Under the pieces are notes generated by a model that was not told the origin of the DNA, ran no database searches, and worked only from the letters and a program-made list of their open reading frames with translations. From Sistotremastrum niveocremeum HHB9708 (Eukaryota > Basidiomycota > Agaricomycetes > Sistotremastrales > Sistotremastraceae), in assembly GCA_001630475.1 (NCBI GenBank), contig KV419442.1:172727-236726 (forward strand): a stretch of 64,000 bases of DNA, written 5' to 3'. Of the stretch, positions 1 through 64,000 are shown piece by piece (the stretch's first letter is position 1; each line of letters starts with the position of its first letter). A program made the translations under genes and the position numbers.

Positions 1-384
1 CATGCTTGGCGCTTCTGCACAATTGTTCACAGCCAACAGATGCATGTGTTGATCGATGCTTTGGGGAATTAGAAGAATGTTGCGACGCTGCCTCAGCTCA
101 GGTTACATCAGAACTTCATGACCGTGTGGTGCGTTTTGGAAACCCCCTTCTCACCCGTGAGGTCACAGAAGCATTAGGATCTCGATTACAAGTTGGTTTC
201 TATTCGCCTTGGGTGCGGAGCAGGACGATGTTTATTCGATTCAAGGAATTTGCTAAACTGGGTGTGTTTGCTATTCAAAGTGCAGCTCTGAGTGCTCTTT
301 TCTCGTTCAAAGTTCATAGAAAGGATTTATGAACTGGAGAGTTTTTCTCTAGGAGAAAAGTACGGACATTCCGAACGCACATAG
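1..384 (+). CDS. 3' end of an unrecognised gene entering from the left edge
   Basis: The frame is open from the left edge and reads a soluble, Cys-containing stretch (ELEECCDAAS) and then a segment ending FIRFKEFAKL. A 58-nt GT-AG intron fits at 262-319 (donor GTGTGT, acceptor CATAG). It joins the frame to a short last exon that ends in TAG at 382-384, giving a tail ending GEKYGHSERT. I recognise no domain, and the start lies outside the window. The phase-1 join is clean, which favours real coding sequence, but there is no homology support. It could be a decayed gene. Confidence 0.4.
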
Positions 385-798
385 AACCGAGCTACATCAG
401 ACAGCTTCTCTATTCGATGTTAAGGAAACGAACAAACAGGCTTCGAATATGCTCCATCGGACAAGTCTTCGTTGACTCAGGGCTCGCTTAGAGATGATCC
501 CCCGGGAGATGCGAAGCTCTACGAGAAGCTGCTACTTTAAGTTTGTCGAAATGATGTTCTTTCTCTCCAATGAAATGTTCGTCATATCCGTCCTATTCTT
601 CGATTGTGCGCTTGATTGTTCGCCCTTGTCGTCGAACGAATATGTCGAACTGGATTGTAAACCACAAGCCCAATAGTGCCCACGGCCATGAAATATGTCC
701 AAAGCTCTAGAAAAAGGATTCGTCCTGAGAACTCATCGAATGAATTGTGATTCACCTTTTGCTTATACTCGAATGAGAAACAATACGCTTAGTCCCGC
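385..798. other. Intergenic stretch before family gene A
   Basis: No gene-like reading frame was seen. It holds the 3' flank of the left-edge gene and the distal promoter of family gene A. Confidence 0.5.
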
Positions 799-816
799 TC
801 GGCAAGCTGAGTTACA
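799..816 (+). promoter_or_regulatory. Shared promoter box of the A-F family, copy at gene A
   Basis: The box reads TCGGCAAGCTGAGTTACA. It matches the element found before B-F, but with ACA in place of the TATA-like end. It lies about 77 bp before the likely ATG. It is the most divergent copy, as gene A is the most divergent family member. Confidence 0.55.
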
Positions 817-892
817 AACTGAACAGGTTGAACTCGCCCTCCACGGTGCTCGCCCAGCTTCAGGGTCACTGAGCCAGTGAACGTCGTTCAAG

Positions 893-3039
893 ATGGAGTC
901 TTATCTCACAGGTGGTATGTGGTTCTTTCTTGTGGCGCTGTTCGCGAAACGACGAGTCGCAGGCCACGGCCATCTGCAGAACACGAACTTCCAAGGCGAC
1001 GAACGAGGAGCGTCGTTTTACCAACATATTGGGGCTGGTTTTAGTCAGTTTTCTACTTACGTCCGTGATTTCCTGTTCATCAATTAGGTCCTGTACCACT
1101 AATGCAAAGGGCTTTTATCAGAATCCGGCAACTCATCTAATGTTCTCTCCCCTTCCCCCTCCCTCCATACCTCCACAGCTCCCCGTGGACGCGACGATGG
1201 CTTCCGCGTTGTCTTATTATACCCATAATGACATCAATACGGAAACGGGTCATCCCTTCTACACACCTTTCGTTGACGTGGAAGACGATATGAACGTCTA
1301 TCACCAACAAAACATGAACAATATACTGCCCACGGATCGTGGGACAGAGCAGGTCATAGAGAAACCAGCGAGAAGATTTTTCGAGATCGATGGCGTCTCT
1401 AGTGAGTAAACTGCCTCTCATGGATTTCTTCCCTCTTAAATCTCCCGGCAGTGAATAATATTAGCGGAGTTGGTCGCGAACCGGAATTCAGTAGCGAAGC
1501 CTTCGTTCCGGACTGGTCGCCACCTCATCCTGCCACTAGAGGTGAGTACGCTCGCCTCTCGGAGCAAGGAAAGGTGTACAGCTCGAGCAGCTGGAATCCG
1601 CATGTACATGGTGAGAGCTCGGTTCTTATCGAGATGGATCTGTCGCGCTGATGTTTGGCCCGATGATGGGTGGTTAAGCTTCGGATCTGATTCCGGGAAA
1701 TTACTCCGCGGGATCAATCATTCCCAAGGCGGCACCAACTTCATTCGAGCAGCACGTCCGGACCGGACGCAGATGCACGTCTCAATCCGAGCAATTCACT
1801 GTCAGTGCCGCTCTGGCTTCGCTCGTATCGCATTGTTCATTTCATTTTCTCTTCAGATACTTTCGGAACAAGGGGAGCCGACATTGAAGCATTCATTACG
1901 CCATCTGGGGTCGCTGGTTCGCGCGGCTTTGGACAATGACATCGACCCCGAGAGCATCCAGCAGGCCGCTGGATTCGAACATCAACAAAGATCGGCATCG
2001 GCTTATGTCTCAAAACTGCTCGGTCAAAACGACATCATAGTGCAGAAAGTCGTCCGAAAGTACTTCGATATTCCTGTCCTTGACATCCTGCAGGGGTTCG
2101 ATTGTTTCGTGTCCTCTGAGCTTGTGCCATCATGTTTCGTCTTCCTCAGGATTTGGAAGCCCAATCATAGCACAGATTTAGGCCGCCCGTCGTCTAGTCA
2201 AGTGGCTCTCGCGTTGATCATCTTGGATTTTGTCGACGTCAAATACTCTAGGAAGGTGAGTTTATCAAGCCGTTCTTTTATGATGGAGCGTTAAGTCTCG
2301 CGGTCCTAGAAAAAATATTCAGGCGTATTCTTGAAGGTTGCTTTACAGTTCCTAGAGCATGTGATTGCCACCCGAGATCTGAAATCCGAACCGGATTTTC
2401 TACATGCGATGTACGTCATGCAGCCCAATCTCTCCACACCTTCTCACTACGTTGTTTACAGACTCTTACTCGGCCTCCGAAATATTTATCATCACGAGGA
2501 GCCATCGATATTTCGATGTATGCTCCCAGTTGCACGCCGGCTCTTGGAAGCGCAGATCGACTTCTTCTCGAAAACCCAAAATCTTCGTTTACGGCGATTA
2601 TTCAATCAGTCTCCTGGGCGACTGCAATTCTTCTACGATGCTATGAAGATTGTTGCTGTCAGTTTTGGCGCCACTGATCGTCCATTGGGGTTGACGCTCC
2701 CTCGCTCTGTCGAGCTTCGGCTGTTGGACTTGCAAAGATTGGCGGGGTGTGCTGACCTGGGAATTGAATCTCAAAGAAGGAGAAGTCTGTTATTCAAGGC
2801 TCGGTCCGTTCAAGCATTTCTCCATCTCCGTCTTGTGAGTGTTTTGTTTGAGTCATTCGATCCGATTGATCTCACGTTTTGCATAGTGGCAGAACCAACG
2901 AAGCAGATCATACTACCCAAAAGAGGAAGGCGTGAACTTCAGGAGCTATCGAACGGCAGTTCGTCGGTTGATTGGTTATCGGGGAATTGAGCTCAAGCAA
3001 GAGTGTCTGCATGGAGGACAGGGTTGTTATTTAGAATAG
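893..3039 (+). CDS. Paralogue family gene A (uncharacterised, most divergent member)
   Basis: This is the first of six related genes in the window; the function is unknown. The 5' exons are uncertain. The start at 893 is taken from its distance to the shared promoter box; ATGs at 1140 or 1198 are alternatives. The core is clear. An exon at 1857-2255 contains DILQGFDCFVSS and SQVALALIILDFVD. An exon starting at 2310 (acceptor CCTAG) reads KKYSGVFLKVALQFLEH. After an intron at 2411 comes LLLGLRNIYHHEE, and then FKARSVQAFLHLRL before the final intron. The last exon begins with Trp (WQNQRSRSYY) and ends at TAG 3037-3039. These blocks line up with B, C and F. The core looks intact and helical, with no signal peptide or membrane segment. 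Other members show that the N-terminal half is fast-evolving. Confidence 0.7.
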
Positions 3040-3164
3040 CTATACAAGCGCTTTCCAAGAAAATCATACATTTCGAATCTGACAATGTACTGTTACAATC
3101 CAGAAATGATCGGAGCGTTCAGCAATCGTTTCTTTACACTGGCCAGTCCGCATCGTCACCTCCC

Positions 3165-4202
3165 TCACCAGATCACACGCGTTCGACGGAAAACGTAGTC
3201 TAACGCCGAACACACAAAGCACTTATTCTCCCGATCTGTACCATCCGCACGATATCGATGGCGAGGGGTTTGATGCGAAGGGAAGCAATCAGGGGGCAAG
3301 GTTCGTTTGCATCCCTGACATTGGACGGGATTAATGTGTGCGGTCTTGTCGAGGATTTGAAGAGGGAGGAGGGGGTGCCTGACGAATCTGTCGTCTGAAG
3401 AGGGGCGCGAGTCGAGGTGGAGAGTGATGTATTCTTCGGATTCTTGGGTGAGTGATGGGCGGATGTAACCCATTTTCTTGAAATGCGAGTAGAGGGAATC
3501 GATATAGGAGATGTCGCGAGCTGCGTAGGATAACTGCGAGGCGGTGAGCGGTCTTGAAAGCCACTTTGAGTGATCTAAAAATCATCAGAGACATATAAGG
3601 ATAAAAAGAGCTCGCATATTCGTACCAGGTGAAGCTTGAGAGCCGGAATAAACGGTAGTGAAGTCGTGCTCTCGGACACAAGCTTCGAGGCCGCAAACCT
3701 TATGGATACGAGTATACCGAGAACGACGATCAGGTCGATTGACCTCATCCCTCTTCAGGTATCTGCCAAGGCGCTGGAGTTGCTCTCGCTGACCCTCCCC
3801 TCGGAGAGAACGAGAAGTAATGTCAGCTAACTGAAGATCGATGACATTCTTCAACTCGACTCCTTCGCCGTGCCATAGCTCGCTGAAATCTTGACGTCCG
3901 TCGAAGACGACCTTCAGAACTGACGGATCTTCGAGGAAGTCGTAGAGAGGACGGAGTTCAGCTTTGGTGAAGGCGAGTACGTCGATCAGGAAGATGGGGT
4001 GGTTTGGTTCTGTGCATGGCTTGGATGTGGAGAGGGACGAGGCGATTCCGAGGTTCAGAAGCGAGAGTTGGCCGCCGATGCTTCCGAGATCCTTGGCCTC
4101 GCAGTCAAGGATGAGAGTCGGAGAGTCGGTCAGAGATTCGATGACTTCCTCGAGAAGTGAATTGTCATCGCAGAGTAGATATTCTGACTTAATGGATGGC
4201 AT
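3165..4202 (-). CDS. 3'-5' exonuclease, DEDD superfamily (paralogue EXO1)
   Basis: Two exons (4202-3626 and 3574-3165), joined in phase 1, give about 328 residues. The N-terminal domain is a DnaQ/RNase D-like 3'-5' exonuclease. Exo I is LDCEAKD, Exo II lies around VFDGRQDFSEL, and Exo III is YAARDISYIDSLY, the Y-x3-D form (DEDDy). The C-terminus carries two Cys pairs, CQGC and CFVC, which look like a small zinc site. The family trims nucleic acids from the 3' end in a metal-dependent way; the substrate is unknown. The start at 4202 (MPSIKSEYLLCDD) aligns with the starts of the two paralogues at 24.6 and 27.1 kb, though an in-frame ATG also exists at 4259. It lies between family genes A and B and is convergent with A. 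Confidence 0.85.
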
Positions 4203-4353
4203 TGTGGGCAGTGCGGAATGAGGTCGTTCTTCGACGCTCTTTAAGTACAGCGTAGTCACTCGCGTGTGGCGTCAGCGGGACCTGGATCTCACTATTGGAT
4301 GATAAGACAAGCTTCTTGAGAGAGACGTCCTTTCCTTTGCAGGTATACTGTTG

Positions 4354-4553
4354 TAGGATCCGCATGAAGGGTCGTCGATGATAGCTGAGCTTGAAAAGGA
4401 TGGAATGGCCCTGGCACTCCGTCGGACAGATGACCAGCCCCCTTCATTGGATCAAGATCAAGGGGCTGTAGACGAAATGATGCTAGACCATTTCGACATC
4501 AGCCCTGAACGGCTTATGTATGATCAAGACGGAGAAGGATGGAATCGTCTGTA
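4354..4553 (+). other. Possible orphan last exon, acidic
   Basis: After a TTGTAG acceptor a frame runs through DPHEGSSMIAELEKDG and ends ERLMYDQDGEGWNRL, stop at 4551-4553. The composition looks coding-like, acidic and low in rare residues. I cannot find convincing upstream exons in the short space before EXO1. It could be a relic or a micro-gene. Confidence 0.22.
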
Positions 4554-5983
4554 GGTAATGAGACCATATGTTCGATATGGCTCAAGACTCCGTTCTCCTA
4601 TCCTCACTGACGTTGACGACTGAAGTTTCTTTCTTAAAGCGGTCTCGCATTATTATGCATAACCTCATTTTCGTCGAGGTTATCGAATCTCCTAAGATCG
4701 AGGTCTCACTGAAGTGCCGAGATTGAATTATATCGACGAGAGAGCCTAATGTCGTTGTTTCAGCTATCACGAGCATCATATCAATTGAATAGTACTATAC
4801 CCGTTGAGGAAAGACCATAAGTCGACTGGCGTCCTCAGGGTCAAAGCGACGGGCTGAAGGGAACCGATGACTTTAGAAGTATTTCCGTCGGCATGATTGT
4901 GCGCGTAGACCACTAATGGGCGCTGTGTGATTAAATTATGACCCAGAGATGTATGTCGTGGTTTAATCTGTCGTAGACGTTCAGGAGGGCGATACAAGAG
5001 AGGGAATGCGCGACGAGGCAGTCGACGCCGCGACGGGCGTCTTCAGTCGAATTTGAGGACGAAGTCTGAGTACTCTTCAATAAGAGACAGGAATGAGTAT
5101 CATGAGATTGTTGCGCACCTCTATCCACTCTGATATATGTCGCAGGTAACTGAAAACCGCTGTAGAATATGCGGTGGATGTAGTACATCGTCTGGCTCTC
5201 AGTCGCTGATGCTGTCAGGCAAGAATGACCTCCGGGACTAAAGTATCTACTGTCTCCATCTAGTGCTCTCAGTGTTGTAATCGATTTGATGTTTCTGAAT
5301 GCTTACCTTGATCCAGAGCCTGAGATTGCAGGCGTTGGAAGACAGCTCGCGGAAGCGCCCAAAGTCGGCAAGCTTTCGGCTTTCGGTAGCTCTCGGCTCG
5401 GAAGACGGAGCTCGGAGGGTTTGCCCCGTAAACTTCACAAAACACGCAAGATCACACGAGCTTCAAGATATTCAATTATCATCGGTTGATATGCTCGAAT
5501 GAAAATAGAGGTTCTTAAGACTGGACATGAGAATGACAAGCCAAGTCTGGATTAACTGCGATGAGACATTATTTACTGATATGTTCTGCTAGTAGGTGAG
5601 CAATCATCCGAGCTAATGATGTGCTGGGTTTTCGATACGGGAAGGCCTTGAGGTTCTCGGAAATAGAACACCTTTACAACATTCCTCCTGTCTCAGAGAC
5701 TGAAGCGAAGCCGAAAAGCAGGCCGCGGATATGGCGACCCCGAATACTGACCGATAAAACGATCATCTTGACGATCATCTCAATGGAATGGAGGGAGATA
5801 CAGAGCTTGTTCGGGTGCCTTTTCTTGCAAACAATTCTACTATATCGAATCAGTCGAGAAAATATCACAATCATGAGGTCAAGAACAAACCATGAGGAGG
5901 CAGCGAGGATGGAAATAAAGCACGATGTTATTGTCTGGCCGAAATGGGCACAATACGCAAAGCGCCATGCTAACCACTCTCGC
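4554..5983. other. Gene-poor stretch between EXO1 and family gene B
   Basis: There are only short frames on both strands, none with a recognisable domain or a consistent exon chain. A minus-strand frame at about 4776-4997 looks protein-like but has no supported start or partner exon. Confidence 0.45.
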
Positions 5984-6004
5984 TCGGCAAGCTGAGTTTA
6001 TATA
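5984..6004 (+). promoter_or_regulatory. Shared promoter box of the A-F family, copy at gene B
   Basis: It reads TCGGCAAGCTGAGTTTATAT and then A, so the conserved box runs into a TATA-like element. It ends about 55 bp before the ATG at 6059. A pyrimidine-rich stretch (AACTTGCCCTTC) follows, as at genes C and F. Confidence 0.65.
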
Positions 6005-6058
6005 GAACTTGCCCTTCAACCCCCTCAATCCATGACACTTACGAGCTCGAGTCCAAGC

Positions 6059-8125
6059 ATGTTCTACTCTCAGAACCAGTACGCGATGAGCTATCGGACT
6101 GTCGAAGGTGACTGCGACGTTTGATCAGTGCACTGTATTTCTTTATAGGCGAACTCGTAGGGTATCCGCCACACGAAGTGGCACAGGTCGGATGGCAGCG
6201 CCCTCTATGGCCTGACTATCCTTCTCCAGAGTCCAATGCTACCCAAAACGGACCTATCGTGAGTGCCATTTTCGATGTGATAGGTGCACTTGCTCACCTC
6301 GGTTCACGCGTCGGCAGGATGCATATCCCCCAACTGCCGTTGTAACCCGTCCCATCTATACCATACCACATGAGGTCCAGGAGCCTTTTCCGAAGTATTG
6401 GAACGGGCTCGATGGATCTCATGGGTATATCCCCACCACTGTGGCAGGCGTCCCGGACGTCTGCACACACGAAACTCGTAACACTACAGTGTCCGCAAGT
6501 CGTGCGGCAGATCAGGTATCCCAAAGCCTGAGCAAAAGGAAACGGAAGAGTGATTTTGTGGCATCAAACGGTGTCTCCAGTGAGTGTTATCGTTGAAATC
6601 GTGGATGGCATCCCTTTTAAGCCCCAGCAGAGGAAAAATCGCGTCGTCGCGGAAGGCCTCCGAAATCGGATCGGAACTCGGCTAGGCCCAATCGCCCTCA
6701 ATCACCTCGACATGACGTTCCGCCATCACAAAAGCCAGATGGGGATTGTCGGTTGAATAACGATGAAGGAGGCGACTTGAATAAGATTCCGTATGAAAGG
6801 CCGCCAATTAAGAAGAGAAATACAGGTAGGGTGAAATCATTAATTTACTACGGAAATTACTAACGATATCCGGTACATATCTGATTCAGGTCGAGCATCC
6901 AATCATCTTGATCCTTTGGGCTATAATTATCCCGTAGGGCCGGTTCTCCCGTGCACTAAGCCACTCTATGTCGTTTGGTTTGACGGTTTGCCCGTGGAGC
7001 CGGTGAGTCTTCTTCAATTTCATCCTTCGAAAAAACGTACGATTGATAATCGCAACAGGTGTTGCTCGTTGGCCCTTTCGAAAGACTCGAAATTATGATC
7101 CGATCCGGATTTGAGCAAACCTGTCATTCTATTCCTATGTCGACGATACTGGACGGCGTGGGAACATGCGATGAAAGGGCAACTGATATTATCAAGATTT
7201 ATTTCCAGTCGCCGCACCTGGATGTTCTTCAAGGGTTCGATGTACTTTTGTCCGAAGCTACCGTGCAAGCTTCTCTTGCGTTCTTTGGATTATCCCGGCG
7301 TTCTTCGTTCGACTTCGTCCAACCGACAGTTAGTCAGATAGCGGCATCGATGATTGCGTTGGATATTGTTGATCTTGTGCAACCCAAAGTGAGTTCGATT
7401 TTCTGGATCGCATTACCATACTGATTGACGATTTCCATCGATAGGGTGCCTACTCCGGTTTCTTCCTTCGGCATGCTATGAGATGCTTGGAATACGTCGC
7501 TTTGGTTGAATCCCAACAATCGGACTGGGAGTTCCCGTACGCTCTGTGAGTCTCCCGCCCATCTTGCGCATGAGGACTTTCATTGACGATGTTTTCCTAG
7601 GTTACTCCTGGGGTTACGAACATTCTACTGTCCGGAGGACCGAACTAAGTTCCATGCCATTCTCCATCTGATACCGGAACTCCTCCGTCGCCAATCGTAT
7701 AGCAACACCGCGCATCTTCCTTCCAAAACGATTTCTCAGTTCCTCTATGATACATTCAGCATCGTATGTGCGATGTATCGCACCGTTCATCCGTCGCATC
7801 AGAGCTTGAACACCCAATTCCTCAAACAGCGCTTGAATGAGATCACAGAGATCGCATCCCCTCCGTACTTATCGACTATGACTCGTAAGGAGTTGTTGTT
7901 CAAAGCGAGAGTGACAGAAGCATATTGGCATTTGACCATGGTAAGCTCGTCTTTCCCTTTTTGTCTTGTCCGTCACTCAAAATCTTGGAATAATCCCAGT
8001 GGCAAATCCCGGAGTCCTATTACAAGAATTCCGACATTCGGGACTTCGAAGAGGATATGAAATATATCAAGGAACAACTGAATGCTCACGACGTTCACTT
8101 AGATCCCGTGTGTCTACATTCTTGA
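6059..8125 (+). CDS. Paralogue family gene B, with an AT-hook
   Basis: This gives the cleanest model of the family. The N-terminal exons read MFYSQNQYAMSYRTVEG, then HEVAQVGWQRPLWPDY, then a Ser/Thr-rich exon with VPDVCTHETRNTTVSASRAA. After the intron 6580-6630 comes a basic exon with RRRGRPPKSDR, a textbook AT-hook (GRP core flanked by Arg/Lys), which suggests DNA binding in the nucleus. The core follows: PHLDVLQGFDVLLSE, SQIAASMIALDIVDLV, SGFFLRHAMRCLEY, LLLGLRTFYCPEDR, FKARVTEAYWHLTM. The last exon starts at a Trp codon and ends at TGA 8123-8125. An in-frame ATG at 6032 would add nine residues; 6059 was preferred because it aligns with C and F. The biochemical role is not known. Confidence 0.75.
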
Positions 8126-8537
8126 TCACTGCCAATGGCCATGCACGTGCTGGATATCCAGTTTTGCACGTTCGTATTGTTCCATAACTGTTATAAGTCG
8201 TCTTCTCTATCCATTGAAATGCCCAGCTCGAATATATTCATTTCTGCTTCGTTCTCGTGCCATGAGTATCGGGCTCAGAGTAAAGGTAGCTGCTGTGTAT
8301 CTGAAAGCAGTCGAAAGAGTGGCGAGAAGCATTTGATCTTGTTATCCTCCGAGTCGTCCATTTGAGAGAAATTGGTTGAATTGGTCTGAATCGCTTTTTA
8401 TATTTCCTCGGGCCGTTTGGAAACTTGACAATGGATTACGATCAGAGTAGTCAAGATAGTGCCGAACATCATTGCATCCTAGACTGCTATTCTTGTCGAT
8501 TTGAGAACAATAGGCACGACGAACTACATATGGCCGT
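8126..8537. other. Intergenic stretch between family genes B and C
   Basis: No gene was seen. From about 8500 the sequence is strongly similar, in inverse orientation, to the flank of gene F near 20960, so the duplicated segment begins here. Confidence 0.5.
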
Positions 8538-8557
8538 TCGGCTAGCGGGGTTTATAT
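8538..8557 (+). promoter_or_regulatory. Shared promoter box of the A-F family, copy at gene C
   Basis: It reads TCGGCTAGCGGGGTTTATAT, with CTGA replaced by CGGG, and ends about 36 bp before the ATG at 8593. The flank (CAACTTGCCCTTCCACCACC) is nearly the same as at gene F. Confidence 0.65.
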
Positions 8558-8592
8558 CAGCTCAACTTGCCCTTCCACCACCACGATCCACA

Positions 8593-10687
8593 ATGCTCTC
8601 GCAATTCCATCCAATCCCTCTACAATCACAAATGAATGAGAGGACAATATACAATAGTTTCAATGGTAAAATATAGCACACTGGAAATTTCGGGTTAATC
8701 GTTAACGTGCCACCGCGCAGTGTATCAACCGGCGAACGACATCGCAAACGATTGGCAGGGGCCGCCATGGTTGACCGATGGATCTGTAGGTGTTGGATGG
8801 CAACATAATGTCACATCTGTGAGTGTCAAGTCTGAATGCAATCCTATATCACCAAGACTCGACGAAATCATCAGACCCACCACCCCTATCGACATCCACC
8901 AAACGCTGGCATCGACACCAATGCCAGTAACGCCATCGCCCATGAGCCACCTTATGTTCAGGAGCCGATTCGAGCCCCCGAACAAGCGTGGCCGCCACTT
9001 TCCACTCAGGCAGACGTCCCTAACGTCTGCCGACACTTAACCAGGAACAAATCTTTGTCCACAGTCAGTGCGACAGAGCGGGAAATCAGCATCCCAAGTA
9101 AAGAAGAGAGGCGAGAGAAGGAAAAGCCAGCCCGTACGAGACGTAGTGAGTGTTATCGTTGAGATCGCGGATGGCATGCCTTTTAAAGTCGTCGCAGAGC
9201 AAAATTTGAAAGATGACGGAAGCTTTCCTAATCCGGATCGGATCTCGGCTAATAAACACCATTCATCGACTCGCAAATGCACAAAACCATACTCGCGTCC
9301 TAACAGCGCCGATGAAGAGTTGCCCCAAGCGTCCGTAAAAATTGCTTACGAAAGAAACTCTAGTTCAACCAGGAAAAAAGGTGCGATCTCCCATCGACGA
9401 CAAAATTAGTGCTCCTATAATTCATTTCATTTTCATTTGTGCATGTAGGCCAGAGATCAATTCGTGCTCCGGTGTTTGATCATTCGTGTCCGGCTTCTCT
9501 TGATTCATGCGTTCGGCCGATCAATATGGATCGTATAAGACAAGTGGAAACGGTGCGTCTCGGCCTTGTTCGGCTTTCGTGTTCAGATCTGACGACATGG
9601 ATTCACGGACAAAAGGTGCCCTTCGATGGATCCCTCTCGCACATCATTTTCGCGATCAAATTCGGTCTTGAACAACCCGGTCATTCTGATCCATTGTTGA
9701 TCGATTTGAAAAGCGTCGGCGAATGCGACGACAAGGCTTATTCAATAATCAGGACCTTCGTTGAATCGCCACATCTCGATGTCCTTCAAGGATTCGACCT
9801 CTTCCTGCCCGACCATACCATGGAAGCGACTCTCGCGCACTTTGGATTTTCTTCATTTTCTGCTTCCGACTTTGTTAAACCCAGTGCCAGTCAGATGGCT
9901 GCTTGTATGATCGTGTTGGACATCATTGATCTTGTCACGCACGCTTGGAACGTACGTCGCACTCACTAGATAGGGTTTTACATGTTAAGACTGATTGGTC
10001 GACAGAGCCCTTATTCGGGATTCTTCCTTCAGCAGGCGCGGAGATGTCTTGAACATGCTGCTTGGTCCAGATACGAGAAATCGGATCGGGAATTCCCTTA
10101 TGCTTTGTGAGTTTCTTTTTCAATTGCTGGGTTCCCTTTTAACGGTGTCTTAGATTGCTTCTGGGACTCCGAACGTTCTATCGTCCGGCAGAACGATCCG
10201 AGATTCGGCCTCTCTTGGGGGTCATTTCGGACCTTCTTCATCGCCAACCGCAAGATAATTCCCCACTCAATCAACATTCGGGAATGAATGCCGGCCCCAC
10301 CAATCAGTTCCTACATGATGCTTTCGCGATTGTGTGTGCGATATCGCGGACCGTCGATCCCTCGCACGAAAACATGGAGCTGAAATTTCTACAAGAGCGC
10401 TTCGATGAAATCAAACGTCTCGGATCAAGGCCATGCGCGACAAAGTTGTCTCGCAAGCAATTTCTGTTCAAGGCAAGAGCAACGCTGGCGTACTGGCATT
10501 TACACATGGTACGTCAACTTCCTCTCTTTTTTTTCTGGCTGGCAAGTAATCTTCTTCATAGTGGTTCATTCCCGAGACGCATTACAAGTCTACCCCGATT
10601 CGCGAGTTCAGGGAGACGAGAGATGATATTCGGAGACTTTTGGCTGCGCGAGGAATTGTGTTACAGCCGTCGTGCCTACATTACTGA
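8593..10687 (+). CDS. Paralogue family gene C (pairs with F)
   Basis: Function unknown. The start reads MLSQFHPIPLQSQMNER, followed by an intron and an exon with NDWQGPPWLTDGSVGVGWQ. The third exon is low-complexity and contains STQADVPNVCRHLTRN. The phase-1 intron 9146-9197 leads to an Asn/Ser/Lys-rich exon (SANKHHSSTRKCTKPYS). Unlike gene B there is no AT-hook here. The core is SPHLDVLQGFDLFLPD, SQMAACMIVLDIIDLV, YSGFFLQQARRCLEHA, LLLGLRTFYRPAER, FKARATLAYWHLHM. The last exon starts with Trp (WFIPETHYKS) and ends LQPSCLHY with TGA at 10685-10687. C and F are closest relatives along the whole gene, introns included. Exon 3 and exon 4 sit in different raw frames, joined only if the 52-nt intron is removed. 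Confidence 0.73.
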
Positions 10688-10838
10688 GAGATTAGATTGT
10701 AGTATGACATGTCATTCAGAGAAATCGATGATAACTGTAGCTAGCAAGACAGACAGAAAGTGTATCCTCTGGACATTGTACGCGATTCTCTTCGTGCCAA
10801 TAGATACCGAGGGAACTCGCTTCAACATGGGACCCACA

Positions 10839-10858
10839 TCGGCTAGCTGAGTTTAGAT
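10839..10858 (+). promoter_or_regulatory. Shared promoter box of the A-F family, copy at gene D
   Basis: It reads TCGGCTAGCTGAGTTTAGAT and ends about 56 bp before the ATG at 10914. The end is TTTAGAT rather than TTTATAT, as in gene E, so the D/E subfamily has its own version. Confidence 0.65.
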
Positions 10859-10913
10859 CTACCACTCTCCTCGTCGCAGCCCCCAGTGCTTTCCACGCAG
10901 CTGGAAAAGTTTG

Positions 10914-13164
10914 ATGGACCATCCACCATATACACGTACGCTCTCTCCATATATTTTTACACACTCTCCTCGTTGATATATTAAAAATAAGGGATGGGAG
11001 CATACGATCCCCGCACCGTTTGGTCGACGGAGAATAATACAGCACCGACAGGTGTGGAGGTCCAATGGAATGCAGGGATAAGCCCTGTCCACGACAACGT
11101 GAGTTGGGACTCATGATGGTCTCTGAGCCGCAAACTGATCTCATTTCCCTCATCCTATAGGCTTTCGTGCTAGACCGTCCATTCCCCAACTCTCAACGCA
11201 TCTCACGAGCAGATATCGAGGGCTATCACCATACATATAGGTACTGCGAAGCTCCGCACGGCAAAGTACTCGCCGTCGAGCCTCCCTACCAACACTCATT
11301 CAATACCGAGCTGCCTAAGCAACAGGCCGCGGTCACCTGGTCATCGACCACACAAACAATAAACAACGAGTTGCAAAATGTTCGCAAGGCGGATGCCTGG
11401 CGTTCACACTCTCAACAGCAAGGGGGACAGCATTGGGAGATGGGGCAGTATACCAGTGAGTTCAGGCAACTTGAATTCTTCGACGCACCTTCCTTCTTAT
11501 GTGATCCGTCCTCACCCCAGATCATATGCAGCCAGCGAATACTTCGCAATATCAATACAATGATTATGCCCGACCGTCCCCAGTCCTTCCAAACTGGCAA
11601 GCGGGGTACGGCGGTTCAGAAGATTTATCGGGCTATCAACAGGTGAAAATCTCGTGATATGATTCAAAAGGGAATTAATTAATATTTGTCTCGTAGGAAT
11701 TTGCGCACAACACTAGTCATCTCAGGAATGGATGGAATGCGGATCAAATCTCCGGAACGAATGACCAACCCCACTACCCCGTCAGAGTCCAGCCGGATGC
11801 TCGCAAGTCGAATGGTGAGCCGGAGATACCGGCTTTAGCCCCCGTTCATCTCAATGAGAATCCAGAAGCCAGCCTCGCATTGACGGTATACATCTAATCA
11901 GCTACATGAGCGAATTGATAAGCTTATAACTGGATATGAAGACCACCCACGGAGTTCCATTAGCCCACAGTCCCTTTCAAAATATTTTCTCCGCTCACCA
12001 ATGTTTACTCGACCATACGACGAACATCTGTCCACATTTTTTACCTCGCATACTCCTCTATGAGCAGCTACCTCGGAGACCCGAATATGGAATATCGGAG
12101 GAAATTTTTCGCGAGCTCCTCAAAAAGTTTGAAGATGTGTCATTCTTCCCACCCGGCCTTCTCGGCTTCGATGCGCATGTGTATCGAGGCACGATGACGC
12201 CTTGTTTAGTTGCTCTTGGTATCGATCTGAAACACGAGCATCTATACCGGAAGGAGAGTAAAGATGTGACCGATGTTCAGCTTGCGACTTGTTTGGTGAT
12301 CTTGGACGCCTTATATGAATGCATTGTCAAGGATGTAAGTCGAACTGTCTATCGTTATGATTCGACTCTGATCAATTTTTGCATCACCGCAGATGCTTGA
12401 TCCTCCGAAATCCCCTTTCTTGGATGAGAGTATTGATCGTCTAGCAAGAGCTGCTGCACTTGGACAATATAACGATTATGATTTCTTATACACGCTGTGA
12501 GAAGCATTCGTGAAGTCTATTCAACGAATAATACTGACTCGAAGATAGAATTTTGATTGGCTCGAGATATATTCGCAAACCTCATACCGACCGGCTGTGC
12601 TTCCGACCAGTACTCGCCATGGCCATGATGATCGATTCGCGGTTGAGAGAAAACGAAAAAGCTCAGCATCCAACACGTGCAATCATCAGAAAAGCTGCTG
12701 TATGTACTTCCTTCGGCATCCTGTTATATTCGTTTTAAAAATATTGTCAGGTCCCGGAGTTCGTTCATCACGGACTGCGAATCCTTAACATGGCATTGGG
12801 CTCACAGAATTATATCCGACCTCCCAAAGGCGTTCCTTTCACACGCCATGCAGCTAGTTATTTAACCAATCTCGAGAAAAGCCTTGCAAACCCGAGATCA
12901 AGAACGCATAGAAAGAAAGCTGAACTCCAGTTCAAACTCTTACACGTCCAAGCTCTCTTGCATCTTGAACTCGTAAGTTGTATCCCACAATGAACAATCC
13001 GATGACTCGATAAACTGACCATTCGACGCGTCGTATAGTGGCATGACAAGCAAGTCATTCCAAAGAGAGGAGATCTTGAAGAACGATTTCAAGTTGGAAT
13101 CACACGCCTTATTGCTCTTAATCGCGCATTTGGTGCGGAGCTTTCTCCGACGTATTTTGATTAG
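10914..13164 (+). CDS. Paralogue family gene D (D/E subfamily)
   Basis: The start MDHPPYT is followed by an intron and an exon reading RMGAYDPRTVW. The N-terminal half is Gln/Ser/Asn-rich and holds AFVLDRPFPN, TTQTINNELQNVRKAD and a conserved EPEIPAL block. The core begins after a GTATAC intron: SPFQNIF, TTNICPHFLPR, FFPPGLLGFDAHVYRG, VQLATCLVILDALYE, then HHGLRILNMALGSQNYI and FKLLHVQALLHLEL. The last exon starts WHDKQVIPKRGD and ends ELSPTYFD with TAG at 13162-13164. Compared with A/B/C/F, the LQGFD motif becomes LLGFD, and HLEL replaces WHLM. This marks a second subfamily. No known domain, signal peptide or membrane segment is seen. Confidence 0.73.
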
Positions 13165-13370
13165 TATCACTGTCATGTCGATCTGCATTATTACTTGTAT
13201 CGTATGATAATGATTGAAACCTCAGGCACTGGTTGAGGACAAGACAGCCGGAGATAACAAATATAGAAGCCCATCGTCGGCTTTTGGGTGCAGAATAGAC
13301 GCCGAAGCCGTAGGCGCCCGGGACGCGCGGACCCCGCAAAATTTTGGCTCGATGACCTGGCGACTGGATC

Positions 13371-13377
13371 TGACTCA
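13371..13377. promoter_or_regulatory. TGACTCA site upstream of TYR1
   Basis: This palindromic heptamer is the classic Gcn4/Cpc1 bZIP site of general amino-acid control. It lies 109 bp before the TYR1 start codon, a suitable place for an aromatic amino-acid gene. A 7-bp match can arise by chance, so this is a plausible rather than a proven site. Confidence 0.45.
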
Positions 13378-13485
13378 GGTACGGCATTTCACCTTGTTCT
13401 CGTCATTCCCTTCCCTCCTCCCAAAAGTCTCAAACTTATAATAGCGACACTAAGAAGCCGTCAACGACGCAAAACCTGAGACAAA

Positions 13486-15178
13486 ATGATTCGACCAGAC
13501 GTGGACCCTTCAGCGCCGGAAGATGAACAGCCTGTGATTGGACTTATTGGGATGGGAGAGATGGGGAAGATGTATGCGAGGTTGTTGGATAAGGCAGGGT
13601 GGAAGAAGTGAGTGAGTCTTCCGTCTATCGAGATCCCTTGTTTCGGAGGTATTGACGATGTCGTCGACGTGGGAAGGATACATGTGTGTGATTTACCGAG
13701 TCGATTTGAGGAGTTGAAAGAGGCTTATAAAGGTCCGCTCTCTTTCATAATTCTGTTTCGTAAATGCTTAACGGGAGATAGACGTGAAAAGTGTGGTCGT
13801 TCATCGAGATGGACATGGTGTATCCCGAGTCTCAGATTTTATCGTTTATTCGGTCGAAGCAGAATTCATCGGGAACGTCGTCAAGGAATACGGACCCTGT
13901 ACGTTTCCTTCTCTTCTTGCAATATTGGGGATCTAAGATCTGATTTTTGGGTTTTGGTGTTTAGCGACGAAGGTGGGAGCGATCGTAGCGGGTCAAACGT
14001 CCGTTAAGGCTCCTGAGAAAATTGCATTCGAGAAATATCTTCCTGACGATGTACATATCGTCTCTGTACATTCATTACACGGACCTACCGTATCCGCCAT
14101 CGGACAACCTCTCGTCAGTTCCATTCCTCTTTTTGTGGATACGAGGGTTGGACTGATGCTGAGTAGGTTTTAATCCAACACCGGGCCCCGAATTCGGCGC
14201 TCAACCTTGTCGAATCTATCCTCCGTCCTTTCAAATCCCGTTACGTCTATCTATCCTACGAGGAACACGACCTCGTCACCGCCAACACCCAAGCGGTAAC
14301 ACACGCCGCATTCCTTTCGTTCGTCCCCCACCTCCTTCTCTATCACTTCCTGACACTGATATTAACACTCGAATAGGATGGGGACTGCCTGGCAATGTTC
14401 CTCAGGCTACCCGTGGGAACGAGGTATCTACGTCGGCGGAATCGAAACTGTCAAAGTCAACATTATGCTCCGGATCTACGCCAACAAATGGCACGTCTAC
14501 GCCGGTCTCGCAATTCTCAATCCGAGCGCAAAAGTGATGATTGACCAGTATGCGAAGAGCGTAACGGAATTATTCAAGTTGATGTTACTAGGCGAAGGAG
14601 ACGAGTTACGAAGACGCGTGAAAGAAGCGGGTGAGAGGGTTTTCGGAAGTCGAAGTGGGGGCAAAAGAAAGCCTATATTATTGGAGGAAGGGATTCTGGA
14701 TCGATTTTCTCTTCGTCCGACTACGAATGGAAATGGGAATGGATCGACGACGAATGGGACATCGAAGCCTCCTGCGAACTCTCATCTCGCCCTCCTCGCA
14801 ATGGTAGATTGTTGGTCTGCCCTCTCGATCAATCCCTACGCACACCTCCTCATCGCCGCAACACCCCTCTTCCGTCTCTGGATCGGCGTAGCCGAATACC
14901 TCTTCTCCTCCCCCTCATCCTCCCCATCTTCCCCTTCCGCACTCGACGCATCCCTCGACGCCTCACTCTCAAATAACTCTTTCCGATCTGATGATCTTGA
15001 ATTTGTAGTCGCTGCGAGAGGATGGAGTCAGTGTGTTAGTTTTGGGAATTTCGAGCTTTATAGGGAGAGATTTGAGGGGACGAAGAAGTTCTTTGAGGGG
15101 AGGTTTGGGGAGGCTGATAAGCTTGGTAGTGAGATGATTAAGTATATTATGGAGAATAGTAAGGAGGCGGATGCGTAG
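13486..15178 (+). CDS. TYR1: Prephenate dehydrogenase (NADP+), tyrosine biosynthesis
   Basis: It converts prephenate to 4-hydroxyphenylpyruvate in the tyrosine branch of aromatic synthesis, probably in the cytosol. The N-terminal Rossmann motif is GLIGMGEMGKMYA. Further family blocks are DFIVYSVEAEFIG, VGAIVAGQTSVKAPE, VHSLHGPTVSAIGQPL, YLSYEEHDLVTANTQAVTHA, GGIETVKVNIMLRIYANKWH and VYAGLAILNP; they follow fungal Tyr1 closely. There are six exons, with introns at about 13609, 13732, 13898, 14115 and 14313. Splicing restores the frame at each. The tail after about 14640 is longer and Ser/Pro-rich (14910-14990). It is the only housekeeping gene inside the inverted duplication and is not itself duplicated. 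Confidence 0.93.
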
Positions 15179-15437
15179 GGTATTCAGTCAGTACTAGGAC
15201 TGGAATTTTGGGGGGAGGATATGTCCGGTATCTCCGTTGTCTTGTTCTTGACTGTCATCTGCGATTGGGTGAATGAACGATTGGGATATCGTCCCACTGA
15301 TACTTGCTCGTTGCCATCTCACTGTCCTCCTCGCTTGCGGCGTGGAGACAGAGAAATGACATCATGGCTCGTGGGTGTTATGGATTAGATCGTTCGATTC
15401 GAATTCTGTTATCGTTGATGTGGATGGCGCGATAAGA

Positions 15438-15690
15438 TCAGATTGGCACTGAGAGGGAGTGCTCAGACTCATCTAATGCAATTTTAGCATGCTCAACGTC
15501 GACATGTCTATCCCTATACCCAATCAACGAAGACGGAGCTCCTTTCTCTTCTTGATCATGACTGATCAATAGACCTGACTCCTGAGCTCTTGATGTTCGT
15601 AGGTCGTGCAGTAGATCTGCCTCACGCACTGTGGACAATGGATCGTTCATGGTTTGTGTTTGGCAGATAACCAGGGCTTCTGTGTGCATA
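15438..15690 (-). pseudogene. Relic of a C/F-type family gene
   Basis: On the minus strand a frame contains CQTQTMNDPLSTVREAD, which matches CPTQTMNNILSTAREAD of gene F. At the DNA level, 15606-15670 resembles 20354-20420. Nothing of the conserved core is present and no promoter box was seen. It looks like a fragment left by the rearrangement that produced the inverted arms. The rest of 15179-15942 shows no gene. Confidence 0.45.
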
Positions 15691-15942
15691 AGTATCGGTC
15701 AAACTCCAGTCCATGATTGTACACCCGGGCGTCCCGTTGTCTCAGATCATAATCTGTGGACAATGTTTTGTTCGGATTCGTGTGCTGAGAGCTTCGGGAA
15801 TCTCTATTTCATGCGCGAAGATCAGTTGTAGTGTGAGCAGTCTGACTGTCCCGCAGTACAATCGTATTGATGGAACACATTATACTACGATTGTACGTCT
15901 GAGATCTCAGGTGCAGTATAACCTTAATATACCAAGACTTGA

Positions 15943-18227
15943 CTAATAAAAGTAGGTCGGCGAGAGCTCCACACCGAATGCATGACCTAGAGCAATGAGC
16001 CGATCGATGCCCGCGTAAAACTGTTTTTCAGGCTGTTCTTTCTTCGGTCTAAACCGCTTATCATGCCACTGTACAACACGCAACAGATCAGATTGTCAAT
16101 TCTTCGACTAGCCCAGGGTATGACACGACTTACGAACTCAAGGTGTAGGAGCGCTTGGATATCCAAGAGTTTAGAACGGATCTCGGCTTGTTTCCTGGGG
16201 GTTTTCGTGTTCGGTCCATGGTCCACGAAAGATTTCTCGAGATTGGACAGATAACTGCCTGCATGCCGTACGAAGGTAACGCCGATGGGAGGTGGGATAT
16301 AATATTGCGAGCTCAACGTCATGTTGAGAATGCGTAATCCGTTATGGACGAACATCGGGAACTAGAGATGGGTTCATTAAGAGACTATCACATGATCTGG
16401 GGAAAAGAACATACAGCGGCTTTCCTGACAATCGCACGCTCAGGATGCTTAGCCCGCTCAATTGCTCTCAACCGTGATTCGACCGTGATGGCCATGGCGA
16501 GTACCCATTGGAAGCATAGCCGGTCGGTATGCGGTCCGAGAATATGTCTCGAGCATATCAAAATTCTATCTTTGAGTAAGTATTATCCTCTCTCTGGACG
16601 TCAGAAAGTCTTCTCACAGTGCATATAAAAATTCGTAATTGTCATATTGGTCGCGTGCGGCAGCTCTGGCTAGACAATTGATGCTCTCGTCCAGGAACGG
16701 TGATTTCGGAGGATCAGGCATCTAGAAGGATGCAAAACTCAATTAAAGCCAGATTAGACGACACACTCTTCGACTTACTTTGTCGACGATGTATTCATAT
16801 ATGGCGTCCAAGTTTACCAGACATGTCGCAAGCTGGACATTGGTCACCTTTTTACTCTCTTTACGGTATAGATGCTCGTGTTTCAAATCGATACCAAGAG
16901 CAACTAAACAAGGCGTCATATTACCTCGATACACATGTACATCAAAGCCGAGAAGGTTGGGTGGGAAGAATGAGACGTCGTCAAACTTGATGAGCAGGTC
17001 ACGTAAAATGCTCTCGGATAGTCCATAATCGGATCTACGAGGGAGTTGATCACGAAGAACTATACGGGGTAGGAAGTGAGGGCAGATATTCGTTGTGTGG
17101 TGAAGTAAACATTGTTGCGAGGAGAAAATGTTTTGAAATGGGCTATCGGCTAGCGGAGGCTCCTGTATGGTCTGAAGATCGAGTGATAAGGCTATTGATT
17201 CATTCAAGTCGTCGATTAGACCCATACCGTTAATGCGAGGCTCGCCTCTGGCCTCTCGTTGGAATGGGCGTGGACTAACGCCGGTATCTCCGGCTCGCGG
17301 TTCTTGTTGCGAGTATTGGGCTTGGAATTGACAGCAGGCGGTTGTTGAATATTCAAGCCGGAGGAAAGAACCCCGTTCCATCCCTCAATTTCCTGAACGG
17401 AGTTCTGGGCAACTTCCTGCGTTGAGAATATTAATTCATTCCGTTTCGGAACAAGGAGGGAAGTTTTGACCTGGTGATGACCCGATGCGTATGCTGAAAC
17501 CCCGTACCCCGCATGCCAGTTCTCGGCGACTGACGATGGTCCGGGAATGGCGTTGTATTGAGATGTTGAAGGATCTGTGGGGTATTGCATGTGGTCTGGG
17601 GTGATGGTGGATCAGATTATTCAGATAAGTAAGAACAAGCACGACGGGCTATGTTCACTTACGAGTTTGATGCCCCATCCCCCAGTAGTTTCCTCCTCCT
17701 TGCTGAGAGTATAAGCGCCAGGCATCTGCCTGACGAACATTTGGCAATTGATTGTTAAGCGTTTGTCTTGTTGATGACTGTGGGACCACAGGCTGCTCGA
17801 GTTCGTCGGACAGTCTGGAGGTCGATGAGTGGTAGCTGAGCTCGAGAGTGGGTGCGATACGGTATGGGGCATCACTGTATTTATGGGTGTAGATCTTTCT
17901 CTGGATGTCTGCTTGGGTCATGACGTCGGGTTGGGGAAAGGGTCGGTCGAGGACGAACAGCTATAGGAAAGCGAACCGACGTCAGTATGAGCGTTGGGTG
18001 GTTGAAACTGACTTACATTCTCTTCTACAGGGTTGATCTCTCGACTACCTTCGATCTCCAGACTTGGGAGTAGTCGATTATCTACCGGATGTGCCGGCAG
18101 GAGACCCAAGTCTTCCTGCCTGCTGACTGGTGCATCGTATGTTTCCATCCCTTACAACCAGTATTCAGCACGGAGAGTGTACATGAATATATCGGGAGAA
18201 CTTACATGTATATGCTGGATGGTCCAT
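15943..18227 (-). CDS. Paralogue family gene E (pairs with D)
   Basis: The start MDHPAYT is followed by an intron and an exon reading METYDAPVSRQEDLG. Next come LFVLDRPFPQPDVM and a Gln/Ser-rich exon with TRQTLNNQLPNVRQADAW; a later exon carries EPEIPALVHAHSNE. The core is SPFQNIFSSQQCLLHHTT, FFPPNLLGFDVHVYRG, VQLATCLVNLDAIYEYI, HNGLRILNMTLSSQYYI and LLDIQALLHLEF. The last exon starts WHDKRFRPKKEQ and ends ELSPTYFY (stop 15943-15945). All exon joins I checked keep the frame, so the gene appears intact. D and E are clearly sister copies. Function unknown. Confidence 0.72.
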
Positions 18228-18280
18228 TGAGTTTTCGACTGCAGGAGTGAGCACTGGAGGCTGCGACGATGGGAGTGGTA

Positions 18281-18301
18281 GTTCTAAACTCAGCTAGCCG
18301 A
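18281..18301 (-). promoter_or_regulatory. Shared promoter box of the A-F family, copy at gene E
   Basis: On the minus strand it reads TCGGCTAGCTGAGTTTAGAA and then C, about 54 bp before the ATG at 18227. The surrounding 80 bp match the D promoter. Confidence 0.65.
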
Positions 18302-18463
18302 TGTGGGTCCAATGTTGAGATGGGTTCCCTCGGTATCTATTGGGAAAGATGAGAAACGCGTTCCCTGTGACACTGTCTACAGCGTAAATAATCTCTGTAT
18401 TTGGCTATCTACGATTGCAGTCGCATTCTGTAAGAAACAAACCGTGTTACATTGTGTACTCTT

Positions 18464-20865
18464 TCAATAATGTAGACACGATGGCTGTAGCTCCACTCGA
18501 CGCGCAGCTAAAAGCCTCTCAATGTCAGCTTTTGTCTCCCTGAACTCGCGAATCGCGCTAGATTTGTAATACGTTTCCGGAATGAACCACTGTGAGAGTG
18601 TTCAGTCACGATCCATAAAAGGTGGAATACGACTTACCATCCTGAGATGCCAGTACGCTAGCGTTGCTCTAGCTTTGAATACTGTACATACACAACCGTA
18701 ACATACGGGCGTAACGCCGTAACGATCTCAGGAACCAGCTTTTCAACATACTAACGGAAAAATCAGCGTAACGTTTGTAAAATTTGACATACAGTGAGGC
18801 CCGGCTATACCGGCCGGCGTAGCCGGCTCCGCGAAAATTCAGGACTTAACATATCTTGAGAGCATTTGGCGTTACGTTACGCAAATTTCAGATACCAATC
18901 CCACGATTTCGGCCGTAACGGTATGTTACGGTCGTGTATGTACAGTAGAAGCTCCTTGCGAGACAGATTTGTCACGCATGGCATCGATCCGAGTCGTTTG
19001 ATGTCGTTAAGGCGGTCTTGTAGAAAATCCGGCTCAATGTTTGCATGCGAGGGATGGATACTCCCTGACATCGCACACAGAATCGCAAAGGAATCATCTA
19101 GAAACTGGAAGGTGGGGCCGACAGTTATTCCCGAGTACTGGTTATGCGAGGTAATGATTTGAGATTGGCGATGGAGAAGTTCCGAAATGAGCCCCAAGAG
19201 AAGCCGAACCTCGGAACGTTCTTCCGGAGAATAAAATGTTCGTAATCCCAGAAACAATCTGTGAAACAAACATCATGAAGAGGATTCCGGAAATAAATTG
19301 ACCACTCACAAAGCATAGGGAAATTCCTTATCCCATCTGTCATATCTGGACCAAGCAACATGGTCGAGACATTTCAGAGCATGGGGAAGAAAGAATCCCG
19401 AATAGGGATTCTGTGATTGCATCGATCTGAATATATTAATGTGATTTGGAGTTGGTGACGTACGTTCCAAGCGGCTGTGACAAGATCAATGATGTCCAAC
19501 ATAATCATGCAAGCAGCCATCTGACAGGCACTGGGTTTCACGAAATTAGCGGCAGAACATGAAGACAGATTGAAGTACGCCAAAGTCGCTTCCATGATAT
19601 TGGCAGATATGAAGGCATCGAAACCTTGGAGGACATCGAGATGTGGTGATTCGAAGAACGTCCTGATGATTGAGTAGGACCTTTCGTCGCATTTGCCGAC
19701 ACTTTCCAAATCTATTGAGAATGCATCGGAATGACCGGGTTGTGCAAGACCGCATTTAATCGCGAAAACGATCTGCGAGAAAGATCCACCGATGGGAACC
19801 TGTCATTCGTTGATTTACGTCAGTATGATCTATGAGGAAAGGCCGGACGATGCCTGAGCCTCACCGTGTCCACTGGTTCCACAATACCCATGTTGGTCGG
19901 GAGGATACACTCATTAATAAGAGTAGGGTTTGGGTTATCATACGCCGGAGCACGGATCAATTTACGGCCTGTATCCGAATAATGAGGAGCAGCGATCAAT
20001 TATGAGAGCGATTATAACATTGACGGCAGTGAATCGCACCTTTATTTCCGCTTGAATTAGGTTTTACTTTTCTTCGATAAGCAATCGAATAAGGATTGTT
20101 TCCCGAGTCGGCCGACTCATCAGCGGCGCTGCCAGGACGTGAATATGGTTTTGTGCGTTGACGAGTCGATAGATAGTCTTTCTTAGCCGAGATCCGATCC
20201 GGATTTGGAAGGCTTCCGTCATCATGTAAATTTTGCTCTGCGCCGACTTTAAAAGGCGTGTCATCCGCGATCTCATCGATAACACTCACTACGTCTCCTA
20301 TGGGTTGCAGGCTTCACTTTATTCTTTCCTTTGCTGTGACTATCGTTGTTCTGATCTGCCTCACGGGCTGTGGACAATATGTTGTTCATCGTTTGTGTTG
20401 GGCAGACGTTGCCAGTGGGAACATCTGCCTGGGAAGGGGGTGGTTGATGCGGGAGCTGCTCTAGCTCTTCATCTTGTGAGCTACATATGGAACATGAAAT
20501 CCAATGGCTCACGATGGATGGCATAGGTGGCATCAGTTGTGGTGCCGGCGTTGTCGGCGTTCGGTGGATAGGGGTGATGTGTCTGCACCTGGTGATGTCG
20601 GTGAGTTGGCGTGAAATAGCATCGTTGTAAGCTTTGACACTCACAGGTTGAAGATTATATTGCCATTCGATGCCCACAGAACTATCCATCGACCATGGCG
20701 GGCCCTGCCAATCGTTTGAAATGTTATTCGGTTGATAAACTACGTGGTGGCACGTTAATTGACCCGAAAATTTTCAGTGTGATCTATTTTACCATTAAAA
20801 GTGTGAATCAGCGTCCTCTCATGCATTTCTGACTGTAGAGGGAAGTGTTGCGGATACGAGAGCAT
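18464..20865 (-). pseudogene. Paralogue family gene F (pairs with C), interrupted by a MITE
   Basis: The gene runs from MLSYPQHFPLQSEMHER through NDWQGPPWSMDSSVGIEWQ, a low-complexity exon with SQADVPTGNVCPTQ, and the intron 20289-20238. The core has SPHLDVLQGFDAFISA, QMAACMIMLDIIDLV, PYSGFFLPHALKCLDHVA and LFLGLRTFYSPEER. The exon coding SRKELLFKARATLAYWHLRM is split after KELL by a 264-bp MITE (18682-18945). The last exon, WFIPETYYKSS to LQPSCLHY, is still intact downstream. Apart from the insertion I saw no other lesion, so the disruption looks recent. With the MITE in the transcript, translation would stop within it; splicing may or may not bypass it. Whether F is still expressed cannot be told from the sequence. 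Confidence 0.7.
18682..18945. mobile_element. 264-bp MITE, Tc1/mariner-like (TA duplication), inside gene F
   Basis: The two ends are inverted repeats starting CTGTACATACACRACCGTAA and continuing to about 30 bp. TA is repeated on both sides (18680-18681 and 18946-18947). Removing the element plus one TA restores the paralogue reading frame exactly (KELL-FKARA), so this is a precise insertion. The interior is rich in CGTAAC/GTTACG motifs and has a GC-rich palindrome near 18800-18835 (GGCCGGCGTAGCCGG). It has no coding capacity, so it is non-autonomous. Confidence 0.88.
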
Positions 20866-20899
20866 TGTGGACAGTGGTGGTCGAAGGGCAAGTTGAGGT

Positions 20900-20920
20900 G
20901 ATATAAACTCAGCTAGCCGA
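20900..20920 (-). promoter_or_regulatory. Shared promoter box of the A-F family, copy at gene F
   Basis: On the minus strand it reads TCGGCTAGCTGAGTTTATAT and then C, ending 35 bp before the ATG at 20865. It is the best match to the family consensus. Confidence 0.68.
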
Positions 20921-20960
20921 ACGGCCATACCTAGTGCGGCATGCCTATTGTTCCCAAATT

Positions 20961-22219
20961 AAGGCGATTAGCAGTCTTGGAAGCACTGATGCTCGCTACT
21001 ATTTTAACTGCGATGGCCGTACTCTGTTAGTCGATTTTTCAGCAGACCAGGCGATAAAAATGATATGATTAATATTGAGCATTGTGCACTTCGATCTGCA
21101 TTTGAGCGAGCATTCGCCCCTTCGGTTCGACCGAGTAATTTTAACGAGTAGAGAACTTAGTAATGCTCATTGCACATTTCTTGAGACAATAGATGAAGTT
21201 CCATTCGCAAGAAGGCAGTTTTACGGAATGCAGTCCTGACATGTCATCAGTCTGAGCCATTTTTCGCTGATACCTGGGACGATGAGAGTGAAGATTAGAA
21301 AGCATATCAGAGAGGCTGATCATTGACGTTCCGATTGCTAGAATGTTCGTCTTTGAGACGCGCCAAGATTGTGGATTATTTGAAGCGGAAGGGAGCGGGA
21401 TCAATTTCTTTCCTTTTCTCTCGGAAGAGGAAGGTTGGGCGACGGAACAGTTGTTGGGGTCGGAGAAGCAAGATCAAGAGTCGCGTCAGCTTATTTCTAA
21501 TTGCCGAATGCGTCGATCTGAACACAGGAACACCAAGTGAATCTCGGAACGCCTCAGTTCGCGTGTTTTGCACCGGGTAGAAAAACCGAATTTTTGGTTA
21601 CAGTTAATGAATCGGAATGATAGACGAAACCGTGGTTCACAAGAGATGCCGTAGCGGCATGAATGGTGTAAACTTAGTTTTGTATTTTACTTTATGGATT
21701 TCGGTCATCGTGGTTGGTTACAAGGCAATTTTTAAACTCCGACCACAGTCCTGCGGAAGCATCGACGCTCAATCAACGCTGAACGCCACAACGGCTACCA
21801 CATTCACGTCTCCAGTGATGAGGAATACGGCTCCACACTGTCAACCTTGAGAAAAGCTTAGCTTCACGAAAAAGATGTGTCTACAAGCCTCGCGATTTCG
21901 GCCTGCGGAGCCTGCGAACGAAGCTCGCTGTGGGAGTTGAGCCGGAATTCCATCTATGGGAAACAAGAATCGTTGATTTGAGTGGCGAACGTGCGTCGGC
22001 GCGCCTCATGGATGAGGGAGTGTATCCCGCCGTGCGCCAAGGTTCTCTCATCGTTGCCTTTGCTTGTGGAAATTTATCTCAGAGGGGGAATTTGACGATG
22101 ACCTTGATGTTTTGGCAGATCTGTGAAGGTCTTGGTGCTTTGGCTTGGCCGGAAATATGATGAACGTGCGTTATTTTTGCTGTGAGGTTGAATGCCGACG
22201 ATGCTGAGGACGCGTAGGT
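20961..22219. other. Gene-poor stretch between the A-F block and the repeat-protein gene
   Basis: Several short frames look weakly protein-like (around 21343-21540 and 21930-22160), but none has a consistent exon chain or known motif. They may be gene debris. Confidence 0.45.
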
Positions 22220-22225
22220 TATAAA
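22220..22225 (+). promoter_or_regulatory. TATA box of the repeat-protein gene
   Basis: TATAAA lies 94 bp upstream of the ATG at 22314, in the expected position for a strongly transcribed fungal gene. It is judged by sequence and position only. Confidence 0.5.
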
Positions 22226-22313
22226 CAGGTGTCTTGACTTTCGATTTCTTCACTACGTTTTTACGTGTTTTCTCCGACTTCATCCACTTCCACAGCTATT
22301 TTGGTATCGAAAA

Positions 22314-24125
22314 ATGAAGTTTGATAATCAGTTCACTCTGTTCGTCATCTCTGCTGTCCTGAGTTGCGCTTCCGCGTCGCCGGTGGGTTTATTCGTATCT
22401 TCACGAAGAACTATGTTCCTCAAACAGATATCGATACTACAGGTTCCTACCGCAGAGATCGTCGCTGCGGTGAGCTTCATCTTCAATTTACGCGTCTGAA
22501 TTGAAATTTATCTTGTTTCTTTAGGCGGATTTGCCTCATGGCAGAGTTGTTCGTGACATCGTCGAAGTCGGGCTGGCTCGCCGAGATGTGAGCTTTCCTT
22601 AATTTTAGTTTTGTTTTCTTAATTTCATACTTCGACCATAGGCTCGTCATGGCGGTGACGATCACGGAGGTGATAAAGACCACGACCGTCGCTCTGCGAG
22701 ACATGGTCACGGCGGTGATGATGATGGGGATCATGATAGAGACCACGACCGACGTTCAGCTAGACATGGTGGCGATGATGACGGAGGTCATGACAAAGAT
22801 CATGATAGGTGTGTTCATTCGTCCCCTTGGAATGATCAAACATTTATATTTATATAACAGACGCTCTGCTCGCCATGGTGGCGACGACCGCGGAGGAGAC
22901 AGAGATGGTGATAGGGATGGCGATAGAGCCGCAGAAAGACACGGTGGAGATGACCGTGGAGGAGACAAAGACCACGATCGTCGTTCCGCTAGACACGGTG
23001 GAGACGATGCTGGTGGCCATGATAGGGACCACGACCGAAGATCTGCTCGCCATGGAGGAGACGATGATGGAGGTCATGACAGGGACCACGACAGGTGTGT
23101 AGACATTATTATGTTAACGATATCATACTCACATCGATATGTCAGACGTTCTGCCAGACATGGCGGCGATGACGATGGTGGTCATGATAGGGATCATGAC
23201 AGACGTGTAGCGAAGCACGGGGGTGACGACCACGGCGATAGGGACCACGATAGACGCTCCGCCCGACATGGAGGAGACGACGATGGCGGCCACGATAGGG
23301 ACCATGACAGGCAAGTCGAATTGTAATATAGATGACGTCATCAGGCTGATACTCGCCATATTTCAGACGTTCCGCTCGTCACGGAGGCGACGATGACGGT
23401 GGTCATGATAGGGATCATGATAGACGATCTGCTCGCCATGGTGGCGATGACGATGGTGGTCATGACAGGGACCACGATAGGTACAGAATATTTTCTATAA
23501 TTCATTTGACTGTGTTGACGATATGGTAGGCGTTCTGCGAGACATGGTGGTGACGATGATGGCGGTCACGACAAAGACCATGATAGGCGATCTGCCCGTC
23601 ACGGCGGAGACGATAACGGAGGAGATCGGGACCACGACAGGTACTTCAAAGTCAAACCTGCCTGGGAGATTATTTTATTGACGAAATAATAACTGTAGGC
23701 GCTCTGCCCGCCATGGTGGAGATGATGATGGAGGCCACGATAAAGATCATGACAGGCGTGCTGCTCGCCATGGTGGGGATGATGATGGAGGCCGACATGG
23801 AGGAGACGATCGCGACCACGATAGACGTTCAGCCCGCCATGGCGGAGACGATCGTGGCGGAGATAGGGACGGTGACAGAGATGAGGAGAGACATGGTGGA
23901 GATGATCGTGGTGGAGATAAAGATCATGACCGTCGTTCTGCGAGACATGGGGGAGATGATGATGGAGGTCATGATAGGGACCATGATAGACGTTCGGCTC
24001 GTCATGGAGGAGATGACGATGGAGGTCATGATAAGGACCATGACAGGCGCTTTGCGAGACATGGGGGTGATGATAATGGGGGAGACAGAGACCATGATCG
24101 TCGTTCCATCGCTGACCTCGACTAA
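22314..24125 (+). CDS. Secreted Asp/His-rich repeat protein, candidate kexin-processed peptide precursor
   Basis: Nine exons give about 458 residues: 22314-22382, 22443-22469, 22525-22587, 22642-22808, 22861-23094, 23146-23310, 23367-23480, 23530-23640 and 23699-24125. The N-terminus is a signal peptide (MKFDNQFTLFVISAVLSCAS). A short spacer follows with a dibasic site, ARR, at its end. The rest is about 21 copies of a 19-residue unit, RRSARHGGDDDGGHDRDHD. Each unit carries one Arg-Arg, a site for kexin (Kex2). Cleavage would release many near-identical 17-residue peptides. The units have no Cys and are rich in His and Asp, so metal binding is an alternative role. Introns 4-8 all fall in phase 2 inside the first Arg codon of an Arg-Arg pair, and exons 5-8 are multiples of three. 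This shows growth by exon and repeat duplication. One intron (23311-23366) is GC-AG. I know no named homologue. Confidence 0.82.
22642..24113 (+). repeat. Tandem array of 57-bp coding units
   Basis: About 21 units of roughly 57 bp encode the 19-residue repeat. Some units are altered: one with inserted Gly-Asp-Arg-Asp repeats (exon 5), a shortened one with AKHGGDDHGDRDHD (exon 6), and a partial internal duplication in exon 9. The units are broken into exons by five short introns of unrelated sequence. Confidence 0.85.
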
Positions 24126-24581
24126 AACCAAAACGAGACCGGTGAGTGCGTTCGGTTTATGTCTCCGAATCTGAGCTAATATCATCAGTTCAGATCCTGA
24201 GTATCTTTGATCGTATGGATAGCACTGTAGCTCTGTTGTAGCATTCTCGAACGTGTTTGTGGATAGTCGTATCGTGAATGATGAAAATATTCAAGTCGTT
24301 GCGAATTCCGGAATCCGATCTTGTTTGTTCCTGTTGGATCCACCTCGTGCTAATCGGATAAACGGAAAATAAACGGGGGTGTCTGGTGTCTCAAGACTGC
24401 TAGCGCTGTGGAGACCGCTATAAACTACCAAGACGCTTTACTTCTGAGTCGATCATTGCATCGTCTCACTGCAAATAAATATCACGCATTCCTCTTGCTT
24501 TGTTGAATTTATTACTGATCTAGATGTCAATAAGGAGTCTCGAAATTTTCGCAGATAGGAGAATCGGATGATCCGGCCACT
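24126..24581. other. Intergenic stretch before EXO2
   Basis: This holds the 3' flank of the repeat-protein gene and the promoter of EXO2. No gene was seen. Confidence 0.5.
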
Positions 24582-24588
24582 TATATAG
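24582..24588 (+). promoter_or_regulatory. TATA box of EXO2
   Basis: TATATAG lies about 36 bp before the start codon at 24624. A similar TATATGA lies at 27076-27082 before EXO3, supporting the chosen starts of both genes. Confidence 0.5.
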
Positions 24589-24623
24589 ACAGGCCGAGAA
24601 TTTCCCCATCCGACTATCTCACA

Positions 24624-25682
24624 ATGGCCTTGTCTTTCTACCACGACGATGCCTTCCTCCTCTGCGATAACCAACAGACCCTTCAGGGCGTCGTCGCAAC
24701 CTTGCGACGTGCTTCAGCTATCATTCTCGATTGTGAGGCTCAGGATATAGGCTATGTCGGTGGACAGTTGTCCGTTATCAGTCTCGGCGTTGCAGGATCA
24801 CTCCTGTCGTCCAAGCGTCGAGGTCGTCAGTACCACCCCGTTTTTCTCGTAGATGTCCTAGCGTTCTCTAGGCGTCAGCTTCGTTCCTTGTATGACATCC
24901 TCGAAGATGAGAACGTGACCAAAGTCGTCTTTGGTGGACGTCACGATTTCACCGAGTTGTATCATGGACAGGGGGTGTATATGAAGGGGGTTATAGACCT
25001 CCAGATTGCCGATGTCGTCTCTCGGGATATCCTCGAGGAAGATTTTGAAGATCAGATGGAGAGGCTTGGTGACCGCTACTTTGATGACGATGTCGATATT
25101 GATCGTTATGACAATATTCACCGTCTGAACAGTCTTGTTTCCTGTGTTGAAGAGCACGACGTTGATACGAGCCGCATTCCACATGAGTTGAAACCCTGTA
25201 CGTTGCCCTTATTTTTTTCATTCAGATCGTTCAACTGAATGACGTGGTCATTAGATCATTCCGGGAGATGGCTCCAGCGCCCTCTTTCCTTCGATCAGCT
25301 CATCTATGCCTCTGGCGACGTCCTCCTGATCGATTTGCTATACCGCTACTTCAGGAGCATGCATCTTCTCGAAGACGATATTTACGAGCAGAGCGCGAAA
25401 TATATATCCCTCAATATCGACGCGAGGGTCAATAAGAATGATGAATATTGGTGCCATGCACTCTTGCCGCTCGATATTATCTATGAAGCGGATGGAATTC
25501 CGATGACGTGCGACGGTTGTGGAAGGGAGATGATGTCTGGGAATTTTGCGAGGAGAGGTGGTAGAGGCAGAGGACGTCGTGAGGACAAGTGCGCGGTCTG
25601 TGTGATTATTGATTTTACTGGTAATTTCCATTTTCTTCGAGCGCTTCATCTTCTTACCATTTATCAAGGATACGAAGATTGA
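24624..25682 (+). CDS. 3'-5' exonuclease, DEDD superfamily (paralogue EXO2)
   Basis: Two exons (24624-25197 and 25255-25682), joined in phase 1 at the same place as in EXO1 and EXO3, give about 333 residues. Exo I is LDCEAQD, Exo II lies in VFGGRHDFTELYHG, and Exo III has become YASGDVLLIDLLY. It keeps the Tyr and Asp of DEDDy but with Ser-Gly between. The C-terminal Cys pairs are CDGC and CAVC, and the linker is Arg/Gly-rich (RRGGRGRGRR). The last residues (FLRALHLLTIYQGYED) differ from the paralogues. A small unrecognised 3' intron is possible. It is tandem with EXO3. Confidence 0.83.
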
Positions 25683-27075
25683 TCGTTCTTATTGATAAGA
25701 TGTTTGGAGGCGTTTTGAAGTTGACTGTGACACGTCTTCGACCGTACCGAATACATCGAGCTGGGTCGGCAGAGAACAAAACGAATCTTTGATGTCCTTA
25801 GTATTATTCATTATCAAAAGTTGGTGAAAAGGGGGAGACATAACGAGTGCTTTCATCGATGCGTACTACCTCTGTAGTGTCTGACAGCCATTGTCGTAGA
25901 CTCGTAGTTTCTGATGCGATGGACATGCCGAAGAAACGGCTTGAGACGGCATGATCGGAGTATCAAATCTGCCGAGATGCCAGACGATGTGAGCTTCCGA
26001 AATGCGACCTGAACGACTCACCGCTTCCACGCAGGAGAGAGATATCTTTTCTCAAGTCTTGCTTTGTTTTGCGTACCATTTTTCTGAGCTACACATCCCC
26101 TCGCCTCGTGATCTAAGCCTGTTCGAATGAGATATGGCTCCGCCTAGCCTCCCCACGGTGTTCCAGCTAATGACATGCCTCTTTCATTCGTGAGCGCTTA
26201 GCAAGCTCATCCAGGAGCAAAGCACTGAATGTAGTGAAGGTTTTGGTCGATTCTTTCGCTAGAATGAGGTGTCAGTGAAGGAATCCGGTAGTAGGACAGG
26301 AAGATCTATTGGACGATTCGGTACTCGTGTCGGTGCGCTACCAGATCTCAATTGGACGCGATCATCATTAACTCACTTGAAATATTAGAGATTGGCAGCG
26401 TCTTGATGGTTCGCAATCGCTCTGATCGACGCGATGTCCCGTTGATGGATTGAACTTCTCGACGAATTTGTGAGGTCGGTCATTGATGTATTATATGTTG
26501 AACGAGCTGACTCTTCCTCAAGCTCTTCCTAGTATTCTTGGATAAACCTGACACATCCCTATGTTTGTCTGGCATAGTCCCTTTCAAAATATTCCTGTAG
26601 GGCTTCAATCTTCTATCGTAAGATGACGACATGAACTCCAAATAGTAACTCTCAGAGTCTCAGGGAAAGCCTTCAGCGCGCCGTTAGAGATGGGTATGGC
26701 CGAATGATCCATCGACGGTCCGTGTTTAGCAGGGCTAAAGCTTTTAAACGAAGTCCACTCCGAAATCACAATACGATGCGTGATTTAGGAACGTGTATAC
26801 ATCCCTCGGCTGATCCGAAAATGCAATCTTAGCATTTTCGGTGTAGCCCATGACCTTCATGTGATCCAGATCCGCAAGGAACCCTGGAATAATGAAGGGG
26901 GTGGCGTGAATCCTGAGACAGTTACACAATTACGACCTTCGACCCCTCTCTCTGATTGAACGCCGCCCTTACATTCCCACACCACAAGCAACGCTGCCGG
27001 TTTCCTCGTGTTTGCTTATCAATTCAGGATCCGTGCGTTCAGGTTGTAGCAGATAGGAGTACTGGACCAGACCGC
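25683..27075. other. Gene-poor stretch between EXO2 and EXO3
   Basis: Only short frames on either strand, with no recognised motif. A minus frame at 26744-26929 is short and unsupported. The stretch includes the 5' flank of EXO3. Confidence 0.45.
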
Positions 27076-27123
27076 TATATGAAAGCCCCAAATTCTCGCC
27101 CATTCGAATCTTGCTACCACCCC

Positions 27124-28285
27124 ATGTCTTCTGATCACGACACCTATCTTCTCTGCGATACTACGAAAAAACTCAAACGCGTCGTCAAAGCGTTGAATCG
27201 TGCAGCAGCGATCATCCTAGATTGTGAAGCTCACAATATAGGCTATGTCGGTGGCCAGCTATCAATCATCAGCCTCGGGATTGCGGACTCACTTCCTTCA
27301 TCTGATCCTCGACTCCATCCATATCAACCAGTCTTCATAGTCGACGTTCTAGCGTTTTCGAAGGCCCAACTCCGTCCTTTTTACGATATACTCGAAGATG
27401 GAAGCATTGTTAAAGTTGTCTTTGGAGGACGTCATGATTTCAGTGAATTGTATCATGGACAGGGGGTTGATTTGCGGGGTGTTGTTGATTTGCAGATTGC
27501 GGATGTCGTTTCAAGAGAAGTGCGCGGTGAGGGATTTGAAGAACAGATGAGGAGGTTGGGTCAGTATGGGGATGACAGGGCGATTTGGGACTCTACGCTT
27601 CAAGCTCGATATGTTGGAGTTCATAGGCTTTGTGGGCTTGTTGCGTGTGTTGAAGAGCACGATATCGATACCAGCTGCATTCCGCATAAGTTGAAGCCTC
27701 GTAAGTGCCTTATCTTTCTGATATGATGATATACTGACGCTCAGTCGCTCACTGGCGCTGTTAGATCATTCGACGAAATGGCTGAAACGACCCCTTTCAG
27801 TCGATCAATTGATCTATGCCGCGGGCGATATCTTGCTCATCGACCTCCTCTACGACCATTTCACTATCGAGGGCTATATAGGCTCTGAGCTCGAAGAGCA
27901 GAGCGAAGACTATATATCGCTCCATCTGGCGGAAAGAGTGCCGAAGAATGATCCGTACTGGAGTCATGCGCTCTTGCCGCTCGAGATAATCAATCAAGCA
28001 GACGGCGTCCCGATGACGTGTCAGGGATGCCAAAGAGTCATGCCATCCGGATGCTTTGCGCTTGTCAAGAAAAGTCGGAAACGACGAGTCCGCGAAGACA
28101 AGTGCTTCGTCTGTTCGACCATCGATGCTGCTTGTCCTCCATCCAATTCTTCTTCTCAGAGTCACGGCTTGCGGGTTGTTCATCAGCCTGCGCCAGATAT
28201 TTGGAGACAGTTCGAGTTCGATCTGAGACGTGAGCTTGAACGCATGTTGATATCAAGGAGCTACCCGTATCAGTATTACCACTAA
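27124..28285 (+). CDS. 3'-5' exonuclease, DEDD superfamily (paralogue EXO3)
   Basis: Two exons join at a GTAAGT intron that begins about 27702 and ends in TTAG before 27767. Exo I is LDCEAHN, where the usual second Asp is Asn, as a neighbouring rather than a catalytic residue. Exo II lies in VFGGRHDFSELYHG, and Exo III is YAAGDILLIDLLY. The Cys pairs are CQGC and CFVC. The C-terminus is about 40 residues longer than in EXO1. The start MSSDHDTYLLCD at 27124 is preferred over an upstream in-frame start because it aligns with the paralogues and lies just below a TATA-like element. It is closest to EXO2. Confidence 0.84.
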
Positions 28286-28521
28286 ACGAATCCTCCACGT
28301 TCTTAGTAGTATACAATATTCTTAGTAGTGTACCGGATGTAAGGATTTCAAATATTTGATCAAAAGAGTATTCGTCGATGGAACTTATCAGACATTTCAA
28401 GCAAAGACATTCATACAAGCTCAATCATGTACGTTATCGAAAAGTACCAAGGTAACGAGCCGTTCTCGTCCGCGAATATAATTATACAGCTTGAGGACCT
28501 ACTGACGAACAAGCCTACGCT

Positions 28522-30477
28522 TCATCTAGCGATTATGTTGTTCATCTGTGTAATCTGACTCGGGAAGAAGCGTTCTCCATTCTCCCATTTCCCATTTCCC
28601 TCAAAGCTTCCATCATCATCGGACGCCTCATCCCTGCGAGGTTTCCTATTCGAAGTCCCGAATGAAACTTTACTCCTTCTCGGCTGATCACTAGTAATAG
28701 GAGGATATTGATGAACCTGAGAAGGTAGCAGTCCGGCGGACGATTCGTGATCGTGGCGTCCTCGGTTCCTTGAGTCGACTTTCGGCTTCGACCCTGCGCT
28801 CCGAGACGTAGCGTCGGGCGGGTTCCATATAGACCAGAACATCCAACCCAGGAGCAGCATGAACAGTGTTAGAACTCCCGTAGTGGATACTACGATTATC
28901 CACGTGATATTTCCTGGTTGTCCTCGGACGGAGAAGACGATGACGGCGCCGATGAATGTGACGAATGACCAAGAGAGGAAAGTTAATGGGAGGGAGAGGA
29001 CAACGGAGAGAAGTTGTGCCGATCCCGCGTTTTGGAAATATTGAAGCTTGGGAATCAGTTAGATTGTCTTAGGAATAGATTGGGAGAAGGTCGACGTACT
29101 CCGGTGGAAGCGTTGCTTGTCATGCGGGGTTGATGTTCGCGCGTCAGGTATTGACCTGTTAGGACGCTAGCTATTGCAAGTAGAACGGAGACAAGCGTCA
29201 GGATTCGGGAGATGTTGTCGATGTTTTGGGTTGCGATGAATGCGACGGTTGCTCTGCCACGTGGCGCCGATAAGGACTTCACCGAAGAAAAGAGACTGGA
29301 AAGAGACATACGCGATTAAGACGGTTGCCAACAGATTAGAATCTGTCCAGTCTTTCAACAGGCCTTGCAGGAAGAGCCTCCATCGAGTTTGATTCACGCC
29401 GGAATCGAACCGACGTCGATCTACGTCCATGATTCGACGGAGATATGAGGTTGGCGTGCCGAAGAGTAAAATGGAAGAAAAGAGGAAAAAGATGGCATAG
29501 CTGACGCCTCGGAATGAGGGATCGGAGAGTTGTGTCAGTTCATTTTGCCGCTCCTTTTCACGAAAGGCGCGGGCGCTTGGACGTCCGTAGTGTGTTTCGA
29601 TACGATCTCGAGCTACAAATCGTCAGCAAGGCGCCGGAGTAGAGTTATTCGATATCATACCTATTTGTCTGGAGGCGGCGGATACGAGCCATGTGCGGAC
29701 TGCTCGCGCATACGCTTTTGTGCGTTCTGAATGACAGTCAATAACGGAGTAGATGCTGACGTATGACTTGAGGCGCTTACCATCCGGTCGTAGCTCAGGA
29801 TCAGGGAGGGAGCGTAAGGTGTTCAGAAGTTCTTGACTTTGTTCCTTGGTGAATGAAGAAGAAGTGGTATTGAAGAGCATTTGGTCCGTGCAACTCCACG
29901 TCAAGACGTCTTCGACATGCATGGAAGCGCCGACGGGCGCTTCTCGATGACACGGGTGAGCTTGAAGAAATTCCCAGTATCGAGCTTCAGCATGCAGGCC
30001 TGGAATGAGGAGATAAGCAGCTGAAGAAGAAAAAGCAGTAATAACGCACTTGGTTCTAATTCCTTTTCTCCAAATTTCGACGGAAGCTGGTCTAACTCGC
30101 TTGCTCTGAAATTGGCATGATCCACCCATCGAAGTCCATGCTCCCCGATCCATATCTCCCAATCCGAGGTTACATCTGGGTGATTTCGGATCCATGATAT
30201 CTGGTTCTGATAGAAAGGTCTATCATAGTATTGCTGCATCGTCCAATATTTCTTCGGGTCGGTAACATCGACGTCTGTGATGACGCGGTCTGTTATGTGA
30301 TAATAGTAGGACCATCCACCTGGATGTACCAGGGTATACCAGTCTGGATCTGGAAGCTCTCTTGAAGATCGTAGGTCAGATATTGTCAAGGAGTTGTTGT
30401 AATTGAACGCACCCACGAATATGCCCTGATCTCAGCTGCTTCGTGAACGTCAGGATGTTGGGTGCAGGCGTGGTCAT
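28522..30477 (-). CDS. WW-domain-like membrane protein (Agaricomycete family)
   Basis: The start MTTPAPNILTFTKQLRSG is joined by a 52-nt intron (30412-30361) to ELPDPDWYTLVHPGG. The N-terminal domain is WW-like: WYTLVHPGGWSYYYH, then DVDVTDPKKYW, then WEIWIGEHGLRWVDH. A middle cytosolic part follows (FTKEQSQELLNTLRSLPDP). The C-terminal half has about four membrane segments, including YAIFFLFSSILLFGTP, NLLATVLIAYVSF, ILTLVSVLLAIASVL and a last one ending LFMLLLGWMFWSIW. The tail is Ser/Arg-rich. I know this layout from many mushroom-forming fungi, where the function is unknown. There are about eight exons; those I checked keep the frame. Confidence 0.78.
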
Positions 30478-32119
30478 GGTGTTGAGAGGGATTGTACGAT
30501 GTCACGACGTCCTGTCCGAATTTCTGCAGACGTACAGAGCAATGAGGGAGGACAGCCGCAATTACCGCATCCGCCGCCAGCAGCGCACATGAGCATTGTG
30601 CCTGGTTTTCCGTTCCTATTCAGGGGTCCGGTAAATCCTGTGTATAGAGAGTACTCGAATGGAGAAGGAGAACCGGTCTCTCGGAATTTCTGGGTACAAC
30701 TTGGTTGTTCATGAAGTGTTGAATATTTGAAGCATTTCCTGGCGTCTTTCGAGTGTTGCGGCTGTGCCACGGTGTTGCTGGGCCCTGGAAGCTGGGAGAC
30801 CAAACAAGCCCAAACAACATCCCGTCCTCACGTCCAGCTACATTCAGTGATTGGTACCGATGCTCACCAATCGATTCAATATGGCTCTCGGCAAAACTGT
30901 TAGGGGCATGAATCCCTACCAATAACTACTATACACAAGCGCTCCACGAACAACAAAACAAGATTTTCATCCGTCTGATCAGCCAGAATGTATTCGGAGA
31001 ATGTAGATGCCAGCGACAAGGCGACGCAAAAGCGACAGAGGATGTATATGACAAGAGCAAAGCTCCTGAGCTTGAGTCCCTACTGTATCGTTACTGTATC
31101 GTTATTGAGAAGTGAGAAGAGGGGACGCATTGATAGAATGACGTACGATAGTATTTCGTTCACTGAGAGTCGACGGAGCAACAACGTCCACAACCTCCAG
31201 TACCTGAGATTTAGGAGAGCTAGATTGATATCAAGGAGTGCATCCACTAAGTTCTGGTGTGCCTTTGTTGAGTCAACAGGCACGTTCGTCGATCAGGGCG
31301 AGCAATGAGAACGCGACGCGATCACTCATATTCGAAAAGCGACGCAGGAGGAATCTGGCAAGATAGCGTCGTGGTAGCGATATGAAGAAACGGAGGGTGC
31401 AACTTGAAGAGGCATCAATTCGTCGAGCGAATCTTAGTTACACGTAGTCCCATGCAGTATCCGGTCATAGTCGAAGCAGACCGCCGGGTTTTGATTTTAG
31501 AAGGAGGTTTCGCATTCTTAGCACCCAGTATCTCCGACATGTTGAGTCCTATAGTCCTTATATCTTGCATCGCTTGTCATTTAACTTAGCAAGGTTTATT
31601 AAGAACGCTTCGCGCGTATCTGGTAGGTCATTCTTCACGAAAGGATGGCGTCGTCAGGATAAGTGTAATGTATACACATCAAATGCAGGGCTGTTAATCT
31701 CAGGCGCCACGGTCTGCCTCGGCGGCAAGTTCATCAACAGTTGCTGGGAAACGTAGAGCTCTGCCTGAGTCGAAAGCGGAGCGACAAGATTAGGTTCGGC
31801 GTGTATCTCTGAGTGCGGAACCATGCAGAATCCATGAGAAAGCAGTGACACGTCGGATGCTTGACGGTGTCTTTTATGAAGAGTCGAACGTGGCCCGTGC
31901 ACTGGTAAGGGCGGTGGGCGAATCCGGCAAATGCCGGACGCGCTTACTTTTCCGCAACTGGCAACCGTTCGATATCCGTTCCGGTCCTCAGGCAGTGCAG
32001 CAACTTCTTCGAAAAGGAGTCTCGCTGATAGAACGACGTCGAGAGGCGTTAAAGGACCCGCCGAGAGACATCAAAGCCAATGAACTTCTTCCTTTGCTCT
32101 GTCACCTCAAGGTGCAGCG
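30478..32119. other. Gene-poor stretch before the first Zn2Cys6 regulator
   Basis: There are short frames only. A plus frame at 31845-32123 (with RRGVSLIERR-like basic text) touches the start of the next gene but shows no domain and no splice partner. A short direct repeat, CTGTATCGTTA twice, lies at 31082-31104. Confidence 0.4.
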
Positions 32120-35021
32120 ATGAGCGAATTCCAGCCCATAAGCTATACTCCCAGAACTGGGGATAACACGAGCGGTCGTCGTGAGAAGCATGCAACAAAG
32201 GCTTGTAATGTGTGTAGAAAGAGGTTCGGAAGTCAAGCTACTTTGTTACGGCGCCAATGCTAAAATTGAGGCGTCTTTGTTTCAGGAAAGGGAAATGCGA
32301 TGGAGAGAACGGGTTGAGAACATGCAGCTACTGTCGTAAGCATAGGCACGATGTGAGCTCCTCCTAGATCCCGAAGATATGGTAACTGATTTATCCCTCT
32401 ATTTAGTGCAGCTTTGATCCAAACGACGGTCGTGGCCCGGTCTGGAATAAACAGACGATGGAAGCGTATAAGGTGGCTGTCGACTCTCTTACGGCACAGA
32501 ATATCGCTTTGCAAGAGGAGGTTGCAAGGCTTAAGGAATGGAAAGACGCCATGACATTGGAATCCTCCAACACACACTCTTCGACTTCTGAAACGAGCAG
32601 TGTTGACATCGACATAACTGAGCTATGTGATATGGTGGATCGGCGGCTCGTTGTGAGTAACTATACCACGCTGCTTCCATTTCCATCTCTCATAATCAAG
32701 CGTAGATGCAAGATAATAATCAGCTCATGGTTTATGGCGGATGGTCTCCTTTCGTGTCGTTAGGTCATTCGAGTCCTTCGGCTCCTCTCTCAGAGAAGGG
32801 ACAGGATCATCCTGCGCCTCTCGCAACGCCTTCTGTCCAATTAGTCCCGACGAATCATTGCTCCATGTTGCACTCTGCCGATGGCAGCGCGTGGCGACGC
32901 TTCCTTCCTGCGGATGCTGTTCTGACTCTCCCCGGCCAAGACCCATACGACCCAAGTGAACATGATGGGTAAGGGACAATTATCTCCAATTCCCAGCAAT
33001 AGCTTCTCATCCCGTGATTATATAGCCTGCTGCACTTATTCTTCCAATTCTTCGCGTCGTGGAATTTTCGTGTGTCACCGACGCTGTTTTGGCGCGACAT
33101 GTACGAAGCTCTCAAACCGAACGCATCACCATCTTCCCTGCGCACAGCTCACTATTCTCCTTTCCTTCACAACGCTATGCTGAGCATCGCAGCGGCATAC
33201 TCCGACAGTCTCGCTATCAAAGCACACCCTAATCGAATCTTATTCGCCAATGCCGCTAAGGCGATGTTCGAGGATGAATGCCAGAGTCCGACCATCTCTA
33301 CGGTCTCCGGGTTTTCTTTTCTCGCATCCTTCCACTCGGGCAGGAATGAACATGCTCTTGGATTCGTCTACATTGGGCTAAGTGTCAGGATGGCTCGGGC
33401 ATGTGAGTTTCATTTCCATCGCACCGAAGCTTCCGTTCCTGACGGCGCCGAAAGTGGGTCTCAATATCAATTGTAGTCATTGGGTCAAGTCTGGGGACAT
33501 ACACGACTCTGACATGCGTGACCGTTATTGGGGTTTCTGGACAACGTACAGCCAGGTGAGCCGGTTGATTATCCCGTACGGGAACATACACGCTTACGTA
33601 AGCACATTCCAGGACGTATGGTGGTCACTTTACGTTGGCAGAGAATTCAGCATCAACTTCTCTCACGTTGTGATACCTCTTCCTTCGGATGATAACCTTC
33701 CCGAAGATGATCATCCATGGTACCTTCCGGGCGTTGATGATTCCGACATCCCAAGCATGCGGCGAGATGTATTTATTCAGACATGTCGTCTCACCGTAAT
33801 CGCTACGAAGATCATGGATCTAATGTATGCTAATCCTGCTGATGACTATTCCGATCACTCTACTGATGTTGTCTCTAGATATGGCTTGAATCAACGCACT
33901 GGATCTGCTCATCAATTTCTCGCAACTCTAAGGTATGTTCTTCGCCTCATCCTCAACCTCGTTCTGATAGCTTGTCATAGAATTGAAATCCAGCAGTGGG
34001 CTATCAATGTCCCGAAAGAGCTTGCGGCAACAGACACAGCCCTACCAAACGTATTGATGATGCACATCGCCGCGTCATGGCTCATTATATTGATGGAACG
34101 GCCCTTCTATAGTATAGATCTGGAATCGATCTCTCGAAAGGTTCGTTATTATGTTCCTCTACCTTATTATTGAGGTTTGCTCACGTTCCCGGATCGTTAA
34201 AACAGAGATGTCAGAGTGCGGTCCACGATATCCTGGAGAACGTGCGGCGATGGAAGGAACGCTATACCTTGCGATTCACTCCGATCACCCTCACGTGTGC
34301 TCTTTTCGGTGCTGCGACTACTAATCTCCTTTCGATCTCACGGGCGCCTCAGCGGGCTCATGTGCTGCGGGCCAAGTTACATGGTGGCATCAAGGAATGC
34401 ATCGGATACTTGAATGATATCGGGGAGACGTGGGCATGTGGAGCACAGATCGCTCAGATCCTTGTGGGGCTATTACAAGCGGGAGAGAAAGGAAAGGAAG
34501 TGGGACCCGAAGAGGATGATTCGCTTGAAACTCCTGCTTCGGAGCTCGTCGATATGTATGTCTATCAATCCCAGATCTCTCCAGCTGAAGCTGAATGATC
34601 TTCTCCTAGTCCTCAATTATCTTCTTCTCAGACTCTATCGAACATCCCGCCCTCATCGTCTCAACTTCCCAGCCAATGTTCGCCTTTCCTCAACGATTAC
34701 ACACAGTTCCCGATCGCTCCCAGTCTTTCGCTCACTCCCAACTTATCATATCATTCACAGACCATCAACAATGGCCTGCCATCTTTCTCACCATCTATTT
34801 CGGCTCGACGAACTGGGGATGCACTATCCAATCTCCCATACACCGGCCTCATAACCGAATCACCGGCCGCCCCGCAATGGTTCGGAAATTCCGAATACGA
34901 GTATCCTTATTCGTATTCGGGATTTGAAATTGGTCAAACTGATTTTGGAGGGCTTGAGAGCGTTGGAGAAGCGGGGTTTACGGGACAGGGCGGTCATCTC
35001 AGTTTTTCGGAATATCGTTGA
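32120..35021 (+). CDS. Zn2Cys6 transcription factor with fungal-specific regulatory domain
   Basis: Exons 32120-32223, 32286-32352 and 32407 onward encode the zinc cluster CNVCRKRKGKC, then C-x8-CSYCRKHRHDC, the full six-Cys pattern. A coiled-coil linker follows (ALQEEVARLKEWKDAM). The middle homology region has FWRDMYEALK, then GFVYIGLSVRMARA joined to LGLNINCSHWVKSGD by an AAAG acceptor. It continues through RYWGFWTTYSQ to DVWWSLYVGREF. The frame meets a stop at 34596, but a 54-nt intron at 34556-34609 (GTATGT to CCTAG) skips it. It opens a Ser/Pro-rich C-terminal tail that ends NLSFSEYR-like at TGA 35019-35021. The target genes are unknown. It is convergent with the next regulator. Confidence 0.87.
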
Positions 35022-35544
35022 ATTACCACAAAGCGGGTTCGGACCATTTCTTTCTAGGGTTTGTGGGTATATAATTAGGTCTTTGTATGGGTCATTCTTG
35101 TACTTGTCGTTTGCTTGTCGTTTGCTTCGAAATTGATCGATCTATGTTTCAGCTTCGTTCGAAATTTGGGCGCTTATTGACTCGTTACCTTACCGAAAAT
35201 GGATGCCGCTTTCGGCATCCCATCCGCTATCCGCTGAAATTTCGGCTCTGCCCCAATCTCTGACGCAGGATCTGGACGGCGGGTCCATTGCTCGGTACCG
35301 GCGTCGTCTGGCTCTCAGGGCATACAAAACACGTGGTTCGAAACGCATCGTCTTGAGTGTGGACTCGCAAGCAGGAAAGGAATAACAAATTGAAAGAAAT
35401 CTTACTAACAAGTAGCATGAGTCGAGGAAAAGGCAAGGTCATTACATTCGTCAGATTTCATTATGTACACGATAGCCTATGGTTGAACATAAGATAATTA
35501 CAAGCAAAATGATACGAGTCTTTGTATACAACGACGCTCATATT
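35022..35544. other. Shared 3' region of the two convergent regulators
   Basis: No gene was seen. The two transcription units run toward each other over about 520 bp. Confidence 0.5.
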
Positions 35545-38500
35545 TCACGCGTTCAACGTGGACTCCTCTACTTCGACATCCAACTCTAAATCCAAGATTG
35601 CGTGCCATGGATAAACTGGGAGCGGGCTCCCCCGATTGTGATTATCTGTACTCGACTCCTTCGACGACATGTTATCGGAGGATTGGTCCATGGGTGAGCC
35701 TGATGTAGCTTCATCCGGCGTTGATGGTATCGTTGGAGGTAATGGAGAGTGTGACTTGCGGGTGTGATGACAGGAGCCGAAAGGATTCATTTCATCGATC
35801 TTCGGTCGTTTCTCCGGGGCCTCTTCCCAGTCGACTGAGGCGTTGGGATCGCGAGGACGTGTTGATGGGGGAGCGGAGTGAACAGTTGGATTGCCGGATT
35901 CGTCGAGGAAGTGACGAAGGACCAGTGATGCCTTTCGAGCGATCGGCGAAAGAGAAGAAGCGCTCCTGATCACGAACCATAAGATCGAAGAACAGATAAG
36001 AGCAGAGGTAAAGACGTACAATAGTATCTGAGAGATAGCCAGGATACGTTCGGCGCGAGAAAGCAGTATCGTGTGCTTCCTGTTAACTTCCTTCACGAGA
36101 TGATTGTCCAGTAGAAGTATGACTGCTGCACGGAACGAATGCAGAAGGACGCCCCTGAGAGAAATATGATTAAACTTTCGATATACAGAAGCATGGAGAG
36201 ATAACATACCACCATCGACGACCGACGAATTCGATCTTGTTCATCTCCAACGTGAGGTCGATTATTTTCTCCGCAGCGTAAACGCTAACTTTCCGGGCAC
36301 GTGATTGACTGATCGCGCCATTGGGTTTTCCCTGAGGAACAGGAACGAGATATCGACGGTAGAGGGTGATGAGCCGGATGTTAAACGCTATCGTCACTGA
36401 TGAACGTTGCCACTATACAGGATCGCAATCAGTTTCGTTCAGGTTAGAAGAGACGAATGAACGTACGAATATTGCAGGATGCTGTCTTTCTAGTTCTTCG
36501 TCCCTCCACTTCAAATAAACAGGCAACTCCTCCCAGACAGCCCTCAGACCTTTCTCGAAATCGTCCACCGCAGCACGTTCCTTCGCAGAGTCTTTTGTCT
36601 CCATATGGATATCGAGTAGGTTCTCGAATCGGGCTATACCGATCCACATTCGGAGTATTGCGACTTCGTTGGGAATTTTACGAAGTGATCGATCGGAGTA
36701 TAGAGCTGACGAAGCTGTATCGAGATCGTCGAGGTTGATGTCGAGTGGCGTAGCGGTGTCGAAATGACGTGCGACGATGAGCGAGGAGCCGGGATATGGA
36801 AGGTGATGGGCGTAGGACCAGTCGAGAATCACGAGAGCATGCCAGATTCGACGGAGAGTCTCGCGATGACGGATTTGAGAGGGATCGGAGTTGTGTTCGT
36901 AGCCTAAGTGGGACAGTCGGAGGTTCTGGGCGAGTCGGGTGGCGAGGAGTGTTGTCATGCTGAAGTATTGCCATGACGGCGAAGATAAGGTGAGTGGGAT
37001 TGCGGAGAGGAGGATGCTTGAGAATAGGTCAGTGATTAGAGGAGAGCGATTCAAGTGATGTACGTACATGGCTTGAAGAACCTCTACCTCTCGCGTGGAT
37101 GCGAGATCCACGTGTGCAAGCTCATCCTGACATGAATGGAATAGTGCGATCGAGACTTGATGAAATTCGTCGAGCGAGGAGATGAGGCCCTTGAACTGAT
37201 ATCACTTAGTTAATGATGCCAAAGAAAAGGACTGAAGGGACATACCCGATTATCGAACATATCCATCGACGAATATCCGTGATACAGAACAATCCACAAA
37301 AGAGCCATCTGCGCATGACTCGGTTTTTGAACGTATCCATCCTTCCTCTCGCCATGAGCTCCGCTATCCGTTGATAGCCAGAGATTGTACTCGTCCGCAA
37401 TAGCTTGGATTTCTCTTCGGCCGACGATAGCGGCGAGACCGCACAACCCGCCGAATCTGACGAAGTCGAAGAAGAAGTTGATGGCGGATTGGCTGATGGA
37501 TGGAATGATATTTCGCAGTATGTGTGAGATGGAAGTGGGTGAGAGGGAGGTCGGGTGGGTTGAGTTAATGGAAATCGAGACCCCAAGTGAGCCACCGGGA
37601 TTAGCGCCGAGACCGAGATGTGATATCGTCGAGTCTGGGAAATGTGGTATAATACGAAGAGAACCGGTAAGTGATTGAGAGGAAGGAGAGTGAGATTGTG
37701 AACGAGATGGAACATGTGGTAGATGAGAAGGATGTATGAGAGACTGAGATTGGGACGAATGAGAATGAGAAGTGAACGGGTGAGGATACGGAGAAGACAA
37801 CGAGGACGACAGGGACGAATGATGATTGTTATTGTTCGGGTTCGTGTGTACACCATTCTGCGCGATCGAGATGTTACGTGCATTCGGAATATTATCTTCT
37901 TCATTTCCTCTACTTCGACTTCTATTTCCGCCTTCTTCGCCATTGCCATTGCCATTTCCAGGGCCATCACCGACGACGCCGCTAGCGTTGTTGTTGCTGA
38001 TGGTGCTGGTGATGTTGTGGCGGTTGTCCTTGCTGCTGTTGGGATTGGGGATGTCCAGAGTCCGGCGCAGACGCATCTCCCCCGTTCCCACCGCCCCCTC
38101 CACCTGATTCATCTCGGTCATTTGACCGTCGGGATGAATCATCGTGTGGTGGGGCTGATGGTGCTGGTGCGTCTGCGCCTCTCCTTTTTTTGAACTCCCG
38201 CTTTGCTGAGGCTGAGGCTGACCATCGCTCGGCTGACCTTCTGGACCTCCTTGTTGAGGTGGAGGTTGGGATTGCTGAGGAGGCTGTTGTTGTTGTTGCT
38301 GGGATTGTTGAGGAGAGGGCTGTTGTTGGGAGGGATGACCTTGGAGCGAAGGGTCAACGACCATCGGCTGGGGACCGCCTTGTTGATTCGGAGGCGGACC
38401 CTGTTGGTGAGGCGGACCGGGATGGCTCATCGGCGTAGCCCAGACGTAACCTCCGGGAGGAGGCATATGACCCGGAGGGATGTTGGGAGGAATAGGACCT

Positions 38501-39525
38501 TTCGGCGCAAGGAGATGGGGAGGTGGGGGTGCCATTCCGCCAACTAGAGGTTGGCCGGATGGACCGACGGCGATTGGCATCCCCGCGGGTTGGCCAGGAA
38601 GGGGAGGAGGGTATGCGAAAGATGGAATTGGTTGTCCGGTTAACTGAGTGATTACTGCCTCGAGGTTTTCGATTTTCGCTTTGAGATCATCGTACTCAGA
38701 ACGAGTGACGAATTTCTCAATCGGTTCGATGACATGCCATTTACATTTATCGTGTTCGCCACGCTGCAACGATAAGCAAATTAGGCGATGTAGGCGAATG
38801 AGCGAATAAAGTAGACCTACGCGAGAGCAAGGGCCACAGGGATTTTGGCGATCGCACTTTATTTTGCGGCGCTTACACTCTGGAATAAAGTTTAATCAGT
38901 ACTCACGATCATAAATGATAGCCAATGGAAATATACCTGTGCACGAAAGCGCTTGTCGCCTCCTTTTACGCTTCTGCGGTGCGTCAGGACTTCCATCACC
39001 CTGTCCACCCTCACCATCATCACTCTCGTTGCCCATGCCATCTGTACTACTCGGTGGCGCCATTGACGAAGGACCCGCCGACATCGGACCTCGACTACGG
39101 GGCGGAGGTGGGTTCTGCTGATGTTGCTGCGGATGTTGTTGGAATTGGGGAGGAGGAGGCGGTTGGAGATGAGCGGCTTGTTGATGGTGCGGTGGGTGTT
39201 GTGGATGCGACACCTGGGCACCAGGAGCAACTTGATGATGGACGCCGTATCCAACCGTAGAAGGATCAGCGTACTGCATCATCATATGCTGTTGAGGAGG
39301 GGGTTGTTGGGGGTGAGGATGGTGGGGGTTATGAGGACCATGGTTCTGTTGGTGAGGAGGCGGCGGATGGGGGGAATGTTGGGGATGATGTTGGGGAGGG
39401 GGTTGTTGGTAGAGTTGCGACGGATGGGGTTGGCCTTGTTGAGGTTGCGGCGGTGGGCCTCCTTGATTGCCTGGAGGACCGGGAGGACCGTTCTCGCCTG
39501 GGGGTTGGTTGGCGGAACCCGCCAT
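35545..39525 (-). CDS. Zn2Cys6 transcription factor with long Pro/Gln/His-rich N-terminus
   Basis: Exon 1 (39525-38937) encodes about 196 residues dominated by Pro, Gln and His, ending KRKRRRQALSCT. Exon 2 (38879-38821) and exon 3 complete the zinc cluster: CTECKRRKIKC, C-x5-CGPC, then SRRGEHDKC. A coiled-coil follows (YDDLKAKIENLEAVITQL) and then a second Pro/Gln-rich block and a Ser/His/Asn-rich block. The fungal regulatory domain runs from the ISQSAINFFFDF region through SWQYFSMTTLLATRLAQNLR and LRRIWHALVILDWSYAHH to about 36000. The C-terminus is Ser/Pro-rich with acidic ends. There are about seven introns, each restoring the frame where checked. Total length is about 1,150 residues. The regulon is unknown. 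Confidence 0.88.
38939..39500 (-). repeat. Pro/Gln/His low-complexity coding tract
   Basis: The minus strand is full of CCN and CAN triplets, giving runs such as QQPPPQHHPQHSPHPPPP. It is coding in the regulator above. The bias also creates long antisense frames on the plus strand that should not be taken as genes. Confidence 0.7.
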
Positions 39526-42500
39526 TCAAGCCCGGGAGTCGTGAGAAGTCGGTCTAAGGCCGGCGATAGGCGTTGGGCGCTGTTGGTGGGAGAGGTGATT
39601 GATTGGGATAAATGAGGGCCTTGGGGCGACAACGATGAGCGCGTATAGTTGCTCGCTGTTGAATGCCGTCTCGCCCGAAAAGAGATCGACGCTCAGGAGT
39701 CGCAAGAAGCCCTGTTCGAATAATCAAGATTGGATATTCAGGCGCGGATTCAAATGAAGAGAATATTGGACAACATACCTAGATCGTCGGGAGCGACGAC
39801 GGGAACGGATAGCGACGACGATCTGCTATAGCGGACGACGGGGCGAATAAAGGACAGCGGGAGGGGGGAGCGGGGCGAACGGACCTAGGCTGCGGCCTTG
39901 TCAGGCTTTAACGCTTCTCGGTTGCGTCTCGGAGTTAGAATAAATCGTTCAAACTCAGCCCGCGAGTCCAGACCCGGCGAACCGGCATGTCGGCAACTGA
40001 CGTCAGAAATTACCGGATCCGGAGCTCAATTGACAGGGATCAGGGTCCGAACGATGCCAGTCCGATTAGCGTTCTCGCTTTTTCCAATAGCGAGACGAGC
40101 GATCGTGTGGACAACCGTGTGCTGGATGGCTCTCCGAGGTATCTCGTTGGTCCTTGGAGTTCAGGCTGATCTTTTGTCGAGCGGGAGAGGATGCTAAACG
40201 GCGTTATGGGCCCGAGTTCCGTTATTTTCTTCTCACACTCGAAGCCGCGACGTAAAACAGGGACCTTTTTCGGCGACAGAATATACGATTTGCAGGTGTC
40301 CGCTTGGTTCGAGCGCCCTCTCTCATTCAACGCCACATCAAAGAAGGACTGCGCCTCACGGGGAAGAGCGGGTCTTTTGAATCGTTCGTCTCGGAGCCAG
40401 ACCTGTTGCTGTGAATTGACTTCTTGTATGCTGTCTTTGAGTCTCGAGACGGCTCGATAAGCCTAGATTTATCGAACGGGACCCACCATTCGCCCATAGC
40501 AAGCATATAATAAACATAGCTTTGAGAAGACACAGCTGCAACTAGCGCTGTAATCTGCCAATGTCAAATCGAGCGACGACTCGGTCACTCGGGAAATTAG
40601 TCGAGTGTTTTCAGGGGACGACGATTCCGAATGAAAGGCGATTTTCGTAATTAGTTCCAGGGACGCCGAGAAAGGAATGAGTCGTGGATTCAGACTCGTG
40701 GACCTGATCTCCGTTCTCCGCGTCTGAACGGACGATAGACGGCTATCTCCGACGCAACCTTTCCTCTTCGATTCAGCACTTTCTCATTCGCTGCATAACT
40801 TGTATTCTCGATGATGTATGACGAGTTGGAATGGGATATGAGAGAATGCGGATCGAGATGATGTCTCGGTAGGAATAGGGTGGGATAGGGATGAAACGTG
40901 GACAACCTGGAATTCCGAAAACGTGCTAAGGAGCGTATTAGGTTTATGTTTGAGTCTTCGAGAAGGTCAGGGATATGACGGGCGTCATTCGTTCGTGCCA
41001 GGTTAGTCTCGTGCTTGCGGGCGCATCCGAGGAGAATCCCCTGGTGATGGCTTACTACTGCTATATAAGGTCGGTTTGACGACCTGATAACTGTTTTGCA
41101 ATCAGGGACGTTTTGTTTGATTTGATTTTTCGTAAATTTCGTGAGGGGGAAGGTTGGATAGACGAGGTTCCAGTGGCAGTTTTAGGCAAGACTCGTTCTG
41201 TTCGGTCACTTCGGTGTGTTGCTTTCCCAGATGCAGTTGGAACAAGAGGCATAGAGGCGAAAATAGTATGAGAATCCTTGAAAGAATCTCTCACGACGTC
41301 TAGGTAGGCGATGGAATTGGTCTCCTGTGTAAGCGGATTCGACAACTGATCCGCCGTCATATCGTTGTCGCGCAGCCCACTGTTGAGGGTCAGAATTAAC
41401 AAGATTCAATTGCTAGATCCCCCGACACGGCGACCTAGCCATGTTGTTGTGGTAGTAGTCATTAGCAAATCTGCGTCAGGTCGGTAGGCTTCGTTTGACA
41501 GTTTTAGTGGTTATTTTCCGAAACAGAAGGTCAGTATTTGTGATTAGACCGCCGAACACCGAGGGGACAGAGTATTGGTCGGTCGGTCACAATTTAGTTG
41601 CCGGTTTTTCAGAGTTGTGGGAATGTCGAACAAGCGTATCGCAACGTGTAGTTCGATCATTGGTTGGGAGTTCGTCGACAGTCCACATAAGATATATATA
41701 ATCTGACAGACGTCAAAGGTGGTCTTCATGACTGAATCATATTGCCAATAAAGTTGGCTAGGTTGAGATTATAAGTATGGACATACCGAATCGCGTCTTT
41801 GGTCCCTCGGGCGGCATCAAACAGTGGAGACTCGGATAGCGAAGACTCCTGAAACTTGGTCATCGAATGGACGAACGGAGGGCAGCCTCAAACTTACTGA
41901 GAGGACCGTATGAGGGACATAGTATGGATACGCCCAAGTATCAATTGCTGGCGTCATTTTTGGTCTTGACTGTCATAAGCCCAGGCAATGAATGAGTTTG
42001 TCCTGTAAGAGCAGAAAAGGCCGAGACCAAAGAAATTTTTCATGACGGACCCAGTAAGTCACTAACCCAAGGTTGATTTCTGTGAGTGTGTCTGTTGGTA
42101 CGGTCAGCTGAATGCATCAGACCAAGGGACCGATACGTACCGTCTTTGGCCAGGGTTCATATAGTAGGTGCTATTCAATAGCTCGTACCGGTTCCAAGTC
42201 TTCAAAGCATTGATATGGTCATAATATATACACGACGTCGGCAGTAAGTGTTATTTTGGTTTCTCGTGTTGGTGAGACAAGGGCGCGATTTCCGAAAGCT
42301 GTTTCCGATTAGCTCCGAAAGACGCAGCCCTTTAAAACCTTTGCAACTTTCAAGTCCTCAAGGTAAAGATTTTAATAATGGTGTTTGAGAGTTTCGAAAG
42401 TGTTCATGTTCACAACGATGGACGAAAAGAAAGTGATAATCAAGATATATTCGCAAATATTAGATGTAATCCGCCTACGGGCCGCTCAAGACACAGAAAT

Positions 42501-43157
42501 ATACCATCCAGTCTTGTCGATCTTGGGAAGAGGATGAACGATACTCTTCCTCACCAAAATGGCTCAAGACGCTCTCCACAACGTCGAAGAGCGCCCCCAA
42601 TATCAGCCAGCGAGGTGAAAACTTTCGATGGGGAGCGGAAGCATCCGTGGGAGTATATATAGTTTGGGGGAGCGTGCACGGGCCATGGTCTGTGCGTGGC
42701 GCGAGGGCGTATATAGCCGGGCGGAGTTTTGGGAGGGCTTTTCTTTACAGTCATCTCGATGGACTGGCCTCGCTCGATTGTTTTAGTTGAGGGAGGTCGG
42801 TGTGATCTTATTTTAGTTGTATCGGTCGAGTAGAGGGATTTTATAGGCATTAGCTGGGCATGCCGCTGACTTTGGACTCGTGACGGTCATGGGGTTAATC
42901 AGCTTTTGGCACAGTTTCGTTCTAATAAACTTCGTTTTGCCATCGTCTGTCCTGTGTGCATCACGATATCGAGAACGCCTCGCAAATGCAATTGCGACGA
43001 TGAAAGATTGCCATCTGACGAGTTACGGAATCAAAACGGAAACTGGGATGGGGCGAATTCAGCGCTGGGAGTCTCTATTGCGATGCGAAGGAAGTTTATT
43101 GATGCAAAGTGCAGAGAAAGGGAGAACAAGAAATTACATGGAAGAAACATTCTACTT
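39526..43157. other. 3.6-kb stretch without a supported gene
   Basis: It begins with the promoter of the long regulator. I found only short frames and no splice chain. Two TATA-like elements (GTATATATAG near 42652 and GTATATAGCC near 42710) point to some transcription start, but no coding exon could be tied to them. A non-coding transcript or a very small gene cannot be excluded. Confidence 0.4.
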
Positions 43158-44604
<1,447 letters not shown>

Positions 44605-44986
44605 GGTGAAGGCGGTGGAAGAGTATGAAGGAGCTAAAGGCTTGAGAGAGCCTTATACCGCTGTGGGGTCACCGGGTACCGGAAGATTATCACATGCCCC
44701 TTGCGGTTTCAGTCAGGGCCGAGTCGGTCACTTCCCCATCCACGTCCAAGTTCCGTGCCATGAGAGCAAATTCGGAAATCGTTTGGGAGCTTGAAACTTT
44801 GTATCCTGGAAGGTTGGGGAGACGAATAAATTTGCGAATCATGGGGGAATTACGAATGTGACCTGACGTGACTAGCGCCTGAGAACTGTCACGTGATCGT
44901 TGTTCATCTCTTCGTCGCCCACATTCGCTCGCGCTCACCGTCGTCGCTCGCTCGCTGGCCGACTCAAGCCAGACTGTATTACCATA
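44605..44986. promoter_or_regulatory. Divergent promoter between thiolase and AXL2-like gene
   Basis: About 380 bp are shared by two genes running apart. A TTATA element lies near 44654 on the thiolase side. No fatty-acid response site could be named with confidence. Confidence 0.4.
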
Positions 44987-47887
44987 ATGATACGTTACAT
45001 TATTCTCTCATTAATCATCGCTGGCCCTGTCCTCGCGTCTCTGTCTTTAATCCAGCCGCTGCAATCCCAACTACCCCTCGTCGCTCGCGTCAATGCATCC
45101 TACTCCTGGTCGTTCCAATCGCCTTTTTCTTCTTCGAAAGCTATCACCTATTCGTGTTCCGACCTACCCTCATGGATCTCGTTCGACAACGTGTCCCTTA
45201 CGTTATCTGGAACGCCTACAGAAGACGACATAGGGAGTCCGAGCCTTACATTTTCAGCATCTGACGGATCTAGCACTGCAAAAGACTATCTGACTCTCTC
45301 AATCACAGATGATCCCCAGCCGGTCTCCAACTACACACTCGCGGCCCAGTTCGTTGCCGGAAATCAGGCGTTGGGATCCGTCTACACTCTTTCACCGTAT
45401 TCGGCGCTTCAGACTGATATACCCGTGATCCGCATTCCTCCGCATTGGTCCTTCTCCATTGGAGTAGACTTCAGGACATTCGTCTCGCCAGCTGGAAAGA
45501 ACATCTTCTATGCGTCGTCGTCGTTGCCAGAGTGGGCCAAATTCGATCCTGAACAGATTACATTCAGTGGAGTTACGCCTCCGAACTCGACGAATACGAA
45601 TCTCAATATCACGGTTTATGGATCGGACGAGCAGGGGTATCAGGCTGTCAGTCAACAGTTCTTGATTGTGGTCAATGCGCACGAGTTGTCGTTGAGGTCT
45701 CCCATCACTCCTCGAAATGTTACTGCGGGAAACGACGTCAACACTACGATTGGCCTTGAGAACTTCGAAATCGATGGTCAACCTCTCAATAGCACTCCTC
45801 AGGCCACCATCGATACTTCGGCATATCCCTGGTTAGCGTCCTCTGGACTTTCGCTCTCCGGAACCGCCCCGAATTCGTCGACGAATATTACCTTACCTCT
45901 CACGATATCCGTCCCCGCGATTAATCAAACTCTCAACACGACGGTTACACTCGATATCCTTCCCTCCCTCTTCACTCAATCCATTCTTCCAGCGCTTTCT
46001 GTTCAACCAGGAGCTAGTGTCGATATTTCGCTCGGAGATTATCTCACCAGCAACAACGTCAATGTCACGATAGTCGATGCGCCTTGGTTGTCATTCAATG
46101 CCCAGACTTTGACTCTTTCCGGGACTGCGCCCTCCTCCGTCAATTCGTCCGTTACGATCCTGGTTCACGCCCTTTCCTCGCATGTCGTATCCGAAGCCGT
46201 TCTTCCTCTATCTCTCGAATCATCATCTTCATCGAACGCCAATACGACTATCAAAGTCAAGAAGAAGTCCTCCGCCGTTACCGTTGCAGCCGTTGTCGGA
46301 GCGATCGGGAGTGCGATATTCGTCTTATGCATCCTTATGTTCTGTCGTTCGAAATGCGCTGCGAGGACCGATGATGGTGGTACTTACGTCGTCGGCGAAG
46401 ATGGAAACGGATACTGGAGAGAGAAGGGCGCGTTGGATTATGGTGGCGAGAAATATTTGGACGAGCCGGATTTCGAAGAAGTCTATCTCGGTGGCCAGAA
46501 TCCGGAAACGGGATCGCAGGAGAGATTGACTAGTCCTCCGATGGAAGCTATTTATTCGAACGAGAGGAAGCTTAGTAAAGCAGAGTTCTTTTCGAAGTTG
46601 AAGAATTCGTTCGGGAGGAGGGGAGGGAAGAAGAGACCTGTGATTTCGAGACCGGTTCATATGAGTTTACCGCCTAGCGGTCGTAGTGGATCGTCTGCCG
46701 GATCTTATGATTCGAATGACGCCCCTGGCGCTGTATATGAACAGGAGAGGTGCGTGCTTGTATATGCGTTCTTCGGGATATTTATGCAGTTATATGCTAG
46801 CTCTTCGGCTTCGTCGCATTCGTCCGGTTCTGATATTCCTCGAGAGACCCCAGTTCAACGACCTGATTTCGCACCCGTCGTTCGTAGGCCTCCTCCTGTG
46901 ATGCAAACTCGATCGGACCCCGTTCGTGCGCATGCTCGTACTCCGTCTGTCGAATCAAATTCGTCGTTCACCGGAGAAGTCGTCCGTGCGCGATCTATGA
47001 GCATCGGAATGTCCGAAGGAACTCCTCGATTGGTCGAATTCAAGAAGGAACGAAGACCTACGAAGGATCTTAGCGAATCGAAGATATACACAGGGGAGCG
47101 CAAAGTCAGTCAGAAGGGTGTGATTAGCAGCGGTCGGGCTGTCGCGCCGAGGATGGCCGACGTCGGTGATCGTACTCTGCATGATGCCAGCTTCCGCGAT
47201 GAGATGCACTACGTATCGTCTAGCTCGAATGTTCCTCGAGGACCTGCGGACTCTTCTCCTACTCCCTCTGCAATCTTCTTCGACGGGCCGCCTACTATGC
47301 CTCCGAAAGCCTCCCTTTCGAATTCAAGCAAAATAAACGCCGGAACCGGATCGAGTCGAAGTGGGGATCTTTCGCAGTCGTCTTCGTCGGAGAACTCTGC
47401 GGGAGAAGCCAGCGTCTTGATTGGTAGTCGGCAGCGTATTCCGACTCCGTTGAGTATTCTCGAGCAGAAAGGCATTCATACTCATAAAGACCGTCATCGG
47501 CAATCTTCGAGACCTACGACGACTACGACGATCAGAACTGTGAAGACAACGGCTCGGAAACCATCTCCTACCTACTCTACTTCTTCTCAGCTCGCCGACG
47601 CTACTTCTATGCCCGTCTCTGCGACATTCCGTATCCGCCGAAACGAGTTCTTCACGATCCTTGCTCCGTTCCCTCTCCCCCCTTCAACGGAGATTCAAGC
47701 GGCTCTCGCTGATGGACGTGAACTTCCTGATTGGCTCAAGTTCGATCCGAAAGGTCCTAACGGAGAATTCTGGGGTATTCTGATACCGGATGCGAAGGTG
47801 AATAGCAGGAAGGAGAAGGATTGGATTGTCGTTGTCGAGTGTCAAGGCGTTGAAGTTGGTCGACTGAGGATCTTCGTGGATGCTTGA
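44987..47887 (+). CDS. AXL2: AXL2-like cadherin-fold plasma membrane protein
   Basis: The start at 44987 opens a signal peptide (MIRYIILSLIIAGPVLA). A further in-frame ATG at 44900 would put a charged stretch before it and was rejected. The outside part holds about four cadherin-like (CADG) repeats, seen as LPSWISFDNVSLTLSGTP, LPEWAKFDPEQITFSGV, YPWLASSGLSLSGTAP and APWLSFNAQTLTLSGTAP. It has many N-glycosylation sites. One membrane segment lies near residue 430 (AAVVGAIGSAIFVLCILMFC). The inside part is Ser-rich and basic, and ends with another PDWLKFDPK-type motif. Yeast Axl2 marks the axial budding site and binds septins. By analogy this protein may mark polarity. A 51-nt in-frame segment at 46750-46800 is probably an intron; without it the protein has about 950 residues. 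Confidence 0.85.
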   Translation: MIRYIILSLIIAGPVLASLSLIQPLQSQLPLVARVNASYSWSFQSPFSSSKAITYSCSDLPSWISFDNVSLTLSGTPTEDDIGSPSLTFSASDGSSTAKDYLTLSITDDPQPVSNYTLAAQFVAGNQALGSVYTLSPYSALQTDIPVIRIPPHWSFSIGVDFRTFVSPAGKNIFYASSSLPEWAKFDPEQITFSGVTPPNSTNTNLNITVYGSDEQGYQAVSQQFLIVVNAHELSLRSPITPRNVTAGNDVNTTIGLENFEIDGQPLNSTPQATIDTSAYPWLASSGLSLSGTAPNSSTNITLPLTISVPAINQTLNTTVTLDILPSLFTQSILPALSVQPGASVDISLGDYLTSNNVNVTIVDAPWLSFNAQTLTLSGTAPSSVNSSVTILVHALSSHVVSEAVLPLSLESSSSSNANTTIKVKKKSSAVTVAAVVGAIGSAIFVLCILMFCRSKCAARTDDGGTYVVGEDGNGYWREKGALDYGGEKYLDEPDFEEVYLGGQNPETGSQERLTSPPMEAIYSNERKLSKAEFFSKLKNSFGRRGGKKRPVISRPVHMSLPPSGRSGSSAGSYDSNDAPGAVYEQERCVLVYAFFGIFMQLYASSSASSHSSGSDIPRETPVQRPDFAPVVRRPPPVMQTRSDPVRAHARTPSVESNSSFTGEVVRARSMSIGMSEGTPRLVEFKKERRPTKDLSESKIYTGERKVSQKGVISSGRAVAPRMADVGDRTLHDASFRDEMHYVSSSSNVPRGPADSSPTPSAIFFDGPPTMPPKASLSNSSKINAGTGSSRSGDLSQSSSSENSAGEASVLIGSRQRIPTPLSILEQKGIHTHKDRHRQSSRPTTTTTIRTVKTTARKPSPTYSTSSQLADATSMPVSATFRIRRNEFFTILAPFPLPPSTEIQAALADGRELPDWLKFDPKGPNGEFWGILIPDAKVNSRKEKDWIVVVECQGVEVGRLRIFVDA

Positions 47888-48593
47888 GCATGGATTGGCG
47901 GATACGAGGCAGAGCTTGTGATGGATTGATGAGAGTGATTATGAACCCTTATGACTTTTTCGGACAAACTATTGCCGACACGTTTCATTCCTATTCATTG
48001 ACATGTATTGTATTGTAACTGTTGTATCTCGATTTGTAGTTTATAGAACAGCGTCATCTACCTGTAACTGGGTTTAGGCTCCGTGCGCCATTCTCCCCAC
48101 CAGGAATTCCTAAGTGTGCAGCGTCGAAATTGCGGTTCCCAATGTTGTAAATTTCTTCAACTTTAGGATCCTTACAGTTGAATGCCGGAAAATTCCTCGG
48201 TGAATCTGGTTGCGGCAAAGACTTGAGACGAAACTCCTGTTTCTATTTTTTGCTCAGATTCATTTCCAATTTATTTCTGCGCAAGTTTGCAATTTAAAGT
48301 TCCTATTAGTTATTTGTCTCGGTTTCTAACCATCTTTTGACTCGTAGACGGGCTTTAGGGGGTACCTTCCCGTCTACATGGAGCGACCTCGAGAATATCG
48401 CAAGCCTTTACGACCTCCAGGACGACCTCCAGGACCACCAGCCCATTGAATAATCAATTCGCCATTTCCTTTTGCTTCACGTGGCTTCCGAACCCCGATC
48501 CGACTTTGAACGTCATCACGGCCATTTTCAGACCTAAATAGCGACGCTCGTATCAATCGTCATACTGCATAGAATATACTTGAGGTTTGCATG
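47888..48593. other. 3' intergenic stretch between the AXL2-like and oxygenase genes
   Basis: The two genes converge here. A Gly/Arg-rich minus frame at 48374-48556 follows the oxygenase stop but could not be joined in frame to it. Confidence 0.45.
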
Positions 48594-51500
48594 TCACGCT
48601 GATAATGAAAGGAAACGAACCTCAAGGACCATCGAAACCGGCCAGGGTCGAACTCCTCCCTTATCATCCATGAACATGCCCGCCAGTGTGTTTCCTTCTA
48701 ATACTTCGTCGAACCGTTGTATCTTGCCTTTGGACCCTGGGGCTCGACGAACGTTCGGTAATGAGAACACGGCTCGCAAGACCTCTGGCATCGTCTCCGT
48801 CGTAAAGGAAGCTCCTAAGCAGGTATGAGGCCCAAGTCCAAATGCACCGTAATGTGTTGCGGGACGAGTCGGATCGATCTTCGCAGGCTGCGGGAAGAGG
48901 TTCGACTGGTCCGAAATGTGAGTTTTGATACGGAAGATGATGATGATGGTCGCGACTTACGTCTGTTTTAAATGATGAAAGACTAACGAATATCTCGTCT
49001 CCGGGTATGACGGTTGTCAGATTTCGTTCCGGACCTTCGAGGACTTCGGTAACTTCATTGACGACGCGGAACACTCCAGGAGTTTGCGGATTGAGTCTCA
49101 AAGCTTCTCGACAGTATCCTACGAGCAGTTCATCGGAGCCGTGGGAAGAATCGGTACATAGCTGTTGGATGATGAACCGTTCCTTCGCACGTTCGTCGTC
49201 GAGGTAGAAGTCGATGACAAGAGACATAGCTAGCACGAAGTCAGACGTCTGCTGTTGAGAAGGACTGTAGTGCATACCGTGAGACCATATAACCCCACTT
49301 GCAATAATGCACGCGAAGACGTTATACGTCAATTCTTCGTCGGATCGGTCCAAATTGTTGCGAAGGAGTCTTTCAAGGAATACATGAGATCGACTTGATT
49401 CTCCAGTGGCGTAATGGAGAAATTGATCCTTCAGTCCTCTGACTGACAGTTTCTGATAATTCGTCAGTTCGCAAAATGATATCCAGAAGAAGATCAAAAC
49501 GTACGGAGCTCCTCAGATATTCCAGATGATTCTCGATATATCCCTGTAACACCGAAGACACCTTTCGAGCAGCATCTCTGATGGCCCACGATTTCTCGGG
49601 TCGGATATCCAAGAATATGTAAGCAAATACCACGCCGAGAAACTCATACACCTCTTGTTCGGTGTGCACTCCGTTCGGTGTTTGAGGAGTTTTCAACGGG
49701 ATTCCAGCGATCTCGTTGCATACGAAGTGAATTGGAATATAATTGAGTACTTCCTTGACGATATCGATTTGGTATGACGGTAGGCGGGATAATTCGGCTT
49801 TGGGGGTGGTAGGGATGATTTGAGTGGATTGAAGTCGAATCAGTTCGAGAGCTTTCTTATAGTAATATTGTTTGTATTGTTCCATTGCTCCCGGCGGATA
49901 AAGAGCATCCTGCATCTGAAATTCGCCTTTGATTAATTGATTCTCACGCGGAAGAAACGGGAGAGACGAACCATCTTCCGATCTCGGTGATACCGCTCTT
50001 CCTGATCCGCGTCAAAACAGAGGAAAAATCCGTAGCCCTTCGTCAGATCTTTCATCGGACGACCGTAGTTCGTGCCGAACGTCTTCCAATCGTGTAGCAC
50101 ACTCATCGCGCCTTCTTTACTCTCGATGCAGAACATTCGCCTTGGTTTATCGCTAGGTCTTTCCCATTTGTATAGGTCACGAGAAGACTTAGGAACTAAG
50201 TCGCGCATCACTCGGGGAACGATAAATGGGAAATGTGCATGAGCGCTGTAAGCTGTGTAGTGATATGGGAGAGTTCGGAATAGGAGTTTTTGGAGTGTTC
50301 CGCCTATTGAACCGTTTGCGGAACTGCAAGGACGTGTTTCCATATATCCCCACGAGGTCAGATTGTGAGCTAGGATAGTATTAGAAACATGAAGCTTAGA
50401 AGATATTGAATTCACTTACGAGTCTGTTCGATCGTCAAAAATCGATCTCCGCGAGTAAGCACTACAGCATCGGCGAGGATAGCTCTAGAGATCGTATAGC
50501 CGGGACATAGACCAGAGCCGTCGACAACAGGTTTGGTTTCTTCGGCTTGTAAGCCCACCTAATGAATATGAGCTTTTCTGGATTCGGAATGGACATGATG
50601 ATCTTACGTATAATTCGAGATTGTCGATGGTCCCGTAAAGTCGTTGCGCTGCTGTAGCGATCTCGAGACTTGGATTCCATTCTTGGAAGGTCTTGTATTC
50701 TATATCCTCGTTAAGTCCGAGAGTCCGATGTAGCGCACAGATACAGCGGACATACCTTTCAATCCCATGGATTTACGGAATTCATTGATGCCTCCAACAC
50801 CCCACTTTCTGGCCTGAACAATGCCCAATATCTCGACGACTTTCATGACGCTCGGACAACTTCTCGCCCCGAAGGAATGTGCGATCTCTTCAGTTGCATC
50901 TTTGAGGATCTTCGAGACATCGCCGTCTTCGAATCCTCCGTTGTTCTTGCGATGGAGACCTGGGAGTTCCCAACTTCGAGGATCCGAAGATGGTGGGCTC
51001 ATCGCGCCGGATCGTGCTGCGCGTCCGAAATCTTCTGGCGTGATATCAGCGATATCTTTTCCTGGGAACATAGCTTTCATCTTCGTTTCGGACCATGCGA
51101 CGTCTTTTGCAGACAGAGTAGAATGCCAACGATAGAGCATGTTGAACTCGTATGAGGAATGATTTCCTTCGCCTCGCGGGACGAGTTCGTGATTGCGAGG
51201 AGACTTGTCGGATAGGAGTGTATCGCTGTATCGGAATTCTTGCAGAGGGTCGAGGACGAAGGGATTTTGAGATCGGATGGTGCCGAGAATGCAGGAGAGA
51301 TAATCTGTGAGGATGATCTGCGTGAATGTGAGGGTGTTGATGAGACGAGCGGTGTTGAAGATTGAATCGTCTTGACTTTGAATCGCAGATGTATCGGAGC
51401 GCAGCGCTGGTACTTCTTTGTAGTTCCCTCGCTCGTTGAGCTGAAGAAGCTTCTCCGCCATGAACTGACGATAGAATCAATCACAAGATATTACGCGAAT

Positions 51501-52645
51501 GTGAACGGATTGCTTACGTTATGGTTGCGATTGAAGACAACGAGCAAAGCCGCTACGCTCGGAGGCATATTGATGATGCGCGGATCGGCCCAAGTATCAG
51601 ACCACAAACGTCCGGTACCGTCTCCACGTCGGACACTCCTCATTTCGTCTTCGCTAACACCGTATAACGGGGAGAGGTCGAGATACGATGAGGTTGCGTT
51701 TATGAGGTTATCACGATCGGGTCTGGATGTAGACGTGCGGAACAGTGTGTGGGTGATGAGGGTCGCGAATCCGAAGAAGAGCGATGAGAGTCCGGATGGG
51801 TGAGGATTAAACGAATTTGAGCCCGACGGACGCCGTAGAAGGGTGTCGAAGACTACGGCGGGATCTGGGAGAGCGGAAGGGATGATCGTCGATACTGAGG
51901 GGACAGTTCGTGCGTATGGCATTCTCGCGCTACCGAGAGACGGAAGGAGGGGGTTATTGAAGCTGCCATCTGGGCGCGGATAGGACAGTCTTTGAGTATT
52001 CGAGATATGATGTGGGCTCCATGAGAAGGAGGGAGCGGATCCGATGAATGTTGAAGGTGGATGTGGAAGGTCATTATACAGATGTAAGATGAGGGTGTTC
52101 TTGAGCTTTTGAGTTACGTGAAAATTTGGCGGAAGGCGGGAGACGAGCGTGAGTATTTGTTCCAGCTAAATAGTATGATATGAGAATTTGTTAGTGCAAG
52201 AATAACGTCGGCTTACGAGAAGTTTCCTGTCATCGATTCCTTGAGTTTCGCCATTTCGCCAGGCGTCGATGATAGCGACGGCATTTTGCCATGTGATAGG
52301 CATCGGATTGCCTCTTTTCGTTTGATCGTGAGCCTGAGTAATGACTCGGGTGATCAAAGATTGATTTTTGGGATCTTCAACATGACCGTCTTTGTACAGA
52401 GGACGATGTGACAATCGTAGCATTTCTGACACCTGAGAAATGGGTTCGAGCGCCGTCTGGGATATTCGATCAGACTCTTGAAATTGAGCATAAAAATGAC
52501 GTACGTAGATCATGTCGTTGATAGCTTCAACTGGTTTAAATTCCTGAACCTTGTTCTAAAAGAGAGTATTAGCTGCTATCGACAATAAATCGGCCGTTGA
52601 ACTTACGTTGGCAAGGTCATAAAACGTTCGAACAATGGACGACAT
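48594..52645 (-). CDS. ppo: Psi-producing oxygenase: fatty-acid dioxygenase fused to a P450-like domain
   Basis: The N-terminal half is a haem dioxygenase of the cyclooxygenase-like (animal peroxidase) superfamily. The distal-His block is ATLITHTLFRT. YLDLSPLYG follows, and the Tyr/proximal-His block is FNMLYRWHSTL. The family oxidises linoleic or oleic acid at C-8 or C-10. The linker region has LELYVGLQAEE, LCPGYTISRAILADA and NLTSWGYMETRP, all diagnostic of the Ppo family. The C-terminal half is a P450-like fold with YCREALRLNP (K-helix) and FGLGPHTCLGASF, so the haem Cys is present. It could therefore rearrange the hydroperoxide to a diol. About 12 introns are inferred. The start MSSIVRTFYDLAN at 52645 is the first in-frame Met; an additional 5' exon is possible. 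It is divergent from a hydrolase gene. Confidence 0.9.
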
Positions 52646-53394
52646 GATGATGAGTTGTAAATCCTGAGAGTCTCTGTTGCAATATATACTGCATGAGCAG
52701 TGTGGCTTTTGTCGAAGTCTTGTTTGTGGATCTAGAAAGCGAAGCAGCTGTGCGATTGCGAGTCATCGTGGTAGACGGAAGCAGACCACGGAACCCTGCC
52801 GGACCGGGACTTCGGCTTGTGGACTTTGGCTGTCCGGCACAGCCTCTGCTACGTTCTACGATGTACCGAACGCTAAAAAATTGTCTTCCTCTTCAGATAA
52901 TCCGGTATGGTGTCGGGCCATTGCTCTATGTGGCGATTATGGAGCCGCCCGAATATTTTCTATTGCTGAAGGCTGACTGTGAGGCCTTCATGCCGTCATC
53001 GGCAATTGAGACTTGACTCGACGATTGGGATTGGGATAATAGAATCGACGACACAGTACTAGTGGAGGCCCGGAATATCGAGATCACTCCGCACAGTGGC
53101 AACACTGTCGATGCCATGCATATAGCCTTTTCCGGGATAGAAAAAGTTCTATTAGATCGCCGGATGCGCAGTTAACCAATGGTGGATGCACTCTGGTATC
53201 ATCGTCTTGAGTTCAAATCGATATAGAGATTTAGTGCCATAGACCCCTGTGGTTCGATCACTCCATACAAGTAGAATAAGCCGGCCGCATACCAGTACGG
53301 TCTTGTTTTCCATTACATGTAGCAAAAATATAGACGCCCGCAGAGACGTTTCCTTCTTAGCGCTCATGACCATCTTCTGCTTTCATTCTCGCTC
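52646..53394. promoter_or_regulatory. Divergent promoter between oxygenase and hydrolase genes
   Basis: About 750 bp are shared by two genes running apart. A plus frame of about 107 codons at 52693-53016 is present, but it shows no domain or splice structure. No named regulatory site was seen. Confidence 0.4.
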
Positions 53395-55211
53395 ATGACA
53401 AGCACTCGCCCTTCGGATCTTCGGACACTGCATCTCATCTATATTCATGGTTTTCAAGGTAGGCAGTTCCCGATCTCAAGAGAACAGACTATGAATTGCT
53501 GTATCCGGTTTTCCTCGCGTTTCATCTGATGATAGGCGATCAAACTTCGTTTCAGGTGAATGCTCTGTCTAGACTTGAGTACAGGTTGTTGATTGCTGTG
53601 GCTTGTGGTGATAGGCCTTTCCGACCGACCTTCATTCGTATCTTGAGGACAAACTAGGCCTAGGAGTCGAGCTCAAGTCGTCGCTTTATCCGACATACAA
53701 AAGTCGTAGACCGATCAGCGAAGCTACTTCGAATTTCTTGACTTGGTGCGTGCTATTGAATGGCATAAGTATAATCTTATCTAATCGATGAGCTTTTCCT
53801 TTCGATCACAAGAATAGGCTATCCACTCAGCCTTCCGGTGATGTCATCTTGTTCGGACATTCGATGGGTGGTCTGTTAGCAGCAGAAGCTGCCGTTGATC
53901 ATGCTCATCATAAGCCGAAACGCGAAGGGCAGCAGATCGTCGCTGTTGTTGCTCTTGATGCGCCTCTATTGGGTATGCATCCCCATGTCGTCATCAGTGG
54001 AATTGCGTCGCTTTTTCCGAAGAAGAAAGATAAGAATAAAGCTGAGCATATATCTGATTCACATCAGGATATGCAGAAGGATGGCGAGAGCGTTGGAAAG
54101 GAATCGGATATGAACGATTCTGCGAGGGTGAGATTGGTGAAGGAGGGAGAAGTGAAGAGGACTTTGACGCTTGATGGGAGACAAGCTATCGCACAAGAAC
54201 AAGATCGTGATTCCGAAGACCCGGAATGGGAGAAATTCAAAAGTTCGCTGAAAAGTGAGCTGTCGATTTTTCCAATTGATTTTTGTGTTCGAAATTTGTG
54301 ATGTGACGAAATAGTTCCACCTACTCCTTCAATCAATTCGCGTGAATCGGGGTCGGCCCATTCTGCGAGCTCGTCCCCTCCTCTAACCCCTTTGCCATCT
54401 CCGCCAACTTCACCTCCCCCGAAGAAATCATTCTTCGAAAAAGGAGCGAATTTAATGCAAAGAGTCTCCAACGATCCGTTCGTGAAATTCATTCGGAAAC
54501 ACAACGACGATCCTTTTGGGGCAGCGAAGAAAGAGTAAGCAAACCGGTTCATTCTCGAGTTCTTGCTCATGAAATCACTAGGATTGTAGAGCACTTTGAG
54601 TTCGGTTCATGTATGTTCGATCCGAAGGGATTAATGGAACGCTATCAGAAGCTCGAAAAGTGGAACGGGAAATGGTTGAATTTCTGGACCAGGACGATCG
54701 TACACGATCATTCAGGGGAAGACAATCCTTCAAAGGAATCTTCGGAGGAAAGTGACATCGAGAGAGCGGCGTCGGTCGGAACCGATAGCAAAGGTAGTTA
54801 CCATTTTGCTGGAGAATATTCGCTCAACTGATGCGTTCGGAACCAGATGACGGGTCGCATCTACAAGTCAGACCTGAGATCGTTCATCAAGAGAGTTCGT
54901 CATCTGTGACTTCTACGGCGTCGTCACAGCAATCGATAGAGCATGGACACCATCGCCATCATCACCTGGTCAACGAAGAAAAATGTCGTGTCGTGAATTG
55001 TCGTACACATCCTCGACATTTCATCGTCCTTCCGTTTACTAATTCTAAATACTATTCTCGATGGCAGTTAGTAGAGATTGCAGGAGTCGATGATGAGGTG
55101 CAAGCACATTGCGGGATTTTCATTCGGACGCAGAATTTGGATTACGAAGCTTTCGTTGAAAGAGTTGGGAAGGTCATCATAGGATGGCAACAGGACTCGC
55201 ATCATACATAG
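53395..55211 (+). CDS. Alpha/beta-hydrolase, DUF676-like putative lipase/esterase
   Basis: The start MTSTRPSDLRTLHLIYIHGF gives the oxyanion-type HG motif at residues 18-19. Small exons follow (GDQTSFQ, then AFPTDLHSYLEDKLG). The nucleophile elbow is ILFGHSMGGLLAAEAA (Ser in GHSMG). VALDAPLLGMHP follows. A long Ser/Lys/Pro-rich insert runs from about 54020 to 54450 (PSPPTSPPPKKSF). The fold resumes with FEFGSCMFDPKGLMERYQKL. The C-terminal part contains HGHHRHHH and NCRTHPRHFIVLPF, where the catalytic His may lie. There is no signal peptide, so the enzyme is likely intracellular. The last intron near 54797-54846 skips a stop. The substrate is unknown. Confidence 0.78.
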
Positions 55212-55398
55212 TACTGACACTTGTGATTTTTTAAGATCTGGGATATACGGTAGATCTGCACTGCATTAGATGTATCGGAAAGCCCTGTGATCACACGAAT
55301 GGAACTAAAATATTAGGGTGATCCCGGGAGGTGCCGAGATTTTGAGTTAAGGCAAAAAATCGGCCTGCACAGCCACGAAGCTATACACCGACGTTGCC

Positions 55399-58300
55399 AT
55401 GTCCATCGATGTCCCTCCAGAAGTCCTACGCGAGCTACCTCAAATACTTTCTAATCTAATTGCTGTCGACAACGATATCCGTTCAAAGTGAGTGCGCGAG
55501 TGTCGCCACAACGGTCGCGCCAGGATGCCCTAACTGACCGACCGATGCAGTGCTGAGAAGGCAGTGAATGAACGACTCGCTCAGGCTCCGGAGGCGTATC
55601 TCCTTGGGTTGGCAACATTTGCAAAGGATGCTGCTACTGAAGTCGTGAGTGACTAATGGATCTATGTTAAGGGTTGTATTTTGACTATCGCCGGAAAACA
55701 GATGAGGACGTTTACACTCGTTCTCTTACGACGATTTCTATTCCGCGCGATACCTAATTCCCCTTCCGACCATTCACAATCTAGAAATACGCTATATGAT
55801 CATCTTCCTGAAAATACCCGGATCGCGCTAGAGCGACTACTCCTCAGTTGCCTCACCCATGAAACGGCGGAAGGTGTTAGACGGAAGGTGGCGGATACGT
55901 GTTGTGATATGGCGAATGGGAGCTTTCAGAGGGGACGACCTTGGGATGCTCTGGGTGCCTGGGTAGAGGGGGCATGCGCACGAGGCGATCCTGGGCAGAG
56001 GTACTTGCGTCATGCTTTTATATTTGGCCGAACTAACGTGATTTATGAAGGGAATCTGCATTTACTATCCTTGCTAACGTTCCTGCATTACTTCATGAAG
56101 TGTCGTTAGCTACACTTCTTCCCCTCCTTCACTCCGGACTTACCGATCAGCACTCAATCGCGGTCCGGCATGCAGCTCTACGTGCCGCAGCCGCCTTCCT
56201 CACCTCGACGGATGTTCATGTTCAGTCGCAAGCTGTATCGCTCATGAATTCCATCCTGGGGACACTCCCAATCCTTCCAATCGCGGAGCTTCCGAAGTTC
56301 CTCAGTACCATAACCGCGCTCGCCGGCTCCCAACCGACCCTCTTCTCAACCCATCTCTCCGATCTTCTCACCTTCCTCCCTCAATTACTACTCCCTACCC
56401 CTACCGATCCTACTACCGCTCGTCCCTCCGAAACTCAGACACCCACAGCTTCGACATCTTTCACTTTCCCTCCAGTTGCTTCGAGACATGATGAGATGGA
56501 TCACGATGAAGAGATCAGCGAAGAGAAAGACGAGGCGAGGAAAGCTGTGCTGGAGTTTATGATTAGTTTGAGCGAAGCGAGACCTGGGATGATCAGACGA
56601 TCAGGAGCCGTCGGAGAAGCTTGGGTGAGATCGGTCGTTCGGGGGTGTTTGGAAGGAATGGGTGAGATCGGAGGTAGCGAAGCAGCTTGGGAAAGTGCTG
56701 ATGTGCGTATTTGGATCGTCTCCTTTCTGTCATGCGTTTAACGCGTATTTCATCTTATTTAGCCGTCATCTGATCCGACTAGCATTTCATATCCGACACT
56801 TTATGAACAGTCGCTCGATCGACTCGCGCTTGCTCTAGGCGGAGATATCGTTCTTCCTGTTGCTTTCACGTACATTCCTGCAATGCTCGTATCGGCGGAT
56901 TGGAAAGTGAGGCATGCGGGGTTGATGGGTGTTGCGTGCTGCGCTGAGGGTGGACGGGGTGAGATGGGCAGAGAGGGTGGAAAAGTGATTGAGTGAGTCG
57001 ATCTAGTCATCGAACGAAAGTTCCGTCATGACAATATTTCAGATTGGTGTTACCGACGTTCAATGATCCCCATCCCAGAGTGAGATGGGCTGCTGCGCAA
57101 TGCATGTAGGTCCCTATTACGAATCAGGATCGGCCGATGCTAATTGTATCTGACAGTGGGCAGCTATGTACTGATCTCGAGGTATGAATATCAATCCGTC
57201 GCGTTCTCGGTCGCCTGATGTCATCTAGGAATTAATTCAAGAACTTCATTACGAAGAAATACTCAACGTCTTGATTCGATCATTAGAAGCTCCCGAACCT
57301 CGGTAAGTCAATATCAGCATTGCATCTATTCGTTCAACTAATCTGAACTCCAGTGTTCACGCTCACGCAGCTGCTGCTCTTATCAACTTCTGCGAAACCG
57401 TCACCCCATCAACTCTTCAACCGTATCTTGATCCCGTCATAACTCGTCTTCTCCACCTCCTTCAAACATCACCACATACCTACGTCCAAGAGCAAGCCAT
57501 TACGACTCTTGCAATGGTCGCCGATGCGAGTGAGAGCGCTTTCGGCAAACATTATTCGACTATTATGCCCCTTCTGTTGAGAGTACTGGAGACCGGCGTA
57601 GAAGCTAATAGTAGTGCGGCTGGAGGACAGGTGATTGCGGAGGATGTCGAGAGAAGTGCTGAACGGAAGAGGGTACGATGTAAAGCAATGGAGTGTGCCG
57701 GATTAATAGGTACTTCACCTCTCTTCACACTTCATTCTCGGCACACTAATAAATCTCATTCCAGCCATTGCCGTCGGCAGAGACGTATTCCGACCAGACT
57801 CGCAGCGACTCATACAATCTTTAACTCGAATTCAAAGTTCGTCGTCCCGTCGTCGGTTTGAACATCGCACTCATGTCGTTTAGACGGACCGATTGACCCT
57901 GATGACGTAATGCTTACTCACTACTTAATAGCTACTTGGGCGAAGATCTGCCAAGTGATGGGTCTCGAGTTCGAACCATGTCTACCGATCGCCATCCCTC
58001 CCTTACTACGTTCTGCGGCTCTCAAAGCCGATGTCTCGGTTGTCGGTACGTCGCGTTCGGCGGGCTTGATTATATTGCCTTGACTGATTTCGGACTAGAC
58101 GCTGACGACGACCACGCAAACGGAGAGAAAGAAGGGTGGGAGACTATTGAGATGGAGGGTCAACAGATCGGGATCAAGACCTCCGTCATCGAGGAGAAAT
58201 GCCAGGCATTCGAGATGCTGGTTATCCACGTCTCCACATTGAACGCCAAGTTTGCGCCGTATCTCAATCAAAGCCTTGAGCTTGTCCTACCCAGTTTGCG

Positions 58301-58848
58301 ATTCTTCTTCCATGACGGAGTACGGGAAGCATGTGCACTGTAAGTCTGATATTATTTCTGTGAAGTGACTATCGATAACACTTATTCGTAGACTCGTTCC
58401 ACTCCTCCTATCGTGCGCGAAAGCAAGCGGTAATCTCTCGCAAGAAATATTCACCACTGTCTTCACCCAACTCATCAACGTTACCGGCGCCGAACCCGAC
58501 TCCTCCTACCTCGCATCACTCTATAAATGCATCACCGACTCAACACGGGTGGTCGGACCATCGAATATTCCTGCGGTCTTCGTCGATGGAATTCTGAAGG
58601 CCACTCAAAATCAGCTGACTACTATCGCACACAAACGTCGTGCTCGTGCTTCCATGCCAGCGCGACAGCTTGCCGAAGAGAGGGAGGATATCGCGTTGAT
58701 CGAAGAGATGGAAGACTTTGCTTTGGAGGACATGGCGAAATTAGTGGGTATGTTGGATAAGAATCATCCTTTGCTTGTTGCCATATCCAGCGTGAAGGAG
58801 TTGGCTGTGGTAGGGCCTGATAGTGGGAGTGGAAGCGAATGGGAGTGA
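55399..58848 (+). CDS. PSE1: Importin beta-family karyopherin, Kap121/Pse1/IPO5 type
   Basis: It is a nuclear import receptor built of HEAT repeats; the family carries ribosomal proteins and histones and binds RanGTP. The N-terminus reads MSIDVPPEVLRELPQILSNL, then SNAEKAVNERLAQAPEAYL and EVMRTFTLVLLRRFLFRA. Diagnostic IPO5 blocks are HPRVRWAAAQCIGQLCTDLE, VHAHAAAALINFCETVTP, EQAITTLAMVADASESAF, MECAGLIAIAVGRDVF, ATWAKICQVMGLEFEPCLP and RFFFHDGVREACA. About 14 short introns. After the last of these blocks only about 165 residues remain (ending ISSVKELAVVGPDSGSG); roughly 350 would be expected from human IPO5. So the C-terminus looks short by about 190 residues. Confidence 0.8.
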
Positions 58849-59153
58849 TATTTGGTTTCTTTGTATAGCGATAACTCTATTTAATTTATTCTTGGTGTGC
58901 ATTGGCAGCGGTTTGGGTATATTATAATTCAAGATGTCACTACCTCGGTTCCAGGCTTGCGTTTGAAGACTGACTGTCGTGAACTCGGTGCTTATATATG
59001 TAATTTACTATTCGTTCTGACGCCTCGAGAACCGACACACTCAAAGATTCGTCGTCCATGGTTCTCTACAACCTGAGATGGTATTCGTCCACTACTGTGC
59101 CAGTGCTATAACGTTCTCATGTCCCTGAGCACAGTCACAAACTGCGAAAGGCA
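58849..59153. other. 3' intergenic stretch between the importin and membrane-protein genes
   Basis: The two genes converge. No reading frame continues the importin HEAT repeats here. Confidence 0.5.
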
Positions 59154-60388
59154 TCAGAGTCCGATAGAGGTTATTGAACGGGTAGGAGGGGTTAGAATCA
59201 AGTCTAAAACAGGGTCGGACGTGGGGTGATTCGGAGCCATGTCCACTTCTGGGCTATCTGGAGGCTCTGGAGGCTCTTGAAGTCTCGACGCAGAATTACG
59301 GTGCGATTCCATTTGTGTGTCAGTGAACGTTCTTGTTAAGACGAGTTGAAGAAAGAGGATGTATGTGGATGTGGCTACGGATAGTGTGGGCTGAAATGGT
59401 TTGAAGCGATCATCACTTGGAGCGGAGATGGAAGGGTCAAGCAAGACGCACGATTGAGTACATGAGGAGTCCACCCGTGTCTTGGAGCCGAATAAGAAAA
59501 CCCGTCGTGAAGGAGATGCTTTCAGTGATCCCTGCTCTGAACCAATGGTGAGGGTGATGACTCGGACGATAACTGAGACGTACTGAACGAGGTAATATAC
59601 GCTGAGCTTCCGGAGATGTTGCTGTGCGGTGAGGACTTTGTAGTGCACGCGAAGAAATCTGATCACGATCAGCGCTGAGCGAAAGTTAGTGACAATCCAC
59701 GCTGTCGTGATTTCAAATGGCACCTGTGCATGTAACGGAAACCAGAGAAAAGCAGGCCGGTATGATGACGCCTCCGATTTCAATCGACGATCCCCACTTG
59801 TATACGAACCCTTTCATATTCATACCCGTTGAGCATTCAAAAGCATCATCGATTGACGAGCATACCGGGAAGACTGCAGTTCGCAATCACCTGGAAAATG
59901 ATGGAAAAATAGTTTTTGTCCCAGATCAACCAAGTTCGATAGATCTGATATCTAAGCACACATATCCACAAAAGATATGGCTATCTACGTACCAGGAATG
60001 TGTTGGATGTAAAGCATTGGACGACTAATAGAGCCAAAGATCCGTGTCGAAGTGGAGTAAAGACGCCCGTGCATGATACGGGATTAGAATAGGCATTCTT
60101 AAGAGATGGCAGCCGTCTTGCGACAGAGACGATTTCCACAATGTATTGGGATGTTGCAAAGACGAAAGTGAATATGAACATGGTCACAATCAACGGAAAA
60201 TCATGAGGACGTTGATAATTCGTTAGGAATACGACCAGATTCGCGACGAAGAAGAAGAGAAGGACGGCTGTGATTAATCTGAGTACGTCTACGTCTGCAA
60301 ATGCAACGGATATACCATATAGACCTGAAGCAACGGAGCCTTCCAAGATTAAATTCCTAACGCACTCGGTCAGAGGATCGTCGGCCAT
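59154..60388 (-). CDS. Multi-pass membrane protein of a basidiomycete-specific type
   Basis: The start at 60388 reads MADDPLTECVRNLILEG. Membrane segments follow: LITAVLLFFFVANLVVFLT, FPLIVTMFIFTFVFATSQYI and SLALLVVQCF. The TATCAG acceptor then gives FLIYRTWLIWDKNYFSIIF, a signature I associate with a large seven-segment family in mushrooms. Further segments are VPFEITTAWIVTNFRSALIV and, near the end, SVATSTYILFLQLVL. The C-tail is Pro/Ser-rich (LQEPPEPPDSPEVD). Function unknown; receptor-like or transporter-like roles are only guesses. Introns near 59995 and 59900-59720 are approximate. Confidence 0.7.
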
Positions 60389-63300
60389 GACATCTGGAGA
60401 GCAGGACGTGAACGGGCGGGAAGAGACAACGAGCAATGCAATGACGCTGAGACCCCCCTCTCACCCTATACACTGATAGTAACCCTGGATTGGTGACAAA
60501 TCGGAGTGCTTCTGTCCGTGAGAGTTTTCATAGCGCAACTTCATAGCCATCCGATTGACAGGAAGATCAACGATGAAAATAGTTTCCCTAGGAGGTACTA
60601 GTATTTCGGGATTGACGCCGTCGGGTTCAGGGGCATTGGCCAGGATGCAGGTACTGCTACGTCGGCTAGTTGAACGGCAACAGCGCTGTGCACCTGGCAC
60701 GTTCCATGACCATCTATCTATATATAAGCATCATGGGAGTCAGTTGGGATAATTAGTTTTTCTGACGCGAAAGGTAAAAATGTTGGATGCATATCGCAGA
60801 ACACGAGAGAAAAACGGCGTTCGAACTGAGATCTCGTTTCCAACTGCGTCATGGCCTGACTCTTGCGGTTCGATCTATTCTTGTTCTGGGACACTTCTCG
60901 GTTTGATCTCTAATGGACTCTGGCCGTAATCTTACTAATAGGAGGCATACGGGTTCGAAATGTGGCTGTACAAAGAGACGGAGTGAGAAGAGATTGATGC
61001 CTCAGGCCCGGGAGCTAGCGACGTACCTGTTCTGAGAGAAGATTTGAACCCTTCTTCCGATCACACTACGGTCACGGCTGTCGATACAGCGATTGTGTCC
61101 AGGTTCGTGAGCTTTGGTCACTATACTGGATTCGTATCAGTTACTTCAAATCAAGATGAAAAGGACGAGCTCACAGACACGGCCGTCATATACAAGACCT
61201 CTCTCGTCTTGTATTCTCTGATAAGAGCCATCGACTGATCTTAATTCTTTCTCATGTTGCTCCTCCCCCGTGGTACGCCGCGTTCCTCCATCGCTAGTGT
61301 AATAAACGGTGTCGTTTCAGAGAGCGAGAGAAGACCAGGAACTTGGGGCATCAGAGAACTGACCCCTCATGCAATTTTGCATGCAATACACGATCAGGAT
61401 TCTCGAGTCGATAGTTCAAAGAGTAGAAGAATGACAATCGTGCGCTACACAGCAACGAGGGTTTTGGAGGAACTTTGGCAGGTATATATTCCAGAGACAT
61501 CCTTCGAGAAGGCTGAGTACTCCCCAGTGTCATAAAGCATTTGTAATAATCGCTTCAGGAGGCATGTACAGAATGTGTTGAGAGCGAGCGGGGCCCTTTA
61601 CGGAGTTGAGTTGAGGGTTGCCGAGAAATACCAGATAAAGACATGAAAAGATTGCCCCAGGCTGACGAAGTCCCCTAAAATCAACGATAAAATCCTGGAG
61701 CATGGATGGAGGCTATAAGCATAATATCTGATTCCGAAAGTAAGAGAAAGTGAACAGGAAGTGGCCGAAAGTGAACGATGTACAGCGGTTCGTATTGGGA
61801 AAGCTCCGAAGCCCGAATGTGCAAGTCCGGCGGGCGTGCCGAAACAGGCGCTCTGCCGTGTCCGATTTTCTTCCTAGGACGGTTCGGTATTTGGATCCCT
61901 AATCTACGATGTCGACATACCTCTGGAAGGAAACGGATGGAAAAAACTACCCTTGTTTTTTCAGTTGAATTTTAGTTACGATTTGAGTCCGTCGTCGTAG
62001 GTTGATAGCATCGGCTTTATTCGATCTCGGCCTTGACTTTCTTAACTCCGATGCCCTTTCCCTTCTTCTTCGTCGTTGTCGTTGTTGCTTCAAACCATTC
62101 TTGCGGATCTACGCTATAGCTGTGGAGTCGATGTTTCATTGTAACAGTCGATTTCTCGACTCAGCAGCACCTCTTACTCAGTAATTAGTCACCGATCCGC
62201 ACCAAAACCTCGTGAATGGAACGCTGTGAAGCTGCTGTGTTCGGTGCGTTCTACTTTCTCTCGGAGTTGGATCTGGAGGCCGAACAACATTAAAGCTAGT
62301 AGCATCAAACAATCCTCAGTAATGCAACCATAATCTCGCGCACCTCAGACGATGACAGGGAGACTTATTGAGGACGGAATACTCTTGGATACGGCAAAAG
62401 GGTCGTCGAAGAAGCAGCGGATGACCGAGCCTTTGTGAATGAATGCGATAGTGAGAGAGATTCGCCTACTACCGTACGTTAATCCCTTTGTCAATCTGCA
62501 GATACTGGATTGAATGGCACGCAGGTACAGGCCCTGAGTACTAGTACACCATGGTACCCGACGGTGAACTGCTGCTACAATACAGGACTCGTCCTCCACC
62601 TCTTTCTCACTATCGCTGGCTCCATCTGCCCCTGCTCCCGCTCATCACTACCCATCGTCAAAACATATGATGATCACTCGTTTCTCGCTCCGTCGAATAA
62701 TGGACTTCGGAGACCGGATGAATCGACATCGGGATGGGAAAGTTGTTGAGGTTGCGTCCGAATTGTGATTGGACTGGGAGGAAGCAATTGCGATGGTGTG
62801 GAAAAAGAGGTGCCTATATGACCGTGTGTCTGTTCTGCGCGTGTCATTATCGTAAATGCGAACAGCTCAAAAATGCAAATAAAGGACCTCCAACCCCGGA
62901 AATCGCGGTGATCCGTCTGGATTGGCTGGAGACGAGTTCACCAAAGTTCAGGTTCCTTTGTCATAATCACATTTGCACCGAAATCCGATACCTCTCAGTC
63001 CGTTTGCCAAACCGTGATATTTGATTCTTTTTCATTCGCTACATCGCTTGCATGTTCATCAGTTACATGCGAATGAGCATTAATTTCTTGGTTGTATATC
63101 ATACATGTGATCATTGCTATCATCTTCGCTTTTGACGAGTGAAGATTGGCAGACGTTGAGACCTGATATGTCCGGCCCCTGAGAATGACCTAATCGGAGC
63201 GGGTTCTCAAACCCTGCTTCTTCCAGTCGGTTTCCACACGTCGCGGATGTGCGAAGACTTGAAGCCCATCGCAATATAGATCTGAACGTGAAGACGTGTG

Positions 63301-63420
63301 CGTGGTGACTCGATTCTGTTGCTGCGTAGACCATCCATCCTTCTTCGGATCCCAAGTACGGATCCCCGGGCCCAACCTTATAGCCAACTTCCCTCGAGCC
63401 CTTCGTTCCGTGCCAACACC
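60389..63420. other. 3-kb stretch without a supported gene
   Basis: Only short frames. At 62033-62110 the minus strand reads a Lys-rich tail (TKKKGKGIGVKKVKAEIE) after a plausible CACAG acceptor, but no upstream exons could be found. It may be gene debris or a missed small gene. Confidence 0.4.
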
Positions 63421-64000
63421 ATGCCCTCCGAAGGTCGAGTTTATGAAGATTCGACTGAGAAACCATACGTCTCTGGTGATGGATCGACAACCTCCGTTAG
63501 TCCTTGTGCTCTCCAAGCTGCTACCGAAGACGCCTCTCTCCGGCCTTCGTCGCCTCAGCGGGAGATGCAGAATTCTTCTGCGCATGCTCCTGACGTCTCG
63601 ATGCCTACACCGCCGGCTACTTGTATTCCCTCTGCCTCTATCACGACATCATCCTCACTGCTTTCTCATGAGCTTCGAGTCACTATCCCCGAGCGGCCGA
63701 ACGTCTCAATCGGCGAACGGACGAGAGAGTTATCGCCTTCTTTCTTTCATCATGACCTTCGGATGCATGTTATCAGTTTAGAGGGCCTATCTGCACAAGA
63801 AACAGAGCTCGTAATGAAGGATCTTTGGGCGCTCAGAGATGCTGGCTCTATGTATGTCGAAGCCTTGCCCCTGTAACCGCAACATTTAATTGAAACCTCA
63901 TCATAGAAGTGTTGCCGCAGATGCTCATTCTCCATACCTTCTTCATGTCCAATGGGTTTCGGTATTACATCACACCATCGCTGGATATATCGAACGAGAT
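63421..64000 (+). CDS. 5' end of an unrecognised gene running off the right edge
   Basis: The start MPSEGRVYEDSTEKPY opens a Ser/Thr/Pro-rich, probably disordered N-terminus. The ATG sits in a good context (CACCATG). From about residue 105 a more ordered, conserved-looking part follows: FHHDLRMHVISLEGLSAQET and ELVMKDLWALRDAGS. An intron at 63852-63906 (GTATGT to CATAG) joins it in phase to VAADAHSPYLLHVQWVSVLH, which is open to the window end. I recognise no domain. Confidence 0.55.

What the first reader, a model, noticed from the sequence alone, without database searches (positions are those of the whole stretch)
22314..24125. Candidate kexin-processed repeat peptide precursor with Asp/His-rich units
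A signal peptide is followed by about 21 units of RRSARHGGDDDGGHDRDHD, each with one Arg-Arg. This is the layout of fungal precursors cut by Kex2 into many small secreted peptides. The released peptide would be highly charged, with about 3 His and 6-7 Asp, unlike known pheromones or the Cys/Tyr-rich cyclic peptides. It could be a signal, a surface coat or a metal-binding peptide. I know of no described family with this unit.
Basis: partly seen in the sequence, partly recalled or inferred. Interest (0 to 1): 0.82.

Follow-up and report, generated by a model that had tools for sequence, protein, structure and literature searches.

The report
Fungal precursor of trimmed Asp/His peptides
This fungal gene encodes a secreted precursor that looks built to be cut into about twenty similar Asp/His-rich peptides, and two sister genes in the same genome encode different peptides with the same predicted Arg-His-Gly start, which hints at metal binding.

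Summary
The window gene (9 inferred exons, 458 aa, signal peptide) has 20 Arg-Arg sites bounding 19 fragments; two fragments hold two units each. By layout it is a KEX2-processed repeat protein (KEP), a described class. The unit itself was not found in the papers searched.

(1) After the Arg-Arg come X-Ala or X-Pro dipeptides, the Ste13 signature, so the predicted peptide is RHGGDDDGGHDRDHD (15 residues), not SARHGG... (17). (2) The same 34.7 Mb genome holds two paralogues with other cores, RHGDSHGRGHSHD and RHGDSGHRGDSHV; trimmed in silico, 53 of 54 fragments of the three genes begin [RK]HG. (3) GCCTGCGGANCCTGYGAA lies 410-422 bp upstream of all three, with no other exact copy in the genome.

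Units differ mostly at silent sites, so selection keeps the peptide. Kexin and dipeptidyl-peptidase loci are present; no UstYa match lies near the genes.

Function is inferred. I favour metal binding: an N-terminal Xaa-His is a known strong Cu(II) site, and the His at position 2 is the one kept in nearly every copy. A receptor signal is the main rival. No transcript, peptide or metal data were available.

The parts
22314..24125 (+). KEP gene: exons 22314-22382, 22443-22469, 22525-22587, 22642-22808, 22861-23094, 23146-23310, 23367-23480, 23530-23640, 23699-24125; 458 aa
   Evidence: splicing gives one open frame ending in a stop; introns 49-60 nt, seven GT-AG and one GC-AG
22314..22382 (+). 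exon 1: signal peptide, MKFDNQFTLFVISAVLSCASASP
   Evidence: hydropathy peak at residue 8 (TLFVISAVL, 2.62), nothing above 1.41 after residue 25; no dedicated signal-peptide predictor was run
22443..22584 (+). exon 2, intron 2 and nearly all of exon 3: pro-region ending in the first dibasic site (...VGLARR)
   Evidence: the leader aligns with both paralogues, whose three introns lie at comparable places
22585..24104 (+). repeat array: 19 Arg-Arg-bounded fragments, commonest SARHGGDDDGGHDRDHDRR, interrupted by introns 3-8
22809..22860 (+). intron 4, first of five introns placed in the first Arg codon of an Arg-Arg pair (phase 2)
23095..23145 (+). intron 5, phase 2, same place in the unit; 51 nt without an in-frame stop, so retention would keep the frame
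23311..23366 (+). intron 6, phase 2, same place; GC-AG
23481..23529 (+). intron 7, phase 2, same place
23641..23698 (+). intron 8, phase 2, same place
24105..24125 (+). C-terminal tail SIADLD and stop, right after the last Arg-Arg; paralogues end GIADID and GLLD
21901..21918 (+). upstream element GCCTGCGGAGCCTGCGAA, 413 bp before the ATG; shared by the two paralogues at 410 and 422 bp
   Evidence: three-way score 50 against a maximum of 40 in 100 shuffles; 3 exact matches in 34.7 Mb, one upstream of each family gene
22035..22091 (+). 57-bp upstream block shared with the C10 paralogue only
   Evidence: local score 59 against a maximum of 32 in 300 shuffles

Best explanation
The gene encodes a KEX2-processed repeat protein. 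Proposed steps, all inferred from sequence: (1) the signal peptide sends it into the secretory pathway (about 0.95 likely); (2) kexin cuts after each Arg-Arg (about 0.9); (3) a carboxypeptidase of the Kex1 kind removes the C-terminal Arg-Arg (about 0.8); (4) a Ste13-type dipeptidyl aminopeptidase removes the leading X-Ala (about 0.8); (5) up to 19 linear, uncyclised peptides are released: six RHGGDDDGGHDRDHD, four with Lys for one Arg, and nine other variants of 13-36 residues. Two paralogues would release RHGDSHGRGHSHD and RHGDSGHRGDSHV and their variants from the same layout, with a shared upstream element. The function I commit to is extracellular metal binding (about 0.35). Trimming would expose an N-terminal Arg-His, a known type of high-affinity Cu(II) site, next to a flexible chain of His, Asp and Gly that could hold further Cu, Zn or other ions. 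The peptide would then act as a secreted chelator or buffer.
For: Precursor: frame, leader; 20 RR sites; 53 of 54 dibasic-bounded fragments of the three genes begin [RK]HG once X-Ala/X-Pro dipeptides are stripped (52 RHG, 1 KHG); of 59 [RK]HG, 53 follow a dibasic site within 8 residues, and all 53 spacers consist only of X-A/X-P pairs, including SPVA, EALA and APSA. Selection on the peptide: (pN/pS 0.034, 0.133 and 0.150 in the three genes; non-silent fraction 0.110 in the window gene against a mean of 0.782 for random mutation). Enzymes: P-domain at two loci that also hold S8 hits; a frame of one of them matches yeast Kexin structures, E 5e-72; one DPP locus; several serine carboxypeptidase loci; Kex1 not singled out. 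Linear peptide: (53 UstYa matches, none on contigs C49 or C50, on C10 only some 520 kb from the paralogue). Metal: a passage of PMC8640992 gives log K 12.5-13 for Cu(II) on N-terminal Xaa-His at pH 7.4 and says that Cu(II) activates alpha-factor. Inner His vary from copy to copy; one copy in the C50 gene keeps only the His at position 2.
Against: No RNA, peptide or metal data. Ste13 trimming is predicted, not observed; without it His would sit at position 4 and the copper argument weakens. RHG may be kept for protease access or receptor recognition. At acid pH His would be largely protonated. No metal-linked gene was recognised among the 20 neighbouring frames scanned, 10 of which matched no family. 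The Xaa-His idea was formed after seeing the data. The tail after the last dibasic site and one C10 fragment (SVVERSP...) do not follow the X-A/X-P rule.
Confidence: 0.7

Rival explanations
1. A receptor-detected signal: the three genes release related linear peptides sensed by a GPCR or other receptor, as alpha-pheromones are.
For: The layout of Kex2 sites plus X-A/X-P spacers is that of alpha-pheromone precursors (passages of PMC6339444). The N-terminus RHG is constant while cores diverge between paralogues. Silent-site divergence shows that the peptide is conserved.
Against: The commonest trimmed cores hold no aromatic, Cys or large hydrophobic residue apart from the C-terminal Val of the C50 peptide. 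The STE2 search of the own genome gave no hit, but no control genome rang either, so that is not evidence of absence.
Confidence: 0.3
2. A cell-surface or matrix polyampholyte that stays whole or is only partly cut; the Arg-Arg pairs are just part of a charged repeat.
For: The array is extremely hydrophilic; two fragments hold a second unit without a dibasic site before it.
Against: The spacer rule (53 of 53) would have no meaning for an uncut protein. Kexin loci are present. Peptides of other KEPs, some with X-A/X-P motifs, were detected in Coprinopsis and Pleurotus (PMC9769878, section 4 parts 1-2 of 3).
Confidence: 0.12
3. An antimicrobial or effector peptide family that acts on other organisms.
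For: Six KEP knockouts in Coprinopsis showed no axenic phenotype and the authors propose roles in biotic interactions (PMC9769878). The tail SIADLD after Arg recalls RSIDELD of the His/Ala-rich DELD proteins of a root endophyte (PMC3192844 passages).
Against: The commonest window peptide has a charge of about -4 at pH 7 and no amphipathic character. The Coprinopsis authors saw no antibacterial activity for their peptides. The tail match is 5 of 7 here and weaker in the paralogues; the only other pattern match in the genome has a stop codon inside the motif.
Confidence: 0.15
4. A cyclic RiPP (dikaritin) precursor modified by UstYa-type enzymes.
For: The genome has 53 UstYa matches, so the enzyme family exists in the organism.
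Against: No UstYa match on C49 or C50 and none within 500 kb on C10 (the tool scores only its best candidates); the commonest cores have no Tyr, Trp or Cys.
Confidence: 0.04

Closest known systems
KEX2-processed repeat proteins (KEPs) of fungi
   Same: Signal peptide, tandem near-identical units, dibasic kexin sites between units, X-A/X-P Ste13 motif in some members
   Different: Asp/His/Gly-rich core; no such unit in the parts of the KEP papers that I saw (abstracts, named sections, passages)
Ascomycete alpha-pheromone precursors (alpha-factor)
   Same: Kex2, Kex1 and Ste13 layout; mature alpha-factor also begins Xaa-His (its sequence is recalled; its activation by Cu(II) is stated in a passage of PMC8640992)
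   Different: Core unrelated; no STE2 hit in this genome (uninformative control)
Dikaritin / ustiloxin-type RiPP precursors
   Same: Kex2-cut repeat precursor
   Different: No linked UstYa match and no Tyr/Trp/Cys in the commonest cores
DELD proteins of Serendipita (Piriformospora) indica
   Same: Secreted, His-rich, C-terminus like RSI..LD; a paper cited with the family has metal ion homeostasis in its title (reference seen, paper not read)
   Different: DELDs are 101-135 aa with regular His and Ala (PMC3192844 passages); here 458 aa, Asp-rich, kexin-site repeats

Membership tests
KEP (KEX2-processed repeat protein) | N-terminal signal peptide | tested here: met
   (hydropathy only; no dedicated predictor run)
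KEP (KEX2-processed repeat protein) | Repeated, nearly identical sequences | tested here: met
KEP (KEX2-processed repeat protein) | Kex2 dibasic sites separating the repeats | tested here: met
   20 RR sites, 19 fragments; 2 fragments hold two units
KEP (KEX2-processed repeat protein) | Peptides actually released | not testable with these tools
   needs mass spectrometry
alpha-pheromone precursor | X-A/X-P dipeptides after the Kex2 sites | tested here: met
   19 of 19 window fragments, 53 of 54 in the three genes; the C-terminal tails do not have it
alpha-pheromone precursor | Ste2-type receptor in the genome | tested here: inconclusive
   no hit, but no control genome rang
alpha-pheromone precursor | Conserved alpha-pheromone core | tested here: not met
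   by eye: cores against the Cys/Trp features given in PMC6339444 passages
Dikaritin (ustiloxin-type RiPP) | UstYa (DUF3328) gene beside the precursor | tested here: not met
   53 matches listed, none on C49 or C50; C10 matches at 277-279 kb, paralogue at 803 kb
DELD effector | C-terminal RSIDELD | tested here: not met
   RSIADLD, 5 of 7; paralogues weaker
DELD effector | 101-135 aa, His/Ala-rich | tested here: not met
   458 aa, His 12.4%, Ala 7.0%, Asp 27.9%

The most novel reading that the evidence does not exclude
A small family of secreted fungal metallophore peptides made by the alpha-pheromone processing route, in which Ste13 trimming creates an N-terminal Arg-His copper site on nearly every copy. 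One transcript would thus give about twenty metal ligands, with paralogues tuned by Asp, Ser or extra His for different metals or pH.
Probability: 0.22. Interest if true: 0.75.

Novelty: new member of a known kind. Interest (0 to 1): 0.5.

Why it matters
KEPs are numerous (7878 in the survey PMC7329392, abstract) and their functions are largely unknown (PMC9769878, abstract); six deleted in Coprinopsis gave no axenic phenotype. Here three paralogues in one genome show which part of the peptide is held fixed (the trimmed N-terminus RHG) and which is free to change. That gives a concrete, cheap test: do the synthetic peptides bind Cu(II), and is binding lost without Ste13 trimming? If yes, a pheromone-processing pathway would be shown to make metal ligands.

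Tried and rejected
DELD membership: the RSI..LD stop pattern matched this gene and one other place in the own genome, which has a stop codon inside the motif; membership rejected, resemblance of the tail kept as a lead. Dikaritin: no linked UstYa match. Pfam: no family for the 458-aa protein at E up to 1. PDB: no match for three units at E up to 1. Viral and prokaryotic collections: 27 and 592 pattern hits but no relative by tblastn; no fungal collection was on hand, so distribution in other fungi is untested. Upstream 800 bp as a DNA query found only itself; the shared element came from direct comparison. The element with up to 2 mismatches has 15 matches against 11 for the reversed control, so the inexact ones are no more than chance; by eye, the 12 inexact ones have no KEP-like frame in the 1.5 kb downstream. 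Under both scorings the window-C50 pair does not exceed the best shuffle; the C10-C50 pair does so in one scoring only (31 against 29). Whether the five array introns are copies of one intron: pair 5-6 scores z 3.14, pairs 5-7 and 6-7 1.87, the other seven array pairs between -1.27 and 0.37 (28 pairs in all, where introns 1-4 and 1-5 also exceed 2): weak, not settled. In one search fragments of non-standard length were dropped (11 of 19, 12 of 14 and 18 of 21 kept). Neighbour scan: 14 of the 31 window frames picked and 6 frames beside the paralogues were scanned. Literature: unit strings, 0 papers; KEX2 with histidine-rich and zinc, 1 paper, listing only, not opened; copper-binding peptide terms, 93 papers, 10 listed, none followed for this; alpha-factor with copper, 1 paper, listing only. 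The PF00450 search could not single out Kex1. A C24 match at E 0.19 was not followed. The taxon was not determined.

Full report
Observation. Reading 22314-24125 (+) with eight introns removed gives a single frame of 458 codons and a stop. The introns are 49-60 nt; seven are GT-AG and one (23311-23366) is GC-AG. The protein starts with a signal-peptide-like leader (MKFDNQFTLFVISAVLSCASA; hydropathy peak at residue 8), then a short pro-region ending in LARR, then the array, then SIADLD. There are 20 Arg-Arg pairs bounding 19 fragments. Six are exactly SARHGGDDDGGHDRDHDRR, four differ only by Lys for Arg, and two hold two units without an Arg-Arg between them. So 'about 21 units' is right, 'each with one Arg-Arg' nearly so.

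The peptide is under selection. Among the 11 fragments of standard length (the other 8 of 19 were left out), 55 pairs show pS 0.856 and pN 0.029. Twenty-one pairs are identical in protein and none of these in DNA; 11% of differences are non-silent against a mean of 78% under random mutation (lowest of 500 simulations 42%). Silent sites are near or past saturation, so I infer that the array is not a recent expansion. In the paralogues the constraint is looser (pN 0.106 and 0.114).

Relatives. No fungal collection outside the own genome was on hand. Searching the own genome (G000, 34.7 Mb, 111 contigs; the window is C49:172727-236726) with the protein found two paralogues: C10 near 803 kb (-) and C50 near 56-57 kb (+). 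Searches with each paralogue found no clear further member (a match on C24 at E 0.19 was not followed). Their inferred proteins have 329 and 444 aa and the leaders align. Each has three leader introns at places comparable with introns 1-3 of the window gene. Units are SARHGDSHGRGHSHDRR and SARHGDSGHRGDSHVRR. Neither paralogue has an intron within its array; the window gene has five, all phase 2 in the first Arg codon of an Arg-Arg pair.

The Ste13 signature. In the three genes together [RK]HG occurs 59 times. In 53 cases a dibasic site lies within the 8 residues before it, and in all 53 the spacer consists only of X-Ala or X-Pro dipeptides, also when it is four residues long (EALA, SPVA, APSA). 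Taken without that selection, 53 of 54 dibasic-bounded fragments begin with [RK]HG after stripping such dipeptides; the exception is SVVERSPRHGD... in the C10 gene, and the tails after the last site (SIADLD, GIADID, GLLD) do not fit either. PMC6339444 gives X-A and X-P as the Ste13 motif (passages). Vogt and co-workers saw such dipeptides removed from a Coprinopsis KEP expressed in Pichia, and Pleurotus peptides that probably result from Ste13 (PMC9769878; section 4 parts 1-2 of 3 and the discussion). The expected main product here is therefore RHGGDDDGGHDRDHD.

Enzymes. P-domain hits at C44 and C31 lie beside S8 protease hits. A C44 frame matches yeast Kexin structures at E 5e-72. DPPIV_N hits lie at one locus, on C10, and a frame downstream in it matches DPP4 structures. 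Several serine carboxypeptidase loci exist; Kex1 was not singled out. UstYa has 53 matches, none on C49 or C50, and those on C10 lie about 520 kb from the paralogue. This speaks for a linear peptide.

Shared upstream element. Comparing 700 bp before each ATG, the best three-way 18-mer is GCCTGCGGANCCTGYGAA at 413, 410 and 422 bp upstream; score 50 against a maximum of 40 in 100 shuffles. Exact matches in the genome are these three only. The pattern was read from the three sequences, so their matching is by construction; the absence of others is the new information. With up to 2 mismatches there are 15 matches against 11 for the reversed control, so inexact copies mean nothing. Pairwise, only the window-C10 comparison clearly exceeds shuffles (59 against 32; the other two pairs 31 against maxima of 34 and 29). 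I infer joint regulation; no expression data were seen.

Neighbours. PF01612 exonuclease-like frames lie at 3588-4271 (-), 24534-25235 (+) and 26956-27723 (+), with a match below the cut-off at 27722-28282 (+). Other frames gave a Zn2Cys6 motif, thiolase, importin and a putative Ig domain, and beside the C50 gene a PHM7 tail and a fungal kinase. Ten of the 20 frames scanned gave nothing (14 of 31 picked window frames and 6 beside the paralogues). None points to a function.

Function. Across the commonest cores Asp falls from 6 to 2 and inner His move, but position 2 of the trimmed peptide is His in 53 of 54 fragments; one copy in the C50 gene has no other His. [quoted passage not shown] Hence my reading: a secreted metal ligand whose main site is made by trimming. 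It is an inference after the fact; RHG could as well be a receptor determinant.

Known or new. By layout it is a KEP, a class with 7878 members in one survey (PMC7329392; abstract, section 6 part 1 of 2 and passages seen) and mostly unknown functions. The unit strings were not found in the paper library, but supplementary tables were out of reach. I call it a new member of a known kind.

Noticed in passing
window 22809-23698: Five introns sit at the same place (phase 2, first Arg of Arg-Arg) inside the array, while both paralogues have intronless arrays; either one gain followed by duplication of intron-bearing blocks or repeated gains at the same site.
   Followed up: partly
window 23311-23366: A GC-AG intron (donor GCAAGT) within the array.
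   Followed up: no
window 23095-23145: Intron 5 is 51 nt with no in-frame stop; retention would insert 17 residues and keep the frame.
   Followed up: no
window 3588-4271, 24534-25235, 26956-28282: Several 3'-5' exonuclease-like (PF01612) frames in one window, perhaps a local gene family (the 27722-28282 match is below the cut-off).
   Followed up: no
own genome: 53 UstYa (DUF3328) matches (exon by exon) on 15 contigs, several close together (C33, C52, C37, C43): the genome may be rich in cyclic-peptide chemistry unrelated to this gene.
   Followed up: no
window 24102-24125: C-terminal RSIADLD resembles the RSIDELD tail of His-rich DELD proteins (5 of 7).
   Followed up: partly
window 37213-38895 (-): Open frame of 561 aa with a Zn2Cys6-type motif near its start.
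   Followed up: no
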